64,000 nucleotides of DNA from Methanotorris igneus Kol 5 (GTDB taxonomy: Archaea > AGJL01 > Methanococci > Methanococcales > Methanococcaceae), in contig NC_015562.1 of assembly GCF_000214415.1 (NCBI RefSeq), positions 806,001 to 870,000 on the forward strand, read 5' to 3'. The position numbers and the translations under genes were made by a program. Shown here piece after piece: positions 1-64,000 of this stretch (positions are counted from its first letter, which is position 1; each line of letters begins with the position of its first letter). Under the pieces are notes generated by a model. The model was not told where the DNA came from. It ran no database searches and worked only from the letters and a program-made list of their open reading frames with translations.

Positions 1-1110
1 GATTACACCCAAACCTCGTTTAAAAATATTAAAACAGCCAACTACTTGGCGATTAAAAGAGTTTGAACAATTATAGCAAACAACCTGCCCTTCTTGGGAC
101 TCCATTCTACTCCCGCATATAGGACAGGTCGTTGAAGTGTAGGCAGGATTAACTAAGATAACAATCGCCTTATAACTTATTTTTTCGATTATTCCATTCC
201 AATTCGCTCTATCTATTCTTCTATTGAAGTATTTATTTTTATACATACTTCTCTTATTCAAATCCTCAAAAACAAAAATTGCATTTGGAAATAGTCGAGA
301 TAATTGTGTTGTAAGTTTGTGTAAAAAGTCCTTAACTCTATTTCTTCTCCTTTCGAATAACCTATTTATCTTTCTCAAAACTCTTAAAGGACATTTTTTG
401 AGCAGTTTTTTAAGGAAATCGATTTTCCTATCATAAACTTCTTTAAGTCGGTGTAATTCGGTTAAATCTATCCTTATCCAACCCTCTATCGGATGGAATA
501 AGTCGAGGGATTTTAGATTGCTATCTACTCCAACGATTATATCTTTGTCTGAATAGTTTAGATTATCTTTGAAGGTTAAGAATGCTTCATTTTCCTTTAA
601 AATAATTTCTCCAATTGTTAAGTCCTTAACCTTATCAAAGAACCATTCATTTTTGATGTTTAAGGTTAAATACTCTTTTCTTGGTTTTATCGTTATTCTT
701 ATCTCCGCTCTTTCTTTGTCGTATTTTATTAGAGTTGTTTTAACTCTAACGAATAACCTCTCTACTACCGGTTTTGTTTTAGTTCTATAACCTCTTTTGT
801 AGTTCGAAGCCCAACTTTGTAGGATGGAATAGGCGGTTTTTATAATCCCATCGATGTAGTGGGAGGCATAACTCCAATTTTCTAAGAGTTTGTTTCTTAG
901 GTTTCTTTTGAATTCGTTTGATTTTGGTAGTTTTGGTTTATCTTTTTTAGTGTATTCTATGTTATTCCAAATCATGTCTATGCATTCGTTTAACTTATCT
1001 TTACATTCGATTAAGAACGTTTTAAGTGGATAGTTATGACTAACTTTATAGGATAGAACGACTTGATAGGATAATTCCTGATTCTCTTTTGATTTTGTTT
1101 TATTTGACAT
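1..1110 (-). CDS. tnpB: TnpB (IS200/IS605-family OrfB) protein, cut by the window edge
   Basis: The minus frame is open from an ATG at 1110 to the window edge (370 codons, no stop), so the 3' end and any omega-RNA/right end lie outside. The protein has the TnpB layout: an N-terminal basic/helical region, a RuvC-like domain with Asp196 in VGVDSN and Glu282 in VFEDLN, and a zinc finger with Cys329/332 and Cys345/348. The final RuvC motif, normally a D-R-D-x-N-A-like block, reads NRQVVGCFNI (353-362), so both usual acidic positions are Asn or Gln. The nuclease may therefore be inactive, though alignment is needed. No TnpA (Y1 transposase) gene is visible nearby. Family assignment is firm; activity is not. 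Confidence 0.9.
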   Translation of the reverse strand, partial: MSNKTKSKENQELSYQVVLSYKVSHNYPLKTFLIECKDKLNECIDMIWNNIEYTKKDKPKLPKSNEFKRNLRNKLLENWSYASHYIDGIIKTAYSILQSWASNYKRGYRTKTKPVVERLFVRVKTTLIKYDKERAEIRITIKPRKEYLTLNIKNEWFFDKVKDLTIGEIILKENEAFLTFKDNLNYSDKDIIVGVDSNLKSLDLFHPIEGWIRIDLTELHRLKEVYDRKIDFLKKLLKKCPLRVLRKINRLFERRRNRVKDFLHKLTTQLSRLFPNAIFVFEDLNKRSMYKNKYFNRRIDRANWNGIIEKISYKAIVILVNPAYTSTTCPICGSRMESQEGQVVCYNCSNSFNRQVVGCFNIFKRGLGVI

Positions 1111-1225
1111 AGTAATCGTTGTTTGTTTTTAATAGAACTATCCTATCATCAAATATTTAAAAGTTTCTTCAATATTTATTCACAAATGTTCATAAATGTC
1201 CATGTATAATTAAACAGTTTCAAAC

Positions 1226-1248
1226 GGCAAAATCCAAAGGATTTTGCC
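1226..1248. repeat. GGCAAAA palindrome, isolated copy
   Basis: A perfect inverted repeat, GGCAAAATCC then GGATTTTGCC around a short centre. It belongs to the palindrome family found 22 times in this window, always outside conserved coding sequence. Confidence 0.85.
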
Positions 1249-1249
1249 A

Positions 1250-1372
1250 AAAGGGGCATTGCTGAGCGAAGCGAGGTGTGCATCCGATTTGGATGAAATC
1301 GAACCGAAGGTTCGAGCAGCGAAATCTTTGTAGGAGTTTTCGCCTAATCGAACCGTAAGGTAAAACCGATAA
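1250..1372. other. GC-rich block with consecutive small hairpins
   Basis: The block is markedly richer in GC than its surroundings. It holds CATCC/GGATG (1281-1295), a perfect 7-bp stem TCGAACC/GGTTCGA (1299-1315), CGAAA/TTTTCG (1320-1342) and small ACC/GGT stems near 1355-1375. It lies upstream of tnpB. It could be part of the element's left end or a structured RNA. I do not recognise a known RNA family. Confidence 0.4.
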
Positions 1373-1521
1373 GGTCTTACTTAAATATTTTAGGCAAACA
1401 TTTATTAAAAATAAAGCATCATATTGAATATTTATAGTTATTCTGTCAACTTCTACACTATTTCAAGATCTTTTTCACAAGTTTGAGTATTACTATAAAC
1501 AAAAAATCTCTCAAAAAATAC

Positions 1522-1608
1522 GGCAAAACCTAAAAGGTTTTGCCAAAAATTTTTGGTAAAGCCATTTGGATTTTGCGTATATTTTTTGGCAAAACCTTAG
1601 GTTTTGCC
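1522..1608. repeat. Two GGCAAAA palindromes in opposite arrangement
   Basis: Copies lie at 1522-1544 and 1588-1608. The first has TACGG on its left and AAAAA on its right. The second has TTTTT on its left and CGTAT on its right, so it is the reverse orientation of the same unit. A degenerate third copy sits between them. Confidence 0.85.
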
Positions 1609-1670
1609 GTATATTTTTGATGTTAAAGAATAACCACATATTTAAATTTTTTAATTATGCACTACCCTCA
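1555..1670 (+). repeat. Left copy of a ~120-bp direct repeat
   Basis: This segment closely matches 3004-3128: the same degenerate palindrome, the same full palindrome, then the same unique tail ending ACCCTCA. The main difference is an 8-nt insertion in the right copy. The two copies bracket the DUF2283/DUF4258-like pair. Confidence 0.85.
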
Positions 1671-1838
1671 AAAAGAGTATTTTTAATAATGATTAACTTA
1701 AAGACTCTCCCAAAAATATAGGTTATTTATAGTTAGTTTTCCAATTTCTGCACTATTCCAATACCATTTCATAGATTGAGTTCAGCTAATATAAAAGTTC
1801 CATCAAAATCAGCCACTAAAAAAGCAAAAATCTTAACA

Positions 1839-2204
1839 CTAGCATGATATTGCGAGAGTTCCTTCTGATAAACTAACATCATTTAACCCCTTAGCAATGA
1901 CTGATTTTTCTACCATTCTGTTTCTTTTTAGAATGGATATTTTCATTTCTATTTTTACAATATCTTTTGAAATAAATATTGTGCTTTTAAATTCAACAAT
2001 GTTTTTTAAATCAAATTTGGATAATTTGAATTTTTTTGACGCATCTAATACTTCAATTCCCATTACTGAACCTTCTTTATTAAAGTCAATAATAATATCA
2101 TTTAAATCCAATGAATCTTTATATTCCTGCCCTTCAGCATATATGTATAAACTGTCATTCTCTATATCATAGTCAATATTAGTTGCTTTATTATTTATTA
2201 TCAT
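1839..2204 (-). CDS. DUF2283-family protein (probable antitoxin partner)
   Basis: A 121-residue protein. The first half carries the DUF2283 pattern: YDIENDSLYIYAEG (residues 12-25), then a short beta-rich stretch ending GSVMGIEVLDASK. The second half (about residues 60-121) extends beyond the usual ~60-residue domain and has no motif I recognise. The start overlaps the 3' end of the upstream gene by 14 nt, so the two are co-transcribed and probably translationally coupled. DUF2283 proteins are commonly paired with DUF4258-type toxin-like proteins, and the order here (toxin first, antitoxin second) fits. Antitoxin function is inferred from pairing. Confidence 0.75.
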   Translation of the reverse strand: MIINNKATNIDYDIENDSLYIYAEGQEYKDSLDLNDIIIDFNKEGSVMGIEVLDASKKFKLSKFDLKNIVEFKSTIFISKDIVKIEMKISILKRNRMVEKSVIAKGLNDVSLSEGTLAISC

Positions 2205-2514
2205 CGTCCCTCTCCCTTCTACTTCTTTTAGATGGAAAAACAGTTATTAAATTAATTTTTAATGGGTTTGTATTTTTAATGCTTAAAATAACAATCATGT
2301 CATATTCCTCATCAAGTTCGTAATATACTTTAAATTTATCTACACCCTGTTTTAATATCCCAACTGGTTTTTTGGTTAATAAAATATTGATAAACTCTGA
2401 TTCTTCTGGAAGTTTTTTGTTTCTACATTTGTATCTAATTTTAAAATGTTTAGTTTTTTGGAAATTTTCCTCCTTTGCATTTGAAATAAGTTTTATAACT
2501 TCATCTATATCCAT
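2191..2514 (-). CDS. DUF4258-like small protein (probable toxin partner)
   Basis: A 107-residue basic protein with a helical N-terminus, an HFKIRYKCR segment (about residues 23-31) and a C-terminal strand ending NLITVFPSKRSRR. This resembles DUF4258 proteins, which tend to end in ITVY/FP followed by basic residues and have RelE/BrnT-like folds. It overlaps the DUF2283 gene by 14 nt. The pair lies between two ~120-bp direct repeats. No catalytic residue can be assigned from the sequence alone. It could also be another RelE-like family. Confidence 0.6.
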   Translation of the reverse strand: MDIDEVIKLISNAKEENFQKTKHFKIRYKCRNKKLPEESEFINILLTKKPVGILKQGVDKFKVYYELDEEYDMIVILSIKNTNPLKINLITVFPSKRSRRERDDDNK

Positions 2515-2777
2515 ATTGCCCCTTATGTTTTTTAGTAGTTTAACATTTCTATACTATTATAGGGAGATAATCATATTAAAAAGTATCTATTTTTGTGTCG
2601 GTTTTTGGATGTTAATTTAGAGTGTGATGCATAATTGATACATCAAATTTATATTCTAACATCTTTATAGTTATTCTGCCTAATTCACTGAGTTTCGCCA
2701 ATATAATAAGTAATAAATTTATTAATTAAACAAATAAGCAATAGTATTGCCCTGTTTGATTTGAAAAAAAAAATTTT

Positions 2778-2832
2778 GGCAAAACCATAGGTTTTGCCGT
2801 ATATTTTTTGGCAAAATCCAAGGGATTTTGCC
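2778..2832. repeat. Tandem pair of GGCAAAA palindromes
   Basis: Copies lie at 2778-2798 (GGCAAAACC/GGTTTTGCC type) and 2810-2832 (GGCAAAATCC/GGATTTTGCC type). They are 11 nt apart in the same orientation, each followed by CGTA. Confidence 0.85.
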
Positions 2833-3003
2833 GTAATACTAAAAAAACTCATCAAAACCAAACTATTAAAAAGTAAAAATCTCAACTGTGTTTTTATCAA
2901 ATAAAGCATAGATTTTGCTAAAATTATTAAAAACCTAAAATATAAACGTTATATGCTAAAATCTTTAAGATTTAACAATAAAAAACCATTAAAAATATAA
3001 TAC

Positions 3004-3128
3004 GGCAAAGCCCTTTGGATTTTGCGTATATTTTTTGGCAAAACCTAAAGGTTTTGCCGTATATTTTTGACTAAAAGATGTTAAAGAATAACTACATATT
3101 TAAATTTTTTAATTATGCACCACCCTCA
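3004..3128 (+). repeat. Right copy of the ~120-bp direct repeat, with palindrome 3037-3058
   Basis: This is the partner of 1555-1670. It includes one degenerate and one full palindrome, followed by the shared tail ending ACCCTCA. It has an extra CTAAAAGA relative to the left copy. Confidence 0.85.
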
Positions 3129-3190
3129 ATATCTCTATAAGATATACAAAGGTATCAGTTAAAATATACAGATGAGCCTTAAAGTATTCT

Positions 3191-4849
3191 TTAATTTATT
3201 TTGTTCTCACTCAAGAATTTGGCGTTACTTCTCCTTATAAACTCATCACAAACCTCTTCTGGATTACCCTCAAGGATTATTTTTCCTTCATCAATCAATA
3301 TTGCCCTATCGCTAATTTCCTTTATTAATTCAACGTGGTGGGAAATGAGGACAATTGTTGTTCCAAATTCATCATTTATTTTCTTTAAGTAGTTTGCAAC
3401 GTCTCTCAATGTTATTGGGTCTAAGTCTCCAAATGGCTCATCTAATAGGAGGATTTTTGGTTTTGTTATCAACTGCAATGCCATAGCGACTCTAACTCTT
3501 TCCCCACCACTTAATTGAGCTGGAGTTTTTTGCAATACTTCCTCTGGTAAGTCCAATGCATCTAAAACCTCTTTTGGCTTAAATTCATCCACAATTGCTG
3601 GGAATAGGAGTTTAATGATATTTTCACTTAAACCTAACTTTTCCAATTTATTCCTCATTTCCTCCTCTGGCAAGTCGATCAACTGATACAAGCTGTCAAC
3701 GACCTTCGGAGACAAACCAAGTTCCTTTGCTTTTAATTTTGCATGTGCTATGGCTTTCTCTCCTTTTATCCCCAACCTATATTTTAGCAAATCCTCAACC
3801 TTCACATAGTGGGATAGTGAGAACTCTTGATGCATAACTCCAATTTTTCTCCTTAAATTTATTCTCTCCCATCCATAATCTTTCAAGTTAATACCATCCA
3901 CTATGATATCTCCACTATTTGGCATCTCAACTCCCGCCAATAACCTTAAAAGAACAGATTTTCCTGTCCCGCTTGGTCCTATAATGGATAAAATTTCTCC
4001 CTCTTTTATGGTGAATGATACATTTTTCATGTTTAATGTTTCCCCACCATGGACAACATAGTATCTTTTTGATACATTTTTTACCTCTATAATATCCCTC
4101 TCCGATGGTTTTCTTTTTCTAATATATGGTTCTTTCATATCTTTTAGGAATTCCTCTATAACCTCCTCTGGCTTTCCGTCCATTTTAATTTTACCTTCTT
4201 CCAACAAAATACATCTATCACACAAATATTTATGTATCTCTGGAAGGTGAGAGGTTATTATAACGGTAATTCCCAACTTATCCCTTATATTCTTAATAAC
4301 ATCTAAGAGCATCTGTTTTGATGCAGGGCATGCCATCGTTGCTGGCTCATCTAATAGCAAAACTCCCTCCCCTCTTTCATAAATCTTTGCTATCTGTCTT
4401 CCTAAAATTAGCCTCTGCTTCTCTCCTCCACTTAAGATATTTGAGAATGCATCCTTTTTATGCTCCAATCCAACTAATTTCATAATTTCTAATGCATCTT
4501 TCTCATATTCTTCCCATTCATCCTCCAATGGCAGGGATTCATCAGAATTGTTCCTTATTGCATAAAGTTTTCTTATTATGTTGTATATTGCTGGCTCAGC
4601 CCATAAGGCAAAATTTCTCTGTAAGTGTATTGCGGTGATTTCTCTAAAGTTGTCTTTTCTTCCGCAAATTTCCACATATCCTTCATCATAGGGTTCAGTT
4701 CCCCTTAAAATTCTAATTAATGTTGTTTTTCCTGCTCCACTTCTTCCAACAATACCTAAAATCTCTCCTTTCTTTGCCTCAAAGGAGATATTATCCAATG
4801 CTACCTTCTCACCATACCTTTTTGTTAAGTTTTTAACTATGACGCTCAT
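3191..4849 (-). CDS. atwA: Methyl-coenzyme M reductase system component A2-type ABC ATPase (AtwA-like)
   Basis: A soluble protein of two fused ABC ATPase domains with no membrane segment. Domain 1 has GRSGAGKT, LSGGEKQR and VLLLDEPA. Domain 2 has GPSGTGKS, LSGGERVR and ILLLDEPFGD. The long insert between Walker A and signature of domain 2 is typical of component A2 (AtwA), the ATPase that helps reductively activate the nickel F430 of methyl-CoM reductase. The start is placed at ATG 4849 because GGTGA lies just upstream and the conserved protein begins MSVIVKNLTKRYGEKV. The frame is open to 5041, but that extension enters a repeat. Methanocaldococcus has more than one A2 homologue, so the exact paralogue is uncertain. 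Confidence 0.87.
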   Translation of the reverse strand: MSVIVKNLTKRYGEKVALDNISFEAKKGEILGIVGRSGAGKTTLIRILRGTEPYDEGYVEICGRKDNFREITAIHLQRNFALWAEPAIYNIIRKLYAIRNNSDESLPLEDEWEEYEKDALEIMKLVGLEHKKDAFSNILSGGEKQRLILGRQIAKIYERGEGVLLLDEPATMACPASKQMLLDVIKNIRDKLGITVIITSHLPEIHKYLCDRCILLEEGKIKMDGKPEEVIEEFLKDMKEPYIRKRKPSERDIIEVKNVSKRYYVVHGGETLNMKNVSFTIKEGEILSIIGPSGTGKSVLLRLLAGVEMPNSGDIIVDGINLKDYGWERINLRRKIGVMHQEFSLSHYVKVEDLLKYRLGIKGEKAIAHAKLKAKELGLSPKVVDSLYQLIDLPEEEMRNKLEKLGLSENIIKLLFPAIVDEFKPKEVLDALDLPEEVLQKTPAQLSGGERVRVAMALQLITKPKILLLDEPFGDLDPITLRDVANYLKKINDEFGTTIVLISHHVELIKEISDRAILIDEGKIILEGNPEEVCDEFIRRSNAKFLSENKIN

Positions 4850-5024
4850 AATCTTCACCATGATAATTTTGTAATGTTCTAAAAAAGTACTTTTAATAAT
4901 AACTTTTAAATGCACAACTATGTCCATCCTGTTTGGATAAAACCTTTTTAAAGGTTCCATTATGATTGCATAATAGTTTATTGAACATATTCTTATATGG
5001 TTTATGCTAAAATATAAACAAAAA

Positions 5025-5136
5025 TATAGTTTATACGGCAAAACTTTGTTTTGCCATTAACATTCCAAATAAAGGTTAATTATCCCTTTATATAATTTAA
5101 TGAGGATTTAGTGCATTTGTAAGGCGAACAACTATA
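5025..5136. mobile_element. MITE-like element, TATAGTTGTTTGCC family, left end eroded
   Basis: The right end reads GGCGAACAACTATA. The left end keeps only TATAGTTT before the palindrome at 5037-5055. The interior matches the copies at 9672, 45511 and 63136, with shared segments such as CCAAATAAAGGTTAATTA. It sits between atwA and mobA. Confidence 0.75.
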
Positions 5137-5162
5137 GAAACACAGTTTCACTAAATCGTGAT

Positions 5163-5804
5163 ATGATGATTTCAGCCATTGTCTTATCTGGTGGAAAGGC
5201 AAGGAGAATGAACGGAGAAAAAGCATTTAGGGTTGTTAATGACAAATATTTGATTGAATACACTGCTGATTTGCTGAATGAGATGAATATACCGTTTGTT
5301 ATAGTATTTAGGAATGATGGTGAAAAATCAGATGATACAAAAAATTTAGAAAAAGATTTCTTCAAAAAATATAGACAAACAATAACATGGGATTTGGAAG
5401 GCAATAAAGGCCCACTAATGGGAATACTATCTGGAATGAGAGTTTTAAATGCAAAATGGATTTTAGTCCTTCCGTGTGATATGCCACTCATAAGCAGAGA
5501 TGCAATAAACAATTTAATTAAATATATAGATATTGCGGAAAAAGAAAAAAAGAATTGTATAATCCCAATGCATGAAAATGGGTATATAGAGCCACTTTTT
5601 TCATTGTATATGCGTTCTTCAATGGAGGTTTTAGATAGAATGTTGAACAAAAATTCCTCAAATAAAAATTTATCCATGCGAAATTTTATCGAACATTTGT
5701 CTCCTCTTTATGTTGATGCCAAAAAAATAGACGAAACAGGTAGGGCATTTATAAATATAAATACATTGGAAGAGTTGAAAAGAATAAACTCTAAATTTCA
5801 ATAA
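5163..5804 (+). CDS. mobA: Molybdenum cofactor guanylyltransferase MobA-like protein
   Basis: A 213-residue nucleotidyltransferase that would attach GMP to molybdopterin (Mo or W) for formate dehydrogenase and formylmethanofuran dehydrogenase. The N-terminal loop LSGGKARRMNGEKAF is the nucleotide-binding signature, and PCDMPL (about residues 105-110) carries the metal-binding Asp. The start could be ATG 5163 or ATG 5166; GTGAT lies just upstream. Its last 14 nt overlap the convergent MBL gene. A MoeA gene elsewhere in this window (43208-44395) acts in the same pathway. Confidence 0.88.
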   Translation: MMISAIVLSGGKARRMNGEKAFRVVNDKYLIEYTADLLNEMNIPFVIVFRNDGEKSDDTKNLEKDFFKKYRQTITWDLEGNKGPLMGILSGMRVLNAKWILVLPCDMPLISRDAINNLIKYIDIAEKEKKNCIIPMHENGYIEPLFSLYMRSSMEVLDRMLNKNSSNKNLSMRNFIEHLSPLYVDAKKIDETGRAFININTLEELKRINSKFQ

Positions 5805-6570
5805 CTTTCCCTACATGTCCATAGACAAAATTATCCAAATCACTTAAAATCTTCATGGCTTTAAATCCTGTGCAGTGTAGGGGCATAATAAACTCCAAAT
5901 TCTGGTTTTTGAGATATTCTTTTACTTCATTAATGTATCTTTCAGATGCATTAACTAAATGGAAACCCCCAATAACTCCACGAATTTTTGAGAGGGATTT
6001 AGCATATTCAATAACATTTACTATTCCGCTATGAGAGCAGCCGGTAATAACAACCCCATCGACAATTAAAAACATATCGTCATTTACAAAATCCTCTTTG
6101 AATTCTCCATCCATTAAAGTATAGAATTTTTCCATCTCACAGGAAATTTTTCTTGGGATGTAGCCAGAGATAATTATATCTTTGGATAGTTTGTAGGGTT
6201 CTTCAACAAACAATGTATTGGAATAGTTTTTTAAAAATTCCTTTATTTCTTTGTTTATTCCAATGTATCTTCTTTTATTTTCATCATATTTGTCCAATAA
6301 AGCGTCAGGGTGCATTATAATTTGAGTGTTAAAATCTTCCTTATTTATAAAATAAAAAAGTCCATCTGCGTGGTCATAATGTCCATGGCTTAACACAATT
6401 GCATCAAAACTATCATCTTCCCCCATAATTTCCAAATTTTTCTTCAATGTCAGTGGATTTTGCCCAGTGTCAAATAAAATTCTTTTTTTACCTTCGATTA
6501 TTATTGACAAACCGTGCTGAGCAAGGTATCTTTTATATGCAATGTTGTCTATAAGAATTTTAATCTGCAT
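5791..6570 (-). CDS. MBL-fold metallohydrolase, RFA-P/dihydropterin synthase-like family
   Basis: A 259-residue metallo-beta-lactamase-fold protein. Metal ligands are visible in LSHGHYDHADG (about residues 60-70), with a further Cys-Ser-His at TGCSHSGIVN and a final His in PLHCTGF. The layout matches the group annotated as 7,8-dihydropterin-6-methyl-4-(beta-D-ribofuranosyl)aminobenzene-5'-phosphate synthase-like in methanogens. That label is a family name more than a proven role. The ATG at 6570 is preceded by GGTGATAAG. It converges with mobA. It could act in methanopterin synthesis, but neighbours do not prove it. Confidence 0.75.
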   Translation of the reverse strand: MQIKILIDNIAYKRYLAQHGLSIIIEGKKRILFDTGQNPLTLKKNLEIMGEDDSFDAIVLSHGHYDHADGLFYFINKEDFNTQIIMHPDALLDKYDENKRRYIGINKEIKEFLKNYSNTLFVEEPYKLSKDIIISGYIPRKISCEMEKFYTLMDGEFKEDFVNDDMFLIVDGVVITGCSHSGIVNVIEYAKSLSKIRGVIGGFHLVNASERYINEVKEYLKNQNLEFIMPLHCTGFKAMKILSDLDNFVYGHVGKVIEI

Positions 6571-6649
6571 CTTATCACCAAAAATTTTTATAGTGGTGTA
6601 GAGTGTAATGTTATATAAATTTTACACATATGCGTTAAATGGTGAAAAT

Positions 6650-7366
6650 ATGGAAAAAATAAAGGTCTCTGGAATTGTTGAACTATCAACTATAGATTAT
6701 CCAAAAAAATGCTCTGCAGTTATATTTTTATCAGATTGCAACATGAAATGCAAATACTGCCACAACTATGAGCATATAACAAAAAATGTTTATGAGATGA
6801 GTGCTGAAGAGGTTTTTAATGATATTGACTTTTTATTTGCAGAGGCAATTGTTATAAGTGGTGGGGAGCCAACACTACAACCAAAGGCAATAATGGAATT
6901 GGCAAAACTTGCGAAAAGCAGAGGATTTCCAGTAAAAATTGATACAAATGGAACACATCCAAAAGTTATTGAAGAACTTATAAAAAATAATTTGGTTGAT
7001 TATGTTGCTTTGGATGTTAAGTGTAGGTTTGATAAATATAAGGAATTAACTGAATACGATGGAGATATAAAAGAGAAGATTTTAAGAATAATTAATATGT
7101 GCAGGGAAAATGATGTCTTTATAGAATGCAGAACCACATATATCCCAACTGTTATGGATAAGGATGATATTGAGGAGATAGCAAAAACTGTAAGAAACTG
7201 CAACCTCTATGCCATCCAGCAGTTTGATAATGAACATGCTTATGATGATGAGTTTAAGAAAATTCAACCACCAAAAACTAAGAGACTAATTGAATTGGGA
7301 AACATAGCAAAGAAATATATCGATAATGTTGTTGTAAGAACTTTTGAAGGAGAAATTAAAATTTAA
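6650..7366 (+). CDS. Radical SAM activating enzyme, NrdG-like
   Basis: A radical SAM protein with the cluster motif C-x3-C-x2-C in CNMKCKYCHNYE (about residues 29-40) and GGEP at the SAM site (ISGGEPTLQP). It fits the anaerobic ribonucleoside-triphosphate reductase activating protein family (the NrdG2 type common in archaea). The start is set at ATG 6650, six nt after GGTGA; an upstream ATG at 6608 lacks such a site. It is followed after 11 nt by mptE on the same strand, so they probably share a transcript. The glycyl-radical partner is not in this window. Confidence 0.82.
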   Translation: MEKIKVSGIVELSTIDYPKKCSAVIFLSDCNMKCKYCHNYEHITKNVYEMSAEEVFNDIDFLFAEAIVISGGEPTLQPKAIMELAKLAKSRGFPVKIDTNGTHPKVIEELIKNNLVDYVALDVKCRFDKYKELTEYDGDIKEKILRIINMCRENDVFIECRTTYIPTVMDKDDIEEIAKTVRNCNLYAIQQFDNEHAYDDEFKKIQPPKTKRLIELGNIAKKYIDNVVVRTFEGEIKI

Positions 7367-7377
7367 ATTGTGATACT

Positions 7378-8103
7378 ATGGACATGGAGACATGGAAGGA
7401 ATTTTACAACAAAATTATGGATGATTTTAGATTTGATAAAGAAAAGGACGTTGAAAGTGCAATAATATTAAATGAGATAATAGAAAAAGAGAAAAACAAT
7501 ATAGACATTGAAGAAGTAAAAAAACTCATAAGTGGAAAGGAAGTTTATGTTTTTGGTGCTGGGCCTTCGTTAAAAAAGCATGTGAAGATAATAAAAGAAA
7601 AAAATACACAAAACCCAATTATAGCGGCAGATGGAGCAACAAAGGCATTATTGGAAGAGGGTATAGTCCCAAACATAATAATTTCTGATTTGGATGGAGA
7701 TATAAACAGCATAATTGAAGCAAATAAAAAAGGAGCCATTGTTGTGATTCATGCACATGGAGATAACATAGATAAAATAAAAGAATACGCAAGAACACTA
7801 AAAAACATCATTGGAAGCACTCAAATACCACATTTTGAGCAACTAAAATTGAGCAATTTAATAAATTATGGTGGATTTACCGATGGGGATAGGTGTTGTT
7901 TTTTAGCAGAGCATTTAGAGGCAAAGAAAATAATTTTATGTGGAATGGACTTTGGAATTTATGTAACTAAATATTCCCGACCAAATATAAAAAATGATAT
8001 TGAAATAGCAGATGATATAAAACAGAAAAAACTAAAATATGCAGAAGAACTTGTCCATTGGTTAAAAATACACGGGAAAAGTGAAATTGTTTATTTGGAG
8101 TAA
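7378..8103 (+). CDS. mptE: 6-hydroxymethyl-7,8-dihydropterin pyrophosphokinase MptE (DUF115)
   Basis: A 241-residue DUF115 protein, the archaeal enzyme that pyrophosphorylates 6-hydroxymethyldihydropterin on the way to tetrahydromethanopterin. Conserved stretches include VYVFGAGPSLKKH (about residues 57-69), IIAADGATKALLEEG, and ISDLDGD with its acidic metal-binding residues. A GTGATAC ribosome site precedes the ATG. It lies 11 nt downstream of the radical SAM gene. Length is normal for the family. Confidence 0.88.
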   Translation: MDMETWKEFYNKIMDDFRFDKEKDVESAIILNEIIEKEKNNIDIEEVKKLISGKEVYVFGAGPSLKKHVKIIKEKNTQNPIIAADGATKALLEEGIVPNIIISDLDGDINSIIEANKKGAIVVIHAHGDNIDKIKEYARTLKNIIGSTQIPHFEQLKLSNLINYGGFTDGDRCCFLAEHLEAKKIILCGMDFGIYVTKYSRPNIKNDIEIADDIKQKKLKYAEELVHWLKIHGKSEIVYLE

Positions 8104-8104
8104 T

Positions 8105-8251
8105 TATAGTCGTGTGCGAAATTTTTTAAACTTATTTATGCATTAATAAATTTTTAAATAATCTTTATTCCTCCTTAAAATTTGAAATAAGGTATAAATC
8201 TTTAAGAATTTGTCAATAGCATATTTCCAATTTCTAACGCACACGACTATA
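8105..8251. mobile_element. MITE-like element, TATAGTCGTGTGCG family, palindrome-free copy
   Basis: A 147-bp element with near-perfect terminal inverted repeats (TATAGTCGTGTGCG and CGCACACGACTATA). It starts 2 nt after the mptE stop. Relative to the copies at 11166 and 58935, it lacks the internal palindromes and so serves as the empty-site version. Ends in TA fit a TA target duplication. Confidence 0.85.
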
Positions 8252-8291
8252 TCAACCAAATCCAAAGGATTTTTCAACTTTTCTAAAAGTT

Positions 8292-9371
8292 TTATATGGA
8301 ACGATACAAAATCCTAATTTTTGCGGGATAATTTTTGACATATTCTGAAATAATTTCCTTCTCTATTCTTGCCTCAAGTTTTGACAGTATTCTCTCCTTA
8401 TTATGCCTCGAGAATCCATAAGGTATTGCCTCTCTAATCTCATCCAAACTTTCATAAGGTCTATGTTTTTCCAACTCTTTCGCTATTTTTTCTGGGAGAT
8501 ATTTTTCTAATTCAAATTCATTGGCAGTTTCAAGGATTCTATCTTCAAACCTACTCAAAATAATGTCTTTTAGTTTTCCTTTGTCATAATACTCCTTAAG
8601 TATTTCCAATGTTGTTGGAGGGAGCATCTCCTTTGCCTTTTCAAAGTCCCCACTGAATATATACTCTCTTATCTTTGTGCCACTAATCCCCTCCAATCTC
8701 CTAACAAACACAAATTTTGGGTTAAAATTAATTTCCCCCAATTTATTTAACTTATAAATTGTTTTTGACATTGAAGCGATAACATAGTTATCTATCCCTA
8801 ATTTTTCCCCGAGAATCTCCCCAGTCTCAATACACACTATTTTATATGGTTTTGGAGCAACATGGTAGCCCTTATTTATGCAATCAATAACCTTTTCCAT
8901 AGTTTTTTCTGGAATATAGCCCCTTGGAATGATATCCGCATTTAATTTATAAAACATCTTAACTAAACACTGCATATACTGCCCAGAACCCATAATTCCC
9001 ATCGGAGGTCCTTCAACAACAATATCCGCCCCAGCCCTTATTGCCATCTCTGCCCTTATATATCTGCTAACTAAATATGGAATTCCTCTTCCACTCCTTT
9101 CAAGCGGGCCAGGAACCACTGCTATAAATATGCCATGCCTTTTTCCAACATCCATGCAGTATTTGTGCCCTTTGTGGAGAGGGTTGTATTCTGTAAAATC
9201 GGCGACAATGGTGTCTGTTCCTTTCCTTTCTTTTAATTTTTCAACAATCTTTTTAAATTCATCAAAACTTTTGGTGTCCTTTGCTTTTGCATCTTTTATG
9301 ATTTCTTCCCGATCTTTTAAAAAATCTTTTAACATATAGGTGTTTGCGTTAGATATTGGACACACCTCCAA
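8292..9371 (-). CDS. HIGH-type nucleotidyltransferase family protein, TmcAL-like
   Basis: A 359-residue protein with a nucleotidyltransferase core starting near residue 52. [13 protein letters not shown] has the HxGH ATP-binding signature, and the [10 protein letters not shown] region (about residues 230-240) is the second nucleotide-binding motif. The TEYNPxHxGH block recalls TmcAL (tRNA-Met cytidine acetate ligase), but an archaeal role for this group is not established. The C-terminal ~100 residues are helical with charged repeats. The start is uncertain. TTG 9371 opens the frame and GGAGGTG overlaps it; ATG at 9335 is an alternative with no clear ribosome site. Confidence 0.65.
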
Positions 9372-9519
9372 GAAATTTTATGGGATTATAAAAGTTAATT
9401 TCAAATTTGAGGACAGTTAATATCTATTTTGAAATTTTGTTGGTATAAATATTTCCAAAAAATTTCGCAATCCACTGCAACCTACGGTTGCAGGGAAGTT
9501 GAATAATCTATGATTATAC

Positions 9520-9539
9520 GGCAAAACTGGGGTTTTGCC
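9520..9539. repeat. GGCAAAA palindrome
   Basis: A copy of the GGCAAAAC/GTTTTGCC family preceded by TATAC, in the spacer between the TmcAL-like gene and the tRNA. Confidence 0.8.
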
Positions 9540-9671
9540 ATCAATTTTTTACACTTATTAAATATAATGAATTTTTTGAAAGGTGAATAAATCAGGAGTT
9601 TAATTTTAGGAAATGGGTTATCTTACCTTTAAATTTATTGGTGGTTATAACCAATCATTAACGCGAACAAC

Positions 9672-9824
9672 TATAGTTGTTTGCCAATTTTATACGGCAA
9701 AACTTTGTTTTGCCATTTATTTTTTAAAAGGACGATAAATCAATTATAAAATTCCAAATAAAGATTAATTACTTTGTATATGATTTAATAAAGTTTTCGT
9801 TTATTTGTAAGGCAAACAACTATA
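9672..9824. mobile_element. MITE-like element, TATAGTTGTTTGCC family, complete copy
   Basis: A 153-bp element with inverted ends TATAGTTGTTTGCC and GGCAAACAACTATA and a palindrome at 9696-9714. It matches 63136-63252 in opposite orientation. It abuts the right end of another element fragment, so the two inserted side by side. Confidence 0.85.
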
Positions 9825-9877
9825 TTCAACTACAACTATAAAACTACCTGTGCATTCTAAATGCACAAAACCACAAA

Positions 9878-9889
9878 TTTTATATATGA
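9878..9889 (+). promoter_or_regulatory. TATA box of tRNA-Val
   Basis: TTTTATATATGA lies about 30-35 nt upstream of the mature tRNA 5' end, the usual archaeal TBP distance, allowing for a short 5' leader. Confidence 0.65.
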
Positions 9890-9917
9890 GAAAAATTATT
9901 GTTAATTTTGCTTATGT

Positions 9918-9991
9918 GGGCCCATGGTCTAGCTGGCTATGACATCGCCCTTACAAGGCGAAGGTCGCCGGTTCGAATCCGGCTGGGCCCA
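9918..9991 (+). tRNA. tRNA-Val (anticodon TAC)
   Basis: A full cloverleaf. The acceptor stem GGGCCCA pairs with TGGGCCC, A is the discriminator, the anticodon stem is CGCCC/AAGGCG-type around TAC, and the T arm carries GGTTCGAATCC. CCA is not encoded. No intron is present. Confidence 0.95.
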
Positions 9992-10104
9992 CTAATTTTA
10001 TTTTTTATCCCATTTAATTTGTACATTTGAATATATTATATATAGATATAGCATTTAAATTCAAAACTTAAATTCAAAAAATAAAAAAGAGAAATAAGCT
10101 TTAC

Positions 10105-10536
10105 TTATTTTTGTTGTTGTTCTTGTTGTTCTTTTTGGATTCTTGCAAGTTCTTTTTCCAATTCTTTCTGTATTTTTCTTGCAACTTTTATTGTGTTTTC
10201 TATCTGTTCTTTACCTTTAGCTTCTGCTTTTTCAATATCTTCAACACTCTTCTTAAATTCTTTGATAACTTCATCAATATTCTTATCGACAAAAATATTA
10301 GCCCCTATCCCAACAATGACTTTGTCTTTTTCTAAGACTTTAGCTTTTACAAATGCTCCAGCACCTATTGGGAATAAAACTTCATCATTTTCTTTGATTC
10401 CTTCCAATGTCTCTATTGCTTTGTTTATTTCATTCTTCATTAATCCTATGTTCACTAACTCTTCCTGAAGTTTTTGTATTTGTTGGTTGTAGGTTTCCAA
10501 TACTGCAAGTTTTTGCCTTATTTCTTCCTCATTCAT
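10105..10536 (-). CDS. pfdA: Prefoldin alpha subunit
   Basis: A 143-residue chaperone subunit. An N-terminal coiled coil (residues 1-50) and a C-terminal coiled coil (about 95-143, with a Lys/Glu/Gln-rich tail) flank two beta hairpins around VLFPIGAGAFVKAKV and VIVGIGANIFVD. That is the alpha-type prefoldin layout. Prefoldin holds non-native proteins for the thermosome. A GGTGAAATA site precedes the ATG. Methanocaldococcus also has a filament-forming gamma prefoldin, so this could be an alpha paralogue. Confidence 0.85.
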   Translation of the reverse strand: MNEEEIRQKLAVLETYNQQIQKLQEELVNIGLMKNEINKAIETLEGIKENDEVLFPIGAGAFVKAKVLEKDKVIVGIGANIFVDKNIDEVIKEFKKSVEDIEKAEAKGKEQIENTIKVARKIQKELEKELARIQKEQQEQQQK

Positions 10537-10729
10537 TATTTCACCAATTTTGAATTTTTTTGTAATACTTTAATAAGTATTTACAATACCAAACTGAAAG
10601 TTTTGCTCAACCTTTTTTAAAGGTTTCATTATAATACTAACTTTTAACTTTTTAGAGCGATAATTATATATAGTTTTATATATCACATTTGTCATTATTA
10701 ATAATTAAAGATTATGTTTTGGTGGTCTG

Positions 10730-11032
10730 ATGAGGTTATTTGGGGTTATTGGTTATATCGTTGTGCTTTTAAAAGCTATCGCTGAGGCATGGGTTGATGT
10801 GGTAAAGAGATGTATAAATGGAGATATAAACCCACAAGTTATCGAGATTGAAACATCAATAAACAGTTTAATTGGACAAGTTTTATTAGCATGTAGTATA
10901 ACAATAACTCCAGGAACATTAACAATAGATTTGATCCCAGAGAAGAGGATTTTAAAAGTTGCTACAATAAGTCCAAGGACAAGAGATGAGATTATTCCTT
11001 TTGAACCATACATAAAAAAGATTTTTGACTGA
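10730..11032 (+). CDS. MnhE/MrpE-like membrane protein (possible EhbA)
   Basis: A 100-residue protein. One hydrophobic segment (about residues 5-22) is followed by a domain with [29 protein letters not shown], which matches the C-terminal part of the MnhE/MrpE family of cation antiporter subunits. In methanogens, short MnhE-like proteins serve as subunit A of the membrane [NiFe] hydrogenase Ehb, and in Methanocaldococcus the ehb genes are scattered. No other ehb or mnh gene adjoins it here. A GGTGGTCTG site precedes the ATG. The EhbA assignment is an inference. Confidence 0.72.
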
Positions 11033-11127
11033 TGTTATCGAGCTTAAATTCTTATTTTTTTATAGCCATAAATAAAATTTTGTCTGTATCATCTTAAATA
11101 CCAACAAATAAAAATCTGCCATTATAC

Positions 11128-11146
11128 GGCAAAACTTTGTTTTGCC
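11128..11146. repeat. GGCAAAA palindrome
   Basis: TATAC-GGCAAAAC/GTTTTGCC-ATT copy just outside the left end of the 11166 element. Confidence 0.8.
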
Positions 11147-11165
11147 ATTAAATTTTGATTTTGAA

Positions 11166-11481
11166 TATAGTTGTGTGCGGAAATGATATACGGCAAAACC
11201 TTCGGTTTTGCCATTAACCTATACGGCAAAACTCAGGGTTTTGCCATTAATTTTTAAACTTATTTATACACTAATGAATTTCAAATAGTAATTATTCTTC
11301 CTTAAAATATACGGCAAAACCTTTTAGGTTTTGCCAAAAAATTTGAAATGGCCCACAATCATTGAAAATTTGCTACAGCATATTTCCAGATTATACGGCA
11401 AAACTTTTGAGTTTTGCCAAAAGATATACGGCAAAATCCCTTGGATTTTGCCAAAAAACCTTTCTAACGCACACAACTATA
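11166..11481. mobile_element. MITE-like element, TATAGTCGTGTGCG family, enlarged by five palindromes
   Basis: The ends are TATAGTTGTGTGCG and CGCACACAACTATA. The backbone aligns with the 147-bp copy at 8105. The extra length consists of palindromes at 11192-11212, 11225-11245, 11313-11335, 11397-11418 and 11430-11452. Several sit at the same backbone positions as palindromes in the copy at 58935. Confidence 0.85.
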
Positions 11482-11780
11482 ATAAAACCATAATGATTTT
11501 CCAACGGTAATTTTCCACTTATTAACGTCCGAGACTATAAATTTACAACATAAAAAACGCTATTAGAATAATTTATTGGGTAGTATCATTAAAGAACGTA
11601 AATTATATTTATAGTTACTTGACAATTAATGTCAGTTAGTCTATATTCTAACTTATAGCCAATGGATTAAACTATGTTAAATTTCCAAATTTCAAAATTT
11701 AATGGATTATTCAAAACTCTTTACGTTAATATACCACTGGAATATTTTTGAAAGTCAAAAAATTGTGATTATGTGATAAA

Positions 11781-12704
11781 ATGGGGTTTGAGTATTTAAC
11801 AAACCAAATTATTGTTAAGGATAAGGACTATGAAATGCCATTTTCAAAAGGAATCTTAGCGAGATCTTTAACTGCTGCAGGATTAAAACCAAGTATTGCA
11901 TATTCAATAGCAAGAGAAATTGAAGGAATGTTAAAAGACGAGGGAGTAAAAGTAATCAGTAAGGATGAACTCAGAAGAAGGGTATATTATTACCTCATTG
12001 ATAAAAACTACTACCACATAGCAGAGAAATATTTACTTTGGAGAAGAATCTTGAAAAAACACCCAATAATAATACTGATAGGAGGAGCAAGTGGAGTAGG
12101 AACTTCAACAATTGCCTTTGAGATAGCATCGCGACTCGGAATCCCAAGCGTTATAGGGACTGACTCAATAAGGGAAGTTATGAGAAGGAGCATATCAAAG
12201 GACTTAGTCCCCATGCTTTATGAATCGTCATACACTGCATGGAAAGCAATAAGAACCCCACTACCAGAAAACTGCAATATATACATTACAGGATTTGAAA
12301 GGCACATTGAGCCAGTTTTAATTGGGGTTGAGGGTATTATAGATAGGAGTTTAACAGAAGGTTTGAGCGTCATCATAGAGGGAACCCATTTAGTTCCCGG
12401 ATTTATAAGTGAAAAATACACAACAATGCCAAACATCATATTCATTGTTTTATCTTTGAGTTCAGAAGAACTTCATAAGAAAAGATTTTCCGCACGGGCA
12501 AGGGTAAGTAACAGGCCAATGGAGAGGTATTTAAAACATTTCAAAATCATTAGAATGATAAATGATTATATTGTAGAGCAGGCAAAGAAAAATAACGTTC
12601 CTGTGGTGGAGAATGTCTCAATTAGCCAAACTGTTGAAAAATGCTTAGAAATTATAACGGAAAGATTTATGAACTTAGATGATGGAAATGATGATGACTT
12701 TTAA
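11781..12704 (+). CDS. pgk2: 2-phosphoglycerate kinase
   Basis: A 307-residue kinase making 2,3-bisphosphoglycerate, the precursor of cyclic 2,3-diphosphoglycerate, a thermoprotectant of methanogens. An ATP-cone-like N-terminus (residues 1-80; [19 protein letters not shown]) precedes a P-loop domain with [10 protein letters not shown] (about residues 100-109), the core of this enzyme group. A GTGATAAA site precedes the ATG. It stands alone after a long repeat-filled spacer. Confidence 0.87.
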
Positions 12705-12798
12705 ACTATAATTTAAAATTATCATAAATGAGCCGATGAATTAATATTTATTTTTTCAATAATTCTCAATAAAAAGAATATACTACCAGTGAGAACTT

Positions 12799-14211
12799 AT
12801 GAAATTGTTTAAAAGAGAAGACATTATTGGAATTGTGCATGAATTGGGTTATTTGATGATGATAGTTGGATTTTTAATGATTGTTCCCATATTTGTAGGG
12901 ATATATTACAATGAAAATTATGAAAACTTTATTTTTTCAGCGGCATTCTCTATTTTTGTTGGGGCTTTACTTAGGGGTTTAACAAAACCAATTGAAATAA
13001 AGTTAAAGCATGCAATGGTAATTTCTGCAGTTACATGGCTAATGGCGTCTTTGCTTGGGGCTTTGCCTTTTTATTTTGGGATTGATTATTTTTCCTATGT
13101 TGATGCGGTTTTTGAAAGCATGTCTGCATGGACCACAACAGGATTCAGCTTAATAAATAATGTTGAGGCAATGCCGCACACAATTCTATTTTGGAGGAGT
13201 TTGGAGCAGTGGATTGGTGGAGTTGGAGTTTTGGTTATGATGATAGGAATTTTAATGAGGTCTGGAACCGCTGCGGCACTGTTTTATAAGGCAGAGGCAA
13301 GAGAAGAAAAAATTTTACCAAGCACAGTGAATACGGTTAAAACAATATGGTGGATTTATTTGCTATACACAATCCTTGGTATCTGTGGGCTTTATTTGAG
13401 TGGGCTGTCTCTTTGGGAGGCAGTTAACTTAACCATGTGTGGGATTTGCACTGGAGGGATGAGTGTAAATAATTTAAGTTTCCCATACAACACAATGGCA
13501 AAAGTAATAATGATTTTAATTATGGTTATTGGAGGGGTTATTTCATTCTCAATCCATCACAAAATTTTAACGGGAAAGAGTTTTAGAGACATACAAACGG
13601 ATTTTGCTGTGAAGATATTTATTGTTGCTTCCATTATTGTGGCAATATCTTCAAACACTGATATTATTGATGCCCTTTTTACCGTTGTATCTGCAATGAC
13701 ATCAACTGGATACACAACAATAGACATAAAGGGATTAGACAACTTATCAATTGCAATATTGATATTTTTAATGGCTATTGGTGGAGGAGCTGGAACTACA
13801 ACTGGTGGAATAAAGATTATCAGGTTTTTAGTTATGGTTAAGACATTTTACTATGAATTAAAGGAAATCTTCTTTCCACCATCAGCAGTTATTCATGAGA
13901 AATTAGGAAATGTTGTTTTAGATTATAAGGTTATAAGGGAATCTTTTGTTATAGGTTTTGTGTTTGTTATGCACTACATCTTTACAGCAATGGTCTTTAT
14001 AGCACTTGGATACGATCCATACAAGTCAATATTTGAGGCTGTCTCTTTAACATCCAACATAGGAATGTCTATGGGAATTGTAAATATCAATATGCCATTA
14101 ATTGGAAAAATAGTTGGAATCTTAGCCATGTGGATTGGAAGATTGGAGATATTGCCAATATATGTTTTTGTTCTACTGCCAATAGTGAATAAAATCAAAA
14201 AATTAAAATAA
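12799..14211 (+). CDS. trkH: TrkH-family potassium uptake channel subunit
   Basis: A 470-residue membrane protein with many hydrophobic segments. The four pore-loop repeats each carry the K+-selectivity Gly: TTTGFS, CTGGMS, TSTGYT and TSNIGMS. It therefore looks complete and functional. TrkH works with an RCK/TrkA gating subunit, which is not adjacent here. A single protein with a TrkA-N domain does occur at 47009-48472, but it is fused to a DHH phosphodiesterase. Start: ATG 12799 after GTGAGAACTT. Confidence 0.9.
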   Translation: MKLFKREDIIGIVHELGYLMMIVGFLMIVPIFVGIYYNENYENFIFSAAFSIFVGALLRGLTKPIEIKLKHAMVISAVTWLMASLLGALPFYFGIDYFSYVDAVFESMSAWTTTGFSLINNVEAMPHTILFWRSLEQWIGGVGVLVMMIGILMRSGTAAALFYKAEAREEKILPSTVNTVKTIWWIYLLYTILGICGLYLSGLSLWEAVNLTMCGICTGGMSVNNLSFPYNTMAKVIMILIMVIGGVISFSIHHKILTGKSFRDIQTDFAVKIFIVASIIVAISSNTDIIDALFTVVSAMTSTGYTTIDIKGLDNLSIAILIFLMAIGGGAGTTTGGIKIIRFLVMVKTFYYELKEIFFPPSAVIHEKLGNVVLDYKVIRESFVIGFVFVMHYIFTAMVFIALGYDPYKSIFEAVSLTSNIGMSMGIVNINMPLIGKIVGILAMWIGRLEILPIYVFVLLPIVNKIKKLK

Positions 14212-14309
14212 AAACCTACATACTTGGAAATTGCCAATAAAAATATTATAACGAAAATTTTAAATACCATGTCAATACTCTTATTGAAAATTATATGTTG
14301 TGTGATAAT

Positions 14310-14825
14310 ATGACAAAGCAAAATAAACCTAATTGCATGTGCATTTGTGGGAAAAAAATTGCCCTCTCTTTAAAAAGAAAGAGGTATTCAAAAAAATTAT
14401 TAACCTATAGGATGTTAAAAAAATACAACCTATATCCTTCACCGGCTCTAACTGTTGACGGCATTGTTGAGATTGACAACAAAATCCTGCTAATAAAAAG
14501 GAAGAAACATCCATTTAAAGATTTCTGGGCTCTTCCAGGGGGATTTGTAGAGTGTGGTGAGACGGTAGAGGAGGCAGTTGTTAGGGAGGTTGAGGAAGAA
14601 ACGGGATTAAAAACAAAAATAAAAAAATTGCTCGGCGTTTATTCAAACCCAAACAGAGACCCAAGAGGTCATACGATTTCAATTGTTTTTGTTTTAGATG
14701 TTGTAAGTGGAGAAATCTCAGCAGGAGATGATGCTAAAGATGCAGGTTTGTTTGACTTAAACAACTTGCCAAAACTTGCTTTTGATCACGAAGATATAAT
14801 AAAAGATTATCTAATGAACAGATAG
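14310..14825 (+). CDS. Nudix hydrolase, ADP-ribose pyrophosphatase type
   Basis: The Nudix box is complete: GGFVECGE, then AVVREVEEETGL (G-x5-E-x7-REUxEExGU). The N-terminal ~45 residues are basic and contain CMCICGK, a possible small metal site. By similarity it corresponds to the M. jannaschii enzyme characterised as an ADP-ribose pyrophosphatase. ATG 14310 follows GTGATAAT; an upstream in-frame ATG at 14295 has no site. It ends 10 nt before the TFS gene, suggesting one transcript. Confidence 0.85.
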   Translation: MTKQNKPNCMCICGKKIALSLKRKRYSKKLLTYRMLKKYNLYPSPALTVDGIVEIDNKILLIKRKKHPFKDFWALPGGFVECGETVEEAVVREVEEETGLKTKIKKLLGVYSNPNRDPRGHTISIVFVLDVVSGEISAGDDAKDAGLFDLNNLPKLAFDHEDIIKDYLMNR

Positions 14826-14835
14826 GAGGGAAAAC

Positions 14836-15153
14836 ATGATAGAGTTTTGTCCAAAATGCAAAAACATAATGTTACCAAAAGGTGGAATGTTAAAATGTAC
14901 AGTATGTGGTTATGAGATGGAATTGAAAGAGGAAAACACAACCTATGAATTTAAAGAGAAAATTGAACACAAACAACCAGAAGTTACCGTTATTGAGCAA
15001 GTTGATACCCTTCCAACAACACGTGTAGAATGTCCAAAATGTGGGCACATGGAGGCCTCTTGGTGGCTACAACAAACAAGATGCGCTGATGAACCAGAGA
15101 CAAGATTCTATAAGTGTAAAAAATGTGGGCATACATGGAGAGAATACGATTAA
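14836..15153 (+). CDS. tfs: Transcription factor S (TFS; RpoM-like)
   Basis: A 105-residue transcript-cleavage factor with two zinc ribbons: CPKC/CTVC near the N-terminus, and CPKCGH/CKKCGH at the C-terminus. The C-terminal loop ADEPETRFYKC contains the Asp-Glu pair that enters the polymerase active site to rescue arrested complexes. An AGGAGGG site precedes the ATG. The IS element inserted 130 nt downstream does not touch the gene. Confidence 0.92.
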   Translation: MIEFCPKCKNIMLPKGGMLKCTVCGYEMELKEENTTYEFKEKIEHKQPEVTVIEQVDTLPTTRVECPKCGHMEASWWLQQTRCADEPETRFYKCKKCGHTWREYD

Positions 15154-15273
15154 TCCTTTTGTATTAATCTATTTTTGATTTTTTGGAATTAAAACTATTT
15201 TTAGAATTTTGGCTGACTCATGCTATTACAATTATTAATTTATTCAAATATACAATTGTATTAAAAACTTTTC

Positions 15274-15282
15274 ACAAAAATA
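15274..15282 (+). repeat. Left 9-bp target duplication of the IS
   Basis: ACAAAAATA directly precedes the left inverted repeat and is repeated exactly at 16305-16313. Confidence 0.9.
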
Positions 15283-16304
15283 GAGGTTGTCGAAAAATTA
15301 TTTCATCAATGAATTTAAATATTACTCTCTAATACTAATAACTCTCATTAGTGTTAAAATATTATGAACGATTGCTACTGCTAAAGTAGCTCTACATCTA
15401 CTTTCAGGTAGTTTTTCATTTAGAGTTAATCTAAATTTAGTTTTTAGCCCTCCAAATATCGCTTCTATTACCCCTCTAATTTTATACAGTTTCTTATCAA
15501 ACAATTTTTTAACTTTCTTTCTGATTTTAGAAATACCGTAATCCCATTTAAACTCTTTTGTTTTAACTATTGGAATGAGGTCTATAGATAACAACTCTCT
15601 AAGTAAATCTTCATCATCGTAACCACCATCCAACAATATTATCGCACCTTTCACAAAATCTAAAGATTTTATCATTTTTAGTAAGTTTTTACTGTCTGAA
15701 CTATATCCATTATCCCATTTTACCATAACAATCGAAATTAATCCATAATCTTTATAATAGCAAGCTAATACGTGCATTTTGTCAAAAACCCGATACTTTA
15801 CCTTTTTTATTTCATTATTCACAACTCTGATTCTTTCACAATACACTCTTAATAAATGGACTCCAGTGGAATCAGCTATGTAAATTATAACCGATGATTT
15901 TAACGAATTAGCAATAATTAAGTGTAATCCAACGATTATTTTAGTTAAATCGCTTATTTTAATCCTCTGAAAAGCTTTTCCGTATGTGGAGCTATCTATA
16001 TGCTTTTTATGTAAATAATCGGAAAGAGTTTCTAAATCTCTTAAACTAATTCTAAAAATGTGTTTTATTATTAGAGTAGCTATATATTCATTGTAACTTA
16101 TAGCTAAAGGCCTTCCTACTTTGCGTTTTTCTTTATATGGAAGTAAAATATTTATAATAAATGAAACAAAATCATAAGTGTACTTAATATTGAATATCTT
16201 AAACCTCTTATCGTAGGCTTTCCAGTATCCTTTTCTTTTGGTTTTTCTGCCGCTCATAATTATTATTACTATTATTTATAGTATTCGTATTTTTCGACAA
16301 CCTC
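15283..16304. mobile_element. Complete IS4/IS5-type insertion sequence, 1022 bp
   Basis: Perfect 16-bp terminal inverted repeats (GAGGTTGTCGAAAAAT at 15283-15298; its complement at 16289-16304) enclose one transposase gene. The 9-bp target duplication ACAAAAATA is intact on both sides. It therefore arrived as a unit and fairly recently. The site is between TFS and cfbB, and no gene is broken. Confidence 0.95.
15322..16257 (-). CDS. DDE transposase of the IS4/IS5 group
   Basis: A 311-residue transposase. The catalytic Asp residues are in IADSTG (about residue 127) and LLDGGYDD (about 211). The C-terminal Y-x2-R-x3-E-x6-K signature reads YKIRGVIEAIFGGLK, the YREK motif of IS4-like DDE enzymes. 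The N-terminus is basic. The frame is intact with no stops, so the enzyme is probably active. It fills almost the whole IS. Confidence 0.9.
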   Translation of the reverse strand: MSGRKTKRKGYWKAYDKRFKIFNIKYTYDFVSFIINILLPYKEKRKVGRPLAISYNEYIATLIIKHIFRISLRDLETLSDYLHKKHIDSSTYGKAFQRIKISDLTKIIVGLHLIIANSLKSSVIIYIADSTGVHLLRVYCERIRVVNNEIKKVKYRVFDKMHVLACYYKDYGLISIVMVKWDNGYSSDSKNLLKMIKSLDFVKGAIILLDGGYDDEDLLRELLSIDLIPIVKTKEFKWDYGISKIRKKVKKLFDKKLYKIRGVIEAIFGGLKTKFRLTLNEKLPESRCRATLAVAIVHNILTLMRVISIRE

Positions 16305-16313
16305 ACAAAAATA
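16305..16313 (+). repeat. Right 9-bp target duplication of the IS
   Basis: ACAAAAATA directly follows the right inverted repeat and is identical to 15274-15282. Confidence 0.9.
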
Positions 16314-16373
16314 ATAAGATTTAAGTACATAAAACCCAAAAATAACAACAGCAAAATTTTTAGTTGTGAGAGG

Positions 16374-17705
16374 ATGAGGAGAGTAGTTATCGCTGGAACG
16401 TCAAGCATGGTGGGAAAAACAACAATATCCACAGGAATAATGAAGGCATTGTCTAAAAAATACAATGTCCAACCTTATAAAGTAGGGCCCGACTACATAG
16501 ACCCAACATACCACACAATAGCAACAAACAACAAATCAAGAAATTTAGATTCTTTTTTTATGAGTGGGGAGCAAATAAAAGCACTCTTTAAAAAACACTC
16601 AAAAGATAAGGATATAAGTGTCATTGAAGGCGTTAGGGGATTATATGAGGGAATTTCCCCATACAACGATATTGGTAGCACTGCATCAGTGGCAAAGGCA
16701 TTAAACGCCCCAGTTATATTGCTAATGAATGCAAGGAGTTTAACAAGAAGTGCTGCAGCAATTATAAAAGGATTTAGAGCATTTGATAGCCAAGTAAATA
16801 TAAAAGGCGTTATATTCAACATGGTTAGGGGAGAGAAACATATAAAAAAATTGGAAGAGGCAGTGAAGTATTATATTCCCGATATTGAAATTATTGGGGC
16901 AATTCCAAGGGATGAATCATTGAATGTCCCACAAAGACACCTCGGTCTAATCCCAACACCAGAAAATAAAAAAGCATTAGAGGAAAAAATAAACCTCTGG
17001 GGGGAGATTGTTGAGAAATATTTGGATTTGGATAAACTTGTAGAGATTAGTGATGTTGATGATTTTGAAGTAAACGGAGGAGAACTTTGGGAAATAAACA
17101 AAAATAAATGTAAAATTGGAGTAGCGTATGATGAGGTATTTAACTTCTACTATTGGGATAATTTTGATGCATTGGAAGAGAATGGGGCAAAGATAGAGTT
17201 TTTCAGCCCTTTAAATGATGATGATATTCCTAATTGTGATATTATATACATAGGAGGGGGTTATCCAGAAGAGTTTGCTGAAAAATTAAGCAGCAACAAG
17301 GACATGCTTGATGCGATAAGGAATTTTGATGGGAAGATATATGGTGAATGTGGGGGTTTAATGTATCTAACAAACTCAATTAATGGCGTAGAGATGCTTG
17401 GCCTTTTGGATTGTGATGCTGTTATGACAAAAAACGTCCAAGGACTGAGCTATGTTGAGGGAGAATTTGTAGAGAACTGTGTTATTGGAAAAAAAGGTTT
17501 AAAGTTTAGGGCACATGAGTTCCACTACTCAAAATTAATAAACATTAGAGAAAAAATCTTTGCATATAAAATAAATAGGGGGAGAGGTATAATAAACAGT
17601 ATGGATGGGATTAAAAAAGGTAATGTGTTAGGAGGTTATGCTCATCAGCATTGCGTAGCCAATCCTTACTTCGCTTCAACAATGGTAAATAGTGTTGATG
17701 AATAA
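16374..17705 (+). CDS. cfbB: Cobyrinate / Ni-sirohydrochlorin a,c-diamide synthase
   Basis: A 443-residue CbiA-type amidotransferase. The N-terminal P-loop is [10 protein letters not shown] (residues 8-17) with [11 protein letters not shown]. The C-terminal class I glutaminase domain has [12 protein letters not shown] and the Cys-containing [10 protein letters not shown]. In methanogens this protein amidates Ni-sirohydrochlorin for coenzyme F430 (CfbB) and probably also cobyrinate for B12. Sequence alone does not separate the two roles. The downstream gene starts at its very end, so they may be co-transcribed. Confidence 0.87.
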
Positions 17706-17715
17706 TGTGGTTGAT

Positions 17716-18735
17716 ATGAAAAGAGAATTTTGGGAGAAATTATCGTGGTTTTTTGGAATAGGTTCATTTTTATTAATTTTTATAGGACTCTGTTTATCTC
17801 TGGGGCTTTTAAAAGATATTCTGGTAAATGCAGGTTTTGATAGTAGTATTGGGGGTATTCTAATAAACGCAGGGGTTGGCTTTGCTACTGCTTCAATGAT
17901 GGTGTATGTTGCATTACAAGTTAGGGAAATTAGAAAAGACAGGGATTTGTCATTGAGAAAAGAACATACGGAAGAATTAAGAAAAAAGGTTGTAATGCCG
18001 TGGATTGAGGAGTTAATGACAATAAATGACGCAAAAAAAGATTATTCACCCTACCCAAAAAAATATTATCCACCCTACCCAAAAGTGAAGATAGGAGTAC
18101 CTTACAAAGGAGAACCTTTTGAAGTTGAAAGAATAGAACCAATACTTTTTGAAGATTTTTTAAAAAATCATGCTACTGAAGAATTAAAGAATGCACACAA
18201 AAAATTTAAAGAATCTTCCAAAAAATTATATGAATCAACTGAAAAATTAAAAAATAATATAGAAAAATTCCTTAAAGAAAACAGAATCGAGATTTTAGAG
18301 TCTAAAGAAATATACAACATCATAAAATCTAATAAAATTAATGATAAATCCAGAGGAATATACTTTAAATATGAGACATTAGGGTTCTTTTTAGATAATT
18401 TATTGAAAGAAACCAACGAAAAGATAGAACTTTCGAAGAGTTATAGAAATAATTATCCAACATTAAAATTTTATTACAAAGATAATAAAGGAAATTCCAC
18501 AGTGTATGGAGAATGTCTTTGTATGGAAATAACAGAAGAGAAAATGCGATATATTAAAAACACCATTGGAAATTTACTAAAAGAAGCAAAAGAAAAGTTT
18601 AAAAATGACATCAAAGAAATCCATAATTTGATAGATGACATAAATAACAACAAAAAAATCATGTATGAAGAATTAAAGAAATTTGAACATAAGAGAATTT
18701 ATGATGGAAACTGTGAATATATAAAATATCCTTAG
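17716..18735 (+). CDS. Membrane-anchored coiled-coil protein of unknown function
   Basis: I do not recognise a family. Two hydrophobic segments (about residues 9-30 and 40-66) are followed by a charged linker that includes a PYPKKYYPPYPK tandem repeat. A long Lys/Glu-rich helical region (about 135-330) is likely coiled coil and cytoplasmic. The start is placed at ATG 17716 after GTGGTTGAT; the frame is open from 17692 inside cfbB. It ends 27 nt before the dacZ start, so it is likely co-transcribed with the diadenylate cyclase and could be an accessory factor of it. Confidence 0.7.
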   Translation: MKREFWEKLSWFFGIGSFLLIFIGLCLSLGLLKDILVNAGFDSSIGGILINAGVGFATASMMVYVALQVREIRKDRDLSLRKEHTEELRKKVVMPWIEELMTINDAKKDYSPYPKKYYPPYPKVKIGVPYKGEPFEVERIEPILFEDFLKNHATEELKNAHKKFKESSKKLYESTEKLKNNIEKFLKENRIEILESKEIYNIIKSNKINDKSRGIYFKYETLGFFLDNLLKETNEKIELSKSYRNNYPTLKFYYKDNKGNSTVYGECLCMEITEEKMRYIKNTIGNLLKEAKEKFKNDIKEIHNLIDDINNNKKIMYEELKKFEHKRIYDGNCEYIKYP

Positions 18736-18762
18736 ATTTAGATAATGATAAAGGGCGATTGC

Positions 18763-19737
18763 ATGAATAGGGTTGAATGCATAATAAAACATGGCATTGA
18801 ATTGGCTTATGATATAGATGCAGATGTATTGATGATATTTACAGAAACTGGAAAAACATACAAAATCCTAAAAAAAATGTTAAAAAATTGTGAAAACAAT
18901 AAAAACAGTGGAAAAAATCGTTCATTTAAATTCATTTCATTGAAAAATCTTCCCAACATTGACAAATTAAAAAATAAAAAACTAAAAATTATCGTTACCA
19001 CTCCAAATAAAGATACATATAATTGGTTATTAAAAGAAGAAGGAATTATCCCAGTATTCTTGAGGTATAGGGATGATGATAGATATTCATTAGTTAAACA
19101 TGGAGTTATTACATCACTTGAAAAGAATTTGCTAAATAGTGATGATATTGTCGTTGCAATTGTTGGAATCCCAAAAACACCTGGTGGGATAGATACAATA
19201 ACAGTTGTTGAAGTTAATAGGCACACTACATCTTTAAAATTGTATGAACTTTTAAAATCTGTGGATGATATCGAGAGAAAAACCATTGAGCAAGTTTTAA
19301 ATATCGCCTTAGAACTTGGAAGAGAAGGGAGGGAAGGAAGACCAGTCGGAACGATATTTGTTATTGGAGATACGCTGAATGTTATGAACCAATCTCAACA
19401 GTTAATACTAAACCCATTTGCTGGACATAATGCAAGTATATTTGATGAGAAGGTTAAAGGAACAATAAAAGAGTTATCTCCGATTGATGGGGCATTTATA
19501 ATCACCGAGGACGGAAGAGTCATTGCAGCGGGGAGGTATTTAGAGAGCAAAGCAGATAACATAAAACTCCCATTAGGACTTGGGGCAAGGCATAGAGCTG
19601 CAGCTGCTATATCAAAAAACACCGATGCTATTGCTATAACAGTATCAGAAAGTGGTGGTATTGTTAGAGTTTTTAAAGATGGGGAGATTGTGTTTGAGGT
19701 AGACCCCCGCTCAAAATCCATAGCATATTTAAGATAA
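18763..19737 (+). CDS. dacZ: Diadenylate cyclase DacZ (c-di-AMP synthase)
   Basis: An archaeal-type diadenylate cyclase. The C-terminal DAC domain has the two signature motifs, DGA in SPIDGAFII and RHR in GARHRAAAAIS, plus VGTIFVIGD. The N-terminal ~150 residues form the variable domain seen in archaeal DacZ. It makes c-di-AMP from ATP; in euryarchaea this is tied to osmotic and potassium balance. ATG 18763 follows GGGCGATTGC; an in-frame ATG at 18745 has no ribosome site. Upstream lies the membrane/coiled-coil gene, downstream homoaconitase after a 112-nt gap. Confidence 0.9.
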   Translation: MNRVECIIKHGIELAYDIDADVLMIFTETGKTYKILKKMLKNCENNKNSGKNRSFKFISLKNLPNIDKLKNKKLKIIVTTPNKDTYNWLLKEEGIIPVFLRYRDDDRYSLVKHGVITSLEKNLLNSDDIVVAIVGIPKTPGGIDTITVVEVNRHTTSLKLYELLKSVDDIERKTIEQVLNIALELGREGREGRPVGTIFVIGDTLNVMNQSQQLILNPFAGHNASIFDEKVKGTIKELSPIDGAFIITEDGRVIAAGRYLESKADNIKLPLGLGARHRAAAAISKNTDAIAITVSESGGIVRVFKDGEIVFEVDPRSKSIAYLR

Positions 19738-19849
19738 ATTTTTTATTTGTTTATGCTAAATTACTATTTTCATATTGGGTATTTGTCATACCATTTTAAC
19801 CAAAATTACCAAAAATATTATCAATTAAATTATTTTTAGGAGGGTAATA

Positions 19850-21106
19850 ATGACACTGGCAGAGAAGATACTATCAAAAAAATTGGGTAGAGAGGTTTGT
19901 GAAGGAGAGACAATTGAGGTTGGTATTGATTTAGCCATGACGCATGATGGAACAACCCCTTTAACAGCAAAGGCATTTAGAGAAATGGCTGATAGGGTTT
20001 GGGATCCAGAGAAGATTGTTATCATTTTTGATCACAACGTACCTGCAAATACAGTAAAAGCGGCAAATATGCAAAAAATAGCGAGAGAATTTGTAAAAGA
20101 ACAAGGTATAAAATACTTCTATCCAGAAGGAGAAGGAATTTGCCACCAAGTTTTAGTTGAGAAGGGACACGTAAAACCAAACATGATTATTGCTGGTGGA
20201 GACAGCCACACGTGCACACATGGGGCATTTGGAGCATTTGCAACTGGTTTTGGAGCAACAGACATGGGCTTTATTTATGCAACGGGAAAAACATGGATAA
20301 AAGTACCAAAGACCATAAGGGTTAATGTTGTTGGGGAAAATGATAGAATTACTCCAAAAGATGTCATTTTAAGAATATGTAAGGAAGTTGGTAGGAGAGG
20401 GGCAACATACATGGCATTAGAGTATGGTGGGGAAGTTGTCCGAAGGATGGATATGGAAGGAAGGATGGTTTTAAGCAATATGGCAATTGAGATGGGTGCA
20501 AAGGTAGGGTTGATTGAGGCAGATGAGAAAACTTATGAGTATTTGAGAAAAGTAGGAGTTAGTGAAGAAGAAATATTAAACTTAAAGAAAAATGCAATAA
20601 GGGTAAATGAAAACGAGGAGGACTATTACAAATTTATAGAGATTGATATCACCGACATGGAAGAGCAAATCGCTTGCCCTCACCACCCAGATAATGTTAA
20701 GGATGTTTCAGAGGTTGCAGGAACACCAATTGACCAAGTATTTATTGGCTCATGCACCAATGGAAGGTTAAGTGATTTAAGGGTAGCGGCAAAGGTCTTA
20801 AAGGGCAAAAAGGTTCATAAGGATGTAAAATTAATCGTTATTCCCGCATCAAAAAAGGTATTCTTAGATGCTTTAAAAGAGGGGTTAATTGAGATATTTA
20901 TTGAGGCAGGGGCTATGATTTGTACTCCTGGTTGTGGACCCTGCTTAGGTGCTCATCAGGGTGTTTTAGCTGATGGAGAAGTTTGTTTATCAACAACAAA
21001 TAGAAACTTTAAAGGTAGGATGGGTAATAAAAATGCTGAGATTTATCTATCATCCCCTGTCATTGCAGCAAAGAGTGCCGTTAAGGGATATATTACAAAT
21101 GAGTAA
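19850..21106 (+). CDS. hacA: Homoaconitase large subunit (HacA; LeuC family)
   Basis: A 418-residue aconitase-family large subunit. [4Fe-4S] ligands are in GSCTNGR and CTPGCGPC. Substrate-binding stretches include AMTHDGTTP and GGDSHTCTHGAFGAFATG. Methanogens carry two paralogues, isopropylmalate isomerase (LeuC) and homoaconitase (HacA) for 2-oxosuberate/coenzyme B synthesis. This sequence and its position next to dacZ match what I recall of HacA. The small subunit is not in this window. An AGGAGGGTAATA site precedes the ATG. Confidence 0.82.
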   Translation: MTLAEKILSKKLGREVCEGETIEVGIDLAMTHDGTTPLTAKAFREMADRVWDPEKIVIIFDHNVPANTVKAANMQKIAREFVKEQGIKYFYPEGEGICHQVLVEKGHVKPNMIIAGGDSHTCTHGAFGAFATGFGATDMGFIYATGKTWIKVPKTIRVNVVGENDRITPKDVILRICKEVGRRGATYMALEYGGEVVRRMDMEGRMVLSNMAIEMGAKVGLIEADEKTYEYLRKVGVSEEEILNLKKNAIRVNENEEDYYKFIEIDITDMEEQIACPHHPDNVKDVSEVAGTPIDQVFIGSCTNGRLSDLRVAAKVLKGKKVHKDVKLIVIPASKKVFLDALKEGLIEIFIEAGAMICTPGCGPCLGAHQGVLADGEVCLSTTNRNFKGRMGNKNAEIYLSSPVIAAKSAVKGYITNE

Positions 21107-21339
21107 TGTGGTCCCAATTTATACCACAGTTCTTATTAAAAATTTAAATATTTGCAAATGTTGAGGACAATATAAATATAAATGTTTAAATACTATGACA
21201 CTCTCCGCCTAAAGGCGAAAACCAAATGGTAAAATTAATAAATAAATATTTATAAAAAATTATCAATGGTAAAACTTGTTTGATAAGTAATGATGTTTGA
21301 AGATGAGCGACATACTAATAACCATAAATAAGTGATATT
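21107..21339. other. Spacer with hairpin after hacA
   Basis: GTGGT...ACCAC (21109-21128) overlaps the end of hacA's 3' region and may help terminate. A small CGCC/GGCG hairpin lies at about 21209-21219. No gene was seen. Confidence 0.4.
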
Positions 21340-22821
21340 ATGGAAGAAATTATCCAAAAATACGGGTATATAATATACAATAGGGGCGTTGAATATTATA
21401 AAGATAAACGTGTTCAACAGGTGTTAAAGTTTAAAAATAAATTATATGGCAAAGTTATGGGAAGTTTTGTTTATGATGTTGTAGTTGATTTAAAAAGTTT
21501 GGAATCAAAATGCTCTTGCCCGTATGGTCATAATTGCAAACATGGCGTTGCTACAATTTTATGTTATATGAATAATGAATATGTAGATGTAGATAAGATA
21601 GTTGATAAGTTGAAATGCGTAGATAAAGAAAAACTTCTTGATTTCATATTAGAAAAAATAGGGCGTAATCCAGAGTTTGCTCTCAATTTTGTTGGTTTAT
21701 TGGATGATGGCAGTGAATTATCTTATATTTATAAACGTGTTAAAAATAAATTACTTACATATATTGCAATTATGAAATCTGGGACGTATATTGACAAGAA
21801 CACTGCAAAGGAAATCGGAAATTTTTTATTAGAAAATAAGAACTTTTTATCAAAAGAAGATTTAATTGAATTTTTAGAGGTTGTTATTAAAGAATATGAG
21901 AACTATGGTGGATTTTATGATGATTATACCGACTATTGTTATGAAGAACTTGTTTTAGAACCGTTAGGGGAGGTTTTATTTGACAAAGATTTGGAATGTG
22001 AGGACTTAGTAAGAATATTTAAGTTATATGATGAGGATGATTATGGTTTAATGGAAATCATATATGACAAATTTTTAAAAAAAGCAGATAAATTTTCAAA
22101 ATGCGTAGAAATGTTAAAAGATTATTTGGATGAGTATGATTACATAGAACTATTAATAAAGTTAGGTAAAACAGACGAAGCCCTAAATCAAATACATAAA
22201 AGCAAATTGGAAAAAAGTATTAACTTTGAATTATTAACCGAAATTGATGAAAATAAAGCAATAGATTATGGCATAAAAAATAAACTATATGAAAATGTTG
22301 TTATGCATTATTATGGGAAAAATTACTACGATAAAATTGTAGAGTTGTTTAGAAAATATGAATTAGCCGATTATGTATCCGAAATTGTGTATAATTCCAT
22401 TATTAAATCAGAGCCCGAAGATGAAGAGGATTTACTAACTAAATTATTTTTCAAAACAAAAAATATTGTGGTAAAATATAACATCGCTATGAAGTTAAAT
22501 AACAAAGAGATGTTATTGGAAGTATTTAATAAACTTTGTGAAAAAGGAAGATACAATTACTATGATTATGAGTTTCTAAATGTGGTGAATAAACTTTTAT
22601 TACAATTTAATGAGAAATCCATAATAAATAAATTAAAAGATATAATTTTAGAACACATTAATATGAAAACTCAGTGGTCTTATGAAATGGCTGTTGAGTT
22701 ATTGGATATGATAAGAAAATCTGACTATGAAACATTTAGAGAGATGTTGGACTACATAAAAAAAGAACATTATAGAAAAAGAAACCTTATGGCATTAATA
22801 AATAAAAAGAAATGGTTTTAA
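21340..22821 (+). CDS. SWIM zinc-finger protein with helical repeats
   Basis: A 493-residue protein. An N-terminal SWIM motif, CSCPYGHNCKH (CxCx5CxH, about residues 59-69), is a zinc site linked to DNA or protein binding. The remainder (about 90-480) is acidic and helical, resembling TPR/HEAT-like repeats rich in Tyr, Asp and Lys. No helicase domain follows, unlike many SWIM proteins. A GTGATATT site precedes the ATG. It opens an accessory stretch (21.3-26.1 kb). The function is unknown. Confidence 0.75.
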   Translation: MEEIIQKYGYIIYNRGVEYYKDKRVQQVLKFKNKLYGKVMGSFVYDVVVDLKSLESKCSCPYGHNCKHGVATILCYMNNEYVDVDKIVDKLKCVDKEKLLDFILEKIGRNPEFALNFVGLLDDGSELSYIYKRVKNKLLTYIAIMKSGTYIDKNTAKEIGNFLLENKNFLSKEDLIEFLEVVIKEYENYGGFYDDYTDYCYEELVLEPLGEVLFDKDLECEDLVRIFKLYDEDDYGLMEIIYDKFLKKADKFSKCVEMLKDYLDEYDYIELLIKLGKTDEALNQIHKSKLEKSINFELLTEIDENKAIDYGIKNKLYENVVMHYYGKNYYDKIVELFRKYELADYVSEIVYNSIIKSEPEDEEDLLTKLFFKTKNIVVKYNIAMKLNNKEMLLEVFNKLCEKGRYNYYDYEFLNVVNKLLLQFNEKSIINKLKDIILEHINMKTQWSYEMAVELLDMIRKSDYETFREMLDYIKKEHYRKRNLMALINKKKWF

Positions 22822-22955
22822 GCGATATTATGAAAGGAAATAAATTTTGTTATTTTTTATGCTAAAATACTGTAAAATTAATAACTATTTTAAAAATAAT
22901 AAATTATAAAAGTAAGTAAATAAAAAAATAAATTATATATTTTTTAGGTGGTTTT

Positions 22956-23483
22956 ATGAAGGAAGGTTGGTCAATAAAACCATACCATAAAGTTATATTT
23001 TTAATATTGGCATTGATGTTTATAACTCAAAGTTATGCATATCTAACAGTTAAATACTCAATACTTGAAGCTAATGGTATTCCATTAAGTAGCCCGTATA
23101 ATTTTACAGTATTGGTGTCTAAAGAAAATACCATAACTAATCCTATAGTAGAAGAAACTCCATACGCAAGGTTTGTGATTTATGTTGAAAATAAAAATGA
23201 TGAATGGAATTTATACACAAATGCTACAACAATAAACGGTTATTCTTCAATTAAATACAAGGCTGAGTTATTTAATGCTTCAGGAGAACATCCAGCAGGA
23301 GTTGATAATAATCCTACAACAGTGTATGGAGATTCTGATGGAGAATTTTGGTACTGGGGAGGAATTCCTGACTCAGATTTTGGTTCTAATCAAACACCAG
23401 TAAAATCCCCAATTCCTTTAGGGGCAGTAATTTTAACATTAATAATAATTCCACTGATAACTTTAAGAAGAATGGTAAAGTAA
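22956..23483 (+). CDS. Surface protein with PIP-type C-terminal sorting/anchor signal
   Basis: A 175-residue secreted protein. It has a signal peptide (hydrophobic segment about residues 13-29, ending SYA). The body contains many N-x-T/S sites, suggesting glycosylation. The C-terminus is a tripartite signal: KSPIPLGA, a hydrophobic helix, then RRMVK. The same signal ends the protein at 24016-24558. It resembles archaeosortase-type signals, in particular the PIP-CTERM class, as an inference. An AGGTGGTTTT site precedes the ATG. No archaeosortase gene is in the window. Confidence 0.7.
   Translation: MKEGWSIKPYHKVIFLILALMFITQSYAYLTVKYSILEANGIPLSSPYNFTVLVSKENTITNPIVEETPYARFVIYVENKNDEWNLYTNATTINGYSSIKYKAELFNASGEHPAGVDNNPTTVYGDSDGEFWYWGGIPDSDFGSNQTPVKSPIPLGAVILTLIIIPLITLRRMVK
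23444..23483 (+). repeat. Direct repeat (C-terminal signal end), copy 1
   Basis: The last ~38 nt of the first surface-protein gene, coding IIPLITLRRMVK. A near copy lies at 23981-24019, so the MNT/HEPN module is bracketed. Confidence 0.75.
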
Positions 23484-23520
23484 GGAAAGTCAGAAAATTT
23501 TTATTTATTTGGTGATTTTT

Positions 23521-23802
23521 ATGAATATCAATGAAATTAAAAGAAAAATCCTTCCAATTCTATTAAAATATAATGTAAAGAAAGCATCAATATTTGGTAG
23601 TTATGCAAGAGGAGAACAGAAAGAAACATCCGATATAGATATTTTAGTTGAATTTGGGGAAGGGAAGAGTTTATTGGATTTGGTTAGATTAAAGTATGAA
23701 CTTGAGGAAGTTTTAGGAAAGAAAGTTGATATATTAACTTACAACTCGATACATCCACTTTTAAAAGAGAGAATTTTAAATGAAGCGGTGAATATATTAT
23801 GA
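23521..23802 (+). CDS. mntA: MNT-type minimal nucleotidyltransferase (antitoxin)
   Basis: A ~93-residue minimal nucleotidyltransferase. GSYARGEQKETSDIDILVEF holds the GSxxRG and DxD catalytic motifs. Such MNT proteins neutralise HEPN RNase toxins by adding AMP. ATG 23521 follows GGTGATTTTT. The last codons overlap the start of the HEPN gene by 4 nt, the usual arrangement for the pair. The antitoxin is intact while its toxin is broken. Confidence 0.88.
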   Translation: MNINEIKRKILPILLKYNVKKASIFGSYARGEQKETSDIDILVEFGEGKSLLDLVRLKYELEEVLGKKVDILTYNSIHPLLKERILNEAVNIL

Positions 23803-23980
23803 AAAAAGATGTAAAAATTTATCTTAACCATAATATTCCATGGAAAGAATTTGCTGGGATGAGGGATATTTTAATCCACAAATATTTTGGAGTGGATTTG
23901 AGTTTAACTTGGGAGGTTGTTAAAAAGGATATTCCAAATTAAAAGAGAAGATATTAAAGATTATGAATGAGTTAGATTAA
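23799..23980 (+). pseudogene. Degenerate HEPN (DUF86-type) toxin
   Basis: The start MKKDVKIYLN is that of a DUF86 HEPN protein. It runs straight into IPWKEFAGMRDILIHKYFGVDL, which carries the R-x4-H-x-Y RNase motif, so roughly 60 residues between the two are missing in frame. After VVKKDIPN a stop appears at 23940. One frameshift would restore LKEKILKIMNELD to a stop at 23980. The short product (47 residues) keeps the motif but not the fold. Confidence 0.8.
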
Positions 23981-24019
23981 ATAATTCCACTAATCACTTT
24001 AAAAATGGTGAGAAAGTGA
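23981..24019 (+). repeat. Direct repeat copy 2: remnant of a C-terminal signal
   Basis: Read in frame it gives IIPLITLKMVRK then a stop, the tail of the same sorting signal without its gene. It is a scar of duplication or recombination just before the second surface-protein gene. Confidence 0.75.
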
Positions 24020-24558
24020 AAAAGTTAAAATACAAAATAAATCAAAAAATTTATTATTTATGTATAATTTTCTTCTTTATAAGTGTGTCTAAAGTCCATG
24101 CTGAATGGGATAATGAAGGAACATATGAATTTGATATTCCAGATGGTCACTACTATTATGTTGTTTTTAATGTAACCAATACAAGTTGTAAAGGTTATTT
24201 TTACTTAAATTCGCTTTCTTATTCAATTGAGGGTGGATCATCCATATCAACTTTCTCAAATAATGGTATCTATAAACTTACATTTAAAAACGATAAGTAC
24301 TATATGATTAATGTCTATACTCAAAATAATCATACAACTATGAATATATCAACAAAAGATGGACACCATGTAAATTTTTTAGTTTATGATGAAAATGGTA
24401 CGTTAGTTTATCCATCACAAAATCCACCAACAACTACTACAACAAATCCACAAAACGATGATAGTTCATCATCAACAAAAACCCCAATTCCCTTAGGAGC
24501 AATAATATTAACATTAATAGCAATTCCATTAATAATATTAAGAAAAAAGGTGAAATAG
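24016..24558 (+). CDS. Second surface protein with the same C-terminal signal
   Basis: A 180-residue secreted protein starting at GTG 24016 after GGTGAGAAA. The signal peptide spans about residues 9-29 (ending KVHA). The middle is beta-rich with Tyr/Thr and several N-x-T/S sites. A Pro/Thr/Ser-rich linker leads to KTPIPLGA, a hydrophobic helix and RKKVK. The body does not resemble the first surface protein; only the C-terminal ~26 residues are shared. It overlaps the lipoprotein gene by 1 nt. Confidence 0.7.
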   Translation: MKKLKYKINQKIYYLCIIFFFISVSKVHAEWDNEGTYEFDIPDGHYYYVVFNVTNTSCKGYFYLNSLSYSIEGGSSISTFSNNGIYKLTFKNDKYYMINVYTQNNHTTMNISTKDGHHVNFLVYDENGTLVYPSQNPPTTTTTNPQNDDSSSSTKTPIPLGAIILTLIAIPLIILRKKVK

Positions 24559-25391
24559 TGAGAAAACTTTTACTTACTTTTTTATTTTTAATTTTATTTT
24601 GTGGATGTTTAAATAATACCAAAATTGCCGATGATAAACCAAATATAAATAATAAATTAAACATCGACAATTTTTGGGTTTATTACGGCTCAAACAACAT
24701 AGAAAAACTTTCAAGGTATGATTTAGTTATTATCGAACCATACAACTACAAAAAAGAAGACATTCAAAAATTAAAGTCATTAAATCCAAACATAAAAGTT
24801 ATTGCCTATTTAAGCATTGGAGAGGTTAGTAAAGATAGACCTTATTTTAAGGAATGCCAAAAAATAATAGTTGGAAAAAATCAAAATTGGAACTCTTATT
24901 ATATAAATATCTCATCCCCAATATGGCAAAAGATAATTTTAAATGAAGTTAAAAAGTTTAAAAACATGGGATTTGATGGCGTGTTTTTAGATACGGTCGA
25001 TAGTGCAATCTATACAAATCAAAAAAAGGAGGTTATTGAATTAATCAAAAAAATTAGGCAGGAAAATTCAAATATCCTAATCATCCAAAATAGAGGTTTT
25101 GAGGTTGTTGACAAAACTGCCCCATACATAGATGGAGTTCTTTTTGAGGATTTCACAACATACTATGATTTCAAAAATAAGAAGGCATATTATTGGAAAG
25201 GTAGTGATCTAAATTGGATAAATGCCCAAAGTGAGAAACTAAAAAATTTGAAGGAAAAATATAACTTAGTTATTCTAACTTTGGATTATGTCAATGATAT
25301 TGAGATGGCCAAAAAATGTATTGAGCATGCTAAAAAATACAACTTTATCCCAATGACAACAAAGGATATTACTTTAAATTCAATTAATTAA
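24558..25391 (+). CDS. GH114/TM1410-family lipoprotein (polygalactosaminidase-like)
   Basis: A 277-residue exported protein starting at GTG 24558. A hydrophobic leader ending LFCGC gives a lipobox-like Cys near residue 17. The barrel domain contains VIIEPYNY, VIAYLSIGEV, GFDGVFLDTVDS and VLFEDFTTYY, the pattern of the GH114/TM1410 family, with catalytic acids probably Asp in FLDTVDS and Glu in LFED. It probably cleaves an amino-sugar polymer at the cell surface. It overlaps the previous gene by 1 nt, so it is likely expressed with it. Confidence 0.75.
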   Translation: MRKLLLTFLFLILFCGCLNNTKIADDKPNINNKLNIDNFWVYYGSNNIEKLSRYDLVIIEPYNYKKEDIQKLKSLNPNIKVIAYLSIGEVSKDRPYFKECQKIIVGKNQNWNSYYINISSPIWQKIILNEVKKFKNMGFDGVFLDTVDSAIYTNQKKEVIELIKKIRQENSNILIIQNRGFEVVDKTAPYIDGVLFEDFTTYYDFKNKKAYYWKGSDLNWINAQSEKLKNLKEKYNLVILTLDYVNDIEMAKKCIEHAKKYNFIPMTTKDITLNSIN

Positions 25392-25397
25392 CTTAAA

Positions 25398-26099
25398 CTA
25401 ATCTTTCTTTGCAACAACGCCGATATAAGAACCAAAATTCTTTAAAAAACTCCTATAAATGAATTTGTCAATAAAAGTATTAGTTATGTTTGCTCCAAAG
25501 GTGTACTTTACCTCAAAATTATGCTTTTTTAATGCATCTTCGATATCTTTGAGCGTGTAAAATTTTGTCTTTACCTTTATTCTCTTTCTATTTGAAAATC
25601 TAACTAACTCCCCTTTTTTGTTTTTTATTGCCTTTATGGTCTTCTTTATGCCTTTCCTTTTTATATTTCTAAGAATCCATTTTATATCATAAGCGTTAGC
25701 AACAGTAAATATCAAAATTCCGTCTTTTTTTAGGATTCTTTTCATTTCCTTTAATGCTTTATCCAAATTTACATGATTTAATGCTCCAAAAAAGGATATT
25801 ACACAATCAAAGGTGTTATCTTTAAACGGCAAACATTCCGCATTTCCAACAACAACTAATTTATCTGCCTTCTTATGTGCTATTTTTGCCATTTCTATTG
25901 ATATATCTAATCCAACAGCATTATTTAACTTTTTCAACTGCTCTCCACTTCCACATCCAACATCCAAAACAAAAAACTCCTTTTTAATCTCTTTTGATAT
26001 GAGGGTATTTTCCACTTCCCTCATCCACTTCAATTTCTCAAAACTATATACTTTATCATACTCCTTTGCCAATGCATCATAATATTTCGCCAGTCTCAT
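25398..26099 (-). CDS. Class I SAM-dependent methyltransferase
   Basis: A 233-residue methyltransferase. Motif I is VLDVGCGSGEQLKKL (about residues 43-57), motif II VGLDIS, then CVISFFGALNH and LKKDGILIFTVAN. The substrate is not apparent. ATG 26099 follows GTGGGAAT; the frame is open further upstream to 26204, but that part lacks conserved residues. It converges with the GH114-like gene, 6 nt apart. Confidence 0.8.
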   Translation of the reverse strand: MRLAKYYDALAKEYDKVYSFEKLKWMREVENTLISKEIKKEFFVLDVGCGSGEQLKKLNNAVGLDISIEMAKIAHKKADKLVVVGNAECLPFKDNTFDCVISFFGALNHVNLDKALKEMKRILKKDGILIFTVANAYDIKWILRNIKRKGIKKTIKAIKNKKGELVRFSNRKRIKVKTKFYTLKDIEDALKKHNFEVKYTFGANITNTFIDKFIYRSFLKNFGSYIGVVAKKD

Positions 26100-26264
26100 A
26101 TTCCCACGAATCCCAATGAAACTTTTAGAAAAAGTTAAGCAAAACCTAAAACGGTTTAGTTGAATAATTAACTTCCCTGCAACATAATGTTGCAGTAGAT
26201 GCAACCAAAATTTGACATCTTCTCTTAAATCATCTCACAAATTCCAATATAGGATGTCCTAAGG

Positions 26265-26387
26265 TATAGTCGTTCTACAATTAGATGATAGTTAACATAA
26301 CTCTAATTTAAATTAAAATTTTGTTAAATTACCTAAAATTTAAAATTTGATATTATGGACAGTGCCGTAATTTGTAGAACGACTATA
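26265..26387. mobile_element. MITE-like element, TATAGTCGTTCTACAA family, inside a gene end
   Basis: 123 bp with inverted ends TATAGTCGTTCTACAA and TTGTAGAACGACTATA. It lies across the 3' end of the NicO-type gene and provides its final ~17 codons and stop. The ends fit a TA insertion site. Confidence 0.88.
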
Positions 26388-26980
26388 TACAACCCTATCA
26401 AAATTATTATGGTTCCACTTATTAATGGAAGTTTGTTTATTTTTTCACTTCCAGCATATTTTTGAATGAACTCTTTACTCTTGATAAATAAGACAGATAA
26501 AGTTGTCAAACTTAACGCCAACCCTATACTGAAAACTACCACATAAATCAGTCCATTTAAAACATCTCCCTCCACAATTGAAAATAAAAGGACAGCCAAT
26601 GCCGCTGGGCATGGGGTTAATCCAGCAGATAAGCCAATGGCAATAATTCCTTTTTTTGTATCTATTTTGTGCTCATGTGGATGGAAATAGCCATTCAAAA
26701 TCCACAATCCCACGCCTATTAGTATTGCTCCCCCTATTACACCCATCAAATCATGAGCAATACTTGCACTTACACTTTTTATCAGATAAATCGACAAAAT
26801 GCCAAGCATAAACACAACAAAAATGTGGGATAAGGTTATTGTTACTCCCAATGTTATAGCATCTTTAATATTGGCCTTAGTTCCCAAAACGTACGCTGCT
26901 AAAACACTCTTTCCGTGTCCTGGTTCAAGTGCATGTAACATGCCGAGTATAAATGCTGTTGCAGTGAAAACCAACTCCAT
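26333..26980 (-). CDS. NicO/RcnA-type nickel-cobalt transporter with MITE-derived tail
   Basis: A ~215-residue membrane protein with about six hydrophobic segments. GMLHALEPGHGKS is the His-rich metal motif of NicO/RcnA transporters, and LTPCPAALAVL lies in a later helix. A short His-rich loop (FHPHEHK) lies between. ATG 26980 follows GGTGG. The last ~17 residues (from IVVLQIT on) are coded by the MITE at 26265-26387, so the native C-terminus is replaced. It is divergent from cbiM, forming a metal-transport locus. Whether it imports or exports Ni/Co cannot be decided. Confidence 0.8.
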   Translation of the reverse strand: MELVFTATAFILGMLHALEPGHGKSVLAAYVLGTKANIKDAITLGVTITLSHIFVVFMLGILSIYLIKSVSASIAHDLMGVIGGAILIGVGLWILNGYFHPHEHKIDTKKGIIAIGLSAGLTPCPAALAVLLFSIVEGDVLNGLIYVVVFSIGLALSLTTLSVLFIKSKEFIQKYAGSEKINKLPLISGTIIILIGLYIVVLQITALSIISNFKF

Positions 26981-26995
26981 GAAAACCACCTTCAT

Positions 26996-27272
26996 AATTA
27001 CTATTTAAATAACTCGAATTAATGTAATACTTAATATCATTATGTTGGGGATTATATTTAAATAATTTATTACTAAAAAAGAAAATTTAATCAATATTAA
27101 AAATGCCTTTAATTATTTTGAATATGAAAAAATGTGAAAAAATTAATAAGAATCATACCAAATCATATTATTAAAGAATATTTGACTAACTATAAAAAAT
27201 CGTTAAGTATATATAGCAAAATCAAGTTTATAGTAATCAAGTTAATTTCTCTTGAATTAGTGGGGTGATAGT
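26996..27272. other. Divergent promoter region between nicO-like gene and cbiM
   Basis: AT-rich, no gene. As the spacer between two metal-transport units it is the natural place for a nickel or cobalt regulator site, but I could not identify a clear operator. Confidence 0.4.
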
Positions 27273-27968
27273 TTGCACATAATGGAAGGTTTCCTACCAC
27301 CAATGTGGTGTGTGTTTTGGTATGTTCTTTCAGGTATTGTAGTGGTTTATGGAATAGTGCAGTTGAATAAAATAATGAAAGAAAATCCTGAATATAAGCC
27401 ATTAATAGCACTTGCTGGAGCATTTATGTTTGTTTTGAGTTCCTTAAAGATGCCATCAGTTACGGGAAGTTGTTCCCACCCATGCGGTAACGGTTTGGGG
27501 GCTGTATTGTTTGGACCTGCTGTTACTGCAGTGTTAGGGGCTATTGTATTGTTATTCCAAGCGTTATTGTTGGCTCATGGTGGAATAACAACACTTGGAG
27601 CTAATGATTTTTCAATGGGTATTATGGGTCCATTTGCAGGATGGTTAGTTTGGAAAGCGTTGAAAGGAAAGATAAACTCAACATGGGCTATAATGTTGGC
27701 AGCAATCTTTGCAGATTGGGTAACTTATGTAACAACATCAATTCAGTTAGCTTTAGCATATCCAATACCTGACTTCAGTTCAGCATTTGCAAAATTTGCT
27801 ACAATATTCGCAGCAACTCAAATCCCACTGGCAATTGCAGAAGGTTTATTAACGGCATTTCTATGGGACTACATAAAGATGTTAAGACCAGACATTTTGT
27901 TGAAGTTAGGGGTTATTGATGAGAGTGAAGTTCCAAATGTTTCAGTATCTCCAAGTGGAGGTGAATAA
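27273..27968 (+). CDS. cbiM: Cobalt/nickel ECF transporter substrate-binding subunit CbiM
   Basis: A 231-residue membrane protein. TTG 27273 is chosen because the family's N-terminus must be Met-His: [10 protein letters not shown] matches the metal-binding N-terminal motif in which His2 ligates the metal, and GGGGTGATAGT sits just upstream. Other conserved stretches are [21 protein letters not shown] and GITTLGAND. It takes up Co(II) or Ni(II), with CbiN, CbiQ and CbiO following. In a methanogen this feeds F430, hydrogenases and B12. Confidence 0.93.
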
Positions 27969-28268
27969 ATGGAAACAAAACACATACTAATGCTTCTTGG
28001 TGTTGTTATCCTTACAGTTGTGCCATTGATTATGTATGCAGGTCATGGGGAAGATGATGGATATTTTGGAGGAGCGGATGATGCAGCAGAAGAGGCAATT
28101 ACTCAATTAGACCCAAACTATGAACCATGGTTTAAGCCAATCTGGGAACCACCAAGTGGAGAGATTGAGAGTTTGTTGTTTGCTTTGCAGGCGGCAATTG
28201 GTGCAATAATTATAGGTTACTTTATAGGATACAACAAAGCAAAGAGAGAACTTGTTTCTCAACAATAA
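27969..28268 (+). CDS. cbiN: CbiN, small membrane subunit of the metal transporter
   Basis: 99 residues: an N-terminal helix (about 6-23), an outside loop with GADDAAEEAITQLDPNYEPW (the conserved CbiN region), and a C-terminal helix (about 65-85). It starts next to the cbiM stop after a GGTGA site inside cbiM's end. CbiN supports metal loading of CbiM. Confidence 0.92.
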   Translation: METKHILMLLGVVILTVVPLIMYAGHGEDDGYFGGADDAAEEAITQLDPNYEPWFKPIWEPPSGEIESLLFALQAAIGAIIIGYFIGYNKAKRELVSQQ

Positions 28269-28332
28269 AACCCAATCCAAACTTTGATTTCATTTTATTT
28301 TTATTTAAAAAATTTACACGGTGGATAAATTG

Positions 28333-29112
28333 ATGCAAAATATTATTGACAATATAGCCCACTACAATAAATTGAGGATGGTTAATCCAAAATTAAAGGT
28401 TATTTTTGCAATATCATCTTTGTTGGTTTGTGTTTTTTCCAAATCTATAGTAGTTCCCATTATCGTTGCGTTGATTATGATTTATTTAACATTGTTTAGG
28501 GCAGGCGTTCCAAAAAGCATTTATTTAAAGTTGATGTTTGCACCAATTGGCTTTGGTTTGATAACTTTGGTATTGATGGCCTTTATGTTTGGATATGTTA
28601 AGTTGTTTTCATTTGAAATTTTTGGATTTAAAATTCCAATCTATAAAGATGGTATCGATTTGGGGCTTTTGGTTTTTAGTAGGATGCTCGGCGGAGTTGC
28701 ATGCATGTTATTTTTGGCATTAACAACACCAATGACAGAGCTGTTTTATGTTTTGAGAGAATTGGGAGTTCCAAGTTCTGTTTTAGATATTGCGATGATG
28801 ATGTATAGGTATATATTTGTTCTTTTGGAGGAGATGATAAGGGTAGAGAATGCCCAAAAAACAAGGTTGGGGTATAGAAATTTAAAAACAACATTTAAAT
28901 CATTGGGGATGTTGGCATCAAACCTATTTATAAGAACATGGGAAAGAGGGGAGCAGTTATTTATAACTATGAGTTCAAGATGCTATAATGGAGATTTAAA
29001 GGTATTTGGAAAAATAGAGAATCCAAAGTCAATTTATATAGTAGGAATAATATTATTTGAAATATTTTTAGTAATAATTTCTTATTTAACAATGAATTTT
29101 AAGCCCTTTTAA
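28333..29112 (+). CDS. cbiQ: CbiQ, transmembrane (T) subunit of the metal transporter
   Basis: A membrane protein of ~259 residues with several helices in the first half. The coupling helix regions include TTPMTELFYVLRELGVP and RLGYRN...RGEQLFITMSSRCY, the Ala-Arg-Gly-type signatures of ECF T components. ATG 28333 follows GGTGG at 28320; GTG at 28321 opens the frame earlier but overlaps that site. It is separated from cbiO by the HNH gene. Confidence 0.9.
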   Translation: MQNIIDNIAHYNKLRMVNPKLKVIFAISSLLVCVFSKSIVVPIIVALIMIYLTLFRAGVPKSIYLKLMFAPIGFGLITLVLMAFMFGYVKLFSFEIFGFKIPIYKDGIDLGLLVFSRMLGGVACMLFLALTTPMTELFYVLRELGVPSSVLDIAMMMYRYIFVLLEEMIRVENAQKTRLGYRNLKTTFKSLGMLASNLFIRTWERGEQLFITMSSRCYNGDLKVFGKIENPKSIYIVGIILFEIFLVIISYLTMNFKPF

Positions 29113-29141
29113 GTTAATAAGAATCAGGATAATGTGGTATT

Positions 29142-29972
29142 ATGGGTAATGTAAAAAATAAAGGACTTAGTTCTAGAATTAGAAAAAAAATTCTAGAAAG
29201 GGATGAATATAAATGCAATATATGTGGACACAAGTATTTACAAATACATATTTTAAAAAACGGAAATTTAAGTATATTATGCAAACAATGTCACTATAGA
29301 GCACATATCTCCGATAAGATTAACGAATATAGCAATTTTCTTTTTACAGTTGTTCAAAAAATTTTAGAAAGTAAATTAGTTATTACAATAAATTCAAAAT
29401 CAGAAAATATATTGATTTATAACAAGGACCTTATAAAAGACGTTGTGTTAAGGAAACTAAAATATGTTCTATCTCACAAAATTACTAAAATAATTATGGA
29501 AGAGATTGATAAAGATATAGAAACAGAACTTAGGGTTGTCTCTGAGGATATAAAAGAACAACTAATTTTAAAAAACCGCCATAACTGTGATAAATGTGGA
29601 TATTCTTATTTGGAAATACATCACATTGATAAAAATTCAGAAAATAATAATTTTGAGAATTTAATAACACTGTGTAGAGAATGTCATAGAAATATCCATT
29701 ATGATTTATATCAAAAAACAGGCGTTGGTAATGTGGAAAAGGGTTTTAATTTTCTTTTTAGTAGAATATATGAATATATAGATTCACATTTAAATTTTGA
29801 GGATTCTGTTATTGTGGATGTAAAATCGTCTAATAATGAGAGTATTGAAATAGAATTTGATAATATTGAAAATCTTAACCAAATATTCGGAAATAAAAAC
29901 ATTGATGACATTTTTAATGAATTAAATAAAAAGATTTCAAATTATATTCAATATTTAATCCCAATAAATTAA
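29142..29972 (+). CDS. Two-domain HNH-type protein inserted in the cbi operon
   Basis: 276 residues. The first zinc/HNH unit (residues ~24-57: CNICGH...CKQCHYRAH) has lost the central His pair (it reads QIHIL). The second (about 145-180: CDKCGYSYLEIHHIDKNSE...CRECHRNIH) is a complete HNH nuclease motif. About 85 helical residues lie between them and a ~80-residue acidic tail follows. It may be a nicking or restriction-type nuclease, or a homing-like gene. It sits between cbiQ and cbiO, 29 nt after one and 9 nt before the other, on the same strand. Confidence 0.75.
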   Translation: MGNVKNKGLSSRIRKKILERDEYKCNICGHKYLQIHILKNGNLSILCKQCHYRAHISDKINEYSNFLFTVVQKILESKLVITINSKSENILIYNKDLIKDVVLRKLKYVLSHKITKIIMEEIDKDIETELRVVSEDIKEQLILKNRHNCDKCGYSYLEIHHIDKNSENNNFENLITLCRECHRNIHYDLYQKTGVGNVEKGFNFLFSRIYEYIDSHLNFEDSVIVDVKSSNNESIEIEFDNIENLNQIFGNKNIDDIFNELNKKISNYIQYLIPIN

Positions 29973-29981
29973 TTAGGTGGA

Positions 29982-30827
29982 ATGATGAACATAATCGAAA
30001 CAAGAGATTTACATTTTCAATATCCAGATGGGACGAAAGCGTTAAATGGTATAAACTTTATGGCAAAGAAAGGAGAAATGATTGCCTTATTGGGACCAAA
30101 TGGTGCGGGAAAATCAACGCTTTTTTTACACTTCAATGGAATTTTAAAGCCAACAAAAGGAGAGGTTTTAATCAAAGGAAAACCAATAAAATACAACTCA
30201 AAGGACTTAATTGAGGTTAGAAAAACAGTAGGCATTGTATTTCAAAATCCAGATGACCAGTTATTTGCCCCAACGGTTAAGCAGGATGTTGCCTTTGGTC
30301 CTTTAAATTTAGGTTTGAGTGAGGATGAAGTTGAAAGGAGAGTTAAGGAGGCATTAAAAGCCGTAGGAATGGAGGGCTTTGGGGACAAACCTCCTCACCA
30401 TTTAAGTGGTGGACAAAAAAAGAGAGTAGCCATAGCAGGAATTTTGGCAATGGAGCCAGAGGTTATTGTTTTAGATGAGCCAACGGCAGGATTAGATCCA
30501 CTCGGGGCATCTCAAATTATGAAATTATTATATGATTTAAATAGAAAGGGAATGACTATTATAATATCAACCCATGATGTTGATTTAGTTCCAATTTATG
30601 CAGATAAGGTTTATGTTATGAGTAAAGGACAGATAATAAAAGGTGGTACTCCAAAAGAGGTTTTTGAAGACGTTGAGACAATAAGAAAGGCAAATTTAAG
30701 ATTACCGAGAGTTGCCCATTTAGTTGAGATTTTGAGGGATAAGGATAAATTACCTATTGAGATGGGCTTTACTATTGGGGAGGTTAGGAGGAATTTAAAA
30801 AAATACCTTCAAGAAACACACGAATAA
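29982..30827 (+). CDS. cbiO: CbiO, ATPase subunit of the metal transporter
   Basis: A 281-residue ABC ATPase: Walker [11 protein letters not shown]-loop [10 protein letters not shown], signature LSGGQKKR, Walker [14 protein letters not shown], and H-loop STHDVD. The NPDDQ motif is typical of ECF/CbiO ATPases. An AGGTGGA site precedes ATG 29982 or 29985. A single CbiO gene means a homodimer drives the transporter. Confidence 0.92.
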
Positions 30828-30887
30828 TTCGTAATTCTTCTTTTTTCTATTTATCTTTAATACTATTTAATTTAATTTGGGATAACC

Positions 30888-31646
30888 ATGAGAATAAAAT
30901 ATCAAAAAATTGGGGACATTTTAATTGTTAAAGATGATCTAAATGAGGAAGAAATAAAATATCTCGTAGAAAAAACAAAATGTAAGACAATTGCAAAATA
31001 CACTGCCCAAATAACCGGAGATTTTAGAACTCCGCATTTAAAAATCCTATATGGGAAAGAAACAGAAACCATCCACAAAGAACATGGGTGTTTATTTAAG
31101 ATAGATGTTAAAAAAATTATGTGGAGTATGGGTAATATTAAAGAGAGAGAAAGAATGGCAAAGATTGGCAATAAAGATGAGGTTGTTGTAGATATGTTTG
31201 CTGGGATAGGGTATTTCACCATCCCCATGGCAAAATATTCAAAGCCAAAGAAAATTTACGCAATTGAAATAAACCCAGATGCATACCATTATCTATGCGA
31301 GAACATAAAACTGAATAAATTGGATAATGTTATTCCAATTTTAAGCGATAATAGGAAAGTTGAGTTAAAGGACATTGCAGATCGAATAATAATGGGCTAC
31401 GTCCACAAAACACACAAGTTCTTAGATAAAGCCTTTGAATTTTTGAAAGATATGGGAATTATCCATTACCATGAAACAGTAGCAGAAAAAATTATGAAGA
31501 TTAGACCTATTGAAAGGTTAAAATTCTATGCAGAAAAAAATAACTACAAATTGGTTGATTATGAAATACACAAAATAAAAAAATACGCCCCTGGAGTTTG
31601 GCATATTGTCGTTGATGCAGAATTTGAAAGAATACAAAAAAAATAA
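30888..31646 (+). CDS. taw2: tRNA wybutosine aminocarboxypropyltransferase Taw2
   Basis: 252 residues of the Trm5/TYW2 class I methyltransferase-like fold. Motif I VVDMFAGIGYFTIP (about residues 100-113) and AIEINPDAY bind SAM; the DNR motif (LSDNRKVEL) and MGYVHKTH follow. In archaea this enzyme transfers the aminocarboxypropyl group of SAM to the tricyclic base at G37 of tRNA-Phe. The lack of the extra N-terminal domain and MGYVHKTH in place of NPP support Taw2 over Trm5. Confidence 0.87.
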   Translation: MRIKYQKIGDILIVKDDLNEEEIKYLVEKTKCKTIAKYTAQITGDFRTPHLKILYGKETETIHKEHGCLFKIDVKKIMWSMGNIKERERMAKIGNKDEVVVDMFAGIGYFTIPMAKYSKPKKIYAIEINPDAYHYLCENIKLNKLDNVIPILSDNRKVELKDIADRIIMGYVHKTHKFLDKAFEFLKDMGIIHYHETVAEKIMKIRPIERLKFYAEKNNYKLVDYEIHKIKKYAPGVWHIVVDAEFERIQKK

Positions 31647-31687
31647 AAAAATTAAAATTAATCTAATTAAAGATTATTTTCTTTTAA

Positions 31688-32170
31688 TTATTTTCTTTTT
31701 ATTTTTATGAAATCTCCAAGGGTCAACCCTTCATCTCCACTACTTACACTATAATCTATGTCTCCTTCTTCATATAAACTTATGCCCAACTCTTTCTCCA
31801 ATCTTTTTACATATTTTTCTTCTGGCTCCAATTCATTTCTCTCTATTTTGTGGAGTGTAGAGACCTTAATTCCTACACGTTTTGCAAGTTCTTCAATAGT
31901 TAATCCCTTTTTCTCTCTAGCTTCTCTTATGATATCACCATAATCTTCAACAAGTGTCTTTAAATTATCAAATAAATCTCTGTAAGGTCTTTTAGGTTTT
32001 TTTGTAGATGTGGTTTTTGATGTTGAAGTTTTAGCAACCCCCAGCCTTGAATAACTTTTTGGAGTGACTCCAAATTTCGCACATTCTTTACATACGGCCA
32101 TTTCAGCCCCTTCAATCCTAACTTTGTATAATTTTGTTGTCTCTTTTCCACAAAGTTCGCATATCTTCAT
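31688..32170 (-). CDS. mbf1: Archaeal multiprotein bridging factor-like regulator (aMBF1)
   Basis: 160 residues. An N-terminal zinc ribbon has CELCGK and CKECAKFG (residues 4-31). A flexible Ser/Thr/Lys linker leads to a Xre-type helix-turn-helix (about residues 77-132: [20 protein letters not shown]). This is the aMBF1 layout, linked to transcription and ribosome binding. The ATG at 32170 follows AAAAGGTGAATTAAAT. Confidence 0.87.
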
Positions 32171-32216
32171 ATTTAATTCACCTTTTCCAATTCAAAAGAA
32201 TGATAACAATTAAAAT

Positions 32217-32239
32217 GGCAAAACCTAAAGGGTTTTGCC
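32217..32239. repeat. GGCAAAA palindrome upstream of aMBF1
   Basis: GGCAAAACC/GGTTTTGCC copy followed by CGTATA, in the divergent spacer between aMBF1 and PAN. It could form part of the aMBF1 5' untranslated region. Confidence 0.8.
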
Positions 32240-32419
32240 GTATATATTTTGACCATTAAATATAAATACATAAGCATAGATATTAAATATACTATTTGGG
32301 GAATCTATTAATAAAAACTTTGATATTAATAAATTAGAATTTAAAAATTTATTGTTTGGAATTTTCACACAAACGCATATATATTTATTTTCACAGTATA
32401 TTATTATGGAGGTAAGATA

Positions 32420-33643
32420 ATGACTTACGAAGAATACAATGATATAAAAGAAAACAATGAAAAAATGGATTTAAATGAATTTAAAGAAAAAGCATACATT
32501 GCAGAATTAGAAAGTAAACTCTTACGAATGGAAATGGAAAAAAGAGACTTAGAAAGAGAGAATTTACAGTTAATAAAAGAAAACGAAATTTTAAAAAGGG
32601 AACTTGATAGATTGAGAGTTCCTCCATTGATAATTGGAACAGTCATTGAAAAAGTTAGTGATAGGAAAGTTATTGTAAAAAGTTCAACAGGACCACACTT
32701 TTTAGTTAACGTTTCCCAATTCGTAAATCCTGATGACTTAACTCCAGGGACAAGAGTTTGTTTGAACCAACAAACATTGTCTGTAGTAGATGTTCTTCCA
32801 AAAGAAAAAGATTTAAGAGCAATGGCAATGGAAGTTGATGAAAGGCCAAAAGTTTCATTCAGTGATATTGGTGGATTGGCAAAACAAATCCAAGAAATTA
32901 AAGAAGTTGTTGAACTTCCATTGAAACATCCAGAATTATTTGAAAAAGTTGGTATTGAGCCACCGAAGGGAGTTCTCTTATATGGACCTCCAGGAACTGG
33001 TAAAACATTACTCGCAAAGGCAGTTGCAGCAGAAACCAATGCGACATTTATAAAAATTGTTGGTTCAGAACTTGTGAAGAAATTCATTGGAGAAGGTGCA
33101 AAGTTAGTTAGAGATGTCTTTAAATTGGCAAAAGAAAAAGCACCATCAATAATATTCATTGATGAGATTGACGCAGTTGCTGCAAAAAGAACTGAAGCTT
33201 TAACAGGTGGAGACAGAGAAGTCCAAAGAACATTGATGCAACTCTTAGCAGAGATGGATGGATTCGATGCGAGAGGAGATGTTAAAGTTATTGGTGCAAC
33301 AAACAGATTGGATATATTAGATCCAGCAATATTAAGGCCTGGAAGATTCGATAGAATTATAGAAATCCCAGCTCCAAATGAAGAAGGAAGATTAGAGATA
33401 TTAAAAATACACACAAGAAAAATGAACTTAAGAGATGTAGATTTAAAGAGAATTGCAAAAATGACAGAAGGTTGTGTTGGAGCAGAATTAAAAGCAATCT
33501 GCACAGAGGCAGGTATGTTTGCAATTAGGGATGGAAGAGATTATGTCACTATGGACGACTTCTTGAAGGCAGTTGATAAAGTTATGGGCAAAAAGAGCAG
33601 AGGAGAAGTCATATCTCCACACTTGGAAGTGTTGTATAGATAA
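32420..33643 (+). CDS. pan: Proteasome-activating nucleotidase PAN
   Basis: A 407-residue AAA ATPase that unfolds substrates for the 20S proteasome. It has an N-terminal coiled coil (about 15-65), an OB domain (70-135), and an AAA domain with [17 protein letters not shown] and the arginine-finger RPGRFDR. The C-terminus LYR is the HbYX tail that opens the proteasome gate. A TATA box (CATATATATTTATT, about 32376-32389) and GGAGGTAAGATA precede the ATG. Confidence 0.96.
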
Positions 33644-33749
33644 GTTCATCATTATTTTTTATTTTTTATGCTACTATACATTGATAATTTTGCATCTTTG
33701 GATTTGTTCGAAATAAAAAATAAAATTACAAAATATACTGTAGGATGAG

Positions 33750-35036
33750 TTAGAACGGGACTCTGAAGTATCTTCCAGCATATTTTGGATAACCTAACTC
33801 TTCCTCAATTCTAATTAATTGGTTGTATTTTGCTGTTCTTTCCCCTCTTGCTGGTGCTCCTGTTTTTATTTGTCCAGCATTTAATGCAACTGCCAAGTCA
33901 GCGATAGTGGTATCTTCTGTCTCTCCACTTCTGTGGGAAACAATGACTCCGTACCCATTTCTAAATGCAAGGTTTGCAGCGTCAATTGCCTCACTTAATG
34001 TTCCAATTTGGTTAACCTTCAACAACAAAGCGTTTGCAGCACCGACTTCAACTCCCTTTCTCAGCCTGTTTATGTTTGTAACAAACAAATCATCCCCAAC
34101 AATCTGAACGCCTTTTAATTCTTTTGTAACCATCGCAAAGCCCTCAAAATCCTCCTCATGCAATGGATCTTCAATTGAGACAATTGGGTATTCATCTGTT
34201 AATTCCTTGTATAATTCAATTAACTGTTCTCTTGTTAATTTTTCCCCTTTAACAATGTAGTAACCATCCTTGTAGAACTCACTTGCTGCACAATCTAATG
34301 CAAATACAATATCATTCTCATAACCTGCTAATTTTGCAGCTTCAGCCAGCAAGTTTAAAGCATCTCTTGCATCTTCAATTGGTGGAGCAAATCCTCCCTC
34401 ATCTCCAACGTTTATAGCATTTTTTCCGTATTTTTCTAATATAACCTTTTTTAATGCTTGATATGTCTCTGCTCCAATTCTTATCGCCTCTGCTATTGAG
34501 TCAGCCCCAACAGGCATTATCATAAATTCTTGGAAATCTAAAGCATTTCCAGCGTGTTTTCCCCCATTAATAACGTTCATCATTGGAACAGGCATAACAA
34601 ATGAGTTGCAACCTCCCAAGTATTTGTAGAGTGGGAGTGATGCGGTGTCTGCTGCTGCTTTTGCTACTGCCATTGAGACAGCTAAAATTGCATTAGCCCC
34701 TAATTTTGATTTGTTTTCAGTTCCATCTAATTCAATCATGATGGTGTCAATTTCTCTCTGCATTCTTGAATCATATCCAATTAATTCTGGTTTTATAATT
34801 GAGTTTACGTTATCAACTGCCTCTAAAACTCCTTTTCCACCAAACCTCTTTGATTTATCCCTCAACTCTAATGCCTCATGGGTTCCAGTTGATGCTCCGC
34901 TTGGAACAATTGCACTACCAATTCCCCTTCCAAGGGTTAATACTTCAACTTCAACAGTCGGATTTCCCCTTGAATCTAAAACTTCTCTTGCATGAATATC
35001 ATAAATTTCAAATGAATCATCAACGTGCTTTAACAC
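33750..35036 (-). CDS. eno: Enolase
   Basis: 428 residues. Catalytic and metal residues are visible in [49 protein letters not shown] and [17 protein letters not shown] 35036 follows GGAGGTGGAAGT. It interconverts 2-phosphoglycerate and phosphoenolpyruvate. The order enolase then trpD then thiDN agrees with what I recall from M. jannaschii. Confidence 0.96.
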
Positions 35037-35062
35037 ACTTCCACCTCCGTAATTATGGCATA

Positions 35063-35174
35063 TATAGTCAGTGACAAAACTTTCTGAATTAAATAAGGAA
35101 TATTTGACTACCTTCCTAATGGAAGGTAGTCATTTTTACCTTATTAATTTTAATACCTTTTGTCACTGACTATA
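35063..35174. mobile_element. MITE-like element, TATAGTCAGTGACAAAA family
   Basis: 112 bp with 17-bp inverted ends TATAGTCAGTGACAAAA and TTTTGTCACTGACTATA. The middle is itself a hairpin (GACTACCTTCC/GGAAGGTAGTC), so the whole element can fold as one long stem. It lies just upstream of the enolase start. Confidence 0.85.
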
Positions 35175-35191
35175 ATTATTATTGCTTTTAA

Positions 35192-35308
35192 GTGTCGTTC
35201 CACAAGTGCACTATGAAATACCCATTAAATTTTATTAAATAAAAATTCCACAACTTCTATATTAAATTTGAAAATGAATAGTTTTAATACAATTGTGGAG
35301 CGACTACA
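35192..35308. mobile_element. MITE-like element, GTCGTTCCACAA family
   Basis: Inverted ends TGTCGTTCCACAA and TTGTGGAGCGACTA flank ~117 bp. They are related to the TATAGTCGTTCTACAA element at 26265, but the outer left end is eroded. Confidence 0.7.
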
Positions 35309-35562
35309 GTTATAACTTAGTTTCTCTTTTTACTTTGGAAAAATAGCAATCCACAATAGATATCAAACACAGTGTTGTATTTTCTATTAAGCACATTGTA
35401 TATAAATGTTTTTGCCACCATATATAAACAGAATTAATATTTAGATGTTTAAATATAATTCGAGAAAACAATAAATAAAATAAAAAATAAAAAACTAAAA
35501 TAATAAAAAACTAAAAACTAAAATAAAATAAATAGAATAAAAAAATAGGGATTAATTGAAGG

Positions 35563-35662
35563 ATTTGCTCAATGGACAATCATAGGCAAACGTCCACGTT
35601 GGGCTTGGACGTCATCAATCTCAGTCCCTTTTGGGTTCATCAGGAACATATCATCAGCAAAT
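35563..35662 (-). ncRNA. Structured RNA candidate upstream of trpD (C/D-like on the minus strand)
   Basis: A GC-richer island in A-rich DNA. Perfect 7-bp closing stem ATTTGCT/AGCAAAT (35563-35569 with 35656-35662) and an internal stem ACGTCCA/TGGACGT (35590-35596 with 35606-35612). On the minus strand TGATGA occurs three times. One is immediately inside the closing stem, and TTGA is at its other side, as in a C/D kink-turn. An internal CTGA-GAT-TGATGA resembles D'/C'. At ~100 nt it is long for a C/D sRNA. On the plus strand it could instead be a trpD leader. Confidence 0.45.
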
Positions 35663-35689
35663 TAAATAATATAATGCAATGGTGAAAAT

Positions 35690-36700
35690 GTGATAACGGA
35701 TGCTATAAAAAAGGTCGTTGAATTTAAAGATTTAAATGAAAGTGAAGCAATTGATGTTATGAATGAGATAATGAGTGGAAAAGCCACACCAGCACAAATA
35801 GCATCAATATTAACAGCTTTAAGGATGAAGGGAGAAACTCCTGTAGAAATTGCATCATTTGCAAAGGTTATGAGAGAATTCGCCACAAAAATAAATCCAA
35901 AAGTCGATAAACTTGTTGACACCTGTGGGACTGGTGGAGACAATTTAAATACATTCAACATAAGCACAACTGTTGCGTTTGTTGTTGCAGGGTGTGGTGT
36001 AGCAGTGGCAAAACATGGAAATAGAAGTGTAAGCAGTAAATGTGGAAGTGCAGATGTTTTAGAGGCATTAGGTGTTAATTTAGACCTACCACCAAAGAAG
36101 GTTGAGGAATGCATTGAAAAAGTAGGGATAGGATTTTTATTTGCTCCTTTGTATCATTCTGCTATGAAACATGCCCTACCAGTTAGAAAAGAGATCGGAA
36201 TAAGGACAGTCTTTAATGTTTTGGGACCTTTAACAAATCCAGCAAACGCTGAATATCAAGTTGTTGGTGTTTATGATGCAAGTTTAACTGAAAAGATTGC
36301 AGAGGTTTTAAAATTGTTGGGATTGAAAGGAGCTATGGTTGTGCATGGAAGCGGAATGGATGAGATAACAACAACAGGAGAAACAAAGATTTCTGAACTA
36401 AAAGATGGAGAGATAAAGACATACACAATAACTCCTGAAAGATTTGGACTTAAAAGAGCAGATATTGATGAATTAAAGGGAGGGGATGCAAAAGAAAACG
36501 CAAATATATTGAAAAGAATTTTAGAGGGAGAAGAGGGGGCTAAAAGAGATATTGTTTTGCTTAATGCGGCTGCTACTTTATATGTTTGTGGAGAAGCGAA
36601 GTCACTTGAAGAAGGAATAAAGATGGCTGAAAAATCAATAGATAGTGGAAAAGCAATGGAAAAATTAGAAAAACTCGTAGAGTTCACAAACAGTATTTAA
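35690..36700 (+). CDS. trpD: Anthranilate phosphoribosyltransferase
   Basis: 336 residues. [15 protein letters not shown] binds the PRPP pyrophosphate, [21 protein letters not shown] is the second signature, and NVLGPLTNP follows. It joins anthranilate to PRPP in tryptophan synthesis. GTG 35690 follows GGTGAAAAT. Other trp genes are not adjacent. Confidence 0.95.
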
Positions 36701-36721
36701 AAGTTTAAAAAGGATGGTATT

Positions 36722-36988
36722 ATGCCAATGATTAATATTGACAATAAATTTGTTTTAAAATCCATGAAAAAGGTCTTTGTTGAAGAATTGGAAGAAATGG
36801 AAAATGAATTAAAAAAATTGTATGAAAAATACAATATAAATAGCAGTAAGGAGTTGGCATTTGATATATCGGAGGGGTTTATAACCAGTGAGGAAGCAAG
36901 GCAGGATTTAGAAAGAATGAAATATTTAGAGGAGAATATTGAAAGGATTAGAAGTTATTTGAGGGATATAAACATGCTTTCTATTTAA
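36722..36988 (+). CDS. Small coiled-coil protein of unknown function
   Basis: 88 residues, helical. A Glu/Lys-rich heptad-like region (about residues 13-40) is followed by a second helix (63-85). No known family was recognised. It starts 22 nt after trpD and ends 45 nt before thiDN on the same strand, so it may be in one transcript with them. A GGATGGTATT sequence precedes the ATG. Confidence 0.65.
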   Translation: MPMINIDNKFVLKSMKKVFVEELEEMENELKKLYEKYNINSSKELAFDISEGFITSEEARQDLERMKYLEENIERIRSYLRDINMLSI

Positions 36989-37032
36989 CTTTTTACTTAA
37001 ATTTAATTTATTTAATTTAACATGGTGAAATA

Positions 37033-38304
37033 ATGGAAAAACACAATATCCTTATCATTGGTGGCTACGATCCAACTGGTGGAGCAGGGGTTATTGCAGA
37101 TGCAAAAACCGCAAAGGTTTTAGGAGTTAATCCCCTAACAATAACAACCTCTATAATTCCCCAAAACAATAAAGCAGTTTATAATAAAGTAGATATTCCT
37201 AAAAAAGTTATTAAAGAGCAGTTAGATGCTATTTTTGAAGATTTTGATGTTTCTATTGTTAAAACAGGAGTTTTAAATGAGGATGCAATAAATTTGATTT
37301 TAAAATACAAAAAAGATTATGATTTTAAGATTGTATGTGACCCTGTTTTAAAATCAACAACTAACTATGAATTTGTTGATGAGAACTTGCTGGAGAAACA
37401 TGTTGATTTGTTTAATGAATGCTACTTAATCACCCCAAATGAAGAAGAATTCAATACCATCATTAATTTTATCGAAAAAAACAACCTTTGGAAAAAATTT
37501 GACAAAAACCCTTATGTTTTAGTTACAGGAACTAATGATAAGCTAATAACCCTCAAAGATAAGAATGTTATTGAAACAATAAAAGGAAAGAAAATAGATA
37601 AAGAAGTCCATGGGACAGGTTGTGTATTTTCCTCTGCAATAGCATCATTTTTATGTAGGGGAGAGGAGTTAATAGATGCCATTAAAAAAGCAAAGGATAT
37701 TGTTTTAGCATCTGTAGTTTATGCCACAAAAACAAAATACGGCTACAACTCAAACCCTACATACATAAACAAAGAAAAAGTAATAAAAAATTTAAGTTAC
37801 GCCTTATATTTACTAAAAAAGATAAACTTTAGCTTAATTCCAGAAGTTGGATCAAATATTGCTGAGAGTTTACTTTTGCCAAATAGTTTTAAAGATGTTG
37901 CAGCACTAACTGGGAGAATTATAAAAAATAAGTTGGGGGGCTTTTATATTGTTGGGGACATAGAGTTTGGGGCGTCTGAGCATATAGCAAAGATTATATT
38001 AGCTGCAAAAAACTACGACCCACAAATTAGGGCATGTATGAATATAAGGTATGATGAAGATTTGATAGATGTTTTATCAGAAAAATTCAGCATTTCTTCA
38101 TTTGACAGAAAGCTCGAACCCCCAAATGTATCGACAATGGAATGGGGAACAAAATACGCATGCGAAAAATTTGGTGGCGTTCCAGATATAATATATGACA
38201 AAGGAGGAGATGGAAAGGAGCCAATGATTAGGGTCTTAGGTGTTGATGCAATAGATGTAGTTAAAAAAGTTGCAGAGATACAAAGGATTTACGACCGTAT
38301 GTAA
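37033..38304 (+). CDS. thiDN: Bifunctional hydroxymethylpyrimidine phosphate kinase / thiamine-phosphate synthase ThiDN
   Basis: 423 residues in two domains. ThiD (1-250) has GGYDPTGGAGVIADAKT, DPVLKST and the anion-hole GTGCVFSSAIASFL. ThiN (about 255-423) has GSNIAESLLLP, RACMNIRYDED and PDIIYDKGGDGKEPM. It phosphorylates HMP-P and joins it to the thiazole. The fusion replaces a separate ThiE in many archaea. A TGGTGAAATA site precedes the ATG. Confidence 0.93.
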   Translation: MEKHNILIIGGYDPTGGAGVIADAKTAKVLGVNPLTITTSIIPQNNKAVYNKVDIPKKVIKEQLDAIFEDFDVSIVKTGVLNEDAINLILKYKKDYDFKIVCDPVLKSTTNYEFVDENLLEKHVDLFNECYLITPNEEEFNTIINFIEKNNLWKKFDKNPYVLVTGTNDKLITLKDKNVIETIKGKKIDKEVHGTGCVFSSAIASFLCRGEELIDAIKKAKDIVLASVVYATKTKYGYNSNPTYINKEKVIKNLSYALYLLKKINFSLIPEVGSNIAESLLLPNSFKDVAALTGRIIKNKLGGFYIVGDIEFGASEHIAKIILAAKNYDPQIRACMNIRYDEDLIDVLSEKFSISSFDRKLEPPNVSTMEWGTKYACEKFGGVPDIIYDKGGDGKEPMIRVLGVDAIDVVKKVAEIQRIYDRM

Positions 38305-38377
38305 AAAAATAAATCTAAAATAAAAAAATTATAAAAATTTAAGTTATGAAATAAGACACAATGGACTTAAAAATTGA

Positions 38378-38749
38378 TTAATAGATTGATTTCATAACGA
38401 CGTCCAAAATTAGGGGACTTAACACTTCCATCTCAGCAATATCTACACATGTCCCAAAACCAATCATTTCAATTTGAACCTTCCCAACTACGCATTCTCT
38501 CTCTTCAGAAACTTCTGGTGGTGTTTTTTGATGTATGATAGATATCTTTCTTATTCTTCCAATTATTCCTTCTGTTCCTGGGATTATGTCATCTTTTACA
38601 ACTGAAGTGATGAACACAAAATCTCCAACATCAACGGACTTCAACGCCAATAAATTATCTGCACTCTTCAAATTTAGGGTTTTTATATGGTTCTTTATAA
38701 GTTCTGACAACGCATGTGGTGATATTCCTGCCAAAGCAATGATTCTCAT
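38378..38749 (-). CDS. DUF473-like conserved archaeal protein
   Basis: 123 residues. The N-terminus RIIALAGISPHALSELI and the pattern of ITSVVKDDIIPGTEGIIGRI are what I associate with the methanogen-specific DUF473 family; the function is unknown. It is followed downstream on the opposite strand by the ThiDN end. It sits 36 nt below the PAC2-family gene on the same strand, so the two are probably co-transcribed. Confidence 0.65.
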   Translation of the reverse strand: MRIIALAGISPHALSELIKNHIKTLNLKSADNLLALKSVDVGDFVFITSVVKDDIIPGTEGIIGRIRKISIIHQKTPPEVSEERECVVGKVQIEMIGFGTCVDIAEMEVLSPLILDVVMKSIY

Positions 38750-38785
38750 AAATACCCCTTTTTTGTTTTTTGATTTTATTATTTT

Positions 38786-39496
38786 TTACAGATACATTGG
38801 ATACTCGCTTCTTGCAGTTTTTGTCATTAATTTTGCATGTTCTTGTGCCAATTGCTTTATCTTCTCATCAATTTTATCTGCCTCTTCTATTAACTCCTCT
38901 ACATTCACGTTAAGACCATACATCTTGTTTAAAACATTTACAAGGTTTGACGCCCCTCTTGGGTCAGGCCTTATGCCAACAGTTTCAGCAAGTAGGCCAA
39001 TTGCAGGTATTTTGTTGTTGTTGCTTTTTACTATCAAACTTCCAGATACTCCTCCAACCATCCCAAATTTTAAAATAGGAATGTCGTATTTTTCAAAAAT
39101 TTCTAATAGCTCTTTTGATGATGCTATTCCATAAACCTTTTCAGATTTTCCTGTTGCGAGTCCCCCTAAGGACACAACTATTTGTGGGTTAATCGGAGTT
39201 AATATTTCAACAATTTTATCTGAGAGCTTATGCACTATAACTGGCGGAATTATCACGTCTGAAAATAAGACGATTAAATCCTCCCTCCCATAAACTCTTA
39301 TTGGTGGATAAACAACCCCCTCCTCAACAAGATTTACTGGAGGCGCTTCTGGAACATCAAAGTATCCAATACACTCTAATTCCAATTTTTTTATGATTTG
39401 ATATGCTGCAATACTTCCAACTAATCCAACACCAGGAAAACCCTCAATGACAAGAGGGTTTTTGAAATCGATTTCTTTTTTGGCAATGTATTCCAT
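38786..39496 (-). CDS. PAC2-family proteasome assembly chaperone-like protein
   Basis: 236 residues. The N-terminal domain has VIEGFPGVGLVGSIAAYQI and the middle VVSLGGLATGK and GMVGGVSGSLI, which are PAC2/PbaA-B signatures. The C-terminus ends EYPMYL, whose last three residues fit the hydrophobic-Tyr-X (HbYX) pattern used by archaeal assembly factors to dock on the proteasome alpha ring. An AGGTAAA site precedes the ATG. A functional link with PAN in this window is plausible. Confidence 0.8.
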   Translation of the reverse strand: MEYIAKKEIDFKNPLVIEGFPGVGLVGSIAAYQIIKKLELECIGYFDVPEAPPVNLVEEGVVYPPIRVYGREDLIVLFSDVIIPPVIVHKLSDKIVEILTPINPQIVVSLGGLATGKSEKVYGIASSKELLEIFEKYDIPILKFGMVGGVSGSLIVKSNNNKIPAIGLLAETVGIRPDPRGASNLVNVLNKMYGLNVNVEELIEEADKIDEKIKQLAQEHAKLMTKTARSEYPMYL

Positions 39497-39585
39497 TTTA
39501 CCTCCCCACCATGTAAATTTACAAATATATATTCTATTTGATCAAACTATATTATATGGTTTTTGATTTCTTATTTGGAAAGTTT

Positions 39586-39608
39586 GGCAAAACCTTTTAG
39601 GTTTTGCC
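39586..39608. repeat. GGCAAAA palindrome
   Basis: GGCAAAACC/GGTTTTGCC copy followed by CGTAT, in the 270-nt spacer between the PAC2-like gene and ribC. The rest of that spacer shows nothing recognisable. Confidence 0.8.
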
Positions 39609-39766
39609 GTATTTTTTTTTGAAGTAAAGTCGTTGCATTATAGATATACATTGATAAATATTGTAATCTCCAAAAAATCCATTTTATTTTAAAATCTAAG
39701 TTAAAAAATATGGTTATGCCAATAAACATAACAAAAAATAAATTTAAAATTAAAATTTAGAATATC

Positions 39767-40261
<495 letters not shown>

Positions 40262-40439
40262 TTATTTTTGTTTTGTAATTCCCCTAATCTATTTATTATT
40301 TATTATCATTTTTTAGATATTTGCTATATAGGTATTTACCTATAAATAACTACAATCTTTAACGAAATAATAAAGGAGTAAATGTGCTTTATTTAAAAAT
40401 TTATACTACTTATTACCTTAATTACAAATTTTATGCATG

Positions 40440-41012
40440 TTAAATTACTCCTTTTGTGCTAACAACTCCCTTTCTTTCATCGATTCTTGTAGCCATATCC
40501 AAAGCAACACCAAACGCCTTAAACAATGCTTCTATTTTATGATGCTCATTTTCTCCAACAACTTCAAAATGGATGTTTATTTTTGCATTGTTTGCTAAGG
40601 CCTCAAAGAAATGTTTTACATTTTCAGTCGATAAATTCCCAACTTTATCCCTCTTTGGGACATAATTGTCCACTACATAAGGTCTTCCACCCAAATCAAT
40701 AGCAACCATCGCTCTTGCTTCATCCATTGGCACTATTGCCCATCCAAACCTATTGATGTTCTTTTTTTCAATTTTATCCAGTGCCATCCCCAAGCAAATT
40801 CCCACATCTTCAACGGTATGGTGGTCATCAACTTCTAAATCACCCTCTACCTTAATATACAAATCAAATGCTCCATGTTTTGCAAAAGAAGAAAGAACAT
40901 GGTCAAAAAAAGGTATGCCTGTATTTATATCATATTTCCCAGTTCCATCGATGTTAATTTTTAATTCAATTTTTGTTTCATTTGTTTCTCTTTTAACCTC
41001 AACAACTCTCAT
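40440..41012 (-). CDS. hisB: Imidazoleglycerol-phosphate dehydratase
   Basis: 190 residues. Metal ligands appear in the two HHxxE-like motifs, [10 protein letters not shown] and [16 protein letters not shown], along with [12 protein letters not shown]. It dehydrates imidazoleglycerol phosphate in histidine synthesis. Stand-alone, without the bacterial phosphatase domain. GGTGAAATC precedes the ATG. Confidence 0.95.
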
Positions 41013-41124
41013 GATTTCACCAAAAAATAAATTTTAAGATTCTTAAACTTAACTTATTATAAGATCTCTACTAAAAAAATTAATTTACTTTAAAAAATAA
41101 GAAGATAAAAATAAATAATTAAGT

Positions 41125-42642
41125 TTAGAATCTGCTGATTCTCTTCAACAGCATTCCTTCAACTTTGACAGGATATGTTCTCCTTGCCAATTTAATTGCT
41201 GCATTTAACCTTTCTTCTGAACTTGAATATATCGTATAGAGGACATCTCCCTTTTCTACCTTATTTCCAATTTTAACATTTAAATATACTCCTGCCTTTT
41301 TATCCCTTGGAGCTCCGGCCTCTTTTGCCACCTTTGTTATAAGTTTGTTTGAGATTTGTGTTACATAACCATCCATCGGTGCTATTATCTCTGCCTTATA
41401 TTCTCCAACTTCAATTTCATCAGAACTCTTTGGTTCTCCACCTTGAGCAGTTATTATTTCATGCATCTTCTCCAGTGCCTTTCCAGATGCTAAAATTTCC
41501 TCTGCAACAGATTTTCCTCTTCCATGTGGTGCCACACCACCCATCTCTAAAAGCATCCCTGCCAATGATAACGCCTTTTCAATCAAACTTGAAGGTGCCT
41601 CTTTATAGTTCTCCAATGCCATCAACGCCTCTTTTGCCTCTAATGCAGGACCTATTGCCCTACCTATCGGCTGCCCTCCATAAGTTATTGCACATTCAAC
41701 ATGCACATTTACTCTCTCTCCCAACTCTATAAATTTCCTTGCCAAACTTGCTGCCTCATCTACGGTTTTTACCTTTGCCCCCTCACCTGTAGGGATATCT
41801 ATAACCAAATACTTAATACCAGCAGCAATTTTCTTGGACATTACACTTGACAAAAGCAATGGCTCAGGATCTATTGACAAAGGCCTCTCAACATTTATTG
41901 TTATATCATCCGCTGGAGCCAAGTCAATAGCCCCTCCCCAAACCATACAACCATTTGTGGTTGTTACTACCTGCTTTATCTCATCCAATGATAAATCAAC
42001 CCTTGTCAAAACTTCAACAACGTCTGCTGTTCCAGCTGCTGATGTAATTGCTCTTGAGGATGTTTTTGGTATCGTGAGCCCTGCCGCTGCTACTATAGGA
42101 ACAACTAAAAGGGCAGTTTTATTTCCTGGAACCCCTCCAATACTGTGCACATCAACTACTAAACTCTCTTCCCAATCAATCATGTCTCCAGTTTCTGCCA
42201 TTCTTTTTGTCATTTCTTCAATTTCCTTCATATCCATACCGTTGATATACAAGGCAGTAACAAATGCTGTATTTTCAATGTTTGATAACTTCCCTGCTAC
42301 CATCTCATCAATTATTGTATGTATCTCTTCTGGTTTTAATGTTTGACCATCCATCTTCTTTCTTATATACGCCACTGAAAGTGGAGTTTCAGCATGCCTT
42401 ATTATAACCTCATCCCCATCTTTAACAGGAATTTCTTTTGTAATTTCTCTAAATATTCCTATTTCCCCCTTATTAACTAATGTTTTTGTTGAATGCAACA
42501 CACCAACAAAAGAACCTGCTGGGGTCTCAACCAACACTCTATCTTGTGGATAGTAAGGAGTCCCTTTCAAATCTTCCTCATTCATAATAACTGCATTTAT
42601 CCCAATGTCCAAATCAAACAATTTCGCTTTTAAGAACAGCAT
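41125..42642 (-). CDS. deoA: AMP phosphorylase
   Basis: 505 residues. An archaeal N-terminal domain (1-85) is followed by the nucleoside phosphorylase fold with KMDGQTLKPEEIHTII, SIGGVPGNKTALLVVP, SSRAITSAAGTADVVE and a C-terminal biotinyl-like domain (EIIAPMDGYVT). The extra N-terminal domain and length fit the AMP phosphorylase of the archaeal AMP/RuBisCO pathway and not thymidine phosphorylase. It lies divergent from moeA, as I recall for M. jannaschii. Confidence 0.9.
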   Translation of the reverse strand: MLFLKAKLFDLDIGINAVIMNEEDLKGTPYYPQDRVLVETPAGSFVGVLHSTKTLVNKGEIGIFREITKEIPVKDGDEVIIRHAETPLSVAYIRKKMDGQTLKPEEIHTIIDEMVAGKLSNIENTAFVTALYINGMDMKEIEEMTKRMAETGDMIDWEESLVVDVHSIGGVPGNKTALLVVPIVAAAGLTIPKTSSRAITSAAGTADVVEVLTRVDLSLDEIKQVVTTTNGCMVWGGAIDLAPADDITINVERPLSIDPEPLLLSSVMSKKIAAGIKYLVIDIPTGEGAKVKTVDEAASLARKFIELGERVNVHVECAITYGGQPIGRAIGPALEAKEALMALENYKEAPSSLIEKALSLAGMLLEMGGVAPHGRGKSVAEEILASGKALEKMHEIITAQGGEPKSSDEIEVGEYKAEIIAPMDGYVTQISNKLITKVAKEAGAPRDKKAGVYLNVKIGNKVEKGDVLYTIYSSSEERLNAAIKLARRTYPVKVEGMLLKRISRF

Positions 42643-43207
42643 GTAATTCCCCCTTAATTATTTACCTTAACAAGAATTTACACTAAAATATATTACATGT
42701 TGTATTTTAAATATTATTTGTTTTATTAACTTTAATTAACTTTAATTATAGTCACCCACGGAGTCAATATAGTCATTTGCGTTATAGATGACTAAATACA
42801 CAACAAATTAAAGGATATCTTATACTTTATTTGAAAATTTAACCGTAATTTCACATTTTTAAAAAATTTAACAGGGAAATCTTCGATTCACCATAATTTT
42901 TATTATGCTTAAATAAGCGACAAAAATTCTACAGACTACTATCAATTACCATTAAAAAAATTTTAAATTTAAGCAAAGATACAAGATACAAATTGAAATT
43001 TTTAGTTATGGTCATGAAAATATAGTTGTTTACGAAATTTTTATAATTTATTTAAACACTCACAAAATTTCAAATTATGATGTTAGTTGTTTTAAATTTG
43101 AAAATGTTTTATAACCCCATAAAATTTCTTGAAGGCATATCCAATTTCTAATGCAAGTAACTATAATTTATGAACTATTAGCTAAACAATTAATGTTGGT
43201 GGATAAA
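42643..43207. other. Intergenic repeat stretch between deoA and moeA
   Basis: Fragments beginning TATAGTCA at 42748 and 42767 are followed by one complete MITE (43021-43165). Apart from promoters that must drive both genes, nothing else is recognisable. Confidence 0.6.
43021..43165. mobile_element. MITE-like element, TATAGTYRTKTGCG family, diverged copy without palindromes
   Basis: 145 bp. Left end TATAGTTGTTTACGAAATTT, right end AATTTCTAATGCAAGTAACTATA. The size and backbone match the 147-bp copy at 8105. It ends 43 nt before the moeA start and extends the moeA reading frame upstream by chance. Confidence 0.8.
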
Positions 43208-44395
43208 ATGGGTAAAATGCTTAAAAGATTAATTAGTTATAATAAAGCGAGAGATATAGTTTTTAACGAGTGGGATAAGTTTTTGATGGATAAAATTAAA
43301 ATAGTTCCTTTATTGGATGCATTAGATAAAGTATCTCATGAAGATATAGAATCTCCAGTGGATTTACCCATGTTTGATAGGGCAGCTATGGATGGCTATG
43401 CAGTTAGAGCAGAAGACACCTTTGGGGCATCAACCACGAATCCTCTGATCTTAAATTTAGTTGATAGTGAGGATATTGATGAAGGAGAATGTGTAAAAGT
43501 ATTCACTGGCTCAAAAATGCCTAAAAATGCAAATGCTGTTGTTATGAAAGAGTATTGTAATGAGGAAGATGATTTTGTTGAGATATATAAAGGTGTTCAT
43601 CCATACGAAAATGTCTCAAGGACTGGGGAAGATGTCAAAAGAGGAGATATACTATTAAAAAAAGGAGAGATTATCTCTCCCTACCACATAGCGATCTTAT
43701 CATCTGTTGGAATAAAAGAAATTAAGGTTTATGATGTAAATGTTGGAATCATAGCAACTGGAGATGAACTCGTTGATTTGGAAGAAGTTAACAATATGGA
43801 AGAGCTAAAAAATAAAAGTAAGATAATAAATTCAAATTCTTTAATGTTATATGCTTTGGTAAAAGAAGCTGGTTTAAACCCAAAAATTTATGGGAAAATA
43901 GATGATGATAAAGAGAAGATAAAATCAGCAGTAAAAAAAGCAATAACTGAAAATGATATTGTAATTACAACGGGAGGTACTTCGGTAGGAGATAGGGATT
44001 ATATAGTAGAAGTGATTAATGAGTTAGGTAACATTATTATTCATGGTGTCCAAATACGACCTGGGAAACCTTTTGGATTTGGTAAAATAAACAACAAATT
44101 AATATTTATGCTTTCTGGGTATCCAGTAGCATCTGCTGTTCAATTTGAATTATTTATAAGAAGTTATTTCAAAAAAAGAAAGAAAATAAAACTTCCATTA
44201 AAAAGAAACATTGCATCTGAACTCGGTAGAACAGACATAGTTAGGGTCAAAATTGAAGATTCTGAAGTAGAGCCATTAAGAATCACTGGGAGTGGTGTTA
44301 TCTCCTCATTAACGAAAGCGGATGGCTATATAATAATACCAGAGAACGTTGAAGGATATGAAAAAGGGGAATATGTTGAAGTTTATTTATTCTAA
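43208..44395 (+). CDS. moeA: Molybdopterin molybdenumtransferase MoeA
   Basis: About 395 residues. Domain III motif TTGGTSVGDRDY, GIIATGDELVDL, and the N-terminal LPMFDRAAMDGYAVRAED are clear. It inserts molybdate or tungstate into adenylated molybdopterin. ATG 43208 follows GGTGGATAAA; the open frame back to 43151 is inside a MITE. With MobA (5163-5804) two pathway steps are in the window. Confidence 0.93.
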   Translation: MGKMLKRLISYNKARDIVFNEWDKFLMDKIKIVPLLDALDKVSHEDIESPVDLPMFDRAAMDGYAVRAEDTFGASTTNPLILNLVDSEDIDEGECVKVFTGSKMPKNANAVVMKEYCNEEDDFVEIYKGVHPYENVSRTGEDVKRGDILLKKGEIISPYHIAILSSVGIKEIKVYDVNVGIIATGDELVDLEEVNNMEELKNKSKIINSNSLMLYALVKEAGLNPKIYGKIDDDKEKIKSAVKKAITENDIVITTGGTSVGDRDYIVEVINELGNIIIHGVQIRPGKPFGFGKINNKLIFMLSGYPVASAVQFELFIRSYFKKRKKIKLPLKRNIASELGRTDIVRVKIEDSEVEPLRITGSGVISSLTKADGYIIIPENVEGYEKGEYVEVYLF

Positions 44396-44468
44396 GATTT
44401 AAATATTTTCTAAATTTAAATAAAGTTCATTCATAATTTTAAGATTTTAGGATTTTAAAGGTGATTGC

Positions 44469-45494
44469 ATGGATGTGTGGTTGGATTTGACAAATGCACC
44501 TCATGTTCATTATTTTTCACAATTAATAAAGAAATTTGAAAAAGAAGGAATTGATTATCTAATAACTACAAGAAAATCTCAAAATTTGGAAGAATTACTA
44601 AACATTTATGGATTTGAATACATATGTGTTGGGAAACACGGAGAAAGCCTAAAAGATAAATTAATCTACTCTGCAGAGAGAATCATAGAACTCACCAAAA
44701 TTATTGACAAAGAAAAGCCAAAGGTTGCAATAGCAAAGCACTCCGTTGAATTGCCACGTGTAGCCTTTGGGTTGAGCATTCCTGTGGTCTTTATTGTTGA
44801 TAATGAGCATGCAGAAGCGCAAAATAAACTCACTCTCCCACTTACAGATGATATAATAATTCCAATAGGCACGAAAAAGAGTAAATTAAAAAAACAGGGA
44901 GGAAGAAACTTTACAACCTTCAATGGAACATGTGAGGTAGCAAATGTAAATTCACGATTAAAAGGAATACTGCCAATTGACAAGGACATATTAAAAAAAT
45001 TAGGAATAGACAATGACAACCCAACAATAGTCATGAGGTCAAGGCCAAATTCATCATACTGCAATGGAAAAAAGGATATAATCCCAAAAATCATAGAAAA
45101 ACTTAGAGAAAAGATTGATTGCAATATCGTGGCGTTTCCAAGGGATGAAAAGCAGAGGAAAAAATACATTTCACTAAATGCAATAGTTCCCAATACAATA
45201 GATGCTATTTCCCTCCTCTATTTTGCAGATGCCATGGTAGGAGCAGGAGGAACTATGAACAGAGAGGCGGCAGTTTTAGGGATTCCAACAGTCTCTTGTT
45301 ATCCAAAGGAGTTACTTGGTGTTGATAAATATCTAATAAAGATGGGAAAAATGACTCACATGAAAAATGTAAATAGAATAGTTAACTATGTCATTGAAAA
45401 TTTAGGTACTAAAAATAAAAAAAATAAAAATATTGAATTGGAAGATCCAACAGACCTGATGTTTGAAAAGGTGTGCAGTTATTTAAAAAGATAA
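44469..45494 (+). CDS. DUF354 family protein (glycosyltransferase-like)
   Basis: 341 residues. The start VWLDLTNAPHVHYFSQLI is the DUF354 hallmark, and the fold resembles UDP-GlcNAc 2-epimerase/GT-B proteins. C-terminal VGAGGTMNREAAVLGIPTVSC would be the nucleotide-sugar site. The substrate is unknown, perhaps surface polysaccharide or glycolipid. ATG 44469 follows GGTGATTGC. Confidence 0.8.
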   Translation: MDVWLDLTNAPHVHYFSQLIKKFEKEGIDYLITTRKSQNLEELLNIYGFEYICVGKHGESLKDKLIYSAERIIELTKIIDKEKPKVAIAKHSVELPRVAFGLSIPVVFIVDNEHAEAQNKLTLPLTDDIIIPIGTKKSKLKKQGGRNFTTFNGTCEVANVNSRLKGILPIDKDILKKLGIDNDNPTIVMRSRPNSSYCNGKKDIIPKIIEKLREKIDCNIVAFPRDEKQRKKYISLNAIVPNTIDAISLLYFADAMVGAGGTMNREAAVLGIPTVSCYPKELLGVDKYLIKMGKMTHMKNVNRIVNYVIENLGTKNKKNKNIELEDPTDLMFEKVCSYLKR

Positions 45495-45510
45495 TTAAAG
45501 ATAATTTGGA

Positions 45511-45642
45511 TATAGTTGTTCGCCTTACAAATGCACTAAATCCCCATTAAATTATATAAGGGATAATTAACTATTAATTTTACAATATGATTTATTAAAT
45601 GGCAAAACAAAGTTTTGCCGTAAAATATTACAGCGAACATAT
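45511..45642. mobile_element. MITE-like element, TATAGTTGTTTGCC family, right end eroded
   Basis: The left end is TATAGTTGTTCGCCTTAC; the right end reads AGCGAACATATTA, degenerate. The palindrome lies at 45601-45619. It is in opposite orientation to the 5025 copy and lies between two convergent genes. Confidence 0.75.
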
Positions 45643-45661
45643 TATTCCCATTTTTGACAAC

Positions 45662-46453
45662 TTAATCAAAATTTACCTTTGGCTTTAAGGTATAAGTATT
45701 TATGGAGTTTTCGTTATTCTCATCGATAATTTTTATATCTTTAAGTGTCCTCAGCCCTTGACTCTCAGCTGTTTTTTCTATACCCAATTTTTTATCTGTG
45801 TCTATGTAAATTATGTAGGCATCTAACTTTGGTATGCCTAATTTATATGCAGCCACTGCCCTATGGTGTCCATCAATTAAAATATACCCACTTTTCTTTG
45901 TTTTTATGGCAATTATTGGTTCTGCAAGACCTTTCTTTAATTCATACATTCTCCCAGTTAATTCATCCTCATGAACCTTTGATTGTGTAGGTTTAAGTTC
46001 ATCTATTGAAACATAGCCCCTCTCAACTCTTGTTTTTAGCCCTAAATTTTCATACGTCTTTACAATTTTATTTAATTTCTCAGGTGTTGTCTTCTCTATT
46101 TGTGACCTTATGACATCGGTGTTTGTTATTATTCCAACTAAGTTGTTTTCATCATCAACCACAGGAAGCTTAGAAAATCCAGTCCTAAACATCAACCTAC
46201 CAATATCCATGATATCTGCATCGGGCTTAGCCACGATCATGTCTTCTCTTTTTGTCATGATGTTACCTATCTTCTCATTCTCATCCTTGCCTACTAAATC
46301 ATGAACTGAAACAATACCAACCAATTTACCATCCACAACAACAGGAAATGCATCGTGACCAGTTTCTTTAACGAATCTTATAGCATCTTTAACTGTATTG
46401 TCAGGAGAAAGACAATCCACCTTTTTTGTCATGTATTCACTTACTTTAACCAT
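45662..46453 (-). CDS. CBS-domain protein fused to a ParB-like domain
   Basis: 263 residues. Two CBS repeats (about 1-60 and 65-125) include GHDAFPVVVDGKLVGIVS and FSKLPVVDDENNLVGIIT, typically adenosine-nucleotide sensing. The C-terminal ~100 residues hold IDGHHRAVAAYKLGIP, the ParB/Srx-type nucleotide-binding motif. ParB-like folds of this kind include kinases and CTPases, so activity is open. Similar CBS-ParB proteins are common in methanogens. Confidence 0.8.
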   Translation of the reverse strand: MVKVSEYMTKKVDCLSPDNTVKDAIRFVKETGHDAFPVVVDGKLVGIVSVHDLVGKDENEKIGNIMTKREDMIVAKPDADIMDIGRLMFRTGFSKLPVVDDENNLVGIITNTDVIRSQIEKTTPEKLNKIVKTYENLGLKTRVERGYVSIDELKPTQSKVHEDELTGRMYELKKGLAEPIIAIKTKKSGYILIDGHHRAVAAYKLGIPKLDAYIIYIDTDKKLGIEKTAESQGLRTLKDIKIIDENNENSINTYTLKPKVNFD

Positions 46454-46597
46454 TGCTATCCCATCCTAACAAAACTTTGCTAACTGCTTTATTTCATTGA
46501 GGTTTGCCATCAGATCAGTTCGAACAACAAATCCAAAGGATTTTGTTTAATTTTAACAAAACAACTATAAGATAACACAAAATAGAAAACCACATCT

Positions 46598-46891
46598 TTA
46601 AATATCTTCATTTTCATATTCTTTGACAAAATTAGTATCTTTATCATGCTTTCGGAATAAAATTTCCTTTGTTTTTTTGTTTCTAATTTCTAAAATTCTA
46701 TGAAATGGAATGTGGGTTGTATCATGAACTATAAAAGAGCCCTCAATATGCACTTCATCCATAGATATAACTTTCTCCATAGATATAACTTTCTTATTAT
46801 TCTCCGCTCCCCTATGCAAATAAACAATTTCAAAATCTTCTGGGTTGTATTTGGGATGCCAAAGTATCTTATTTATAAGCTCTTTTAACAT
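46598..46891 (-). CDS. UPF0248/DUF504 family protein
   Basis: 97 residues. KILWHPKYNPEDFEIVYLHRGAE at the start and IPFHRILEIRNKKTKEILF near the end are the family's conserved blocks. The function is unproven; relatives have been linked to RNA repair. A loop contains a tandem duplication (VISMEK then VISMDE) coded by two exact 18-bp units at 46758-46793. Confidence 0.8.
   Translation of the reverse strand: MLKELINKILWHPKYNPEDFEIVYLHRGAENNKKVISMEKVISMDEVHIEGSFIVHDTTHIPFHRILEIRNKKTKEILFRKHDKDTNFVKEYENEDI
46758..46793 (-). repeat. In-frame 18-bp tandem duplication inside the DUF504 gene
   Basis: TCCATAGATATAACTTTC occurs twice back to back, adding six residues without breaking the frame. Confidence 0.9.
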
Positions 46892-47008
46892 TTTTTCACA
46901 TTACTCTGATTTTTCTGTTTGAAACCTTTAAAGGTTCCCCCAAAACGGATGCCCCATTTCATTCGGCATACTCTCTTACTACAAGTTCTCCTAAACATTT
47001 CCTCACAA

Positions 47009-48472
47009 CTATTCTGATGTTTTCTGTTTTTCTTCTTCTTTTATACCCATAACTTCAAAGATTTTTGTTCTTATTGCCTCTTCAACAAGTTTCCTCAGAG
47101 ATTCTTTATCAGAAACGGCCTTAAATATACCTAATGGTATATAGGCTGCTGCAGCTGCTTGGTGTCCTCCACCATCAAATGCCTTTCTCAAAATATCCCC
47201 GACGTCAACCCTCAAGTCCTTAGTTCTCGCGGATATGTGGATATTATCCCCCACAATACCAAATACAAATGTTGTTGTTATTCCCTCCATCCTCAACAAG
47301 AAATCTGCTGCCCTTGGTAATGCATCCCTATTACTTATCTCACCAACATAAGAGAGTGCAATGTTTCCTTTTACAATTTTTCTATTTAGAACTGCTTTTG
47401 CAAGAACTTCCATTGTTTCTGTATCCATATCAGGATTCTCAATCATCTGCAAGGTCTTTGCATCAATTAGTCCTTGCAAATAACCCGCAGCGTCAAAGTC
47501 CTTTTTTGTCACTTTTCTTTTAAAGTAGTTTGTGTCTGATGCTATTGCATAAAATAACGCCGTTGCTAAATCCCTGCTTGGGGATATGTCAAGTTCCCTC
47601 AAATATTCTGTTAAAATTGTTGCTGTAGCCCCAACATCTGACTGAACATCCATATATCTTGCAGTTAAATCACCATTTTCGTGATGATCTATAACAATAT
47701 CAATTTCTTTTGTTTCCGGGTCAAATGGCAGATTTTTTGAACTTGATGTATCAACCACTGCTATAGCACAATACTTACTTAAGTCAACGTCCCTAATGTG
47801 TTTCATTTTTATACCAAGTAAGTTTATCATTGCCTTATTTTCATCAAACCCTATATTTCCTCCATATGCAATATCTGCCTCAACATCCCATTTTGAAGCT
47901 ATAGTTTTCAATGCCATCGCACTTGCCATAGCATCTGGGTCGGGATTATTATGTGTGACTATTAAGAGAGGTGCTATATCTTTCTCCTTATTACCTTCTT
48001 TTTCACCATTATTTGATCCAAGACATTCTCTCTTAGCTTTAATTAATATATTTTTCAGGTCAAACAACTTCCTCTTTAATTTTGATTTTTCAATTTCTTT
48101 TATAACCTCTCTTGCTGCACTCTCTAATGGGTAAATAATTCTATCAATTGGCAACTCATCATACAAGTCAGGATATTTTGGAATCCCCCTTACAATTTTG
48201 TGGGCTTTTGGATTCAATTCACAAACCAATTCTGCTATTTTCCTATTGATTTCTGGATTATTCGTTAAGATAACTATAGTATCTGCTAACTCAATCCCTG
48301 CTTTCTTAAGAACCTCTACATCCGTTGCATCTCCAACAATATATTTAAAATCAACCTGCTCAACTGAATCAAAAACTGTCTCTTTATTATCAACCACTAC
48401 AACAGTATCGATAGTTTTGGCATGATTTACGACCCTACGCCCAAAAGAACCATATCCTATAATTAGTATCAT
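47009..48472 (-). CDS. DHH phosphoesterase with an N-terminal TrkA-N (Rossmann) domain
   Basis: 487 residues. A TrkA-N domain (1-120) has GYGSFGRRVV for dinucleotide or nucleotide binding. The DHH domain (about 170-330) has THNNPDPDAMASAMAL, VVDTSSS and IDHHENGD. The DHHA1 domain ends with DGGGHQAAAAA. Proteins joining RCK-like and DHH/DHHA1 domains are candidates for cyclic dinucleotide or oligoribonucleotide hydrolysis. c-di-AMP hydrolysis is an inference strengthened by the presence of DacZ in the same organism. Confidence 0.85.
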   Translation of the reverse strand: MILIIGYGSFGRRVVNHAKTIDTVVVVDNKETVFDSVEQVDFKYIVGDATDVEVLKKAGIELADTIVILTNNPEINRKIAELVCELNPKAHKIVRGIPKYPDLYDELPIDRIIYPLESAAREVIKEIEKSKLKRKLFDLKNILIKAKRECLGSNNGEKEGNKEKDIAPLLIVTHNNPDPDAMASAMALKTIASKWDVEADIAYGGNIGFDENKAMINLLGIKMKHIRDVDLSKYCAIAVVDTSSSKNLPFDPETKEIDIVIDHHENGDLTARYMDVQSDVGATATILTEYLRELDISPSRDLATALFYAIASDTNYFKRKVTKKDFDAAGYLQGLIDAKTLQMIENPDMDTETMEVLAKAVLNRKIVKGNIALSYVGEISNRDALPRAADFLLRMEGITTTFVFGIVGDNIHISARTKDLRVDVGDILRKAFDGGGHQAAAAAYIPLGIFKAVSDKESLRKLVEEAIRTKIFEVMGIKEEEKQKTSE

Positions 48473-48749
48473 ACTTTACCTCCAATAAGGTAGGTTGTAA
48501 AATAACTTTTGTTTTAAATGTTAGTTATTAGTTGACACATTAATTAGTATTATAATTATCATAATTATTAAATTCAAGTATGACTTATTTAAACATAGCC
48601 ACACAATTGAATTATAACAATAGGTATTGTTTTATTTAATTTTTGTCTTCATGTTATTTTATATTTTTTACTGTTCATCAACAACTTTCCAAAATCTTTA
48701 TATGTTCACAAAACAACATTTAAGATTAAAAGTGGCTTAGGTGGATATA

Positions 48750-49418
48750 TTGCCAAGAAAACAGAGATTTTGTTTAGATACAACGGCACTTACCGACACC
48801 TCAGTAAGAGAGGCGTTGGGAGTAAAGACAATCACCGAAAGCACAAATAAAATTCTTGATTTAATCGCTAAGGCAAGGATGAAATTAGATATCTCATGCC
48901 ATATCCCATATCCGTCTGTATATAATGAATTAATCGGATTTTTAGAAAGAGAAAATTGTCCAAAGGATATAATAGTTAAAGTAGACACATGGTTAGTGAA
49001 AAAAACCCCAAACCGATACGAGATAAAGATACCTTCGGAAATATTCTATGAGTATATCAAAGATTTGAGGGAGAGAATAAACAAGGGTATGAGAATTAGC
49101 GAAAATGCAATGTATGAGACAGCACTACAAACCTACAACTTATCCCAATCAAAGGAACTAAACAGAGAAGAAGTAATTAATCAAGTTCTATCAAAAACAA
49201 TAAATAGTTTCAGAAATAAATATAGAAGTGCATTGAGAGTAGGAACCTTAGATAGTGCTCCTGATTTAGATGTTCTTTTATTAGCAAAGGAGCTTGATGC
49301 TGCTGTTGTGGCAAGTGATGAGGGCGTTGAAAAATGGGCTCAAAGATTAGGGTTGAGATTCGTTAAAGCAAGGGATTTCCCGTTTATGCTTGAGGAATAT
49401 TTAAGCCATGTCAAATAA
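48750..49418 (+). CDS. RNA ligase partner protein (PIN-like, UPF0278)
   Basis: About 222 residues. The N-terminus PRKQRFCLDTTALTD holds the first PIN Asp, and DLDVLLLAKELDAAVVASDEGVEKWA the later acidic residues. It matches the RNA-ligase-partner family, which co-occurs with an archaeal RNA ligase that is not in this window. TTG 48750 is preferred because GGTGG lies at 48740-48744; GTG 48741 overlaps that site. Its order before DUF356 and ileS agrees with M. jannaschii as I recall. Confidence 0.85.
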   Translation: MPRKQRFCLDTTALTDTSVREALGVKTITESTNKILDLIAKARMKLDISCHIPYPSVYNELIGFLERENCPKDIIVKVDTWLVKKTPNRYEIKIPSEIFYEYIKDLRERINKGMRISENAMYETALQTYNLSQSKELNREEVINQVLSKTINSFRNKYRSALRVGTLDSAPDLDVLLLAKELDAAVVASDEGVEKWAQRLGLRFVKARDFPFMLEEYLSHVK

Positions 49419-49422
49419 CTTA

Positions 49423-49559
49423 TATAGTCGTTTGCGTTATAAATGAATACAATCTTCAATTAAAATTAAATATTTAAATTATGCTTTATTTTAGATTCTG
49501 CATAAATTATTATCATTTTTAGAATGGGTTGAATATGGAAAAGAATTTCACAAACTATA
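49423..49559. mobile_element. MITE-like element, TATAGTYRTKTGCG family, reversed
   Basis: Left end TATAGTCGTTTGCGTTATAA, right end AATTTCACAAACTATA. The GCGTTA end is on the left here, so it is reversed relative to the 8105 copy. It sits between the RNA-ligase partner gene and DUF356. Confidence 0.7.
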
Positions 49560-49604
49560 ATACATCCAAATGTAATAAAAACCAAAGAAACACGGTGAAA
49601 TATT

Positions 49605-49991
49605 ATGGTATTGTTGTTGATAAGAGGAGATAATTATGAAAAAATAAAAAATGCCTTAGCAGATGTCGATAGACATGCTGAATTAACCATTATTGGAAAA
49701 CCAAGAATTATATTGCCAGAAGCAGCTGATGAGATATTAAAACACATTTTGGGAGAGATTAAAAAACCTTGTAAAAAAGCATGTCTTGCAAAAATTGAAG
49801 AAAGTGCTCCAAAGGCTATTGATAGAATAAGAAAAATTCATCCACCAGCACATATTGTTGTCCTCAGTGAAAGATATGAAATGTACGAAGATTTACTTAG
49901 AGACTTTCCAAGAATGCCTGTCTTAAAAGGTTATTATAAAAGCAAAAAAGACAGCAAAAAAATAAAGAAAAATAAACACAAAAACACATAA
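49605..49991 (+). CDS. DUF356 family protein
   Basis: 128 residues, methanogen-conserved. LLLIRGDNYEKIKNALADVDRHAELTIIGKP and the central KPCKKACLAKIEESAPKAIDRIRKIHPPAHIVV are the blocks I associate with DUF356. The C-terminus is a Lys-rich tail, possibly RNA-binding. A GGTGAAATATT site precedes the ATG. It starts a run (DUF356, coiled-coil protein, ileS) on one strand. Confidence 0.72.
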   Translation: MVLLLIRGDNYEKIKNALADVDRHAELTIIGKPRIILPEAADEILKHILGEIKKPCKKACLAKIEESAPKAIDRIRKIHPPAHIVVLSERYEMYEDLLRDFPRMPVLKGYYKSKKDSKKIKKNKHKNT

Positions 49992-50029
49992 CAATCTTCA
50001 TTTTTATAACTAATCGGGGAGGGGGGATT

Positions 50030-50563
50030 ATGTTATCTTTTGAAGATTATCCTTCAATAGAAGAAATTAAGAAAGAGAAAGAAATTCTACATCAAGAAGG
50101 TATTAAAAAAATAGAATACCTAAAAAAGATTAGAGCTGATTTAGATAAATTACGTAGTCAATATGATGATGAAATTTTAAATAATCAACTGTCAATAAAG
50201 ATAAAAAAATTGGAAGATGAACTTGCCAACACTATTGCAAATCTTGCAAAAATAGATACTGCATTAAAGATATTAGATGCCACTGAGTATATATTGGAAA
50301 ATAATATATTTGGAGATAAGTGGGGTATTATAACATCAAAAATTAAGTTCGAAGAATTAATGGATATTATTGTTGATGAGAACTTCGATTTAGCCCGTAT
50401 ATACAAAAAGTTATATGATTTGGCAGGGATAAATGACAAAAAAATTTTGAAAAAAATTGAAAATCTCAATCAAGAATTACTCGATGAACCCAAAGAGGAA
50501 CATTTAGAAAAAAATGATTCAATAGTAGATAGGACAAAAAATATAAAAAAATTTTTGAGGTGA
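50030..50563 (+). CDS. Coiled-coil protein of unknown function upstream of ileS
   Basis: 177 residues. A long charged helix (about residues 10-90) is probably coiled coil. It is followed by a helical domain (95-150) and a charged tail. No family was recognised. A GGGGAGGGGGGATT site precedes the ATG, and its stop is 4 nt before the ileS start region, so it is translated with ileS. Confidence 0.7.
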   Translation: MLSFEDYPSIEEIKKEKEILHQEGIKKIEYLKKIRADLDKLRSQYDDEILNNQLSIKIKKLEDELANTIANLAKIDTALKILDATEYILENNIFGDKWGIITSKIKFEELMDIIVDENFDLARIYKKLYDLAGINDKKILKKIENLNQELLDEPKEEHLEKNDSIVDRTKNIKKFLR

Positions 50564-50567
50564 GGAA

Positions 50568-53500
50568 ATGAAACAAGTGAAGAGTGTAAATTTTAGAGAA
50601 TTAGACAAAAAAATCAAGAAATTTTGGGAAGAAAATAAAATATACGAAAAAGTAAAAAAGATGAACGAACATGGGCCAGAATATTACTTTGTTGATGGTC
50701 CTCCATACTGTTCAGGAGCAATACACTTAGGAACTGCATGGAACAAGATAATTAAAGATACTGTATTGAGATTTAAGAGGATGCAAGGATACAATGTTTT
50801 AGACAAAGCAGGATGGGACATGCACGGATTACCAATAGAAGTTAAGGTTGAGAATGAGTTTGGAATAAAAAACAAAAAAGAGATAGAAACAAAAATTGGA
50901 ACAGAAAACTTCATTGAAAAATGTAAAGAATTCGCTTTGAAACACAAAGAAATAATGGAAGGGCAATTTAAAAACTTGGGAGTTTGGTTGGATTGGGAAA
51001 ACGCATACATGCCAATAACAAAAGAATATATGGAGATTGGATGGTGGACATTAAAAAAGGCACATGAAAAAGGTTTATTAACAAAGGACTTGAGAGTTGG
51101 ATATTGGTGTCCAAGATGTGAGACATCATTGGCAGAGCATGAGGTTAGAGGGGAATATAAGGAAGTTTCCGACCCGTCCGTGTATGTTAAATTCAAAGTT
51201 AAGGATAAAGAGAATGAATACATTGTCATTTGGACAACAACACCATGGACATTACCTTCAAACTTAGCAGTTGCTGTGCATCCAGAGTATGACTATGCAT
51301 ATGTTGAGGTTGAATTTGAAGATAGAAAGGAGACATGGATTATTGCAGAGAAGTTAGTTGAGGACGTAATGAAAAAAGCAAAGAAACAAAACAACATAAA
51401 ATCCTACAAGATAATAAAGACAGTTAAAGGTAAGGATTTAGAAGGAATAAAATACATCCACCCATTGTTGGAGGAGAACGAAAGGCAAAAAGAATTTGCT
51501 GAATTGAAAAATGCCCACACCATCATCTTAGGAGAGCATGTTACATTAGAGGGAGGAACTGGGCTTGTCCATACCGCTCCAGGACATGGGGAAGAGGACT
51601 TTGAAGTTGGGAAAAAGTATGGGTTGCCAATATATTCACCAATAGACGATGAAGGTAAATATGTTGAAGGAAAATGGAAAGGAATCTTTGTTAAAGATGC
51701 AGACAATGATATAATTGAAACACTCAAAAATAAAGGGCTCTTAGTATTTGCAGGAAAGATAAAACACAGCTACCCACACTGTTGGAGATGTAAAACCCCA
51801 TTATTGTTTAGGGCTACAGAACAGTGGTATCTCTCAATTTCAAAAATTAAAGATGATATTATTAAGCACGCTAAAACCGTTGACTGGGTTCCAAAGTGGG
51901 TTGAGACAAGGTATATAAATGGAGTTAAATTCGTTGGAGATTGGAACATATCAAGGCAAAGATATTGGGGAATCCCAATCCCAGTTTGGGTTTGTGAGAA
52001 GTGTGGGAATTATGTTGTTATAGGTAGTGTTGAGGAGTTAAAAGAGAGAATGATTAATGACGTTGAGTTGGATGACTTGCATAAACCAACAGTAGATAAA
52101 GTTATATTAAGATGTGAATGTGGAGGAGAGATGAAGAGAATTCCAGATGTCTTAGATGTGTGGTTTGACTCTGGATTGGCTCCTTACGCATCAATTGGAG
52201 CAAAAGAACTTAAAAAAGCGGACTTCATCACAGAGGGGCATGACCAAGTTACAAAGTGGTTCTATTCACAACATGCATTAAGTGCAGTTGTATTTGGAGA
52301 TGTTCCTTACAAAAAATGTCTCATGCATGGGTTTACCTTAGATGAGAAAGGAGACAAGATGAGTAAAAGCTTAGGAAATATAGTTAATCCAGATGATGTT
52401 GTTGAAAAATATGGGGCAGATTTGTTGAGGTTCTACTTACTCAGTGCAAATAAGGTTTGGGAAGATTTAAGGTTTGTCTGGGATGAGATGGATGATGTAA
52501 GGAGTATGTTCAACACATTGTGGAACTCCTATGCATTCGCTGTAAATTACATGGTGTTGGATGACTTTAAGCCAAATGATGAGTATATGAAGTATTTGAG
52601 AGATGAAGACAGATGGATTATAAGCAAAATAAATTCAGTCGTGAAGGACTGCATAGAAGCATTAGAAATTCCTCACCTCCACACATACACATGGAAAATA
52701 AAAGACTTCATTTTGAATGATTTGAGTAGATGGTATATAAGGTTGATTAGAGACAGAACATGGAAAGAGAAAAACGATACTGATAAATTGGCAGCATATC
52801 AAACACTATACTATGTGTTAATGAAATTAATAACAATCATGGCTCCAGTTGCTCCGCACATAAGCGAGGAGATTTACCAAAACTTGAAAACAGAGGACAT
52901 GCCAGAGAGCATATTCATGAACAGAATTACTGTTGATGAAAAGTTTATTGATAAGAAATTAGAGGAAGAAATGGAAATTGTTAGGGACATAGTTGATGCT
53001 ATATTGAGAGGAAGAGATAAAGCAAAATACACATTGAGATATCCAATAAAGAAAATAACTATAACTGGAGACATTGAGGAAACAGTTAAAAAATACGCCC
53101 ACATAATAAAAGAGCAAGGAAACGTAAAAGAAATTGAAATTGGAGAGTTTGAGGGCAACTTAATTGTCAAGCCAAACTACAGAGAGTTGGGTAAAGCATA
53201 TAGAAGTGATGTTCCAAAGGTCGTAGCAATCATCAACAAATTCGACCCAAGAGAGTTGAGAGAAAAACTTAAGGATGGAGAGATTGAAGTTGATGGCTAC
53301 ATCATAAAACCAGAATACGTTGAGTTTAGAATGGAGATTCCAGAAAACATTATTGGAATGGAATTCTCAAAAGGAAACGTCTTCATAGACATTGAAATGA
53401 GCCCAGAGTTAATAAGGGAAGGGTTGATGAGGGAAGTTATAAGAAGAATCCAGGCAATGAGGAAAGATATGGACTTAGATATTGAGGAGAAGATAAAAGT

Positions 53501-53672
53501 AAAAATGGAAGGAATTGAATTTAGTGAAGAAATGCTAAAAGAAATTGAGAAGGAAGTTAGGGGGAAATTTGTTGAAGAGATAAAGGCAGATTATGAACAA
53601 GAATGGGAAATAAAAACACCAAACGGAGAGAAATACAAAGTTAAAATTAGCATTGAAAGAATCGAAAAATAA
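50568..53672 (+). CDS. ileS: Isoleucyl-tRNA synthetase
   Basis: 1034 residues, class I synthetase. The HIGH-equivalent is HLGT within PPYCSGAIHLGTAWNKI. KMSKS is intact in DKMSKSLGN. The editing domain contains WTTTPWTLPSNLA and HTAPGHGEEDFEVG. Zinc-binding Cys pairs are seen in CPRCETSLAEHE and CEKCGNYV/CECGG. Start after GAGGTGAGGAA. Length is typical for an archaeal enzyme. Confidence 0.97.
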   Translation: MKQVKSVNFRELDKKIKKFWEENKIYEKVKKMNEHGPEYYFVDGPPYCSGAIHLGTAWNKIIKDTVLRFKRMQGYNVLDKAGWDMHGLPIEVKVENEFGIKNKKEIETKIGTENFIEKCKEFALKHKEIMEGQFKNLGVWLDWENAYMPITKEYMEIGWWTLKKAHEKGLLTKDLRVGYWCPRCETSLAEHEVRGEYKEVSDPSVYVKFKVKDKENEYIVIWTTTPWTLPSNLAVAVHPEYDYAYVEVEFEDRKETWIIAEKLVEDVMKKAKKQNNIKSYKIIKTVKGKDLEGIKYIHPLLEENERQKEFAELKNAHTIILGEHVTLEGGTGLVHTAPGHGEEDFEVGKKYGLPIYSPIDDEGKYVEGKWKGIFVKDADNDIIETLKNKGLLVFAGKIKHSYPHCWRCKTPLLFRATEQWYLSISKIKDDIIKHAKTVDWVPKWVETRYINGVKFVGDWNISRQRYWGIPIPVWVCEKCGNYVVIGSVEELKERMINDVELDDLHKPTVDKVILRCECGGEMKRIPDVLDVWFDSGLAPYASIGAKELKKADFITEGHDQVTKWFYSQHALSAVVFGDVPYKKCLMHGFTLDEKGDKMSKSLGNIVNPDDVVEKYGADLLRFYLLSANKVWEDLRFVWDEMDDVRSMFNTLWNSYAFAVNYMVLDDFKPNDEYMKYLRDEDRWIISKINSVVKDCIEALEIPHLHTYTWKIKDFILNDLSRWYIRLIRDRTWKEKNDTDKLAAYQTLYYVLMKLITIMAPVAPHISEEIYQNLKTEDMPESIFMNRITVDEKFIDKKLEEEMEIVRDIVDAILRGRDKAKYTLRYPIKKITITGDIEETVKKYAHIIKEQGNVKEIEIGEFEGNLIVKPNYRELGKAYRSDVPKVVAIINKFDPRELREKLKDGEIEVDGYIIKPEYVEFRMEIPENIIGMEFSKGNVFIDIEMSPELIREGLMREVIRRIQAMRKDMDLDIEEKIKVKMEGIEFSEEMLKEIEKEVRGKFVEEIKADYEQEWEIKTPNGEKYKVKISIERIEK

Positions 53673-53707
53673 ATAATTCCAACCTCCTATTTTTTGACCT
53701 ATCAAAG

Positions 53708-54730
53708 TTAAATCCCCAAAAAGTAGGAGATTAAATTTCTATAAGCCATAATCATCGCTTCCAGCACAGATATACCATTATTCTTTGCATAAGAATAAAT
53801 TAACCAATCAAAGGGTTCAATAAAAGCAGCAACCCCAATAAATGTCAAAGATAACAAGAGCATGGCTATTAAAATAAATTTATTCTTTCTATTTTTTTGA
53901 TTTATTATTGGCAAGATATGATTTGCAGATTCAATACCAAGCACTATAGCCAATGCAAACCCAGCAAACTCAAAAACCCCATGTGGAACTATTGCAACTA
54001 TATCACTCAACTGTATATTAACCCGTTCTGGTTATCCGCTACTTTTAAAACATACGAAACTGTCGTAGCGGATAACCTTCCAGCCTCCCATCTTCATTGG
54101 CTGGCTTTCGGGGGGAACGGAAACTCCCCACATCTTCAAGGCTCTCAACAGTCTCCATTCGGGCTTAAGACCCCACATATCGGAGACTGTACTGTCATAA
54201 ATAATTAATATTTCATGATATATAAAAATTACGCTACTCGAAAATACACAAACTTTGCGCTTGTTGCTATCTATGAAACAGCCCACGAACCCAGTTATTG
54301 GATTTATAACTACAATTAAATAAAACAGCAGCAATGTCCTTAAATATTCTTTAAAATTACTCAAATCCTTCGAAATTTCTTTTTTATACAAATGAGATAC
54401 TAAAACAAATGCAGAAACTATAATTAAGCATGCTGATGCATTGTTTATAAAATAAGATAGCACTATAGAATAATAACTAACACCCATCTTAGAAGAAACT
54501 GCAGATGAAACTACATGAAATTTAGCAGTTCCAACTTCACTCACAACCTCTACTGGCTCGTATAATATATTGCTTATCAACTTCCCAATAGATAGCGAAA
54601 ATAAAAAACCTACCCAACACATTACATACGTTACTATAAATTTTAACTTGGTGTTTAACTCTAAAAACCTCTCAAATAAATTTTCTATAAATTCTATTCT
54701 TATTCCAAAACCCAAAATCTCCCCCTTCAT
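53708..54730 (-). pseudogene. SpoIIM-family membrane protein gene split by an insertion
   Basis: The 5' part (54730 to about 54200) codes membrane segments and FINNASACLIIVS, NPITGFVG. The 3' part (54022 to 53708) codes DIVAIVPHGVFEFAGFALAIVLG, the hallmark end of SpoIIM/DUF95 proteins. Between them lies a GC-rich hairpin element. The 5' frame runs into the element and stops at 54032; the 3' frame is preceded by an in-frame stop inside it. The two halves together would make a normal ~280-residue protein. The gene is therefore broken unless the insert is spliced out. Confidence 0.82.
54024..54196 (-). mobile_element. GC-rich four-hairpin insert in the SpoIIM gene
   Basis: About 170 bp, far richer in GC than the host gene. 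Stems: a 13-bp perfect stem GGTTATCCGCTAC/GTAGCGGATAACC (54030-54042 with 54065-54077), CCAGCC/GGCTGG (54080-54085 with 54099-54104), GGGG/CCCC (about 54110-54129), and ACAGTCTCC/GGAGACTGT (54148-54156 with 54182-54190). No clean target duplication is seen. It may be a non-autonomous IS200/IS605-type element (stem at each end, no duplication) or a structured RNA gene. Confidence 0.55.
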
Positions 54731-54787
54731 TTAAAATTTGTAATTGCAAAAATGAAAATTAAAAAATTTCAAAAAAGTAGAGAGGTT

Positions 54788-55207
54788 TTATATCAATTTT
54801 ATAGGTCTTATAGCACCACAAGCCATACATTTGAGCATATGTATTCTTCCTTCTTTGATGATTTTTGTATCTGGTTTTCCACACTCATGGCACAAAACAT
54901 ATTCCTTCAAGAAATCTTGGATTTTTGAGTTTACTAAATAACCACTAAATCTACCCTGCAAAACTAACCTTGTTCCTTCAAGATCTCCAGCAGTACCAAG
55001 TTCTTTCATAATATACTTTGCAAAGTAGTTTACATCCCTATCGATTAATTTAGCAATTTCTTTGAAGTTTCTGATTATTGTCCTACTACCTTCAACAAAG
55101 ACCTCTGCTTCAGGAATCTCAAACCTCGCATCTTTAAATACATCTTCTGGAAGTTGTTCCCTTGCCCTCTTCAATAATGCCTCGTAATCATAATAATCAA
55201 TACTCAT
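54788..55207 (-). CDS. aif2b: Translation initiation factor aIF2 beta subunit
   Basis: 139 residues. The alpha-beta core has GSRTIIRNF and FAKYIMKELGTAGDLEG, and the C-terminal zinc ribbon CHECGKPDTKI...LKCMACGA has four Cys. Part of the heterotrimer that brings initiator tRNA to the ribosome. GGTGATAGG-type site upstream. The gene is 42 nt downstream of top6A on the same strand. Confidence 0.95.
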   Translation of the reverse strand: MSIDYYDYEALLKRAREQLPEDVFKDARFEIPEAEVFVEGSRTIIRNFKEIAKLIDRDVNYFAKYIMKELGTAGDLEGTRLVLQGRFSGYLVNSKIQDFLKEYVLCHECGKPDTKIIKEGRIHMLKCMACGAIRPIKLI

Positions 55208-55249
55208 CCTATCACCTCAAAATGAAATTGTTCCTCTTAATATATAAAT

Positions 55250-56347
55250 TTAAGGTAGCCACGTCTTTTCATCCTTTATTTTCTCAGGTAAATACGTATC
55301 AACAACATATTTTAAACCATATTTTGCAAGAGACTGCTGTTCTGCCCTTACCTTCATATCTAACATTTGCTTTAATGCTTTTTGCCATTCAGGGAAGGAT
55401 TTTACAAAGTCATCATTCTTTAACCCATCCTTTATCCTCTTAATATCCTGTTCCTTCAATGGGTGCGTTGGTAGGTCATAATCAATAATATCTTGAGGAG
55501 TTACACCAATCAACCTTGCAGAAGGAACTGCAAGTTTATCTGCCAAGTGCACTGCCTTACCACTACCAACCTTCAATGTCCTGTAAATATTCAAATACCC
55601 GTAAGGGTCACCGTCGGTAAATACTAAAACTGGGATATCATGTTCCTCATTCAATCTCTTTATAAATCTCCTTGTTGCCCTTGCTGGAACCCCCTTCAAT
55701 GAAACTAAGATACAATTGTGTTTATCCCAAAACTTCTCGGCATTCAACCTTGCGAACATACCCGCAGTTTCTATTGCCAATATAAAGTCAGCATTTGTCT
55801 CAAATTCCAACCTTGTTACGTCATTAGGTATGTTGTATGCTCCAGTTCCTAATTTTGTACAATCCACTTTAATCTCTTCCCCTTCTGGGGTTCTATCAAT
55901 TATTTTTAATGGTCCAACGACTGCCGAACCATCCTCTTCTGGAATAAATCCAAGATCCTCTCTTAGCACATCCAATGCCGCCTCTAAATCCTCAATAACG
56001 TTATTTGATGGTTGTTGGTCATCAAATCTTGCCTCTCCCCAATTTTTGGAAACATAATATGCTTCCCTAAGTGTTGAGAAGTCATTTGAATCTAAGAGTT
56101 GCTTTGAAAATTCTAACATCTTCACTGTTTGAGCAAAGATTTTTGCCTGATTCACAGTTAAGGTCCTTTCTTTTTCTTTACCCATCAACATGAAAGTTCC
56201 TGTTTCAGAGTCAAATCTCGCGTTGGTTAAACTTCTGATGGGTAGTTTGATCTTTGGTCTCTTACCTTTTAAAAGATCCTCATACATTTTATTTGCCAAC
56301 TCTAAAATCTTTTTTCTTGCTATTTCTCTTGATTTTGAAATTACCAT
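55250..56347 (-). CDS. top6A: DNA topoisomerase VI subunit A
   Basis: 365 residues. The catalytic Tyr is in LREAYYVSKNWG (about residues 93-104), and the TOPRIM acidic residues are in VFTDGDPYGY. This Spo11-like subunit cuts DNA, and its B subunit is encoded elsewhere. ATG at 56347 follows GTGGTGAAATAATG-type context. The gene is divergent from ftsZ, in the order I recall from M. jannaschii. Confidence 0.95.
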   Translation of the reverse strand: MVISKSREIARKKILELANKMYEDLLKGKRPKIKLPIRSLTNARFDSETGTFMLMGKEKERTLTVNQAKIFAQTVKMLEFSKQLLDSNDFSTLREAYYVSKNWGEARFDDQQPSNNVIEDLEAALDVLREDLGFIPEEDGSAVVGPLKIIDRTPEGEEIKVDCTKLGTGAYNIPNDVTRLEFETNADFILAIETAGMFARLNAEKFWDKHNCILVSLKGVPARATRRFIKRLNEEHDIPVLVFTDGDPYGYLNIYRTLKVGSGKAVHLADKLAVPSARLIGVTPQDIIDYDLPTHPLKEQDIKRIKDGLKNDDFVKSFPEWQKALKQMLDMKVRAEQQSLAKYGLKYVVDTYLPEKIKDEKTWLP

Positions 56348-56681
56348 TATTTCACCACAATAAAAATTTTAAATGAGATAAATTAAAACCAATAAATTTT
56401 TATATTAAAATCTCTTCTTAATTAATTATTATATTGTATATTGATTGATACAACCCTATCACTTAAATTAATATAAATTGAAAAATTCTTTTCTCTGTTT
56501 TATTTAGGTGGTTTAATAAATTTACCTAAATAACCTCATAAAAAATATAAAAGCAAATAATAAATATATTCTCACTAAAATTATAACTTAATATTTATAT
56601 TAATTTTTATCGGCATAACACATACCAAAATACATACATAACAACCTACTATAAATCTACAATTACAATGGAGGTTGGATC
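56348..56681. other. Divergent promoter region top6A/ftsZ
   Basis: 334 AT-rich nt. An inverted repeat ATTTAGGT...ACCTAAAT (about 56504-56530) could be an operator or hairpin. Nothing else is recognisable. Confidence 0.45.
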
Positions 56682-57761
56682 TTGAAATTCTTAAAAAATA
56701 TTATTGAAAATGATGATTTCTCATATGAGAACGAGCCATTATCTGATGTAGATAAAGAATTATTGGAATTATTGGAACAAGCAAAGGCCAGAATAACAGT
56801 AGTAGGTTGTGGAGGGGCTGGAAACAATACAATAAATAGATTAACCTCTGAAGGTATTGAAGGGGCAAAAACTGTTGCTATTAACACTGATGCTCAACAA
56901 TTATTAAAAACAAAGGCAGATAAAAAAATATTGATTGGTAGAAATTTAACAAGAGGGCTTGGTGCTGGTGGAAATCCAAAAATAGGTGAAGAATCAGCAA
57001 AAGAAAACGCAGAAGACATAAAGAACGAATTACAAGGGGCAGACATGGTGTTTATAACTTGTGGATTAGGCGGAGGAACGGGAACCGGTTCTGCCCCAGT
57101 TGTTGCAGAGATATCTAAGAAATTAGGGGCATTAACAGTTGCAATAGTAACACTACCATTCTCAATGGAAGGACAAATAAGGATGCAAAATGCGTTAGAA
57201 GGGTTAAATAAATTAAAAAATGTAGCGGATACAATAGTTGTCATTCCAAACGACAAATTGTTGGAAATAGTGCCAAACATCCCATTAAAAACAGCATTCA
57301 AAGTAGCTGATGAAGTCCTTATAAACTCTGTTAGAGGATTAGTTGAACTCATCACAAAAGATGGTCTCATAAACGTTGACTTCGCTGATGTCAGGGCAGT
57401 TATGAGTAATGGTGGAATGGCAATGATTGGTATTGGTGAGAGTGACAGCGAGAAGAGAGCAAAAGAAGCTGTTATGAATGCATTGAACTGTCCATTGCTT
57501 GATGTTGAAATCGATGGAGCTACAGGAGCATTAATACATGTTATAGGCCCAGAGGACTTAACATTAGATGAAGCAAAAGAGGTTGTAGGAACAGTATCAG
57601 AGAGATTAGATCCAAAAGCAACTATTATTTGGGGAGCAACAATAGACGAAAACTTAGAAAACACCATTCAAGTTTTATTGGTTGTAACTGGTGCAAAACC
57701 TAAGAGTGAATTTGGATTAAAACAAACCAAGAAGAGTTTAATAGATATACCAAAAATTTAA
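56682..57761 (+). CDS. ftsZ: Cell division protein FtsZ
   Basis: 359 residues. GTP-binding signature [25 protein letters not shown] at the N-terminus, and the T7 loop [11 protein letters not shown] with its catalytic Asp. TTG 56682 is supported by GGAGGTTGGATC just upstream. Methanocaldococcus encodes FtsZ paralogues; this one lies next to secE-spt5, which I recall for ftsZ1. It polymerises at midcell. Confidence 0.95.
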
Positions 57762-57888
57762 TGCAAAATAACATCACAACATAATATAATAAAAAAATAA
57801 TAAAAAAATACAATAAAAATTTATAACAAAAAACACATAACATGCATACGTCAGTTCTTTATGGTTTTTAAATAATCCGGTGGTAAAA

Positions 57889-58107
57889 ATGGAAAAAACC
57901 AAAAACCTCGATATGAAAATTGAAGAACTAAAAAATTTTCTCTTGCAATGTAAAAGGGTTTTAATGGTCACAAGAAAACCTACAAAAGAAGAGTTCATAA
58001 ACATCTCAAAGGTTACTGGATTAGGTATTTGCATTCTTGGAATAATTGGCTTTGTAATCCATGTTCCGATAGTTTATTTAAAAGGTTTAATTAAGCCTGT
58101 AAAATAA
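57889..58107 (+). CDS. secE: Protein translocase subunit SecE (Sec61 gamma)
   Basis: About 72 residues: an amphipathic helix (residues 8-40, with LLQCKRVLMVTRKPTKEEF) and one membrane helix (about 45-65). ATG 57889 follows CGGTGGTAAAA; GTG 57880 is an alternative nine nt upstream that overlaps this site. It joins ftsZ upstream and spt5 downstream on one strand. Confidence 0.92.
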   Translation: MEKTKNLDMKIEELKNFLLQCKRVLMVTRKPTKEEFINISKVTGLGICILGIIGFVIHVPIVYLKGLIKPVK

Positions 58108-58241
58108 TTTCAGATAATTCAGAAATTAATAAATACTAAAAACGCTATACAATAAACAATCCTATTATTCTTTTTTATGAACTTTTTGAATTTTTATGAA
58201 TTTTTTGTTGTTGTGTTTTTAAAACTTTATCTGGTGAAACT

Positions 58242-58682
58242 ATGATTTTTGCAGTAAGAACTACTGCTGGACAAGAAAAGAACGTAGCAGAGATGTTGGC
58301 ATCAAAGGCAGAGAGGGAAAACTTAGACGTTTATTCCATCCTTGCAACAGAAAATCTAAAAGGTTACATATTAGTCGAGGCAGAGAATAGAGGAGTCGTT
58401 GAGGAATTGGTTAGAGGAGCATTTAAAGTAAAGGGTATCGTGCCAGGAACCACATCAATAGATGAGTTAGAACACCTACTAACACCAAGAAAACTTGTTG
58501 AGGATATTGAGAAAGGGGACCTCGTTGAACTTGTTGCAGGACCATTCAAAGGAGAGAGGGCAAGAGTAATCAGAGTCGATAAGCATAAGGAAGAAATCAC
58601 CATAGAGTTAGAGCAAGCAGCAGTTCCAATACCAATAACTGTAAATGTTGAGCATGTGAAAATAGTATCAAAAAATAAATAA
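58242..58682 (+). CDS. spt5: Transcription elongation factor Spt5 (NusG-like)
   Basis: 146 residues: an NGN domain (1-85; FAVRTTAGQEKNVAEML, GYILVEAE) and a KOW domain (about 88-146; EKGDLVELVAGPFKGERARVIRVD). It clamps RNA polymerase with Spt4 (RpoE''). A CTGGTGAAACT site precedes the ATG. In relatives it is next to L11; here a 700-nt repeat stack separates them. Confidence 0.95.
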   Translation: MIFAVRTTAGQEKNVAEMLASKAERENLDVYSILATENLKGYILVEAENRGVVEELVRGAFKVKGIVPGTTSIDELEHLLTPRKLVEDIEKGDLVELVAGPFKGERARVIRVDKHKEEITIELEQAAVPIPITVNVEHVKIVSKNK

Positions 58683-58830
58683 TATGGTCATTTACGGAAT
58701 TTTTCTCATATATCAAAACATAAAAAATTTTTTGGAAGAACAGTAAATTATTATGCAAAATTCAAATAAACTATAATCCACCTTTCAATTTTATTAATGA
58801 TTATGACTTCCTATAATGCAAACGGCTATA
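58682..58830. mobile_element. MITE-like element, TATAGTYRTKTGCG family, diverged
   Basis: It begins ATATGGTCATTTACGGAATTTT at the spt5 stop and ends AATGCAAACGGCTATA. It is the first unit of the repeat stack between spt5 and L11. Confidence 0.65.
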
Positions 58831-59165
58831 TAGTCATTCTGCGAATATGCGTTATGAATACCAAACTCTAATTTCAATTTGGCTTTGTTTAACAAACATC
58901 TAATTTAAAATTTTAAGTTATGTTAAGTGTTATTCATAGTCGTGTGCGGAATTGATATACGGCAAAACCTTTGGTTTTGCCATTTAATTTTTAAACTTAT
59001 TTATGCATTAATGAATTTTTAAATAATCATTATCCTTCCTTAAAATATACGGCAAAACCTTTTAGGTTTGCCAAAAAATTGAAATAATGGATAAATCTTT
59101 AAGAATTTACCAATAGTATATTTCCAATTTCTAACGCACACGACTATAATTGCAGAACGACTATA
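58829..59165. mobile_element. Outer MITE (TATAGTCRTTCTGC ends) containing another MITE
   Basis: The ends are TATAGTCATTCTGCGAA at 58829 and TTGCAGAACGACTATA ending 59165. A complete TATAGTCGTGTGCG element (58935-59148) lies inside, so that element inserted after the outer one. Confidence 0.75.
58935..59148. mobile_element. Inner MITE, TATAGTCGTGTGCG family, with two palindromes
   Basis: 214 bp with ends CATAGTCGTGTGCGGAA and TTCTAACGCACACGACTATA. The palindromes at 58961-58981 and 59051-59072 occupy the same backbone positions as two of those in the 11166 copy and are absent from the 8105 copy. Confidence 0.88.
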
Positions 59166-59199
59166 ATCACCTATAAGTTTTAAATACCCCTATTGCATA

Positions 59200-59306
59200 T
59201 ATAGTCATTTGCGTTATAAGTGGTTAGAAACACATAAAATTAAATATTGTTCTTTAAAACATTTGTTGTGGCTAAATAATATAACAAAAAATTTCGCAAA
59301 CTACTG
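59200..59306. mobile_element. MITE-like element, TATAGTYRTKTGCG family, reversed and eroded
   Basis: Left end TATAGTCATTTGCGTTATAA; right end AAATTTCGCAAACTACTG. The last unit of the stack upstream of L11. Confidence 0.65.
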
Positions 59307-59337
59307 TATTTGCAATATGCGGAACATTCAAAAAAAC

Positions 59338-59352
59338 TGAAAAATTTATATA
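59338..59352 (+). promoter_or_regulatory. TATA box of the L11 gene
   Basis: GAAAAATTTATATAC lies ~45-55 nt before ATG 59396. A small inverted repeat ATAAC/GTTAT follows in the leader (about 59362-59379) and could be a control hairpin. Confidence 0.5.
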
Positions 59353-59395
59353 CAATTAAGCATAACCTTTGAAAGTTATCACTGAGGTGAGAGAT

Positions 59396-59881
59396 ATGGC
59401 TATTGAGGTCGTAGAAGTCCTTGTAACTGGTGGAAAAGCAACAGCGGGACCACCATTAGGTCCAGCAATTGGACCATTAGGAGTAAACGTAATGCAAGTT
59501 GTTAATGCGATAAACGAAAAAACAAAGGCATACGAGGGAATGCAAGTTCCTGTTAAAGTTAAAGTAGACACTGAAAAAAGAACATTCGAAATTGAAGTTG
59601 GTATCCCACCAACAAGTGCTTTAATAAAGAAAGAATTGGGCATTGAGAAAGGTGCTCACGAACCAAAACACGAAGTTGTTGGTAACTTAACAATGGAACA
59701 AGTCGTTAAAATTGCAAAGATGAAGTATGAAGGTATGTTATCCTACACATTGAAAAACGCTGTAAAAGAAGTTCTCGGAACATGTGTCTCAATGGGAGTA
59801 AATGTCGAAGGTAAACACCCAAAAGAAGTCACAAAATTAGTTGATGAAGGAGTTTACGACGAATACTTTAAAGAAGAATAA
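59396..59881 (+). CDS. rpl11: Ribosomal protein L11 (uL11)
   Basis: About 161 residues. [20 protein letters not shown] is the conserved N-terminal signature, and [17 protein letters not shown] follows. It binds the GTPase centre of 23S rRNA. ATG 59396 follows GAGGTGAGAGAT; an open frame back to 59369 has no conserved residues. It now has its own promoter region within the repeat stack. Confidence 0.96.
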
Positions 59882-60192
59882 CTCTCTTCATTAATTTTTA
59901 TTTTTTATTTTTATATTAATTTATATATTTAAATTAATTGATTTTTTGGAATAAAAATAATTCAGTTTTGATAAAATTGAAAAAATTAATACTCTTATTT
60001 TGATGGACTAAGAATTTAAACCCTTTAACTTATTTCATAATTATCCGACAAAAATACCCAAATGTTGAATTATTAGATTCCCATTAATTTTAAATAATAT
60101 GACATCCTATAAAATAAGGGTTTTGGAATTTTTAAGGAAAGGGATATTTTATAGCCGATGGAAAGCAATTACACGTAATAGGAGGTTTATTA
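59882..60192. other. AT-rich spacer before purA
   Basis: 311 nt with no recognisable gene, repeat or clear structure. The ribosome site AATAGGAGGTTTATTA lies directly before the purA ATG. Confidence 0.6.
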
Positions 60193-61212
60193 ATGACATG
60201 CACCATAATTGTCGGTGGACAGTGGGGAGATGAAGGTAAAGGGAAGATTGTAAGTTACCTCTGCGAAAAAGATTCCCCATACATTATTGCAAGAGGTGGA
60301 GTAGGCCCAAACGCTGGACACACTGTTGAGGTAGATGGAGAGAAATATGGAATCAGAATGGTTCCAACTGGCTTCCCAAACAAAAAGGTAAAACTTGCAA
60401 TAGGAGCGGGAGTTTTGGTAGATCCCGAGGTTCTTTTAAAAGAAGTTGAAATGTTGGAAAAATTTGACGTTAGGAAGAGGTTAATTATAGATTACAGGTG
60501 TGGGATTATTGAGGAAAAACACAGGTTAATGGACAAATCAAACGAACACTTATCAAAGGAAATCGGTTCTACTGGAACAGGATGCGGCCCAGCAAATGTT
60601 GATAGGGCATTGAGAATTTTAAAACAGGCAAAGGACATTGAAGCATTGAAAGAATTTTTAGGAGACGTCTCTGAGGAAGTTAACGATGCTATTGACGCAG
60701 GTAAAAATGTGATGATTGAAGGAACTCAAGGGACATTATTGTCATTGTATTATGGAACCTATCCTTATGTAACATCAAAAGATACAACTGCTTCAACATT
60801 TGCAGCGGATGTCGGTATTGGCCCTACAAAAGTTGATGAAGTTATTGTTGTATTCAAATCATTCCCAACGAGAGTTGGTTGTGGGCCATTCCCAACAGAG
60901 ATGCCACTGGAAGAAGCGGAGAAATTAGGTATTGTTGAATATGGAACCGTTACTGGTAGAAGGAGAAGGGTTGGGTATTTTGACTTTGAGTTGGCTAAGA
61001 AGGTTTGCAGATTAAACGGAGCTACCCAAATTGCCCTAACATGTTTGGATAAATACGATAACGCATGTTATGGAATCACTGAATATGGTGAATTAACTGA
61101 TAAAGCAATTGAATTCATTGAGAAAATAGAAAAAGCAACAGGAGTTCCAGTTACAATAATTTCAACAGGTCCTGAACTGCACCAAACTATCGATAGAAGA
61201 GATGAACTATAA
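60193..61212 (+). CDS. purA: Adenylosuccinate synthetase
   Basis: 339 residues, the short archaeal form (bacterial enzymes are ~430). [13 protein letters not shown] is the GTP site, with catalytic Asp and Lys. [18 protein letters not shown] and [24 protein letters not shown] follow. It converts IMP, Asp and GTP toward AMP. AGGAGG precedes the ATG. Confidence 0.95.
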
Positions 61213-61271
61213 TAAATTTCTTATAATTTCTTAGTCTTATTATTTCTTACTTAAAATTTTAAATTAAATTG

Positions 61272-61598
61272 TTATTCCTCATAAACCAAAACTCCATCTT
61301 TTTCTTTTATTTTTGGATGCAACATAAGAAACGCCCTAACAGCAGGAACACAGTTCCATTCCTTTCCCTCTTTGAGATTTTCAAAATTGTTCAAAAACAA
61401 CTTCTTCCCAACGACTTCATCATTTTTACCCCTTAATTTTTTTATCACCACCTTATCCTTACTAACATACTTTATTTTATAAACTCCTCTTTTAGTTTTT
61501 GAATAAAATTCTCTATCACTATCAAAATATTCCTTCGCTATCCTCACTAATTCCCCCCATATTTTCTTAGGATTTATTATATTACCACCTCCCAACAT
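61272..61598 (-). CDS. Small basic protein of unknown function
   Basis: 108 residues, Lys-rich, with no family recognised. The beginning (PKKIWGELVRIAKEYFDSDREF) is helical and the middle is beta-rich. ATG 61598 has no ribosome site upstream, and a TATA-like TTTATTATATAGC sits about 20-25 nt before it, which would suit a leaderless mRNA. A GGAGGTGG lies inside the first codons but no good start follows it. Confidence 0.65.
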   Translation of the reverse strand: MLGGGNIINPKKIWGELVRIAKEYFDSDREFYSKTKRGVYKIKYVSKDKVVIKKLRGKNDEVVGKKLFLNNFENLKEGKEWNCVPAVRAFLMLHPKIKEKDGVLVYEE

Positions 61599-61660
61599 AA
61601 AAATTCAATAAGCTATATAATAAATAAAGCAAATAAAAACCTATCACAAAGGATGGTAAA

Positions 61661-62965
61661 ATGAAACTAAATATCATCTCCAAACAAAGAAAAAAAGAAA
61701 CCCTGAAAAACCTAAAAGAATTTAGAAAGGCATTCAGAACAAATTTCAGAAAAAATAAGATTTACAAAATGATAGAAAAAATGCCATTAAACCTCAACAA
61801 ATACCTAACAAAATATTCAACTGGAGGCATAATAAAAAAATACCCTGAAGACTTTATTGTTGAGGAAATAACGGAAGATGGCATTGTCTTAGAAGTTGGA
61901 AAAGAAATTGGTTTTAAAGATGAGGAAAACTGGAACGGTTCTTTTATCCACTTTACACTCGAAAAGAAAAATTGGAATACGTTAGATGCTATAAGAGAGA
62001 TTGCAAAACAAACAAAATCAAAAAGAAAGAACTTTGGATTTGCAGGAACCAAGGACAAATTTGCCATAACTACCCAAAGAGTAGGGTGTTTTGGTGTAAG
62101 TATTGAGGACTTAAAGAAGGTAAACATCCCAAACATAACATTGAGAGACTTTCAAAAAACCAACAAAAAACTTAAAATTGGTTGTTTATGGGGGAATAGA
62201 TTCACGATAAAAGTTAGAGATGTAGAAGTTGATAAATCTGAGCTGGATAATATTTTAAAAGAACTCTCAAAATTAAAATACGTATTGAATTACTTTGGAA
62301 TTCAAAGATTTGGGAGTGTAAGGCCAATAACTCATGTTGTTGGTAAGTTTATAGTGCAGAGGGACTTTGAAAGTGCATTTTATGCCTATTGTGGAACTCC
62401 TTTACCATACGATGGTGAGAAATCAAAAGAAGCAAGATCTTTAGTTGATGAAGGAAAATTTAAGGAAGCTCTAAAAATTTATCCGAGGATATTCTACTAT
62501 GAGAAGAGGATGATTAAGTATTATTTAAAGCATAGAGATTATAAAAAATCTTTTAATGTCCTACCTCCACAACTAAAATCTATGTTTGTAAATGCATATC
62601 AGTCCTATCTATTCAATGAAATGATAAATGAAAGATATAAGTACGGATTTGAGCCGTTAGAGGGAGATATTTTAAAAGATGGTCTTCCTACGGGAGCATT
62701 GATTGGCTATAATTCAAAATTTGCAGATGGGATTCAAGGAGAAATTGAAAGAGATATATTGGAAAGAGAAGGCATAAAATTAGAGGATTTCAAAATTAAA
62801 GGTTTTGGCAATTTCTTTGGAGATCGAAGGCCATTAATAGCAAGAATATATGATTTAGAGTATAGAATTGATGATGATGGTTATGTTTTGAGGTTTAAAT
62901 TGGAGAAGGGAACTTATGCAACTTCTGTATTAAGAGAATTTATTGATAAAAAAATTAATATATAA
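61661..62965 (+). CDS. truD: tRNA pseudouridine synthase TruD
   Basis: 434 residues, the archaeal/Pus7 type with a longer N-terminus. The catalytic Asp lies in GFAGTKDKFAITTQRV (about residues 127-142). NYFGIQRFG and QSYLFNEMI are other family motifs. It modifies U13 of tRNA. ATG 61661 follows GGATGGTAAA. Confidence 0.93.
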   Translation: MKLNIISKQRKKETLKNLKEFRKAFRTNFRKNKIYKMIEKMPLNLNKYLTKYSTGGIIKKYPEDFIVEEITEDGIVLEVGKEIGFKDEENWNGSFIHFTLEKKNWNTLDAIREIAKQTKSKRKNFGFAGTKDKFAITTQRVGCFGVSIEDLKKVNIPNITLRDFQKTNKKLKIGCLWGNRFTIKVRDVEVDKSELDNILKELSKLKYVLNYFGIQRFGSVRPITHVVGKFIVQRDFESAFYAYCGTPLPYDGEKSKEARSLVDEGKFKEALKIYPRIFYYEKRMIKYYLKHRDYKKSFNVLPPQLKSMFVNAYQSYLFNEMINERYKYGFEPLEGDILKDGLPTGALIGYNSKFADGIQGEIERDILEREGIKLEDFKIKGFGNFFGDRRPLIARIYDLEYRIDDDGYVLRFKLEKGTYATSVLREFIDKKINI

Positions 62966-62974
62966 GTAATCAAA

Positions 62975-62982
62975 AATATATA
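62975..62982 (+). promoter_or_regulatory. TATA-like box for the downstream RNA
   Basis: AAATATAT lies ~20-25 nt before the first stem of the candidate RNA. Confidence 0.4.
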
Positions 62983-62995
62983 ACTGTCCTTTTTT

Positions 62996-63110
62996 AGGCA
63001 TGGACCTTCTAGGGATGAAAGTGCCTAAGGACGTTCTGGCTACACGGCGGCCGTATCGAGTAGCCATCAGGCATCGATGAAGATGCGGTTTTCCAAAGCC
63101 AGATACATTT
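62996..63110 (+). ncRNA. GC-rich structured RNA candidate (H/ACA-like)
   Basis: A GC island in AT-rich DNA. Stem I is AGGCA/TGCCT (62996-63025). A larger hairpin is closed by TCTGGCT/AGCCAGA (about 63035-63101) and contains GGCTAC/GTAGCC and GCATC-GATGAA-GATGC. ACA occurs 2 nt after the closing stem, then a T-run (ATTTTT) that could end transcription. A TATA-like box is upstream. This suits an archaeal H/ACA guide, but no exact guide pairing was checked. Confidence 0.55.
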
Positions 63111-63135
63111 TTCGTTCATTTTGTTTATTATTGTT

Positions 63136-63252
63136 TATAGTTGTTTGCCTTACTTCTTAACCTTTATTTGGAATTTTACAATGATTTATTATCCTTTTAA
63201 AAAATAAATGGCAAAACAAAGTTTTGCCGTATAAAATTAGCAAACAACTATA
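63136..63252. mobile_element. MITE-like element, TATAGTTGTTTGCC family, complete copy
   Basis: 117 bp with ends TATAGTTGTTTGCC and AGCAAACAACTATA and a palindrome at 63210-63228. It is the reverse of the 9672 copy. It ends 6 nt before the gene fragment at 63259. Confidence 0.85.
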
Positions 63253-63258
63253 GTTTTG

Positions 63259-63414
63259 ATGTCCTGTAAGTTTTCGCTTATTTTATTTATAGTCTTAGAT
63301 ATTATTGAAAAAGAAGAAGATTTTGAAACTCAGTTATTGTCTCATGAGTTATTGGTAAAATCATTGGTGGAAACAATTTTAATCGAAGAAAACAGGCAAA
63401 GGAATAAAAAATAA
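63259..63414 (+). pseudogene. Probable 3' fragment of a gene truncated by the MITE
   Basis: 51 codons open from ATG 63259 to a stop at 63414. The last ~37 residues are protein-like (LDIIEKEEDFETQLL, then VKSLVETILIEENRQRNKK), a helical C-terminus. No ribosome site precedes the ATG, and the MITE ends right before it. It is most simply the remainder of a longer gene. I do not recognise the family. Confidence 0.5.
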
Positions 63415-63416
63415 AT

Positions 63417-64000
63417 TTAGAACACCTTCAAATCAATACCTTCAATATAAACTCTTTTTCCCTCAACCTCTACAACAACACCACTATGAACCTTTTGCAT
63501 CATGCAGTGTTCAGGCAGGAATTTTACAGTTTTCCCAACTTCTGGAATTTTTTCCTCTTTAACAATTCCCTCAAATGCAACAACCATGGCAATTCCTACG
63601 TCCTTATAGTTGAATTCTTTATCATCTATCCTATGGCAAGGACCTATGAGATGAACCACATATAAACCATAATTCTTATCAATAACCTTAGCAAAATGTG
63701 TAATTGGGCATCCAAGGGGTCTATACCTTATTATATCCCCTACCTCAATCTCTTTTTTATCTAAGATTAATAGGGTCTCCCTACATGAATGTTCATTTGG
63801 TAATGGAGCCAATATAAAATCTGCTTTGTATCCATCTATTAATCCAATTATTTCTTTTTCTTCTTTTTCTAATTTAGTTTTCACATCTCTAAGTAATTCC
63901 TTTATTTTGTCAAGATTTTCTTTAAAATCTTCCCTAAACAAGAAAGGACATTTCTCAACATCTTCTCCTTTAAACAACGCCTCAGCAAATAAATCACATC
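63417..64000 (-). CDS. Fe-S binding domain protein, cut by the window edge
   Basis: The minus frame stays open to the window edge (reading ...[13 protein letters not shown]...CPFL), so the start is outside. Cys followed by FAEAL and then CPF/L resembles the 4Fe-4S domain seen at the N-terminus of the acetyl-CoA decarbonylase/synthase gamma subunit and in stand-alone methanogen proteins. The rest has [40 protein letters not shown] and LIGPCHRI, with several conserved Cys and His. Function not assigned. It ends 3 nt from the convergent fragment. Confidence 0.65.

Follow-up and report, generated by a model that had tools for sequence, protein, structure and literature searches.

Genes and elements at the locus

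The window, which is the whole 64,000-nt stretch of DNA analysed from the heat-loving methanogen Methanotorris igneus Kol 5, contains a MITE inside the 3' end of a NicO-type gene (Table 1). The protein carries a HALEPGHGK motif close to its N-terminus and scores 51.8 bits against the Pfam NicO family (cut-off 27.7; 1e-13), which confirms the family assigned in an earlier, sequence-only reading of this DNA. Against the nickel/cobalt efflux model NF007454 (NCBIfam PRK10019) it scores 109.3 bits, below the cut-off of 195 for the RcnA subfamily. The best label for the gene is NicO/RcnA-like, with a putative nickel/cobalt transport function. A PDB sequence search returned no relative.

Upstream, a CbiM-type gene (27273-27968; Pfam PF01891) is divergent from the transporter gene, which makes the interval 26995-27273 a possible site of shared, metal-responsive control. 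The methyltransferase ORF downstream has its listed TTG start in DNA that is absent from the sister genome, and the first shared ATG (MRLAKYYDALAKEYDK) is internal. Positions 26155-26205 hold another small dispersed repeat in the form of a twin hairpin (AGTTGAATAA..TTATTCAACTTCCCTGCAACC..GGTTGCAGTGGA), which has 33 genome matches, its own site included. It sits in about 80 nt that are absent from the sister, right past the native nicO stop. The same twin hairpins occur at another locus within a 265-bp MITE of the TATAG superfamily. Some of the further superfamily elements in the window are nested. All of them lie between genes, apart from 9335-9675, within which one listed ORF has its start.

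Table 1. Positions of the transporter gene, the MITE and the neighbouring features in the window.
Feature	Position	Strand	Remark
NicO/RcnA-like nickel/cobalt transporter-type gene	26333..26995	-	220 aa; Pfam NicO PF03824
MITE-encoded C-terminus and stop TAG	26333..26386	-	IVVLQITALSIISNFKF
Stranded native 3' end of the NicO-type gene	26230..26264	-	empty-site reconstruction
MITE copy	26265..26387	.	123 bp with both flanking TAs
Terminal inverted repeat reached first by the transporter ORF	26372..26387	-	16 nt
Opposite terminal inverted repeat	26265..26280	+	
MITE end sequence			TATAGTCGT; ends expected for a matching transposase
Methyltransferase ORF	25398..26204	-	downstream, same strand
Further TATAGT-superfamily elements	8105-8251, 9335-9675, 9672-9824, 11166-11481, 35190-35308		
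Further TATAGT-superfamily elements	58829-59165, 58935-59148, 59200-59308, 63136-63252		

Structure and copies of the MITE

The MITE proper is 119 bp long (TAGTCG...CGACTA) and is flanked at both ends by the TA of the target duplication. Its arms (TATAGTCGTTCTACAA) are 16 nt each when the flanking TAs are counted, are 100% complementary and are spaced by 91 nt. BLAST of the element against its own genome (1,854,197 bp) gives 47 matches, with reverse-strand self-similarity counted in. The full-length copies are 92-98% identical, and the closest shares 121/123 bases. Other copies have sharply delimited TATAG...CTATA ends and unrelated flanks. The element is thus short, dispersed and multicopy, has terminal inverted repeats and is without transposase coding capacity, as is characteristic of MITEs. 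Comparison with the empty site in the sister genome shows that TA was duplicated once. The family is present in that sister genome (G001) and in genome G003. Within an open-access library, no paper describing the family in Methanotorris was found.

The rewritten end of the transporter gene

The transporter ORF enters the MITE by 55 nt, and the protein ends in GLY followed by 17 residues read from the element and its TAG. The sequence-only reading had named the MITE as the source of the C-terminus and stop codon and had placed the final ~17 residues, from IVVLQIT, within it. Both claims hold: the perfect arms fall exactly at 26265-26387, the element is multicopy, and the element-encoded residues number exactly 17. 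That reading had also put the target TA inside a Tyr codon. The empty site supports a TA target, but in a symmetric parse its T is the final base of Tyr TAT and its A the initial base of Thr ACC, so that it straddles the two codons, and the Tyr is kept.

The original tail was held to be lost. It is indeed out of the gene, but it persists in the DNA at 26264-26230, where the rest of ACC is followed by TTA GGA CAT CCT ATA TTG GAA TTT GTG AGA TGA, which reads (T)LGHPILEFVR and stop. In-silico removal of the MITE and one TA restores, in frame, an end in ...GLYTLGHPILEFVR and stop (more fully, ...IGLYTLGHPILEFVR and stop). The only same-genus genome in the comparison is G001, a draft that we take to be M. 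formicicus. Its orthologue has no MITE at the site and ends in ...GLYTLGHLILEFVGF and stop (also given as ...IGLYTLGHLILEFVGF and as TLGHLILEFVGF, each followed by the stop). The tail restored at the empty site matches this element-free orthologue. Thus 11 native residues have been exchanged for 17 MITE-encoded residues and a stop.

The new tail has a mean hydropathy of 1.66, against 0.47 for the native tail. In low-confidence structure predictions of three sequences (mean pLDDT 63 and 48), the last helix continues through the new tail, at 184-218.

The sequence-only reading had taken element-free orthologues ending in the same residues as the observation that would tell against it. Of the 16 element-free tails compared across the order, none shares the ending of the window protein (0/16); they end in GLYTxxH... 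or GxWNISGPL..., and the reading stands. The tails vary in sequence and length. The GLYTxxHP motif, which is widespread among orthologues (GLYTxxHP...), is gone from the window protein. The genus assumed for that comparison, Methanocaldococcus, was wrong, as a Methanocaldococcus genome belongs to the same order but is placed in another family. It is scarcely credible that the window tail represents the older state and that the MITE was lost in the sister species: the family does occur in both G001 and G003, but the element-encoded tail is absent from all 16 other orthologues, and the stranded native tail still matches theirs.

Other genes re-ended by the superfamily

The superfamily terminal inverted repeat (TATAGTCGTGTGCG) has 276 matches at up to 2 mismatches, whereas the reversed pattern has 4. 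The survey of gene ends covers 367 kb, about a fifth of the genome, and consists of the window together with stretches selected because they contain MITE ends. It contains 237 termini, compared with 11.5 (range 4-21) for permuted repeats, and these give 84 paired elements, with an upper bound of 153 elements in all. Every upstream frame was read into every terminus, and an ORF that stops inside the element was retained when 90 or more of its codons lie outside. Twelve ORFs stop inside superfamily elements. Eleven are credible, nicO among them; the twelfth, a 109-codon ORF at 1080385, was dropped as probably spurious.

The re-ended genes include trpS, carB, aksF, moaE, fdhA and a tetrahydromethanopterin hydro-lyase/HPS gene. 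In all nine that were compared with the sister genome (9/9), the orthologue end differs. Frame 0 into the terminus gives YSRVR, YSRLRYK, YSGSTTK or YSRSTIK before the stop, and in frame 2 TATAG itself supplies the stop, TAG. Most re-ended genes have either a short added tail of the YSRVR type or a stop on the element's TAG. Frame 1 is used by nicO only, and its new tail is the longest among them.

In aksF, the sister end ELRG becomes ELRG followed by YSRVR. In the hydro-lyase/HPS gene, INI in the sister corresponds to IDI followed by YSRVR. The empty sites of both place the insertion at the TA of the TAA stop codon itself. For moaE (WVE in the sister, WVE followed by YSGSTTK here), the orthologue fits a stop-codon TA as the target too, with the far end of the element unplaced. 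The sister moaE itself has a TAGTCGTTTGCG terminus immediately past its stop (GAATAATAGTCGTTTGCG), so this end may be a shared or twice-used insertion site. The carB end ...LNA in the sister is ...GL here, and the stranded tail restores LNA. The trpS end changes from INL to INNQL. For fdhA the evidence is less clean, as residues ahead of the element differ too.

Tolerance, decay and adoption

Taken as a whole, the observations are very probably explained by MITE transposition that re-ended the transporter gene, was tolerated and has recurred in this genome. The empty-site comparison shows that a TA-targeting MITE with TATAG termini inserted 11 codons upstream of the native stop and that the TA where the Tyr and Thr codons meet was duplicated. 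By sequence, translation now continues past the Tyr codon into the inverted repeat as IVVLQ... and reaches the TAG 55 nt in. The hydrophobic new tail is predicted to lengthen the last membrane helix and to contribute no folded part of its own, and production of a working transporter therefore probably continues. The same kind of insertion has re-ended at least ten further genes. In some of them it landed on the TA of a TAA stop, and a stop from the element follows within 18-24 nt. Landing by chance, together with selection against insertions deeper in genes, suffices to account for the pattern.

The proportion of elements located at gene ends was set against a yardstick from the window alone, in which TAs within the final 11 codons and the stop are counted among tolerated TA sites (intergenic and gene ends). 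By this yardstick gene-end TAs are 14% of tolerated sites, and the observed share is 11 of 84-153 surveyed elements, or 7-13%. No enrichment of gene-end insertions over chance was seen between the window yardstick and the surveyed elements, so no gene-end preference is needed, and tolerated insertion is the best reading. It is likely, on comparative grounds, that the insertion was tolerated and that the transporter body keeps its function. The sequence-only reading had allowed for either tolerance or adoption; with ten further genes affected, trpS, carB and aksF included, the first is favoured, and the second finds no gene-end enrichment behind it.

The alternative that the insertion inactivated the transporter, leaving an early pseudogene that has yet to accumulate stops or frameshifts, is unlikely. 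It draws on the loss of the conserved tail motif, on the polarised amino-acid changes (10 for the window lineage and 4 for the sister, which are small numbers) and on the youth of the MITE, as judged from its closest copy; because the element is young, decay would not yet be visible. Pairwise dN/dS of the transporter body against the sister is 0.16, a value that may mostly reflect time before the insertion. For this reason and in view of the 10 vs 4 changes, constraint on the gene may have been relaxed since. However, 203 codons of the ORF are intact and HALEPGHGK is kept, as the sequence-only reading had noted. No body column that is invariant among the other orthologues is altered, and the orthologue tails are themselves variable across the order. 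The probably essential genes trpS and carB are re-ended likewise, which argues that such insertions are compatible with function.

It is quite improbable that the termini of this MITE superfamily are portable translation ends, shaped by selection to end frames gently and filling the gene ends of a compact hyperthermophile genome. On this view a stop codon's TA would be a safe landing site, because TATAG gives TAG in one frame and another frame gives YSRVR- or YSRxxxK-like tails within 18-24 nt.

Still less probable is that this MITE was adopted, with the hydrophobic tail or the RNA hairpin selected for an effect on transport, membrane insertion or mRNA decay. The new tail does extend the hydrophobic segment, and the MITE strand folds more stably than its shuffles (z -3.8), which is expected of inverted-repeat elements generally. 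The tail properties, however, come from the inverted-repeat sequence and need no selection, and gene-end insertions are not above chance.

Comparison with known systems

The ending of genes by MITEs is already known, and the window case is a new, unusually clean archaeal example. According to PMC5896051, the Coxiella burnetii elements QMITE1 and QMITE2 overlap the 3' ends of functional genes, the functional annotated genes are all hit 3', and enhC of one strain takes its last 33 residues from a QMITE. As described there, they resemble the window MITE in this overlap and differ in their bacterial host. The enterobacterial ERIC/RU-1 elements (PMC2759123) are small, TA-duplicating inverted-repeat elements, one of which left an amidase without its normal stop and with an extended C-terminus. 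By description they share the TA duplication and the re-ended gene, but they are bacterial and their own reading frame is stressed. The Neisseria Correia/NEMIS elements (PMC2229807) have a terminal TA, terminal inverted repeats, target duplication and open reading frames fused to genes. They are likewise similar by description in terminal TA, inverted repeats and gene fusion, and unlike in their 24-bp terminal inverted repeat and host. Rickettsia palindromic elements (RPE; PMC10969869) are small palindromic repeats that lie in frame within genes. They carry a conserved in-frame peptide, whereas the window MITE terminates the protein. PMC2229807 also cites archaeal repetitive elements with coding potential that are fused into protein genes (Suyama et al. 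2005). The window MITE is like these in gene fusion, as far as the citing description goes. The host treated by Suyama et al. was reportedly Methanocaldococcus jannaschii.

The window offers a base-exact archaeal case in which a transposable element swaps a protein end and the lost tail is readable alongside. MITE-supplied stops recur in at least 11 genes in about a fifth of the genome. C-termini such as ...YSRVR in the M. igneus genome are best annotated as element-derived. The re-ended genes form a natural series for the freedom of the C-terminus, in which the native end is extended by 5-7 residues, trimmed by 2-10 or, in nicO, exchanged.

Search for the mobilising transposase

Among the families searched, IS630 DDE_3 (PF13358) and DDE_Tnp_1, no transposase with ends matching the MITE was found, and DDE_3 gave no match at all. 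A sister-genome sequence that matches the MITE over its first 32 nt was rejected as an autonomous element: the adjacent ORF encodes a membrane protein of 396 aa, taken to be of cation/proton-antiporter type and not a transposase. Two DDE_Tnp_1 insertion sequence families were delimited, with ends GAGGTTGTCG and TAGGACTTTCGCAA, and the TAGGACTTTCGCAA family has a duplication of roughly 6 bp. Both DDE_Tnp_1 candidates for a MITE partner, one with 16 matches and one with 3 copies, were rejected because their ends differ. Positions 15276-16311 of the window hold one copy of the former, a nearly identical insertion sequence with a 317-aa open frame, 16 genome matches and ends GAGGTTGTCGAAAAA.
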